IMG/VR virus record: IMGVR_UViG_3300046002_005293 | Span: 1 to 20,266 of that record | From: a virus | Length of the DNA: 20,266 nt | Reading direction: 5' to 3' (one strand) | Shown: in pieces, positions 1 through 20,266 of the stretch | Position numbering within the stretch: the first letter of the stretch is position 1 | Layout: every line of letters starts with the position of its first letter | Translations under genes and position numbers: made by a program | Notes under the pieces: model-generated | What the model was told of the DNA's origin: nothing | The model's database searches: none | What the model saw: only the letters and a program-made list of their open reading frames with translations

Positions 1-327
1 TACGTGGGTGGGGTGTACGATGCAAAGAATATGAAAATTGGCTCCGGGGTCGTGGTCCCAAATGGTTTTTACAAGATTGTAATCAACAATCAAACCAACG
101 AGATAGCCGGCTGGGCATTCCCGCACCTGGCTCCGTACCCCAATTTGGGCAACGACTTGACCAAGTTCCGTTTGCCGGTTACGCAGATTGAAGCAGCAGC
201 AGGTGTGCAATTTGCATTCCCTAATGCTGCGGTTGAGCTGCAGCCCGGTACCGAGTGGCCTGTGGACTTTGGCAAGTTAACCCAGGCCAAGCGTCAAAAA
301 TGCGGCGCCGCAGCGGTTGACAATTAA
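1..327 (+). CDS. DNA/RNA non-specific endonuclease (NUC1/EndoG-like), C-terminal part
   Basis: The reading frame is open from the first base, so the gene starts upstream of the window; only about 108 codons are visible. The visible part matches the C-terminal half of the NUC1 (PF01223) fold: a 'VGGVYD' strand, then 'IGSGVVVPNGFYKIV', which resembles the family's 'IGxGVxVPxxFYKxV' block. It continues with 'IAGWAFPH' and a late 'LPVTQIEAAAGVQFAFP' segment like the 'xVxxIExxTGxxFF' end of the family. The catalytic DRGH region would lie upstream and cannot be checked. Members are Mg-dependent nucleases cutting DNA and RNA; in a phage the likely role is host nucleic-acid breakdown (inference). The stop TAA lies inside the next promoter, whose -35 box is at 317-322. 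Confidence 0.75.
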   Translation, partial: YVGGVYDAKNMKIGSGVVVPNGFYKIVINNQTNEIAGWAFPHLAPYPNLGNDLTKFRLPVTQIEAAAGVQFAFPNAAVELQPGTEWPVDFGKLTQAKRQKCGAAAVDN

Positions 328-345
328 TTCATCCTGTGCTATACT
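317..345 (+). promoter_or_regulatory. sigma70-type promoter P1 (tandem with P2)
   Basis: TTGACA at 317-322 and TATACT at 340-345 with a 17-bp spacer and an extended -10 'TGC' just upstream. It overlaps the end of the nuclease gene. A 21-bp stretch (323-343) is repeated exactly at 399-419 in the second promoter. Confidence 0.8.
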
Positions 346-419
346 GGGCACTTGATCGAAGTTCTTCGGGGTAAGAGCCAAAAGTTCAGCGGTCGACCAT
401 TAATTCATCCTGTGCTATA
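323..419 (+). repeat. direct repeat 21 bp, two copies of a promoter spacer
   Basis: The same 21 bases occur at 323-343 and 399-419, 76 bp apart, each covering the spacer and start of the -10 box. The 55-bp segment between the copies contains a short CGAA/TTCG hairpin and no convincing gene. This looks like a tandem duplication of a promoter module. Confidence 0.85.
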
Positions 420-421
420 AT
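393..421 (+). promoter_or_regulatory. sigma70-type promoter P2, leaderless geometry
   Basis: -35 TCGACC (393-398, weak) and a perfect TATAAT (416-421), 17-bp spacer, extended -10 TGC. The expected transcription start, about 7 nt after the -10, falls on the ATG at 428, so the message would have essentially no leader. Confidence 0.75.
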
Positions 422-427
422 GGTTAC

Positions 428-757
428 ATGGTTAGAAAAAAGCGTTCAGATCGTACCCACATTGTGTATGCCTTAGTTTCGGGCAGCGACTTCTACATTG
501 GGGTCACTGCAAAGACTGAAACTACTGTGCAGAAGTCAGCGCAGACTCGTTTCAACAAGCACATCTATCGCTCACGTAGCGAGGACAAGAGCTGGCTGCT
601 GTACGAAGCTATGCGCAAACGGGGCACTGAAGCCTTTGCGGTTCTTGTGATCGACGTGCTGCGCGGCAAGGCCGCTGCTCATGCTGCCGAACGCGAGATG
701 ATTCGCGAGCTTGCACCCAACCTGAACACTGATGTGCGGGTGCGAGCAAACGGTTGA
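428..757 (+). CDS. GIY-YIG domain endonuclease-like protein
   Basis: 109 aa. The N-terminal 'VYA' (residues 13-15) and 'FYIG' (22-25) correspond to the two strands that name the GIY-YIG fold. R41 in 'RFNKHI' is placed like the catalytic arginine, and '[15 protein letters not shown]' (86-100) supplies the metal-binding glutamate and the asparagine. The length fits a stand-alone GIY-YIG domain with no extra DNA-binding region. Such proteins are single-strand nickases or cutters; homing, repair or host-DNA roles are all possible and cannot be told apart here. ATG 428 is the only sensible start, and no Shine-Dalgarno precedes it because the promoter -10 ends at 421. The stop TGA (755-757) is part of the next -35 box. 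Confidence 0.75.
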
Positions 758-782
758 CTCGAAATGGCACTTGTGCTATAAT
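754..782 (+). promoter_or_regulatory. sigma70-type promoter P3
   Basis: TTGACT (754-759), TATAAT (777-782), 17-bp spacer, extended -10 TGC. The -35 contains the TGA stop of the GIY-YIG gene. It begins the 38-nt repeated promoter/5'UTR cassette. Confidence 0.85.
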
Positions 783-814
783 GTTTTTACTGTAGCAAAA
801 CGGAGCAAGAAATG
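777..814 (+). repeat. 38-nt promoter/5'UTR cassette, copy 1
   Basis: From the TATAAT box through 'ACTGTAGCAAAACGGAG' to the ATG, this leader is nearly identical at 777-814, 1493-1530 and 19331-19368 (one to three substitutions). It contains the GGAG ribosome-binding site 6 nt before the start codon. Confidence 0.9.
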
Positions 815-1459
815 ATGTATGCTAACTATCGCAAGCCTGTGCAGCGTCAAGCTAACCCTGAACAAGTCCCGGCAGTGGATGCACTGCGGGCCGTGCTGCC
901 TGCACTGGGCTACGGCGACGCCAAGTTCGCAAACGACCTGTTGGGCAACTTTGCGCAGTGGGGCCGGCTGAGTGAAAAACAATTGCACTGGGTCGAGACT
1001 CTGACTGCTCGTGGCCTTGCTCCCAAGCAGGCTCCTATTGCGCAGGTCACAGTGGATTTCAAGAACATTCAAGACATGTTCGACCTGGCTGGCAAGACGC
1101 TCAAGCGCATCAAGGTCAAGCTGCAAGCTGTAGGCGGCCAAGCTGTGGTGTTTAATCGTGCTGGCCCGATGAGCAAGTATGCCGGGCAAGTCATGATCAC
1201 AGACGGCTTGCCCTTTGGCGAGAACAAGTTCTTCGGGCGGATCGATGTTACAGGCGAGTTCTTTGCTACCCGTAACGCCACGCAAGAAGTGTGTGAGCTG
1301 GTGAAAGAGTTCAGCGAAGACCCAGCAGGCACTGCTGGCAAGTACGGCAGGCTCACAGGAGGTTGCAGTTTTTGCAATCATGGCTTGAAGGATGATCGTA
1401 GCACTCAAGTTGGCTACGGTCCGGTGTGTGCCAAGCGGTTTGGATTGGTTTGGGGCTAA
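812..1459 (+). CDS. DUF6011-like phage protein with C-terminal Cys cluster
   Basis: 215 aa. The C-terminus carries 'GCSFCNHGL' (C185, C188) and 'VGYGPVCAKRFG' (C206), the pattern of the DUF6011 zinc-ribbon-like domain. The mid region 'LSEKQLHWVETL' (53-64) is a motif I associate with phage and plasmid nucleic-acid proteins. No catalytic motif is seen; a nucleic-acid-binding role is inference. ATG 812 lies 6 nt after GGAG (802-805), the same spacing as in the two sister cassettes; a second ATG follows at 815. It is transcribed from P3 with about a 23-nt leader. Confidence 0.7.
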   Translation: MMYANYRKPVQRQANPEQVPAVDALRAVLPALGYGDAKFANDLLGNFAQWGRLSEKQLHWVETLTARGLAPKQAPIAQVTVDFKNIQDMFDLAGKTLKRIKVKLQAVGGQAVVFNRAGPMSKYAGQVMITDGLPFGENKFFGRIDVTGEFFATRNATQEVCELVKEFSEDPAGTAGKYGRLTGGCSFCNHGLKDDRSTQVGYGPVCAKRFGLVWG

Positions 1460-1469
1460 GGGATTACGG

Positions 1470-1498
1470 TTGACACGAAATTCAACTCGTGTTATAAT
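1470..1498 (+). promoter_or_regulatory. sigma70-type promoter P4
   Basis: Perfect TTGACA (1470-1475) and TATAAT (1493-1498), 17-bp spacer, extended -10 TGT. Confidence 0.88.
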
Positions 1499-1530
1499 GT
1501 TTTTACTGTAGCAAAACGGAGTACGAAATG
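1493..1530 (+). repeat. 38-nt promoter/5'UTR cassette, copy 2
   Basis: Same leader as 777-814 with two changes near the start codon (GTAC instead of GCAA). Confidence 0.9.
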
Positions 1531-1941
1531 GCTTATGTGACCCAAGCAACCAAAGCAGCAATTGCACCCAAGATCAAGGCTATCCTGAAAAAGTACGGTA
1601 TCAAGGGATCGCTCAGTGTTCGCACTCATTCCACTTTGACGCTGACTCTGAAGTCCGGAGCTATCGACTTCATCGGCAACGGCAACGAAACTTGCAGTCA
1701 GGATCCGTACCAATCTGCAAAAGATTTCAAGCCCAACACTTCGGGGTCCGAACAGGTTAACCCCTACCACTACGGTAGCCACTACAGCGGCCGGGCCAAG
1801 AAGTTCCTAGCAGAGGCCCTTGCTGCCATGAACACTGGAAATCACAACCGCAGTGATGCAATGACCGACTACTTTGATGTGGGCTGGTATGTTGACATCA
1901 ACATCGGCAAGTGGAACCAGCCCTACATTGTGCAAGCTTAA
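1528..1941 (+). CDS. LPD29-like conserved phage/plasmid protein
   Basis: 137 aa. It starts 'MAYVTQATKAAIAPKIK', has a 'SLSVRTHSTLTLTLKSG' strand pair and ends with 'YFDVGWYVDINIGKWNQP', which I recognise as the large polyvalent protein-associated domain 29 (PF18847) arrangement. In polyvalent proteins this domain is one module of long multi-domain products; here it stands alone, as is common in phages. Its biochemical role is not known. The start is set by the GGAG at 1518-1521 in the repeated leader. The next gene follows after 18 nt and probably shares the P4 transcript. Confidence 0.75.
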   Translation: MAYVTQATKAAIAPKIKAILKKYGIKGSLSVRTHSTLTLTLKSGAIDFIGNGNETCSQDPYQSAKDFKPNTSGSEQVNPYHYGSHYSGRAKKFLAEALAAMNTGNHNRSDAMTDYFDVGWYVDINIGKWNQPYIVQA

Positions 1942-1959
1942 TAATAAGAGAGTCCAGCA

Positions 1960-2490
1960 ATGCAAAACGAACTCGACAATCGACTTTTTGACAAGTATCC
2001 GAAGATTTTTCGTAATTCCCACGGATTTGAAATAGACAACGGCTGGTACAATATTGTTGATAAACTGTGCAACAACATTCAATCCCACATCGACTGGGGT
2101 CGGAAAACACGTACCCGAGCGTTGAGATTTAATCGAGCACTGAAGCGAGCCATTGCCGGAGATCGTACCAGCATCACTAATTTCTATTTTGACAAACGAG
2201 AAGTTCCAACTGATCACTGGATTGGTGACCGCATCAACCAACACATTCGGGATGAAGAGTACAGGGAAGTTCCCGAGATTGTTCAGCAAGTGGTGGCTGT
2301 CCAGGTAAAAGAAAAGTTTGGGACCCTAAGGTTCTACTACTCGGGTGGCGATGAGTTTGTAGCTGGCTTGGTTGCCATGGCAGAATCCATGTCCGGTGTC
2401 ACTTGCGAAAGGTGCGGCACTCCAGGCAGGCTGCACGGTAGGGGCTGGATCAAGACCTTGTGCGAACAGCATGCACCGGTTGACCAATAA
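1960..2490 (+). CDS. conserved phage protein with C-terminal zinc-finger-like motif
   Basis: 176 aa, no named family recalled. The core 'VAVQVKEKFGTLRFYYSGGD' (about residues 110-129) recurs in phage hypothetical proteins. It is followed by 'CERCG' and, near the end, 'LCEQH', giving a CxxC...CxxH set that could bind zinc. The N-terminal two thirds is rich in Arg/Lys and predicted helical. A purine-rich AAGAGAG precedes ATG 1960. The last codons overlap the next promoter's -35 (2480-2485). Function unknown. Confidence 0.65.
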   Translation: MQNELDNRLFDKYPKIFRNSHGFEIDNGWYNIVDKLCNNIQSHIDWGRKTRTRALRFNRALKRAIAGDRTSITNFYFDKREVPTDHWIGDRINQHIRDEEYREVPEIVQQVVAVQVKEKFGTLRFYYSGGDEFVAGLVAMAESMSGVTCERCGTPGRLHGRGWIKTLCEQHAPVDQ

Positions 2491-2508
2491 TTCCCGTTCT
2501 GCTATAAT
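2480..2508 (+). promoter_or_regulatory. sigma70-type promoter P5
   Basis: TTGACC (2480-2485), TATAAT (2503-2508), 17-bp spacer, extended -10 TGC. The -35 lies in the last codons of the preceding gene. Confidence 0.85.
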
Positions 2509-2540
2509 AGCTTTATACAGTTAGCAATTAGGAGCAAAAG

Positions 2541-2702
2541 ATGGAGATCGAAACATTGGCGATAGAAATTGCACAGCTTTCAAACGTGGATCTGGCCAAG
2601 TTGGCAGATGTGTTGATGGCGCAGTTTAACGCCCGTGCCGAAAAGTTGGCCTGGAACCTGCAAGTGAGCAGCACCGACCAAGCTCTGCGTGGAGGCATGT
2701 GA
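2541..2702 (+). CDS. small protein, unknown
   Basis: 53 aa, 'MEIETLAIEIAQLSNV...'. An ideal GGAG (2531-2534) sits 6 nt before ATG 2541, and promoter P5 starts transcription about 25 nt upstream, so it is well supported despite its size. The protein is acidic and helical with no recognised family. Its stop TGA (2700-2702) overlaps the GTG start of the next gene at 2699 (GTGA), implying translational coupling. Confidence 0.75.
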   Translation: MEIETLAIEIAQLSNVDLAKLADVLMAQFNARAEKLAWNLQVSSTDQALRGGM

Positions 2703-2908
2703 GCCAAGTTAGAATCTTAGATGGTGATCGAATCAACGAGTTTGAAATGCTCACCGTACTGGACTACATGCAGAACAAGTATCCCGCCCAGCACTACACC
2801 ATGTCGCCAGGGAATCAATGTGTTTGGGTTGCTTGGGGTAGCAGTGTGCCCATGAACTTCTACTTTGTGTTCCGTGAAGGACGCATTGCTGATATTCAAA
2901 TTGATTAA
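2699..2908 (+). CDS. small protein, unknown
   Basis: 69 aa from a GTG start that overlaps the previous stop by 4 nt. The sequence alternates strands and helices and is rich in aromatic residues ('CVWVAWGSSVPMNFYFVF'). No family recognised. Alternative ATG starts lie too far inside to be preferred given the GTGA coupling. Confidence 0.65.
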   Translation: MSQVRILDGDRINEFEMLTVLDYMQNKYPAQHYTMSPGNQCVWVAWGSSVPMNFYFVFREGRIADIQID

Positions 2909-2911
2909 CAG

Positions 2912-2940
2912 TTGACAACAAACGATCCCTAGTGTATAAT
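2912..2940 (+). promoter_or_regulatory. sigma70-type promoter P6
   Basis: Perfect TTGACA (2912-2917) and TATAAT (2935-2940), 17-bp spacer. Confidence 0.88.
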
Positions 2941-2967
2941 GCTGCTGAACAACAAGGAGAACGCGAG

Positions 2968-3114
2968 ATGAAGATCATTGTTAAGATTCCCCAGCTGCGC
3001 ACTCGAGCACATCGTGTGCTGTTTGACAAAGAGCTGCCGTTCCAACCGCGGCGCGAACAGTCGCGTAAGCAATACCAACGTCACCCTAAAAATCGTAATC
3101 AGGAGCTAGTATGA
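2968..3114 (+). CDS. small basic protein, unknown
   Basis: 48 aa, strongly basic C-terminal half ('RREQSRKQYQRHPKNRNQ'). ATG 2968 is chosen because AAGGAG (2954-2959) sits 8 nt upstream; the longer frame from 2932 would start inside the promoter -10 box and cannot be transcribed from P6. Positive charge suggests nucleic-acid binding (inference). Its TGA overlaps the next ATG (ATGA at 3111-3114). Confidence 0.65.
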   Translation: MKIIVKIPQLRTRAHRVLFDKELPFQPRREQSRKQYQRHPKNRNQELV

Positions 3115-3647
3115 ACACAGAACAAATCACCATTCGCGACTTTATGGAAGTTATCGAATACCGTATCACTGAAGGTAGCGAGTACGGTTGGGACTGCTTT
3201 GGCAACAAGGCATTCCGAATGGATCACTGGGCCGGCGAACAGCAAGACCCCAGCCTGAGCATTGTGTTTGACACTGCCACGCAGGTGGTGTATCAAATGG
3301 AAGCGCATGACTATGTTCATGCGCGAGCGTACCGCTGGACCAATCCTGATTGGCAAGGAGCATTTGATCGGGAAGGCCGTGCCCGTGCTGTTGATAATAA
3401 AGTAGCGTGGGACAATGTTCTATACATTGATCTAGATGTTGCCAGCGACATGCTGGAAAAGGGTGCCGCTATCTGTACAGGTGAAGACTATGACACTCGT
3501 GTTAGTATGCCAGTAGACTTTACAGACGAAGAACTGTTGAAGTATATGAAGTTGGCACACGAACGTGATATAACTTTTAATCAGTTCGTCGAAGAAGCAT
3601 TAGAAGCAGCCATTGCACGACACGCCGAGACCCGGGATCCGGAATGA
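3111..3647 (+). CDS. conserved phage protein with RHH/CopG-like C-terminal segment
   Basis: 178 aa. The N-terminal part (residues 1-75: 'ITIRDFMEVIEYRITEGSEY', 'SLSIVFDTATQVVYQMEAHDY') is a phage hypothetical-protein domain. The C-terminal part, 'VDFTDEELLKYMKLAHERD' then 'ITFNQFVEEALEAAI', has the strand-helix-helix pattern of ribbon-helix-helix-like accessory segments. It could be a DNA-binding or dimerisation module, but no function is proven. AGGAG (3101-3105) precedes the ATG. Coupled by ATGA on both sides (3111 and 3644). Confidence 0.65.
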   Translation: MNTEQITIRDFMEVIEYRITEGSEYGWDCFGNKAFRMDHWAGEQQDPSLSIVFDTATQVVYQMEAHDYVHARAYRWTNPDWQGAFDREGRARAVDNKVAWDNVLYIDLDVASDMLEKGAAICTGEDYDTRVSMPVDFTDEELLKYMKLAHERDITFNQFVEEALEAAIARHAETRDPE

Positions 3648-3856
3648 TTATCAAGGGACTGACACGGCGTCAAATAGAAATTGCTGACCAGTTGTGGGCT
3701 TGCGAAACGCTAGACGATGCCGATGAAGTTGTTGCCCGTAACGGGGCCGACGGTGTTGTGGTACATTCCCTTATGGTAGCCGAAGTGCTGGACTATACTG
3801 ATGTTGATCTAACTGAAGTAAAGACCTGGCTTAACGATACGTTTTGGTTGAACTAA
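3644..3856 (+). CDS. small acidic protein, unknown
   Basis: 70 aa, 'MIIKGLTRRQIEIADQLWAC...', rich in Asp/Glu and Val. It starts inside the preceding stop (ATGA) and ends one base before the next ATG, so all three belong to one coupled unit under P6. Helix-rich; no family recognised. Confidence 0.65.
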   Translation: MIIKGLTRRQIEIADQLWACETLDDADEVVARNGADGVVVHSLMVAEVLDYTDVDLTEVKTWLNDTFWLN

Positions 3857-3857
3857 G

Positions 3858-4319
3858 ATGAAAAAAATCTACTACGAAAAAGTCGGTAAACGGTACAAGC
3901 CTGTTACCGAGTACGACAGTGACCTCCTGGATAGTGTGCCAAAGGGCAATCATCTTGTCATGAGCTATCCCGGCGGTGTTAGTCGTAGGTACAATGTCAA
4001 TCCCGACTATGCTGCTATGATTGCTGCGGGCCGAGTGGCCGAAAATGCTATCTGCAAAGCTATCGGCAAGGCAAGTGAACTACGACCGCAGCGAACTCCT
4101 ATTACAGAAGGCCAGCGCAAGGCCTGGAATAAACTTGCCAAAGAGTTCGGTGATGAGCTTTGCACCCTGAGCGGGCTATGTATCCAAGACTGTGCAGAAG
4201 CAGGTGTCCAGGCCATGATCGACGAAGCCGAAAAGCTGATGCAGCACGAAGCAGTTCGTAAAGCATACGAGCAGTTCATGTTGGTGTGCGAGTTAACAAA
4301 GCAACAAGAACAAACGTAA
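3858..4319 (+). CDS. conserved phage hypothetical protein
   Basis: 153 aa. The N-terminus 'MKKIYYEKVGKRYKPVTEYD' followed by 'KGNHLVMSYPGGVSRRYNV' and 'AAMIAAGRVAENAI' is a combination I know from hypothetical proteins of large phages; no biochemical role is known. The C-terminal half is helical with three Cys. It is the last gene of the P6 unit; a tRNA begins 10 nt after its stop, so the tRNA may be cut out of this mRNA. Confidence 0.65.
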   Translation: MKKIYYEKVGKRYKPVTEYDSDLLDSVPKGNHLVMSYPGGVSRRYNVNPDYAAMIAAGRVAENAICKAIGKASELRPQRTPITEGQRKAWNKLAKEFGDELCTLSGLCIQDCAEAGVQAMIDEAEKLMQHEAVRKAYEQFMLVCELTKQQEQT

Positions 4320-4329
4320 ATATATTCAC

Positions 4330-4404
4330 GGGCCATTAATTCAATGGTTAGAATAGACGACTCATAATCGTTCAACGAGTGTTCGACTCACTCATGGCCT
4401 ACCA
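4330..4404 (+). tRNA. tRNA with CAU anticodon, probably tRNA-Ile2 (lysidine)
   Basis: Acceptor GGGCCAT/ATGGCCT, discriminator A, CCA encoded (4402-4404). Anticodon arm GACGA-CTCATAA-TCGTT; T-arm GAGTG-TTCGACT-CACTC. The anticodon stem resembles bacterial tRNA-Ile(CAU) (ACTCATAATCG context) more than elongator Met, and a separate Met tRNA exists at 13138. It would read AUA after host TilS modification. No own promoter; it lies between two protein genes. Confidence 0.85.
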
Positions 4405-4419
4405 TATTAATACTACACA

Positions 4420-4959
4420 ATGACCAATCCTGTACCAAGCACTAGCCCCGAGCATTATCATTTCGCAATTGAGAGTGCCCGTCGACGAAGCCAGGATGCT
4501 ACTGAGCCCGAAGCGGTGCAGTCTCATTTGCACACGGTGCAGTACTACGAGCAAGCAAGCAAGGAAAAAACAGTGCAAGAACAGGACCCAGAGTGGCGCG
4601 AGAATAATCTAGAGTATGACCTACGGTCCACTGACTGGATTCTGTACAAGGTACGGGCCAGTGAGGTGTATGCTCAAAATATCTATGCTGCATTGTGCAA
4701 CAATGACTTTCAGCGCAACGATGTTATGCCTATCCTTAAAAACGAAACATGGAGTTGCAGTTGGCGCCACGCAGGCGGAGTTGTGGCTGACATGATAGGC
4801 AAGGGTGACTACATGGATTGGTACTGCTCGGGCAGTAGGAGCGGTACAACTTTGCGTACCGAAGATTACATCACGGGCTATGTAAATGAAAGCACAGTTA
4901 CAGATGAAGTACTAGAAGACTTATTCAAGCTTGGTTGGATTGTTAGTTCACTTGACTAA
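4420..4959 (+). CDS. conserved T4-like phage hypothetical protein
   Basis: 179 aa. The C-terminal half carries 'AQNIYAALCNNDFQRNDVMP', 'WSCSWRHAGGVVADM' and 'GDYMDWYCSG', a block I recall from uncharacterised proteins of marine T4-like phages. The N-terminal 60 residues are hydrophilic and helical. No catalytic motif identified. ATG 4420 follows the tRNA by 15 nt without a Shine-Dalgarno; an ACTACACAAT motif precedes the start and recurs downstream of tRNA-Arg at about 13499-13508. Confidence 0.7.
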   Translation: MTNPVPSTSPEHYHFAIESARRRSQDATEPEAVQSHLHTVQYYEQASKEKTVQEQDPEWRENNLEYDLRSTDWILYKVRASEVYAQNIYAALCNNDFQRNDVMPILKNETWSCSWRHAGGVVADMIGKGDYMDWYCSGSRSGTTLRTEDYITGYVNESTVTDEVLEDLFKLGWIVSSLD

Positions 4960-4962
4960 CAT

Positions 4963-5172
4963 ATGACTACAGTTGTAGACTGTGAAAAAGTCTTTGCCCG
5001 AACATTTGACCAGCTTACAGTGTATCGCAGGCACTGCATGGCTGTGTGGTGCAGCGAGCGCATGACGCCGCTTGATCCGCAGGGCAAATATAACTGGTGG
5101 GTCGACGGCAATACCTTTCTCTTCCGCTGCGAGAAAGATCATATGCTGTTTGTGCTGGCCTGGTGTGACTAA
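4963..5172 (+). CDS. small Cys/Trp-rich protein, unknown
   Basis: 69 aa with four Cys and several Trp ('CMAVWCSERM', 'YNWWVDGNTFLFRCEKDHM'). It begins 3 nt after the previous stop. No family recognised. The Cys and His could bind a metal, but the spacing does not match a known finger. Confidence 0.55.
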   Translation: MTTVVDCEKVFARTFDQLTVYRRHCMAVWCSERMTPLDPQGKYNWWVDGNTFLFRCEKDHMLFVLAWCD

Positions 5173-5186
5173 CCTTACTAACTAAT

Positions 5187-6014
5187 ATGAAAACTATTGA
5201 ACTTGAGCATTTTAAAATTGATAGAAACCAACCGTTAACAGTTATAGCTGGGCCGTGTCAAATTGAAGACTTAACTCATGCCATGACTATTGCGTTGGAA
5301 GTAAAACGCATTTGCGAAGATTTGAATGTTCAGTTCATTTATAAAAGTAGTTTTGATAAAGCAAATAGAACCAGCGTTACTACCAGGCGTGGTGTTGGCA
5401 TGGAACAAGGGTTGGAGATTTTAAAAACAGTCTCCAACAAATTAGGTGTTCCTACTATTACCGACATACACGAATCATCACAAGCGGGTATTGTGGCAGA
5501 ATCAGTTAGTATGCTACAAATCCCTGCATTTTTATGCAGACAAACTGATTTACTTTTGGCTGCTGGCGCAACTGGCAAGCCCATCAATGTTAAAAAAGGA
5601 CAATTTTTAGCGCCCTGGGATATGAAAAACGTTGCAGAAAAAATTGCCTCAACCGGCAATGATAACATAATGTTATGCGAAAGAGGATACAGTCATGGAT
5701 ACAATAATCTTGTGGTTGATATGCGCAGTTTACCTATTATGGCAAGTACTGGTTATCCCGTTGTCTTTGACTGTACACATAGTGTCCAGCAACCCGGAGG
5801 ACTTGGTGACAAATCTGGGGGAGACAGAAAAATGGTTCCCTTTCTATCTAGAGCCGCGGTAGCAACTGGATGCGTGAGTGCAGTGTTTATCGAGACTCAT
5901 GAGAATCCCGATAAAGCTCCTAGCGATGGACCAAATATGATTCCATTACGAGACCTAAGAGTGCTGATAAGTCAGCTAAATTTTATTCATAATAGTGTTA
6001 GAAACTTTAACTAA
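5187..6014 (+). CDS. kdsA: 2-dehydro-3-deoxyphosphooctonate aldolase (KDO-8-P synthase)
   Basis: 275 aa, the usual full length. It condenses arabinose-5-phosphate and PEP to KDO-8-P, the first committed step of KDO synthesis for LPS inner core or KDO capsules; cytoplasmic. Motifs: 'VIAGPCQIE' (19-27), 'KSSFDKANR' (53-61), 'RQTDL' (118-122), 'NVKKGQF' (134-140), 'ERGYSHGYNNLVVDMR' (165-180), 'FDCTHSVQQPGG' (194-205), 'ETHENP' (236-241). C24, H198, E236 and D247 align with the metal ligands of the metal-dependent class (A. aeolicus C11, H185, E222, D233), so this is predicted to be the metal-dependent type rather than the Asn-containing E. coli type. The gene is clearly more AT-rich than the early genes upstream, suggesting separate acquisition. 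No Shine-Dalgarno is evident. No kdsB or kdsD is in view, so it would feed the host pathway. Confidence 0.95.
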   Translation: MKTIELEHFKIDRNQPLTVIAGPCQIEDLTHAMTIALEVKRICEDLNVQFIYKSSFDKANRTSVTTRRGVGMEQGLEILKTVSNKLGVPTITDIHESSQAGIVAESVSMLQIPAFLCRQTDLLLAAGATGKPINVKKGQFLAPWDMKNVAEKIASTGNDNIMLCERGYSHGYNNLVVDMRSLPIMASTGYPVVFDCTHSVQQPGGLGDKSGGDRKMVPFLSRAAVATGCVSAVFIETHENPDKAPSDGPNMIPLRDLRVLISQLNFIHNSVRNFN

Positions 6015-6050
6015 AGAACAACAACTTACAGCGTTTAGCCTCAAGTGGGC

Positions 6051-6079
6051 TTGACAAGCGGTGTGATATCAGTTATACT
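6051..6079 (+). promoter_or_regulatory. sigma70-type promoter P7
   Basis: TTGACA (6051-6056), TATACT (6074-6079), 17-bp spacer, located in the gap after kdsA. Confidence 0.8.
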
Positions 6080-6104
6080 TGTGAAAATTTATTAAGGACT
6101 CTGT

Positions 6105-6410
6105 ATGAGATGGCTCGATGGTTGGATGGAAGAACGATGCAGGAACGCATTAGTACTGGTGCAACTTGAGGATTCAAAAATGCGCAACAGGATGGGAATG
6201 CAGTCGAAGTCGTCTCATGACGATGTCGAAAGTGATGACGGACTTAACATTACCATCAGGAACGCAGTAGGTGGCAAAATTGTTACCTTTAGGCACTTCA
6301 ATCACAGGACTGATCGTATTACCAATACACTGTATGTGATCCCCGAGGAACTGGACTTTGAACGAGAACTAGGAAAAACAATCACGCTCGAATCCATGCG
6401 AATGTCATGA
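6105..6410 (+). CDS. conserved phage hypothetical protein
   Basis: 101 aa. AAGGA (6094-6098) sits 6 nt before ATG 6105, about 19 nt downstream of the P7 start. The C-terminal part 'GGKIVTFRHFNHRTDRITNT...YVIPEELDFERELGK' resembles small uncharacterised proteins of T4-like marine phages with a beta-rich core ending in 'ITLE'. Function unknown. Its stop overlaps the ATG of the next gene (ATGA, 6407-6410). Confidence 0.65.
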   Translation: MRWLDGWMEERCRNALVLVQLEDSKMRNRMGMQSKSSHDDVESDDGLNITIRNAVGGKIVTFRHFNHRTDRITNTLYVIPEELDFERELGKTITLESMRMS

Positions 6411-6583
6411 ACACTTTGATCACAACTATCGTTGCTCTTGCGGCAGCGGTCTCAATTATCTCGTTTGTTGCTTGTGACGAGATCAAGGTAGTTACGCCCC
6501 CGGTTGAAACTGATTCAACTCCGGGCAAACTGCAAGTAAATAATAACTCAATTCAGCCAAATTGTGTCAACTACACAGGCTGA
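6407..6583 (+). CDS. small putative lipoprotein
   Basis: 58 aa, coupled by ATGA to the gene before. The N-terminus is a short uncharged then hydrophobic stretch ('TTIVALAAAVSIISF') ending in 'FVAC' with Cys23, which fits a lipobox, although Phe at -3 is not the best residue. Asp24 follows the Cys; in enterobacteria Asp at +2 keeps lipoproteins in the inner membrane. The mature part is only about 36 residues, with a second Cys. Candidates for such phage proteins are superinfection exclusion or lysis accessory roles, but nothing here decides (inference). Confidence 0.65.
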   Translation: MNTLITTIVALAAAVSIISFVACDEIKVVTPPVETDSTPGKLQVNNNSIQPNCVNYTG

Positions 6584-6644
6584 TTTAGCGTTATATATAT
6601 GTAGGGATAAAAATTCCTACTCCAACCAAAAAGGAAACTTTAAC

Positions 6645-6893
6645 ATGAAATCAATCGTCACTCTTATCGCCACCCTGGCCACTGTTACTGCATTTGCTGC
6701 TGAACCAGTCAAGGCTGCTGCTCCTGCTGTTGCCAAGCCTGCTGCTTCTGCAACAGCCGCTACCCCTGCACCTGCTGCTTCTGCACCTGCCAAGAAAGCA
6801 GAAAAGAAGGCCGATGCTGCTAAGCCTGCTAAAAGCGCAGCATCGGCACCCAAGGCTGACGCCAAGGCAGCCGCGCCTGCTGCAAGCAAGTAA
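6645..6893 (+). CDS. exported Ala/Lys/Pro-rich low-complexity protein
   Basis: 82 aa. ATG 6645 is preceded by AAGGAAA (6631-6637); a longer reading from a GTG at 6564 would lack this site and overlap the lipoprotein gene. Residues 1-19 form a typical signal peptide ('MKSIVTLIATLATVTAFA', cleavage after AFA). The mature part is almost only Ala, Lys, Pro, Ser, giving a flexible, very basic chain. Similar small secreted Ala/Lys/Pro-rich proteins occur in proteobacteria (for example acid-shock-type proteins), but homology cannot be judged with such composition. A small inverted repeat GTAGG/CCTAC lies in its leader (6601-6620). Confidence 0.7.
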   Translation: MKSIVTLIATLATVTAFAAEPVKAAAPAVAKPAASATAATPAPAASAPAKKAEKKADAAKPAKSAASAPKADAKAAAPAASK

Positions 6894-7089
6894 TTACGCA
6901 GCAGACGATGAAGACGATGATATCGGCATAGACACAACTGATGTACATGTAGGTTATCGTCGTCGTTCACTAGAACAATGTGACGAACACTGCGAGCATC
7001 ATGAAGATGGGCTTAGTGATTACGTAAAAACTAGACTGTTGATTGCTAGGTTGCTGGCATTAAGAAAGCGACAAGAAGTTTGGGAATAA
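6814..7089 (+). CDS. conserved phage ORF with uncertain start, overlapping the Ala-rich gene
   Basis: The frame ending at 7089 encodes 'GYRRRSLEQCDEHCEHHEDG' and then 'LSDYVKTRLLIARLLALRKR', a block I associate with conserved phage proteins. It therefore looks real, yet there is no in-frame ATG, GTG or TTG between the Ala-rich stop (6893) and this conserved part. The nearest in-frame ATG is at 6814, inside the Ala-rich gene in the +1 frame, and has no Shine-Dalgarno. Possibilities: start at 6814, a +1 frameshift fusing it to the exported protein, a non-canonical start (ATC 6922), or a broken gene. Coordinates are therefore a maximum. Confidence 0.45.
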   Translation: MLLSLLKAQHRHPRLTPRQPRLLQASNYAADDEDDDIGIDTTDVHVGYRRRSLEQCDEHCEHHEDGLSDYVKTRLLIARLLALRKRQEVWE

Positions 7090-7115
7090 TTTCTCAAACT
7101 TTGATAAAATCGTGG

Positions 7116-7144
7116 TTGACAAGGAATAAATAAAAGCATATAAT
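7116..7144 (+). promoter_or_regulatory. sigma70-type promoter P8
   Basis: TTGACA (7116-7121), TATAAT (7139-7144), 17-bp spacer. The spacer also contains AATAAATA (7124-7131), the late-box-like motif seen elsewhere. Confidence 0.85.
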
Positions 7145-7150
7145 TGACAC

Positions 7151-7340
7151 TGTTATGAAAAACTTCACACTATCACTCTTATCCAAGCACGAACAGATGT
7201 GCCCCCGCGCCACCACATGGCTAGGTCCGGTATCATATATTCGCGCATTCGAGAATAGTGATACCAGGGGGTCTGAGTAGACTGAGTCGTAAGATTCAAA
7301 TACACAGACCCTGGCTCGAAAGACCCAGGGTTTGTCTTTA
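7151..7340 (+). ncRNA. candidate structured small RNA A with terminator
   Basis: The segment after P8 lacks a convincing gene; the only ORF (7155-7280, 41 aa) has no ribosome-binding site and no recognisable features. It can fold: C5 at 7202-7206 with G5 at 7267-7271, enclosing GGTATCA (7229-7235)/TGATACC (7259-7265), followed by a 7-bp hairpin ACCCTGG (7308-7314)/CCAGGGT (7325-7331) and a T-rich tail. The last hairpin looks like an intrinsic terminator, so P8 would make an RNA of about 185 nt. No known RNA family recognised. Confidence 0.5.
7308..7339 (+). terminator. intrinsic terminator-like hairpin
   Basis: Stem ACCCTGG (7308-7314)/CCAGGGT (7325-7331), 10-nt loop, followed by TTGTCTTT. 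The T tract is interrupted, so efficiency is uncertain. Confidence 0.55.
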
Positions 7341-7363
7341 AGTGAAACAGGAATACAGGAGAG

Positions 7364-7392
7364 TTGACAACAAATTGAAAGCACTGTATAAT
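7364..7392 (+). promoter_or_regulatory. sigma70-type promoter P9 (tRNA/ncRNA operon)
   Basis: Perfect TTGACA (7364-7369) and TATAAT (7387-7392), 17-bp spacer. Downstream lie structured RNA B and then tRNA-Glu, tRNA-Trp and further genes. Confidence 0.88.
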
Positions 7393-7398
7393 AATAAG

Positions 7399-7714
7399 GC
7401 GCTAGGGAATTAAAAATCCTAGCAAAGTGTGATAAGAGGGAACGAGGCCCTCGCTCTGCACTTTAAACAATAGAGCAAACGGGCGTGTTAGGGGCATAAA
7501 ATCTGTGGCGGGAACGCAGAGAGTCAGATCCTAATAGTAAAGTACACTGACCACCAGTGTACTTTACTATACACATTTTTGTAAAAAAGAGTGTGTACAG
7601 AGAAGCACGCTATGATCTAATCTGAAGTCCAAACATCCGATGCGGACGGAACCTGTGTGTTGATTATGCTGCACACCTCGCAGCACGGAGCCAGGATAGT
7701 GTGTTTCTCTGTAC
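7399..7714 (+). ncRNA. candidate large structured RNA B ahead of tRNA-Glu
   Basis: About 320 nt without a protein gene but with a run of mutually compatible helices. GCTAGG/CCTAGC (7401-7406/7418-7423). AAAGTG/CACTTT (7424-7429/7459-7464), enclosing GAGGG/CCCTC (7436-7440/7448-7452). GTTAGG/CCTAAT (7487-7492/7530-7535), stacked on ATCTG/CAGAT (7501-7505/7525-7529) and GCG-GGAA-CGC. A perfect 15-16 bp hairpin with ACCAC loop (7534-7549/7555-7570). A 19-bp long-range helix (7595-7613/7696-7714) with two G-U pairs, enclosing 82 nt. This exceeds chance folding. It is cotranscribed with the tRNAs from P9. It is not a tRNA, tmRNA or RNase P RNA that I can recognise; a GOLLD-like or other phage ornate RNA is possible but unproven. 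Confidence 0.65.
7534..7570 (+). repeat. perfect inverted repeat, 16-bp stem, 5-nt loop
   Basis: Positions 7534-7549 pair with 7555-7570 around loop ACCAC. The stem is AT-rich and followed by TTTTT at 7576-7580. It may be an RNase III substrate, a transcription pause, or a core helix of RNA B. Confidence 0.9.
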
Positions 7715-7727
7715 TTACATTTAATAA

Positions 7728-7803
7728 GTCTGGTTCGTCTATCGGTTTAGGACGCTGCCCTTTCAAGGCGGAAAGACGGGTTCGATTCCCGTACCGGGCA
7801 CCA
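7728..7803 (+). tRNA. tRNA-Glu (UUC)
   Basis: Acceptor GTCTGGT/ACCGGGC (two G-U), anticodon loop CTTTCAA, T-arm GGG-TTCGATT-CCC, discriminator A (E. coli Glu has G), CCA encoded. It follows RNA B by 13 nt. Confidence 0.93.
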
Positions 7804-7809
7804 AATAAT

Positions 7810-7885
7810 CTCTCCCTAGTTCATGTTGGCAGAACACTGGTCTCCAAAACCAGAGAGCGCGGATCGTCACCGTGGGGGGAGGCCA
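7810..7885 (+). tRNA. tRNA-Trp (CCA)
   Basis: Acceptor CTCTCCC/GGGGGAG, D-stem GTTC/GAAC, anticodon arm CTGGT-CTCCAAA-ACCAG, discriminator G as in bacterial Trp tRNA, CCA encoded. The T-loop is ATCGTCA, so position 54 is A and 58 is T instead of the normal T54/A58. Confidence 0.92.
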
Positions 7886-7902
7886 AACTTTAAGGAACTG
7901 AT

Positions 7903-8682
7903 ATGAAAATCGGTATGTTCGGCGATAGTTATATTGCATATCCAAAAAATACCTGGATAGCGCGTCTTAACTCTAAATCTCGAGACTATAATATTGAAAC
8001 TTACGGCAAAGGTGGATCAAACTTATTCTATGCTATAGATAAGTTCCATCATGCAGTCAATAGAATAAACAAAAAATACGACGTTGTTGTTTTTACATTC
8101 ACGTGGCACGAGCGACAATACAGTGCGTGGCCGTATAGAAACGATCAATATTGTGCTTTCAGTGAATCAAGAGACTTTACTACATATGCGAATGCTGACG
8201 GGTTAAACGATCCGTGCATTCACGACGATGCAACAAATGCTGAATTTATAGCAACTATCCCAAAATTCTATGAATACATGTACGACGATCGGTGGACTAG
8301 ATTTGATTACGAATTAGAAGTTAGGTATATTTTAGAACTACCAGATCGGTATCCCGATACTAAGTTTATTTTTTTGCCAAATACAGAACATGCACGAAGC
8401 ATAGCAAAGAAACATTTTAGCAAAGGTGTATTGGTTGATCTTGCATTTGAAACTGTTAGTGGCTCGGAGCCCAACGCACCGGAAAAGTTCAAACCCGGGG
8501 AGAAAATTAATTTTGGTCGCGACCAACGAATCGGGCACCTAAATCAAAACAACCACCGTGCAGTCGGTGAACTAATGCATGACATAATTTCTAACTATCA
8601 GGCAGTAGAAGATAAGGTTTATCAAGTTGATTTTAATAAATTTGATATGATATTCCCTACCAAGTCTGTTAGCAACACATAA
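7903..8682 (+). CDS. SGNH/GDSL hydrolase-like protein 1
   Basis: 259 aa. 'GMFGDSY' (4-10) gives the block I GDS with S9 as candidate nucleophile, 'GKGGSN' (35-40) the block II glycine, and 'GHLNQNNH' (211-218) the C-terminal catalytic His block, although the usual Asp three residues before the His is replaced. Members are esterases, acetyl-hydrolases or O-acyltransferase-linked domains acting on glycans or lipids; the substrate here is unknown. No signal peptide, so it is cytoplasmic or virion-associated. AAGGA precedes ATG 7903. It lies between tRNA-Trp and initiator tRNA and is AT-rich. It is one of four SGNH-like genes in the window, which are not close copies of each other. Confidence 0.75.
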   Translation: MKIGMFGDSYIAYPKNTWIARLNSKSRDYNIETYGKGGSNLFYAIDKFHHAVNRINKKYDVVVFTFTWHERQYSAWPYRNDQYCAFSESRDFTTYANADGLNDPCIHDDATNAEFIATIPKFYEYMYDDRWTRFDYELEVRYILELPDRYPDTKFIFLPNTEHARSIAKKHFSKGVLVDLAFETVSGSEPNAPEKFKPGEKINFGRDQRIGHLNQNNHRAVGELMHDIISNYQAVEDKVYQVDFNKFDMIFPTKSVSNT

Positions 8683-8688
8683 GTAAAT

Positions 8689-8763
8689 CGCGGGATGGGA
8701 AAGCAGTAATCCGCTTGGCTCATAACCAAGAGATCGGCAGTGCGAGTCTGCCTCCCGCAACCA
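8689..8763 (+). tRNA. initiator tRNA-fMet (CAU)
   Basis: The acceptor is CGCGGGA/TCCCGCA, so C1 faces A72, the mismatch that marks bacterial initiator tRNAs; the 5' CGCGGG and 3' CCCGCAACCA match bacterial fMet tRNA. Anticodon arm CTTGG-CTCATAA-CCAAG holds two of the three G-C pairs of initiators (pair 29-41 is T-A). The T-loop TGCGAGT has G at 55 and the D-loop lacks the usual GG. CCA encoded. Starts 6 nt after the SGNH gene stop. Confidence 0.88.
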
Positions 8764-8771
8764 AATTCAAT

Positions 8772-8847
8772 TCCGGTCAAGCAAACACGGTGTAGGCAGA
8801 GGACTGTTAATCCTTGAAGCCTGGTTCGATTCCAGGGACCGGAGCCA
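8772..8847 (+). tRNA. tRNA-Asn (GUU)
   Basis: Acceptor TCCGGTC/GACCGGA, anticodon loop CTGTTAA, T-loop TTCGATT, discriminator G, CCA encoded. Confidence 0.93.
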
Positions 8848-8874
8848 TATTTCATTCAAAGGTACATATCGCCA

Positions 8875-10491
8875 ATGTTCAACAATACAAAGCCTAACGT
8901 TATTATATTATCTGACTTTAGTAGCGTGATCTTCATGGAAAAGTCAATCGGGCCATACCGAGTTGCTAGTCAATTGCGTAGCCAAGGGTTTGAAGTTGCA
9001 GTAATTCATCACTTGTCAACTTTTAGTATTACCGAAATTAAACACACATTAAGCCACCTAATTAGTGATAAGACCCTGTTTATCGGGATTAATAATTTTT
9101 TTTATCGCAATTGTGGTGACATTGTTGAGCTAGGCGACGGATCAATAAAACCATTCAGCATGATGCGTCCGGGTAGTTTTTTACCTCATGGTCCTCAATA
9201 CAATCGTGAGATTAAGGAGTTAGCGAAATCAATAAATCCTAACTGCAAATTTGTGCTCGGTGGTCCCGATGCGTTAGATACAGAAGATAACCGAGATTTT
9301 GATTATGTAGTTCAGGGATACGCGGATATTAGCGTAATAAATTTAGCACAGCACCTATTAAATCCAAAGGTAATGCTAAACAAATCTCGCCGCAGCATTT
9401 TTGGATTTTATTTTATTGATGATATTAAAGCAGAATCATTTGACTTTGTATCTTCAAATACACGGTACGAAGAGCACGATGCTATACTAGATAATGAAAC
9501 ACTAGTAATTGAGATCTCCCGTGGATGTATCTTCAGTTGTACCTTTTGCAGTTTCCCACTGAACGGTAAGAAGAAGATGGATTTTATTCGGAGTGTTGAT
9601 AACATATACGCCGAGATGATCAGTAACTACGAACGATTCGGAACTACTCGCTATATTCTTAGCGACGATACATTAAACGACAGTGTAGAGAAATGTCAAC
9701 TCATGTACGACCTCAGTCAACGCTTGCCATTCAAGCTAGAATACTGGGCCTACATAAGACTAGATCTACTTGCAGCCAAACCCAATACTATAGACCTATT
9801 ATGGAAAAGCGGATGGAGAGCTACGTTATTTGGAATTGAAACGCTAGATGCCAATGCTGCGTCTTTGATCGGGAAAGGTGGCAGCAGAGAAAAGTTAATC
9901 AACACTCTCAAAGAACTCAAGATCCGTTACGGCGATGACATTAACTTGACAGGGTCGTTTATTTACGGATTGCCGCATGAAAGCCTTGAAAGTCTTGAAC
10001 GTACAACCGAGTGGTTGCTTAGTGCCGACTGCCCGTTGCATTCATTTAATACGTGGCCACTACGTATTCGCAGCCCAGAAATCATAAAGGGAAGTGGGTT
10101 CCTTAGTGATCTAGATCAAAATTGGGCCAAATATGGTTATGTAGATCTTGGTGATCGCAACCATCAAGATCATCCCGGTGTTATTATGTGGCAGAATGAA
10201 CACACTACATTTGAATATTTGTCCAACTGGTGTGATCAAATCAAAAAAGAACCTCATGCCCGAACAGGGCGAATGTTTGGACGTAACAGTTTTGTACTAG
10301 CAAGTCTGACTGGGAAGTTAGAACTAAATCAACTTCTGTCAGAAATTGATTGGTACCAGATGGATCAACTCAAGTTAAAACAAGCTCGTAAGTATAAAGA
10401 AAAACTTTGGTCTGGCTGCAATGTCCCTGCACTAGATGATGAATCGGCTAATTTTAAATCTTATGGTAGCTGGCTCAAACAAAGAAAATAA
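8875..10491 (+). CDS. radical SAM protein with N-terminal B12-binding-like domain
   Basis: 538 aa. Residues 1-190 have the alternating strand-helix layout of a cobalamin-binding-type domain ('NVIILSDF', 'GPYRVASQLRSQGFEVAVI', 'CKFVLGGPDA'), without a clear DxHxxG cobalamin-ligand motif. The radical SAM core follows: 'SRGCIFSCTFCSF' with C218, C222, C225 (CxxxCxxC) binds the 4Fe-4S cluster. Then come 'RYILSDDTL', 'LEYWAYIRLDLL', 'GWRATLFGIETLDANAASLIGKG' and 'TGSFIYGLPHES', typical of the B12-type superfamily barrel. The reaction is not predictable. Related proteins occur in large phages near glycan genes. The start ATG 8875 is 27 nt after tRNA-Asn; no good Shine-Dalgarno. tRNA-Cys begins 3 nt after the stop. 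Confidence 0.85.
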   Translation: MFNNTKPNVIILSDFSSVIFMEKSIGPYRVASQLRSQGFEVAVIHHLSTFSITEIKHTLSHLISDKTLFIGINNFFYRNCGDIVELGDGSIKPFSMMRPGSFLPHGPQYNREIKELAKSINPNCKFVLGGPDALDTEDNRDFDYVVQGYADISVINLAQHLLNPKVMLNKSRRSIFGFYFIDDIKAESFDFVSSNTRYEEHDAILDNETLVIEISRGCIFSCTFCSFPLNGKKKMDFIRSVDNIYAEMISNYERFGTTRYILSDDTLNDSVEKCQLMYDLSQRLPFKLEYWAYIRLDLLAAKPNTIDLLWKSGWRATLFGIETLDANAASLIGKGGSREKLINTLKELKIRYGDDINLTGSFIYGLPHESLESLERTTEWLLSADCPLHSFNTWPLRIRSPEIIKGSGFLSDLDQNWAKYGYVDLGDRNHQDHPGVIMWQNEHTTFEYLSNWCDQIKKEPHARTGRMFGRNSFVLASLTGKLELNQLLSEIDWYQMDQLKLKQARKYKEKLWSGCNVPALDDESANFKSYGSWLKQRK

Positions 10492-10493
10492 AC

Positions 10494-10570
10494 GCACAGA
10501 TACCAAAGCGGCCTAATGGCATGGATTGCAAATCCGTTGTTCGTGAGTTCGAATCTCACTCTGTGCTCCA
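10494..10570 (+). tRNA. tRNA-Cys (GCA)
   Basis: Acceptor GCACAGA/TCTGTGC, anticodon arm ATGGA-TTGCAAA-TCCGT, discriminator T (the Cys identity base), CCA encoded. Confidence 0.94.
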
Positions 10571-10583
10571 AACTTGACATAAC

Positions 10584-10673
10584 GGAAGCGTGGCCGAGCG
10601 GATGATGGCTCTAGTCCTGAAAACTAGCGATCCTGAAAAGGGTCCGTGAGTTCGAATCTCACCGCTTCTACCA
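10584..10673 (+). tRNA. tRNA-Ser (UGA)
   Basis: Class II tRNA with a long variable arm (GATCC...GGGTCC region). Acceptor GGAAGCG/CGCTTCT, anticodon loop CTGAAAA, CCA encoded. Discriminator is A where bacterial Ser tRNA normally has G. Confidence 0.92.
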
Positions 10674-10681
10674 AGTCTTGG

Positions 10682-10710
10682 TTGACAATTAAATCCAAGT
10701 ACGCTATACT
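10682..10710 (+). promoter_or_regulatory. sigma70-type promoter P10 (tRNA operon)
   Basis: TTGACA (10682-10687), TATACT (10705-10710), 17-bp spacer; located 8 nt after tRNA-Ser and upstream of a leader with hairpin and boxA. Confidence 0.88.
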
Positions 10711-10717
10711 AGAGTCA

Positions 10718-10752
10718 TGTTGTCGGTAACTCAGCAACAGCTCTTTAAAAAC
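10718..10752 (+). promoter_or_regulatory. rrn-like boxB/boxA antitermination leader
   Basis: A hairpin TGTTGT (10718-10723)/GCAACA (10734-10739) is followed at once by GCTCTTTAAAAAC (10740-10752). This closely resembles the boxA of proteobacterial rRNA leaders (TGCTCTTTAACA), where NusB-S10 load to prevent Rho termination. A second leader at 15772-15801 has the same order. Confidence 0.65.
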
Positions 10753-10780
10753 ACAAGCAAGCGTTTGTAAAGATACAATT

Positions 10781-10865
10781 GCTCCGATGGCGTAATAGGT
10801 AGCCGCAGCAGACTTAAAATCTGCTTTCTTCGGGAGTGCCGGTTCGAGTCCGGCTCGGAGCACCA
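10781..10865 (+). tRNA. tRNA-Leu (UAA)
   Basis: Class II. Acceptor GCTCCGA/TCGGAGC, anticodon loop CTTAAAA, T-arm GCCGG-TTCGAGT-CCGGC, discriminator A, CCA encoded. Confidence 0.94.
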
Positions 10866-10874
10866 AACATATAC

Positions 10875-10950
10875 AGGGGTTTCGCCAAGTTGGCAAGGCA
10901 TCGGATTTTGATTCCGACATGCGGTGGTTCGAGTCCATCAACCCCTACCA
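10875..10950 (+). tRNA. tRNA-Gln (UUG)
   Basis: Acceptor AGGGGTT/AACCCCT, anticodon arm TCGGA-TTTTGAT-TCCGA, T-loop TTCGAGT, discriminator A, CCA encoded. Confidence 0.93.
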
Positions 10951-10957
10951 AAATTTA

Positions 10958-11032
10958 GGTCTGTTCGTATAGAGGTTATTACTGTGGATTGTCTATCCAC
11001 TTACGGGGGTTCGATTCCCCCACAGACCGCCA
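10958..11032 (+). tRNA. tRNA-Asp (GUC)
   Basis: Acceptor GGTCTGT/ACAGACC, anticodon arm GTGGA-TTGTCTA-TCCAC, T-loop TTCGATT, discriminator G (Asp identity), CCA encoded. Confidence 0.94.
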
Positions 11033-11073
11033 ACTTTTTCAATGGTGTTGTTAGTGATATAGATACCTTAGGT

Positions 11074-11145
11074 GTGACTGTAGTGTAGTGGTCTGCACAT
11101 TGCTCTGTGAAAGCGATAGTATGGGATCGTTCCCCATCAGTCACC
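11074..11145 (+). tRNA. tRNA-His (GUG), CCA not encoded
   Basis: Acceptor GTGACTG (11074-11080)/CAGTCAC (11138-11144), C73 as in bacterial His tRNA, anticodon arm TTGCT-CTGTGAA-AGCGA. The next bases are CCT, so the terminal A must be added by the CCA enzyme. The -1 base is T, not G, so G-1 is not templated. T-loop ATCGTTC (A54, T58). Flanks CTTAGG/CCTAAG (11067-11072/11146-11151) extend the acceptor helix by six pairs. Confidence 0.88.
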
Positions 11146-11199
11146 CCTAAGTTATTTGCGATATGGGATTTTCCCCACTTCGCCCCAAAATTGTTTTAT

Positions 11200-11273
11200 A
11201 CCCGGTTAGCTCAAAGGTAGAGCAAACGACTGATAATCGTTAGACAGAGGATCGTTACCTTTACTGGGTACCA
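11200..11273 (+). tRNA. tRNA-Ile (GAU)
   Basis: Acceptor ACCCGGT/ACTGGGT, D-arm GCTC/GAGC, anticodon loop CTGATAA, discriminator A, CCA encoded. T-loop ATCGTTA, again A54/T58 rather than T54/A58. Confidence 0.92.
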
Positions 11274-11318
11274 AAGTATATACATGCTAGTTGAAAAAGA
11301 TGATTATGAAAGAATTTT

Positions 11319-11397
11319 GCGTGGTGAGCTAGTCTGGTGATTTCAGCGTATCCCTGAAGAGGATAAGAACTAGGTTCGATTCCTAGACCACGCACCA
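11319..11397 (+). tRNA. tRNA-Phe (GAA)
   Basis: Acceptor GCGTGGT/ACCACGC, anticodon arm TATCC-CTGAAGA-GGATA, T-arm CTAGG-TTCGATT-CCTAG, discriminator A, CCA encoded. The D-loop is long (about 14 nt between GCT and AGC), making the gene 79 nt. Confidence 0.9.
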
Positions 11398-11403
11398 AAT
11401 ATG

Positions 11404-11442
11404 CAACCGTTGAAGTTGGTTCGATTCCACGAGGCAGCACCA
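11404..11442 (+). pseudogene. tRNA 3'-half remnant
   Basis: Directly after tRNA-Phe, a fragment ends in a T-loop GGTTCGATTCC and a 3' acceptor strand AGGCAGC-A-CCA. No matching 5' strand (GCTGCCT) lies upstream, and the T-stem is imperfect. It is the 3' end of a tRNA left by deletion or recombination, next to the minus-strand gene. Confidence 0.7.
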
Positions 11443-11444
11443 GG

Positions 11445-12167
11445 TTATGAAGTTGTATTAATCAAAGTTAAAACCGTCACGGCTAAATTTAAATTGGCTT
11501 GGGTTCCAAAATGAACCAAGTCTCTGGCTCTGTCTAGTCCTTGCAAATTACTTACCTCTACTGGTATAAATTTACAACCATGAAAATTACTTAAATGTGC
11601 AAGAGCAAAAACATTCTTCTCAGAATTTAAGTAGCAGTTAGCGTCATCTGACAACCAAGTATTATAAAAGTTTAAATATTTTCCCAAGGACATTGGGGTT
11701 AAAAAGTTTATGTAATCATCGTCAATTAATTCCAGTCTGTGCATATCTGGAATTAACAATACTACTATCTTTGGTAAGAGCTTGGGAATCCAATGCGACC
11801 CCAATCGGTATGCAGTATTTGTGCTGCTACCACCTTGACCGAGATTAAAACATTTTAAATTTAGTTTGTTGGCTACAACTGTTGGCCAGGTGTGTTCGAT
11901 TGGTAAGCCAACACCAACTGTGTGACTGCAGCCCAGGAATAAAATGCTAGGATCGTTTGTAAATTCTTCGCACCGAAATGCAAAGCTGTTGAATTGATAA
12001 GTAAACTCTTTATTAATCCATCCATTGTTTTCTAGTGCTTGCGGATTTAATTTTAAGTTTTCAATGTACCGTTCTTCGGTATCCCAAGGTAACCACTTTA
12101 CAGTTCGATTGGCCAATGAGCCGCTGTTGAAGTTGTTAATGTAGCATGAATCGTAATTTATTTTCAT
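11445..12167 (-). CDS. SGNH/GDSL hydrolase-like protein 2 (only minus-strand gene)
   Basis: 240 aa from ATG at 12167 (a TTG one codon upstream is less likely). 'FLGCSHTVGVGLP' (77-89) supplies the nucleophile block with S81; 'NLGQGGSSTNTAYRLG' (108-123) is block II/III-like; 'DLVHFGTQAN' (216-225) provides D216 and H219 as the catalytic pair. An N-terminal extension of about 70 residues precedes the hydrolase part. AATAAATA on the minus strand (12180-12173) ends 5 nt before the ATG, which would make a leaderless late-type transcript. It converges on the tRNA run, with its stop 3 nt from the tRNA remnant. Substrate unknown. Confidence 0.75.
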   Translation of the reverse strand: MKINYDSCYINNFNSGSLANRTVKWLPWDTEERYIENLKLNPQALENNGWINKEFTYQFNSFAFRCEEFTNDPSILFLGCSHTVGVGLPIEHTWPTVVANKLNLKCFNLGQGGSSTNTAYRLGSHWIPKLLPKIVVLLIPDMHRLELIDDDYINFLTPMSLGKYLNFYNTWLSDDANCYLNSEKNVFALAHLSNFHGCKFIPVEVSNLQGLDRARDLVHFGTQANLNLAVTVLTLINTTS

Positions 12168-12172
12168 CAAGA

Positions 12173-12180
12173 TATTTATT
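12173..12180 (-). promoter_or_regulatory. T4-late-like box AATAAATA (minus strand)
   Basis: Reads AATAAATA on the minus strand, one base from the T4 late consensus TATAAATA, ending 5 nt before the ATG at 12167. Confidence 0.45.
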
Positions 12181-12191
12181 TGTGTAAGAAT

Positions 12192-12276
12192 GCGGGCGTG
12201 TCGTAACTGGTAGCCGAGATGGTCTTAGAAGCCATTGCCGTAAGGTGTGAGAGTTCGAGTCTCTCCGTCCGCACCA
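12192..12276 (+). tRNA. tRNA-Leu (UAG)
   Basis: Class II. Acceptor GCGGGCG/CGTCCGC, anticodon arm ATGGT-CTTAGAA-GCCAT, T-arm GAGAG-TTCGAGT-CTCTC, discriminator A, CCA encoded. Confidence 0.93.
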
Positions 12277-12294
12277 TGAGATATATAGTAGTAT

Positions 12295-13065
12295 ATGACT
12301 AAATTATTATTAACCGGGGGCTGTAGTTTTAGTGAGTGCATTAGCTCTCATATTGATACTTGGCCTAGACATCTATACCGGACTCTGGAATCGCTTGGGT
12401 ACTCCGCGCATGGTAGCTCTGCTATGGGAAGTCAAGGTAATGGGTTAATTAGTCGTGGAATCATCTATAACGTAACCCAGGCTCTCAAAACACATCAACC
12501 AAAAGATATCCTGGTTGGTGTAATGTGGTCTGGATCCGACAGACATGATTTTAGATGCACTGATCCCAATTTGTTAGGATTTGTTACAAAACGAATTAAA
12601 AATGGATGGATGAAGAATCCAACTGGCTTTGTCAAGGACGCTGACCCAAATTGGGTAATACTGAACAAGGGGTGGGATAATCCCGAAGCAGAAGCGTACT
12701 ATCGCACGTTCCATGATAATATAGGCTCATCAATTTACAGTATTGAACATGTACTGCGCACTCAATGGTTTTTGCAATCACGTGGGGTACCTTATTTTTT
12801 TAGCGATTATATCGATAATAATTTAGTTGCGGTAGAAAATTTGCAGCATGATGAAGTCAAATACTTGTATGAACAAATTGATCGCAGTCAATACTTGCCA
12901 GTAACTAGCGAGTATAACTGGGTCCGTAATAATAGTAAACTGTTACACTTGTGGCCAAAAGAAGCAAAAAAAGGCCCAATGCATCCAACCACAGAACATC
13001 ACAAAGAATTTACAGACCAAGTCATTATGCCTTGGTTGCAGTTGAAAGAATATTTGCCTGGTTGA
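12295..13065 (+). CDS. SGNH/GDSL hydrolase-like protein 3
   Basis: 256 aa. 'LLLTGGCSFSE' (4-14) holds the candidate nucleophile S11, 'GSSAMGSQGNGLISRG' (40-55) the glycine/asparagine block, and 'HPTTEHH' (230-236) the C-terminal His block. A long middle region with many Trp and His ('VMWSGSDRHDF') may shape the substrate site. No signal peptide. No Shine-Dalgarno is visible before ATG 12295, 18 nt after tRNA-Leu. The last ten bases, including the TGA stop, are also the first ten bases of tRNA-Val. Confidence 0.72.
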   Translation: MTKLLLTGGCSFSECISSHIDTWPRHLYRTLESLGYSAHGSSAMGSQGNGLISRGIIYNVTQALKTHQPKDILVGVMWSGSDRHDFRCTDPNLLGFVTKRIKNGWMKNPTGFVKDADPNWVILNKGWDNPEAEAYYRTFHDNIGSSIYSIEHVLRTQWFLQSRGVPYFFSDYIDNNLVAVENLQHDEVKYLYEQIDRSQYLPVTSEYNWVRNNSKLLHLWPKEAKKGPMHPTTEHHKEFTDQVIMPWLQLKEYLPG

Positions 13066-13131
13066 GCAGAGAGGTTATGCATCTCCTTTACACGGAGAAC
13101 GATGTCAGTTCGAGTCTGACACCAGGTACCA
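13056..13131 (+). tRNA. tRNA-Val (UAC), 5' end inside the SGNH gene
   Basis: Acceptor GCCTGGT/ACCAGGT, anticodon arm TCTCC-TTTACAC-GGAGA, T-arm GTCAG-TTCGAGT-CTGAC, discriminator A, CCA encoded. Bases 8-10 of the tRNA are the TGA stop of the preceding gene. Confidence 0.94.
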
Positions 13132-13137
13132 ATATTT

Positions 13138-13214
13138 GGTCGGGTATCTTAAGAGGAAGTAGAGCCTCCCTCATAAGGAGGAATGTGGAGCTTCGAGTGC
13201 TCCCCTGACCACCA
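13138..13214 (+). tRNA. tRNA-Met (CAU), elongator type
   Basis: Acceptor GGTCGGG/CCTGACC (fully paired, so not an initiator), anticodon arm CCTCC-CTCATAA-GGAGG, T-arm GGAGC-TTCGAGT-GCTCC, discriminator A, CCA encoded. Ile2 identity is the alternative. Confidence 0.9.
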
Positions 13215-13228
13215 AGATAGTTTTATAT

Positions 13229-13302
13229 GGGCGTGTAGTATAATGGGATTACGACGGCTTTGCAAGCCGTTTATGGGAGTTCGATCCTCCCCATGTCCAC
13301 CA
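13229..13302 (+). tRNA. tRNA-Ala (UGC), copy 1
   Basis: Acceptor GGGCGTG/CATGTCC with a G3-T70 pair, the alanine identity determinant. Anticodon arm ACGGC-TTTGCAA-GCCGT, discriminator A, CCA encoded. Confidence 0.94.
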
Positions 13303-13315
13303 TAGTTTTACAAAA

Positions 13316-13405
13316 GGAATGGTCCCATAATGGTATTGGAGCGGATTGCTAATCCGTCGGTCGGCGTAATCCGGCATCTGAGTTCGAGTCTCAGTCATTC
13401 CGCCA
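13316..13405 (+). tRNA. tRNA-Ser (GCU)
   Basis: Class II with long variable arm. Acceptor GGAATGG/TCATTCC, anticodon arm GCGGA-TTGCTAA-TCCGT, discriminator G, CCA encoded. Confidence 0.94.
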
Positions 13406-13413
13406 AGTTTTTT

Positions 13414-13488
13414 CGGTCTTTAGTTCAATGGATAGAATACGTGGCTTCGAACCATGTGATGGGAGTTCGATCCTCTCAAGACCGACCA
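13414..13488 (+). tRNA. tRNA-Arg (UCG)
   Basis: Acceptor CGGTCTT/AAGACCG, D-stem GTTC/GAAT, anticodon arm CGTGG-CTTCGAA-CCATG, T-loop TTCGATC, discriminator A, CCA encoded. U34 rather than the usual bacterial ACG anticodon for this box. Confidence 0.94.
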
Positions 13489-13518
13489 AGAGTTTTATAC
13501 TACACAATAGGAAATAGT

Positions 13519-13989
13519 ATGTTAAAGGTAGATGTTCGAGAGGTTGAAGAATTTATGAGCCGGCAAGGCCCTAATACTCGAGTCTACTTGGGTGCCGACA
13601 GCGAGCGGTTCAAGGTCAACGGCGTCTGGTGGGCTGAATACACAGTGGCTGTGGTTATCCACATCAACGGTCGCAATGGTTGCAAGATCTTTGGAGAAAC
13701 TTCCAAGGAACGTGACTACGATCAAAAGTACAATCGTCCCAGCATGCGGCTCATGAACGAGGTGTACCGGGTTAGCGAAATGTTCCAGCGGCTGCAGGAG
13801 GTACTAAAAGATCGAGAGGTCGAGGTGCACTTGGATATTAATCCTAGCGAAATGCACGGATCCAGCTGTGTAGTGCAGCAGGCAATTGGGTACATACGTG
13901 GCACTTGCAACGTGATCCCCATGGTCAAACCAGATGCTTTCGCTGCCAGTTACGCAGCAGATAGGCTAAAGAGCTTGCTGGCTGCTTGA
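13519..13989 (+). CDS. YkuK/DUF458 family RNase H-like protein
   Basis: 156 aa. ATG 13519 is taken because AGGA (13509-13512) precedes it and longer frames run back through tRNA-Arg and tRNA-Ser. 'RVYLGADSERF' (21-31) with D27, 'VHLDINPSEMHGSS' (103-116) with D106, and 'KPDAFAASYAADR' (137-149) with D148 match the acidic residues of the RNase H-like YkuK family. Members are probable nucleases of unknown substrate, found in Bacillus and in large phages. Its place directly after tRNA-Arg and before a tRNA promoter makes tRNA or RNA processing attractive but unproven. The stop TGA lies in the next promoter's -35. Confidence 0.8.
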   Translation: MLKVDVREVEEFMSRQGPNTRVYLGADSERFKVNGVWWAEYTVAVVIHINGRNGCKIFGETSKERDYDQKYNRPSMRLMNEVYRVSEMFQRLQEVLKDREVEVHLDINPSEMHGSSCVVQQAIGYIRGTCNVIPMVKPDAFAASYAADRLKSLLAA

Positions 13990-14014
13990 CATCTAATAAC
14001 AGTTGTGCTATAAT
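13986..14014 (+). promoter_or_regulatory. sigma70-type promoter P11 (tRNA-Gly operon)
   Basis: Perfect TTGACA (13986-13991) and TATAAT (14009-14014), 17-bp spacer, extended -10 TGC. The preceding gene's TGA is inside the -35. The start would be about 6 nt before the outer tRNA-Gly remnant. Confidence 0.9.
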
Positions 14015-14026
14015 ACATGAATGTAT

Positions 14027-14165
14027 GCGGGGTTCGTATAGTGGAATCAAAAGCACAGCAAGCAGGCGTAACTCAGTGGTAGAGTGTCAGCCTTCCAAGC
14101 TGTTCGTCGCAGGTTCGATCCCTGTCGCCTGCTTGGTGTGCTTTCGATTCTCCTACCCCGCTCCA
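14027..14165 (+). pseudogene. T4-type tRNA-Gly split by an inserted tRNA (outer tRNA)
   Basis: The 5' part GCGGGGT-TCGTATAGTGGAAT and the 3' part TTCGATTCTCCT-ACCCCGC-T-CCA look like the two ends of a T4-like tRNA-Gly: acceptor GCGGGGT (14027-14033)/ACCCCGC (14155-14161), U73, CCA. The D-stem 3' strand, the anticodon arm and the T-stem 5' strand are gone. In their place sits a complete tRNA-Gly(UCC) on a long helix. Confidence 0.75.
14062..14133 (+). tRNA. tRNA-Gly (UCC), nested inside another tRNA-Gly, no CCA
   Basis: Acceptor GCAGGCG (14062-14068)/CGCCTGC (14126-14132), D-arm ACTC/GAGT, anticodon arm TCAGC-CTTCCAA-GCTGT, T-loop TTCGATC, U73. The bases after are TGG, so CCA must be added. 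Flanks extend the acceptor helix by twelve pair positions (14050-14061 with 14133-14144) with one G/G mismatch, and five more pairs (14044-14048/14146-14150) follow after an A/C mismatch. Confidence 0.9.
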
Positions 14166-14171
14166 TAAATA
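14164..14171 (+). promoter_or_regulatory. T4-late-like box CATAAATA
   Basis: CATAAATA overlaps the CCA end of the outer tRNA. The expected start (about 14177) leaves a 15-nt leader with GAGG before the omega-like gene. One base from TATAAATA. Confidence 0.4.
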
Positions 14172-14191
14172 TAAATTAACCGAGGTCTTTG

Positions 14192-14437
14192 ATGAATGTA
14201 ACCCTTAGTCGTGGTACTGGTATTAACACTGAAAAATGCGTGGAAAATGCCGGAGGGAATCGATACAATTTGGTGTTGATTGCTTGCCACCGTGCTCGAG
14301 ACATTGAACGGCATAACATCCAGCGCCAGAAGCAGGCTTACGAGAACCCAATTGTGAGTGCCTTGTTGGACGTGCAAAACGGTGCAGTCGGCGAAGAGTA
14401 TCTCAAGCGAATTAGGACGCCTAACAGGCGGGTATGA
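14192..14437 (+). CDS. rpoZ: RNA polymerase omega subunit (RpoZ)-like protein
   Basis: 81 aa. Residues 16-40 ('CVENAGGNRYNLVLIACHRA' then 'RDIER') match the signature of bacterial omega ('VxxxGNRFDLVLVAxRRAR'). Residues 52-74 ('ENPIVSALLDVQNGAVGEEY') match the following 'xTVIALREIxxG' segment. The length equals a minimal omega, with a basic Arg-rich tail. Omega binds the beta-prime C-terminus and aids RNAP assembly and ppGpp response; a phage copy could replace host omega to alter promoter choice (inference). ATG 14192 is 6 nt after CGAGG (14181-14185). The last ten bases with TGA stop are shared with tRNA-Gly(GCC). Confidence 0.82.
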   Translation: MNVTLSRGTGINTEKCVENAGGNRYNLVLIACHRARDIERHNIQRQKQAYENPIVSALLDVQNGAVGEEYLKRIRTPNRRV

Positions 14438-14501
14438 TGTAATGGTAACCTGAAACCTTGCCAAGGTTTATTCGCGAGTTCGATTCTCGCTACCCGCTCC
14501 A
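14428..14501 (+). tRNA. tRNA-Gly (GCC), 5' end inside the omega-like gene
   Basis: Acceptor GCGGGTA/TACCCGC, anticodon arm AAACC-TTGCCAA-GGTTT, T-arm GCGAG-TTCGATT-CTCGC, U73 (Gly), CCA encoded. Bases 8-10 are the TGA stop of the omega-like gene. Confidence 0.94.
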
Positions 14502-14506
14502 GGATT

Positions 14507-14581
14507 CTGCCCATCGTTCAACGGACAGGACATGGTTCTTCTAAATCCAGAATGGGGGTTCGATTCCCTCTGGGCAGACCA
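14507..14581 (+). tRNA. tRNA-Arg (UCU)
   Basis: Acceptor CTGCCCA/TGGGCAG, anticodon loop CTTCTAA, T-arm GGGGG-TTCGATT-CCCTC, discriminator A, CCA encoded. The anticodon stem has one T/T mismatch (30-40). Confidence 0.9.
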
Positions 14582-14604
14582 ATTTATACACAAGGATACA
14601 CAAC

Positions 14605-14799
14605 ATGACTGAACAACAACAACGAGACGCTGCCATGGAAGAGTTCCTGGCCAAAGGTGGTAAAATTCAACAAGTGGCCACCGGCGTTAGCGGCAGAATC
14701 GAAGGTGTCAACTATTCAGCCTGGGGTGCACCTCGTAAAGCAGGAAGGCCTCCAAACGTGCCTGATACACCTAAAACGGACAAAGCATCGGCGTCTTAA
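14605..14799 (+). CDS. small conserved phage protein
   Basis: 64 aa. AAGGA (14592-14596) precedes ATG 14605. 'AMEEFLAKGGKIQQVATGVS' is a pattern I recall from short proteins of T4-like marine phages. The C-terminal third is Pro/Lys/Ser-rich and probably unstructured ('KAGRPPNVPDTPKTDKA'). 'RKAGRPP' resembles an AT-hook core (GRP), so minor-groove binding is possible but not shown. Confidence 0.6.
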   Translation: MTEQQQRDAAMEEFLAKGGKIQQVATGVSGRIEGVNYSAWGAPRKAGRPPNVPDTPKTDKASAS

Positions 14800-14810
14800 T
14801 CCTCCCGGAA

Positions 14811-14842
14811 TTACTATTTTTTAATATTTGATTAAATAGTAA
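14811..14842 (+). terminator. AT-rich hairpin (possible terminator or leader element)
   Basis: TTACTATTT (14811-14819) pairs with AAATAGTAA (14834-14842) across a 14-nt T/A-rich loop. It lacks the GC-rich stem of a strong terminator and ends just before the AGAGGA ribosome-binding site of the next gene, so it may instead act on translation. Confidence 0.35.
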
Positions 14843-14856
14843 AGAGGATTTATATT

Positions 14857-15393
14857 ATGAGTTTTATCAAATCGGTGATTGTTGTATGGACTATTCCAAC
14901 TTCGCAGTTACCCGATGTAACGTATATACATGATAAACTTGCCGAGATGGCTGCTGTTGGTAGTGCTTCGACCGAAGTGGTATTAACACACGGCCCAGCC
15001 ATTCCGGGTGCAGACTATGCACGAATGAGTGAGTGGAAATTTACCGATCGTGCAGCAGCCGAGGAATTTTCATCGTTCCTGACTACTCATGCTAATGCAG
15101 TATTCATCACGTCTTGTAGAATTATAACTCTTACTAAATCAGTAAATTTGGTCTGGATGGTGCCAAAAGCAAAGTTATCCATTACTAACGACGTCTTGTG
15201 GATACATGACAAAATTGCCGAAATGCGGCTTGACGGCAAATGTTCAACTGAGGTATTTGAACGGGTTCGATATTCACCAATGTCGAGCCAGTGGAAATTT
15301 ACCGATCGTGCAGCAGCCGAGGAATTTTCATCGTTCCTAACTACTCATGCTAATGCAGTATTCATCCGTGGCATCAAAATCAATGATCTTTAA
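14857..15393 (+). CDS. two-domain tandem-duplication protein, unknown
   Basis: 178 aa made of two copies of an approximately 86-residue domain (about 1-86 and 87-178). Each copy reads: K-S-V hydrophobic strand ('KSVIVVWTIP'; 'KSVNLVWMVP'), 'IHDKLAEM'/'IHDKIAEM', a 'STEV' strand, then 'WKFTDRAAAEEFSSFL'. The last blocks (60-84 and 146-170) are identical, and at DNA level 15032-15108 and 15290-15366 differ by one base in 77, while the rest has diverged; this suggests gene conversion. A strand-helix-strand-strand-helix order hints at a ferredoxin-like fold (inference). AGAGGA precedes ATG 14857. Function unknown. Confidence 0.7.
   Translation: MSFIKSVIVVWTIPTSQLPDVTYIHDKLAEMAAVGSASTEVVLTHGPAIPGADYARMSEWKFTDRAAAEEFSSFLTTHANAVFITSCRIITLTKSVNLVWMVPKAKLSITNDVLWIHDKIAEMRLDGKCSTEVFERVRYSPMSSQWKFTDRAAAEEFSSFLTTHANAVFIRGIKINDL
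15032..15366 (+). repeat. near-perfect 77-bp direct repeat inside a gene
   Basis: 15032-15108 and 15290-15366, 258 bp apart (86 codons), identical except G15081 versus A15339. Flanking parts of the duplicated domain are far less similar. Confidence 0.93.
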
Positions 15394-15417
15394 GTAATTA
15401 AAAAAGGAAATTACATT

Positions 15418-15678
15418 ATGACTTTAACTAAATCTGTAGTAATCGTATGGACCATCCCAAAGACGGATATCCAGGGATCCTGTCAGGGAGATCTAGATAT
15501 AAAACTGGATGCGATGGCAGGTGCCGGACAAACAGACAAGAGCGTTTATTGGCATAGTCCTCGCGTTGTCGAGTATCGATTCACTGATCAAGACGCAGCC
15601 GAAGAATTCGCAGGTTACGTAACCTTGATATTTCCGTGTAATACAGATATTGAATCTGTTGCTATCAATTCCATCTAA
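15418..15678 (+). CDS. single-domain paralogue of the preceding tandem protein
   Basis: 86 aa, the same length as one repeat of the gene before. It shares 'LTKSVVIVWTIPK', 'KLDAMAGAG' and 'YRFTDQDAAEEFAGYV' but is diverged. AAGGA (15404-15408) lies 9 nt before ATG 15418. It forms an operon with the preceding gene (24-nt gap) and is followed by a strong terminator. Unknown function; three copies of one domain in a row suggest dosage or partner diversification. Confidence 0.7.
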   Translation: MTLTKSVVIVWTIPKTDIQGSCQGDLDIKLDAMAGAGQTDKSVYWHSPRVVEYRFTDQDAAEEFAGYVTLIFPCNTDIESVAINSI

Positions 15679-15697
15679 CCGCCTGAGCTTGAATAAC

Positions 15698-15720
15698 AGC
15701 GCGGTTAGGCCGCGCTTTTT
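15698..15720 (+). terminator. rho-independent terminator
   Basis: GC-rich stem AGCGCGG (15698-15704)/CCGCGCT (15710-15716), TTAGG loop, then TTTTT. It closes the unit starting at P11 (tRNA-Gly to the duplicated-domain genes). Confidence 0.9.
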
Positions 15721-15734
15721 CATGGTGGACACGG

Positions 15735-15763
15735 TTGACAAGTAATTCAACTTGCCGTATAAT
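15735..15763 (+). promoter_or_regulatory. sigma70-type promoter P12 (tRNA-Lys operon)
   Basis: Perfect TTGACA (15735-15740) and TATAAT (15758-15763), 17-bp spacer, directly after the terminator. Confidence 0.92.
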
Positions 15764-15771
15764 GCTTGTAT

Positions 15772-15801
15772 GCGTTAAGAGATTAACGCGCTCTTTAACA
15801 A
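15772..15801 (+). promoter_or_regulatory. rrn-like boxB/boxA antitermination leader
   Basis: Perfect hairpin GCGTTAA-GAGA-TTAACGC (15772-15789) with a GNRA-type loop, followed immediately by GCTCTTTAACAA (15790-15801), an exact match to the core of enterobacterial rrn boxA. Same order as at 10718-10752. Confidence 0.75.
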
Positions 15802-15815
15802 GTCGATGAAAAACA

Positions 15816-15943
15816 TGACTGTGAGGTCATATTGAAGCTCTGGTGTAAATGGGCACATCCCCCAAGTACTAGTCTTGGAAAAACGGGGAAAGAACACGCG
15901 GCTCCAAAAGCAGATGCGAGTGAGTTTCAATATGATCTTACAC
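15816..15943 (+). ncRNA. candidate structured RNA C ahead of tRNA-Lys
   Basis: A 17-bp helix (15820-15836 with 15926-15942, two G-U pairs) encloses 89 nt with further nested pairing: GTGT/ACAC, TCCC/GGGA and CCAAG-TACTAGT-CTTGG. No ORF. It sits between boxA and tRNA-Lys (which starts 4 nt later), the same place RNA B holds before tRNA-Glu, and has the same plan of a 17-19 bp closing helix around 82-89 nt, although the sequences differ. Identity unknown; a processing stem or a stand-alone sRNA are both possible. Confidence 0.6.
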
Positions 15944-15946
15944 ACT

Positions 15947-16022
15947 GGGACGTTAGCTCAGCTGGTAGAGCAGTAGACTTTTAATCTATTGGTCGTGGGT
16001 TCGAACCCCGCACGTCCTACCA
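15947..16022 (+). tRNA. tRNA-Lys (UUU)
   Basis: Acceptor GGGACGT/ACGTCCT, D-arm GCTC/GAGC of canonical bacterial type, anticodon arm TAGA-CTTTTAA-TCTA, T-loop TTCGAAC, discriminator A, CCA encoded. Confidence 0.95.
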
Positions 16023-16081
16023 TATAGAAATGCATCGGATGGGAGTATTTTGTAAAAAGACCTCGGGTGTATTTCTCTATG
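16021..16081 (+). repeat. inverted repeat in the Lys-Tyr tRNA spacer
   Basis: 16021-16034 can pair with 16068-16081 (14 positions, one mismatch, one G-U), spanning most of the spacer. Probably a processing hairpin; no gene in 16023-16092. Confidence 0.6.
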
Positions 16082-16092
16082 GAAAGTATAAT

Positions 16093-16177
16093 GGACAGGT
16101 GGGTGAGTGGTTAAAACCAGGAGACTGTAAATCTCCCGCCTCTGGCTACGTAGGTTCGAATCCTACCCTGTCCACCA
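16093..16177 (+). tRNA. tRNA-Tyr (GUA)
   Basis: Class II. Acceptor GGACAGG/CCTGTCC, anticodon arm GGAGA-CTGTAAA-TCTCC, T-arm GTAGG-TTCGAAT-CCTAC, discriminator A, CCA encoded. Confidence 0.95.
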
Positions 16178-16183
16178 AAATTT

Positions 16184-16258
16184 GGGCTGATAGTGATAAT
16201 GGGAGCACAGGGCGTTTGCAACGCTTTAGTCGGGGTTCGATCCCCCGTCGGTCCACCA
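16184..16258 (+). tRNA. tRNA-Ala (UGC), copy 2
   Basis: Acceptor GGGCTGA/TCGGTCC with the G3-T70 alanine determinant, anticodon arm GGGCG-TTTGCAA-CGCTT, T-arm CGGGG-TTCGATC-CCCCG, discriminator A, CCA encoded. Sequence differs widely from copy 1, so it is not a recent duplicate. Confidence 0.9.
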
Positions 16259-16264
16259 AAATTT

Positions 16265-16331
16265 TGCGGTCGCGCCGCAGACGACTCAATACTTGGTCGT
16301 AACATCATGTATCTATTAGGTGAAAAGCCTA
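16265..16331 (+). other. spacer with a row of hairpins
   Basis: TGCGG-TCGCG-CCGCA (16265-16279), ACGAC/GTCGT (16281-16300) and TAGG/CCTA (16317-16331). No gene; likely spacer structure or another small RNA. Confidence 0.4.
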
Positions 16332-16340
16332 TCCTTATTT

Positions 16341-16367
16341 GCCTCCATAGTTCAATGGATAGAACAG
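16341..16367 (+). pseudogene. tRNA 5'-half remnant (Arg-like)
   Basis: GCCTCCATAGTTCAATGGAT followed by AGAACAG is the acceptor 5' strand plus a complete D-arm (GTTC/GAAC) of a tRNA, cut off before the anticodon. It joins directly to the intact tRNA-Arg(CCU). The D-arm resembles bacterial tRNA-Arg. Confidence 0.75.
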
Positions 16368-16443
16368 GCCCTGGTAGCTCAGTGAATAGAGTACATTCCT
16401 CCTAAGAATGAGGTCGGGCGTTTGATTCGCCCCCGGGGCACCA
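16368..16443 (+). tRNA. tRNA-Arg (CCU)
   Basis: Acceptor GCCCTGG/CCGGGGC, anticodon arm CATTC-CTCCTAA-GAATG, T-arm GGGCG-TTTGATT-CGCCC, discriminator A, CCA encoded. D-loop AGTGAATA and T-loop TTTGATT have A19 and T56 instead of G19 and C56, a paired change of the D-T loop contact. Confidence 0.92.
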
Positions 16444-16467
16444 TAACTCAAGTAAATAAACATCTAA

Positions 16468-16542
16468 GCCCCTTTAGCATAGTGGTACTGCAATCGCCTT
16501 GTAAGCGATAGAGCGTCTGTTCGATTCAGACAAGGGGCACCA
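16468..16542 (+). tRNA. tRNA-Thr (UGU)
   Basis: Acceptor GCCCCTT/AAGGGGC, anticodon arm ATCGC-CTTGTAA-GCGAT, T-arm GTCTG-TTCGATT-CAGAC, discriminator A, CCA encoded. Confidence 0.94.
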
Positions 16543-16551
16543 TAATATTAT

Positions 16552-16627
16552 CTCCGTAAAGTGTTATCTGGTGGCATGCTGCGTTTGGGACGCAGTGGTG
16601 AAGGTTCAAATCCTTCTATGGAGACCA
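16552..16627 (+). tRNA. tRNA-Pro (UGG)
   Basis: Acceptor CTCCGTA/TATGGAG, anticodon arm CTGCG-TTTGGGA-CGCAG, T-arm GAAGG-TTCAAAT-CCTTC, discriminator A, CCA encoded. Last tRNA of the cluster. Confidence 0.94.
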
Positions 16628-16630
16628 CAT

Positions 16631-16638
16631 AATAAATA
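16631..16638 (+). promoter_or_regulatory. T4-late-like box AATAAATA
   Basis: AATAAATA ends 5 nt before the GTG at 16644; the expected start would coincide with the start codon (leaderless). Confidence 0.45.
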
Positions 16639-16643
16639 GGCAC

Positions 16644-17675
16644 GTGAGAAAATACACAATTTTTAATTATAATCGTTTTAAAATTCCACTGGGACCATGT
16701 TGGTTTGATCTCAATGGTACATCCTATCTCCTAGTAGGATTTTCTCACAAGGGCCCAGTTGACTTTAGCATGCATCGAAATTCACAATCAATGCATCCCA
16801 ATTCGGTTGAATTGTCGTTAAATGTTTTTCATAATTACGAAAATCAAGGGTTAGACTTACTCACAACTCTTGACAAGCACAACTGTTGGATAATAACTAA
16901 TGCTATTGACCCCAGAGTCAATAATAAAAATATTGTGTTCAGTGACTTTTTGTTCAACCGAACCAAAGCCTATTATAGTCAATATCCAATGCAGTTGAAT
17001 ACCAAAGCCTGGTATTATGAGGATTCTAACAATTATGTTAATATCCCCATTCATCAAGCACGGGACAAGCAACGTATTTTTGTTTCTCCCTGCAAGGCTC
17101 GCCAGGGCACCCGAGTTTATAGAACTAAAATAATTAATTTGCTAGACCCATATCGCCCAATTGGGTACCTTGGTAGCAGCGACGAAAGCATTGGTTTATT
17201 ATATGCTCATGCTGATTTCCCAAGTTATAACCTACATCAACTTGAGAAAGAAAAAAAATCATTCGGCGTCCGGGGACTAGGATACAGTCCGCCACATAAC
17301 GAATACTACAAAAACACATTTATTAGTATCTATGGAGAAACCATAGAATTTGGGCTAACCACAGCCGTTACGGAAAAAACATGGGACCCGTTGATAAAAG
17401 GGCATTTTATATTGCCATTTAGCAATACCGGGTTCATCAAGTATCTTCGACGCATTGGGGTCAAATTCCCCGACTTTATCAATTACAGTTACGATGCTAT
17501 AGCCGACGATGACGAAAGATTTTCGGCCTATAGTGCAGAAGTACAGCGGCTGTTGGCACTCGATTTAAACACGTGGCGTAAACTGTGGGATGACAATCTA
17601 GATATAATCTACGCCAACAAACGATATTTCTATGATCGAGACTATCATAAAGTTGACTTAGAACAATTCCTATGA
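16644..17675 (+). CDS. glycosyltransferase-like phage protein
   Basis: 343 aa from GTG 16644. The C-terminal third has 'FISIYGET' (226-232 region), 'TEKTWDPLIKGHFILPFSNT' (243-262) and 'FIKYLRRIGVKFPDFINYSY', followed by 'DAIADDDERF'. This matches the 'ET...TEKtf.Pl..g..Pi..g......L...gf.tF....ESYD' plan of GT10/exostosin-like phage glycosyltransferase candidates. The N-terminal part has a different, Asn/Tyr-rich alpha-beta layout that could be the acceptor domain. The likely role is sugar transfer to host glycan, DNA base or virion, undecided. It is translationally coupled (ATGA, 17672) to an SGNH-like gene. Confidence 0.65.
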   Translation: MRKYTIFNYNRFKIPLGPCWFDLNGTSYLLVGFSHKGPVDFSMHRNSQSMHPNSVELSLNVFHNYENQGLDLLTTLDKHNCWIITNAIDPRVNNKNIVFSDFLFNRTKAYYSQYPMQLNTKAWYYEDSNNYVNIPIHQARDKQRIFVSPCKARQGTRVYRTKIINLLDPYRPIGYLGSSDESIGLLYAHADFPSYNLHQLEKEKKSFGVRGLGYSPPHNEYYKNTFISIYGETIEFGLTTAVTEKTWDPLIKGHFILPFSNTGFIKYLRRIGVKFPDFINYSYDAIADDDERFSAYSAEVQRLLALDLNTWRKLWDDNLDIIYANKRYFYDRDYHKVDLEQFL

Positions 17676-18424
17676 ACATATTAATGCTAGGTTGTAGTTT
17701 TGGAGTTCCGAATTATATGCCAAAAAAATCGCAGAGAAAGCAATGGGGCAGAATTCAAAATACAACACCGACCAACGCACACATCGAGTTTTTGTTGCGT
17801 GACCGCGGATATAACGTCGTTAATAGCTCACAGAATAACAGCGGTAATTTAAACAGTTTAGATCGAGCAAGAAAATTATTAGCTGGTGAATCTGTAGTAC
17901 ATCCCAGGCATGATCCCGATGGTGTTGATCGAGATACAATAAAACTAGAACATCCGCCAGGCAACATTGATTGGGTGATTTGGTTCCATACTGAACTTGT
18001 GCGAGACGCCAGTGATTCTGAACTTGCCCGATACCCTATAGCATCTGTGCTTGACAATACTGCCCAGATTGTGTACAGTGCATATGCGCAGTTTATACAA
18101 GAGCTCGGAGCTCGGATGGTTGTTATTGGCGGTGCCGGTGATGTGTTGCCTGCTATGTATCGCCATATACAACCTACCTTCTGTATACCAAGTTGGCGCA
18201 GCTATATTTTTAAAGAGTCGTTGCCCTCGATGAACTTTCTCGGGCGATTAAAAAAGTTCAATCTTATTGCGGACACAACAGAAAACAAGTTGTTGATGCT
18301 ACAACAACAAGAGATCGTAAGGACCAAATTGGCTGCTAGCGACTTCTTTCCCGATAACAACCATCCTGGGGAAGTGCCGCATCGTGAACTAGCAGAGGTA
18401 TTACATCGTGTGTTTCAAGCTTGA
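17672..18424 (+). CDS. SGNH/GDSL hydrolase-like protein 4
   Basis: 250 aa. 'ILMLGCSFGVP' (3-13) with nucleophile S9, 'NNSGNLNSLDRA' block II, 'VVIGGAGDV' central strand, and 'DNNHPGEVPHRELAEVL' near the end, with D226 and H229 in the DxxH catalytic arrangement. It starts inside the stop of the GT-like gene (ATGA), so the two are probably a functional pair, for example a glycan builder and a de-/acyl-modifying enzyme (inference). The stop TGA lies within TTGACC of a decayed promoter at 18421. Confidence 0.75.
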   Translation: MNILMLGCSFGVPNYMPKKSQRKQWGRIQNTTPTNAHIEFLLRDRGYNVVNSSQNNSGNLNSLDRARKLLAGESVVHPRHDPDGVDRDTIKLEHPPGNIDWVIWFHTELVRDASDSELARYPIASVLDNTAQIVYSAYAQFIQELGARMVVIGGAGDVLPAMYRHIQPTFCIPSWRSYIFKESLPSMNFLGRLKKFNLIADTTENKLLMLQQQEIVRTKLAASDFFPDNNHPGEVPHRELAEVLHRVFQA

Positions 18425-18449
18425 CCATAAATTCCCGTTGTGCTGCATT
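18421..18449 (+). promoter_or_regulatory. decayed copy of the recurrent promoter
   Basis: TTGACC (18421-18426) and the familiar spacer 'ATTCCCGTTGTGC' are intact, but the -10 position reads TGCATT (18444-18449) instead of TATAAT. Probably inactive. Compare the intact promoter at 19308-19336. Confidence 0.6.
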
Positions 18450-18481
18450 ACGGAGACTACACTCATTTCACCCACGGGTAC

Positions 18482-18489
18482 TATAAATA
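18482..18489 (+). promoter_or_regulatory. T4-type late promoter TATAAATA
   Basis: Exact TATAAATA, the T4 late consensus, ending 24 nt before ATG 18514. The leader is about 19 nt and without a Shine-Dalgarno. Confidence 0.65.
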
Positions 18490-18513
18490 CATTTCCTAAT
18501 AGTAATAATAATT

Positions 18514-18819
18514 ATGGCAATAACTAATAAGTTTACCTTCTCCTGGCCCAAAGGGATTAAACCAGTAACCCATGCAAAATGGGTCAACTCATTGTCTCCG
18601 AGTGACCGTGCACAATATGATGCAGCAAACGCTAGACAGAATGCTATCACAGACGCAGCAATAGCAGCCGGAAAGCTAACGGTCAACAACCGTAGCATGA
18701 CATGGGTGAACCCAGAAGATTATTATTATTATAGAAATAACAAAGATCCAATTTGGGTAACCTTCTGGAATCGGTTTACTAATGAAACCAACGTAGTTGT
18801 TAATAAAACAACTGAATAG
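18514..18819 (+). CDS. small protein under late promoter, unknown
   Basis: 101 aa. 'NKFTFSWPKGIKPVTHAKWV' then 'LSPSDRAQYDAANARQNAIT' (helical) and an aromatic C-terminal part 'PEDYYYYRNNKDPIWVTFWN'. No family recognised and no signal or membrane segment. The exact TATAAATA box upstream suggests late expression, thus a possible virion or assembly role (inference). Thirteen bases separate it from the phosphatase gene. Confidence 0.6.
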   Translation: MAITNKFTFSWPKGIKPVTHAKWVNSLSPSDRAQYDAANARQNAITDAAIAAGKLTVNNRSMTWVNPEDYYYYRNNKDPIWVTFWNRFTNETNVVVNKTTE

Positions 18820-18831
18820 CCCAATTCGGGC

Positions 18832-19311
18832 ATGTCTAATATAATTATGCCCTGGATTCAGAACATTTCGCTAGAAGACATCAACTTGGGTCGCCATATC
18901 GAGCCTGGTGCGAACGCCATGTTGATTCAGATCATGGATCCGCCGGGCGACTTCCCTGATCCGTTGCCCACATTCAAGTTTAAAGAAACACATCAGTTCC
19001 AGTTCTTTGATGTAGAGGAAACAGATCCGGTACCGGATGAAGAAATGCGTTGCAGCCCGGATCAGGCAGCCCAGCTGGTGCAACTGTTACAGCACGCCTT
19101 GGCCAATCGAATGCATGTGATAGTGCACTGCCACGCAGGTGTGTGCAGGAGCGGCGCTGTGGCCGAAGTTGGAGTCATGCTGGGCTTTGACGATGCCGAA
19201 GCTTTTCGCAGTCCCAACCTGTTGGTCAAGCACCGCATGCTAGCAGCCCTGGGCTGGCCCTACGACAAACACGAGCCCTGCACCATAAACGGCGTCCCGT
19301 TCAGCGGTTGA
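18832..19311 (+). CDS. dual-specificity/tyrosine phosphatase-like protein
   Basis: 159 aa. 'VIVHCHAGVCRSG' (96-108) is the P-loop HCx5R(S) of cysteine-based phosphatases: C100 nucleophile, R106 phosphate binder, S107. It lies after a region with acidic residues ('FFDVEETDP') that could include the general acid (D60 or D65). The compact length fits atypical DSPs seen in large phages. It would remove phosphate from host or phage proteins or from other phosphate esters; the substrate is unknown. A short GCCC/GGGC hairpin (18818-18830) precedes ATG 18832. The stop TGA is inside the next -35 (19308-19313). Composition is GC-richer than the island genes before it. Confidence 0.85.
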   Translation: MSNIIMPWIQNISLEDINLGRHIEPGANAMLIQIMDPPGDFPDPLPTFKFKETHQFQFFDVEETDPVPDEEMRCSPDQAAQLVQLLQHALANRMHVIVHCHAGVCRSGAVAEVGVMLGFDDAEAFRSPNLLVKHRMLAALGWPYDKHEPCTINGVPFSG

Positions 19312-19336
19312 CCATTAATTCCCGTTGTGCTATAAT
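19308..19336 (+). promoter_or_regulatory. sigma70-type promoter P13
   Basis: TTGACC (19308-19313), TATAAT (19331-19336), 17-bp spacer, extended -10 TGC. The -35 contains the phosphatase stop codon. Confidence 0.88.
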
Positions 19337-19368
19337 GTATTTACTGTAGCAAAACGGAGCAAGAAATG
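19331..19368 (+). repeat. 38-nt promoter/5'UTR cassette, copy 3
   Basis: One base different from 777-814, located some 18.5 kb away. Confidence 0.92.
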
Positions 19369-19713
19369 GCTTATATTCTTTTTCATCGCACTACTGGCCG
19401 GCGCATCAAGAGCTATCCTACACTAAGCGGCGCTCGGCGCGGCATGACAGTTTCCAACAAGAACGCAGGTTGGGAAATGGTGTGCAAAGTGTGGTACGGT
19501 GCAGTTGAGAGCCAGCATGGTCGCTGCCACAATGCACGGCCTGCCTCTTACGGGGCGGCTCCGTACAGTCTGGCACACGAAGCTGATTACCAAAAGCTTT
19601 ACGGCACACAGACCCGGACTGTGCGTAACTTGATGACCGGTTCACTGGTAGAAGAAGACATCAACACCCCGTTCGCTTGCAGCGTGTCTAGCGAATCATA
19701 CTGGAGTAGCTGA
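19366..19713 (+). CDS. conserved phage hypothetical protein
   Basis: 115 aa. 'MAYILFHRTTGRRIKSYPTL' then 'SGARRGMTV', with a C-terminal 'VRNLMTGSLVEEDINTPFAC' and 'SSESYWSS', is a pattern I recall from small proteins of T4-like phages and plasmids ('NLMSGK..V.I..NTP..C.....YWS'). No enzyme motif. Start set by GGAG (19356-19359) in the repeated leader. It heads a tightly packed unit with the next three genes. Confidence 0.7.
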   Translation: MAYILFHRTTGRRIKSYPTLSGARRGMTVSNKNAGWEMVCKVWYGAVESQHGRCHNARPASYGAAPYSLAHEADYQKLYGTQTRTVRNLMTGSLVEEDINTPFACSVSSESYWSS

Positions 19714-19714
19714 C

Positions 19715-19912
19715 ATGAAAACACGGATTGAGATCCTGGCTGAACAGGCCACAGAAATAGATCCCAATGCGCTGGAAGGTGCCGTTGGACCTGGAGTGTT
19801 TAACAAAGAAAAGTTTGCCGAACTTCTTGTACGCGAGTGCGCCGAGGTGGGTGCGTACTATGGCGGCAACGTTCGATATTTGATCCTTGATAACTTTGGA
19901 CTCAATCCGTGA
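19715..19912 (+). CDS. small acidic protein, unknown
   Basis: 65 aa. 'NKEKFAELLVRECAEVGAYY' (30-49) is a helix motif common in small phage proteins. It starts 2 nt after the preceding stop; the stop TGA overlaps the GTG of the next gene (GTGA at 19909-19912). Confidence 0.65.
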   Translation: MKTRIEILAEQATEIDPNALEGAVGPGVFNKEKFAELLVRECAEVGAYYGGNVRYLILDNFGLNP

Positions 19913-20172
19913 CTCAAAATCAACAACTCTTTATCAACAGCATCTGCACTGCTATAGTCTCAGGTGATTTTGCCATGTTCACTAACCCGGCCAATTGTGG
20001 TGCTAACTTTAAGTGGGACGAGTTTGCTGACATGATGGCTGCACGGTGTCGCACTGATATCTTTATGTATGTCAAGTTGACCAAGAAGAATACTGCAGAA
20101 GTACAGGCTCATGCAGAACTAGTTGGACGCAGGGTTGCTACAGAATTGCTGTGGAGAGCGAGGACGGTATGA
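19909..20172 (+). CDS. small helical protein, unknown
   Basis: 87 aa from GTG 19909, coupled to the previous gene. 'FKWDEFADMMAARCRTDIFM' is similar in style to the 'KFAELLVRECAEV' helix of its neighbour, so the two may be distant paralogues. No family recognised. The stop overlaps the next ATG (20169). Confidence 0.6.
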   Translation: MTQNQQLFINSICTAIVSGDFAMFTNPANCGANFKWDEFADMMAARCRTDIFMYVKLTKKNTAEVQAHAELVGRRVATELLWRARTV

Positions 20173-20266
20173 ACGACAGAATTCGACAACTTGCCAAGTG
20201 CAATGAACGTATCCAAAACTTTTTTGAAACAGGGCCGGTGCAACGTGCTGCTATCGAGGAGTTCGC
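20169..20266 (+). CDS. start of a coupled gene, cut by window end
   Basis: ATG 20169 in ATGA overlap with the preceding stop; 32 codons visible ('MNDRIRQLAKCNERIQNFFE'), open to the window edge. Not identifiable. Confidence 0.55.
   Translation, partial: MNDRIRQLAKCNERIQNFFETGPVQRAAIEEF

Follow-up and report, generated by a model that had tools for sequence, protein, structure and literature searches.

In the 20,266-base phage fragment analysed here (an IMG/VR virus record with 28 tRNA genes, taken at full length and hereafter the window), the middle of a resident tRNA-Gly(UCC) gene is replaced by a second, complete tRNA-Gly(UCC) mounted on a long helix of leader and trailer, or rod. The reading that we favor, with a probability of roughly 0.6, is that this rod-mounted tRNA took the place of the resident one through recombination and matures by being processed out of the rod. 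Comparison with related phages shows well that the nesting is genuine and that it originated by replacement within a resident tRNA gene, and the inner tRNA is probably functional.

The locus lies on the plus strand and opens with a sigma-70-type promoter at 13986–14014 (TTGACA-17-TATAAT with an extended −10; 12/12 matches with the TG). The 5′ end of the outer tRNA-Gly(UCC) (GCGGGGTTCGTATAGTGG, 14027–14044) consists of the GCGGGGT acceptor strand and the D-arm as far as GTGG, and its 3′ end (TTCGATTCTCCTACCCCGCTCCA, 14143–14165) comprises the TTCGATT T-loop, the 3′ strand of the T-stem, ACCCCGC, U73 and CCA. Between these ends lie the left arm of the rod, which is the leader of the inner tRNA (AATCAAAAGCACAGCAA, 14045–14061) and is non-native and absent in relatives, then the inner tRNA (14062–14133), and finally the right arm, made up of U73 and the trailer (TTGGTGTGCTTTCGATT, 14133–14149), of which the last 7 nt are native T-arm. 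An open reading frame resembling RNA polymerase omega (14192–14437, plus strand; Pfam RNA_pol_Rpb6, E 4.6e-5, slightly under the curated cut-off) provides a synteny anchor downstream. This omega (RpoZ/Rpb6)-like frame follows the nested tRNA directly, and by eye similar frames appear after plain tRNA-Gly genes in several other phage contigs, among them L004, L025, L030, L104 and L106.

Five related contigs (L133–L137) were obtained from virus contigs by querying with the downstream omega-like protein and the promoter. Two of them, L136 and L137 (the same contigs as L168 and L170), carry at the same locus the uninterrupted outer tRNA that the first-pass annotation had proposed to seek in relatives: a plain tRNA-Gly(UCC) (GCGGGGTTCGTATAGTGGTAATACCTTAGCCTTCCAAGCTAAAGCTAGGAGTTCGATTCTCCTACCCCGCTCCA) with the same promoter, flanks and downstream gene, to which both outer ends in the window (18 nt and 23 nt) are identical. 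L133–L135 hold a third allele, also a plain tRNA-Gly(UCC), and near-identical uninterrupted versions of the outer tRNA occur in many other phage contigs. The promoter is kept in all five relatives except for one C/T change within the spacer; the nested tRNA does stand first after it, as annotated, but the promoter is that of the locus, driving a plain tRNA in the relatives, rather than the nested tRNA's own. Set against the allele of L136, the window has lost 33 native nt (anticodon arm and variable loop, with the 3′ strand of the D-stem before them and the 5′ T-stem strand after them) and gained 98, so that the recombinational insertion suggested earlier is upheld by the uninterrupted allele in relatives but must be restated as a replacement. 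The outer ends are likewise present as first described, with breakpoints at 14044/14045 and 14142/14143 rather than at 14048 and 14144. Identity of the flanks to the relatives is about 87–91% on either side, and because both flanks match the same relatives up to the breakpoints, the contig is unlikely to be a crude chimera.

What is left of the outer gene does not make a complete cloverleaf, since the anticodon arm and parts of the D- and T-stems are missing, and an Rfam search of the locus returned tRNA only, with the outer tRNA unmatched. On these losses the outer tRNA is judged non-functional, a relic that caps the rod. The nested allele was found in one contig only, none of the related contigs found carrying it, so that drift or an assembly fault keeps a small probability, and no other nested case turned up when all virus contigs were scanned with two gapped patterns. 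The matches that these scans did return were ordinary tRNAs or coding sequence.

The inner tRNA-Gly(UCC) is full length, as first annotated: ARAGORN calls it at 14062–14133, and it matches Rfam RF00005 at 64.9 bits, which passes the family gathering cut-off of 29 and ranks third among the 26 tRNA matches in the window that reach the gathering score. Its anticodon loop, CUUCCAA, is identical to that of the displaced tRNA. CCA is not encoded; U73 is followed by UGG, which pairs with the leader except for one G-G. The 20-kb window has no Gly(UCC) besides the inner tRNA; a Gly(GCC) follows at 14428, and further tRNA-Gly genes may sit beyond the fragment. The nearest bodies are the tRNA-Gly of Tunturi_5, KIL2, PHB09 and several Aeromonas phages, all of them unrelated phages, and in the cases inspected CCA is encoded and a comparable rod is absent. 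Exact patterns for the inner body, with or without the leader, found no copy of the rod-mounted tRNA-Gly in virus records, nor did BLAST against phages and plasmids. Neither the 22 matches to the trailer pattern nor the 21 matches to the leader in genomes fall within a tRNA, and the whole inserted unit is absent from the five relative records.

The extended helix noted at first pass is confirmed, 14045–14061 pairing with 14133–14149 at 15 of 17 positions by Watson-Crick rules, with a G-G and an A-C mismatch. It is continuous with the acceptor stem of the inner tRNA and exceeds chance: the probability of at least 15 of 17 pairs is about 1e-7 from base composition, none of the 1553 distinct tRNAs taken with their flanks from the fetched loci has a leader/trailer extension score above its 37, the highest value, and re-dealt flanks give an expectation of 0.15 genes with a score of at least 30. 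As DNA, the arms form a 30-nt inverted repeat that is 87% complementary. The GAATC/GATTC segment does pair, although most of its left side (AATC) is inserted sequence and its partner is the native T-arm GATTC. The predicted fold of the locus is a single rod tipped by the tRNA (−65.6 kcal/mol, z = −7.0), in agreement with the earlier description, and the predicted pair probabilities along the rod are mostly 0.9–1.0.

Rods of this kind are also present on other phage tRNAs. Whereas none of the 26 CCA-encoding tRNAs in the window has a rod (a count that includes a divergent tRNA-Phe, which we read as CCA-encoding after correct registration of its acceptor), the two tRNAs that do not encode CCA both stand on one, namely the inner tRNA-Gly and a tRNA-His on the plus strand at 11074–11147, which has CCU where CCA is expected (ATACCTTAGG-U / C-CCTAAGTTAT). 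Six distinct phage tRNA-His loci are of the rod type, with 10–11 of 11 pairs formed as against 2–7 in the remaining tRNA-His. Seven of 14 rod pairs are altered on both sides, and covariation is 0.476 compared with 0.189 after shuffling (0/500), a signal that is lost when the partner strand is slid; these counts come from six sequences with kinship ignored. In Aeromonas T4-like phages a tRNA-Asn rod has four pairs altered on both sides, counted over five sequences, again ignoring kinship, and on a tRNA with a CAU anticodon (tRNA-Met) a 14-pair rod is nearly invariant while the tRNA body varies among phages. Over the fetched set, long rods accompany 6 of 48 CCA-less tRNAs against 4 of 1391 in the comparison group (Fisher p = 1.9e-7, kinship ignored). 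The candidate rule that CCA-less tRNAs always stand on rods was rejected, as 42 of the 48 have none; a rod is thus not required for a CCA-less tRNA. As a class, rods are not mere relics on this evidence, since compensatory change maintains them on other phage tRNAs, and the case for a wider class of rod-mounted phage tRNAs is built on two more tRNA families whose rods covary.

Several details of these loci may be recorded here. Rod-type tRNA-His genes were seen in the window, L010, L046, L063, L066, L097 and L166, and mostly have U-1 or C-1 at position −1, where the usual base in tRNA-His is G-1. The relatives L134, L169 and L170 have non-rod tRNA-His, so that rod and non-rod alleles appear to have been exchanged in this phage group. 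The tRNA-Asn rods of Aeromonas phages (L165 135–217, L222–L225 and L227) pair an encoded CCA into the rod in some cases and lack CCA in others, and in Ah1 a different tRNA-Asn body sits on the rod. The CAU-anticodon tRNA on its rod, without CCA, is found in the Aeromonas phages phiWae14, Aeh1, PX29, Ah1 and avDM12-TAAL (L162 236–310 and L218–L221).

For the window we infer a donor in another phage lineage, which would have carried a tRNA-Gly(UCC) on a leader/trailer rod and without an encoded CCA. In a tRNA-rich phage, recombination would have exchanged the central part of the tRNA-Gly(UCC) already there for this unit, leaving the promoter of the locus in place to drive a single rod-shaped transcript tipped by the tRNA. 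The outer ends would now merely lengthen and cap the rod, while the inner tRNA assumes the Gly(UCC) role. This reading also draws on the SegB-like motif in the native T-loop, which the replaced segment adjoins, and on the GIY-YIG homing-endonuclease-like frame at 428–757, both described below. Maturation would most likely begin with RNase III cutting the helix, which at this length is a plausible substrate for the enzyme; RNase P and 3′ exonucleases would then trim the ends, and the host CCA enzyme would add CCA. RNase III was reportedly implicated in T4 tRNA processing by Pragai and Apirion. The inner tRNA might still fail to mature, because RNase P is expected to act poorly on a precursor in which U73 and the bases next to it are paired. 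The processing scaffold proposed at first pass is plausible, given the similar rods elsewhere that have undergone compensatory change. The findings suggest that viral tRNAs can be exchanged as handle-mounted modules. More tentatively, they could point to a class of phage tRNAs in which the rod hides or replaces CCA and maturation starts in the helix with RNase III; rod and tRNA would travel together as a module that can be fitted with a new tip and can invade and supplant a resident tRNA gene.

The strongest rival, which we consider unlikely but far from negligible, is that the locus is a functionless relic of mutation, in which the T-loop was broken, a copy of a tRNA was joined in, and a fold-back or template switch copied one arm from the other, producing the long inverted repeat in a single event. 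A SegB-like endonuclease may have been the breaker, and the rod may be unselected and the locus possibly dead. The structure of the arms speaks for such an origin, since the left arm, taken together with the adjoining acceptor strand, repeats the right in inverted form at 22 of 24 positions (AATC[A/G]AAAGCACA[G/C]CAAGCAGGCG). Its AATC is non-native on the left and complementary to the native T-arm GATT, so the copy includes sequence native to one side only, the mark of a template-switch hairpin. A template-switch or fold-back event would yield inverted arms of this kind; alternatively, the rod was already present in the donor, and the final four pairs arose by chance or by selection. Template switching reportedly builds RNA stems in a single step (PMC8794818), and in yeast, breaks are reported to acquire very short inverted duplications copied from a template (PMC11724301). 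The 3′ breakpoint falls, moreover, at a SegB-like motif. SegB has the cleavage motif RAWTSGAAC (PMC13096335), to which the native allele has an exact match at the T-loop on the minus strand (GAATCGAAC), while the nested allele has none. The motif has 11 sites in the window, all on the minus strand, and T-loops in general look like it, so this match is weak evidence. Against a dead relic stand the fully intact body of the inner tRNA, its place as sole Gly(UCC) in the window, and the compensatory change that keeps rods on other phage tRNAs. The mutational account, besides, explains origin, and is compatible with present use.

An assembly artefact fusing two tRNA genes is very unlikely. The nested allele does come from one metagenomic contig, and tRNA clusters contain short conserved words, but a fusion would take two exact joins, the second leading back into the locus that the first had left, and the flanks on both sides match the same relatives. 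Joining by k-mers is not expected to produce a precise inverted repeat, and the searched virus records contain no tRNA with the inserted arms.

Remoter still is a role as a decoy or stable structured RNA, in which the capped rod would offer the tRNA tip as bait to host tRNA nucleases instead of serving in translation. The precursor cap is unusually stable, and phage tRNAs counter tRNA-cutting defenses according to two reports (PMC13096335; PMC12409363). The anticodon loop is the same as in the displaced tRNA, however, and gives no sign of a changed target.

That the inner tRNA is excised like an intron and the two outer pieces are then joined to make another tRNA, an option raised at first pass, is scarcely credible, since the 33 lost nt include the whole anticodon arm and ligation could rebuild only a 41-nt RNA without an anticodon. 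The outer ends are perfectly kept, CCA included, but this is also expected after a recent event.

Several known systems come near to this locus. The plain tRNA-Gly(UCC) of L136 and L137 shares its promoter, flanks, outer ends, downstream gene and anticodon but has neither inserted tRNA nor rod and retains the 33 native nt. In intron-containing, split and permuted tRNA genes, the exons total a full tRNA. Such genes likewise have two tRNA ends parted by other sequence, whereas the locus in the window, also rejected as an intron-containing or split gene because its outer exons do not sum to a full tRNA, misses the 33 nt and has a tRNA as its spacer. In Aeromonas T4-like phages (Aeh1, PX29, Ah1, phiWae14 and avDM12-TAAL), the rods that carry tRNA-Asn and tRNA-Met resemble the rod in the window in that the helix spans the CCA positions, several lack an encoded CCA, and different tRNA bodies occur on the same rod; unlike it, they are not nested in a tRNA, and their sequences are unrelated. 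A gene inside a gene is also known from the bacterial tRNASec gene nested within selB, where the host is a protein gene rather than a tRNA (PMC8124441). Hairpins made by template switching similarly have a near-perfect inverted copy beside or within an RNA gene, but form the stems of microRNAs and other RNAs, whereas the hairpin in the window bears a transplanted tRNA (PMC8794818). In the open-licence papers searched, neither a tRNA within a tRNA nor a class of phage tRNA precursors with such extended helices of leader and trailer was described.

The locus gives a before-and-after view of a phage exchanging, within a live gene, one tRNA for another with an identical anticodon. With the rods on other tRNAs, it points to phage tRNA precursors whose leader and trailer form long helices as a class of their own, backed by compensatory changes, and it raises the question of how tRNAs whose CCA is paired or missing are matured during infection.

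Two further features of the window concern its tRNA genes. In a tRNA-rich region at 428–757, a small frame resembles GIY-YIG homing endonucleases (phrog_5123, E 4.8e-7), an arrangement that recalls SegB and tRNA arrays. Directly behind the divergent tRNA-Phe (11319–11397, 28.2 bits) lies an orphan tRNA 3′ end (GTTGGTTCGATTCCACGAGGCAGCACCA, 11405–11443), which is likely a further tRNA remnant or exchange point.
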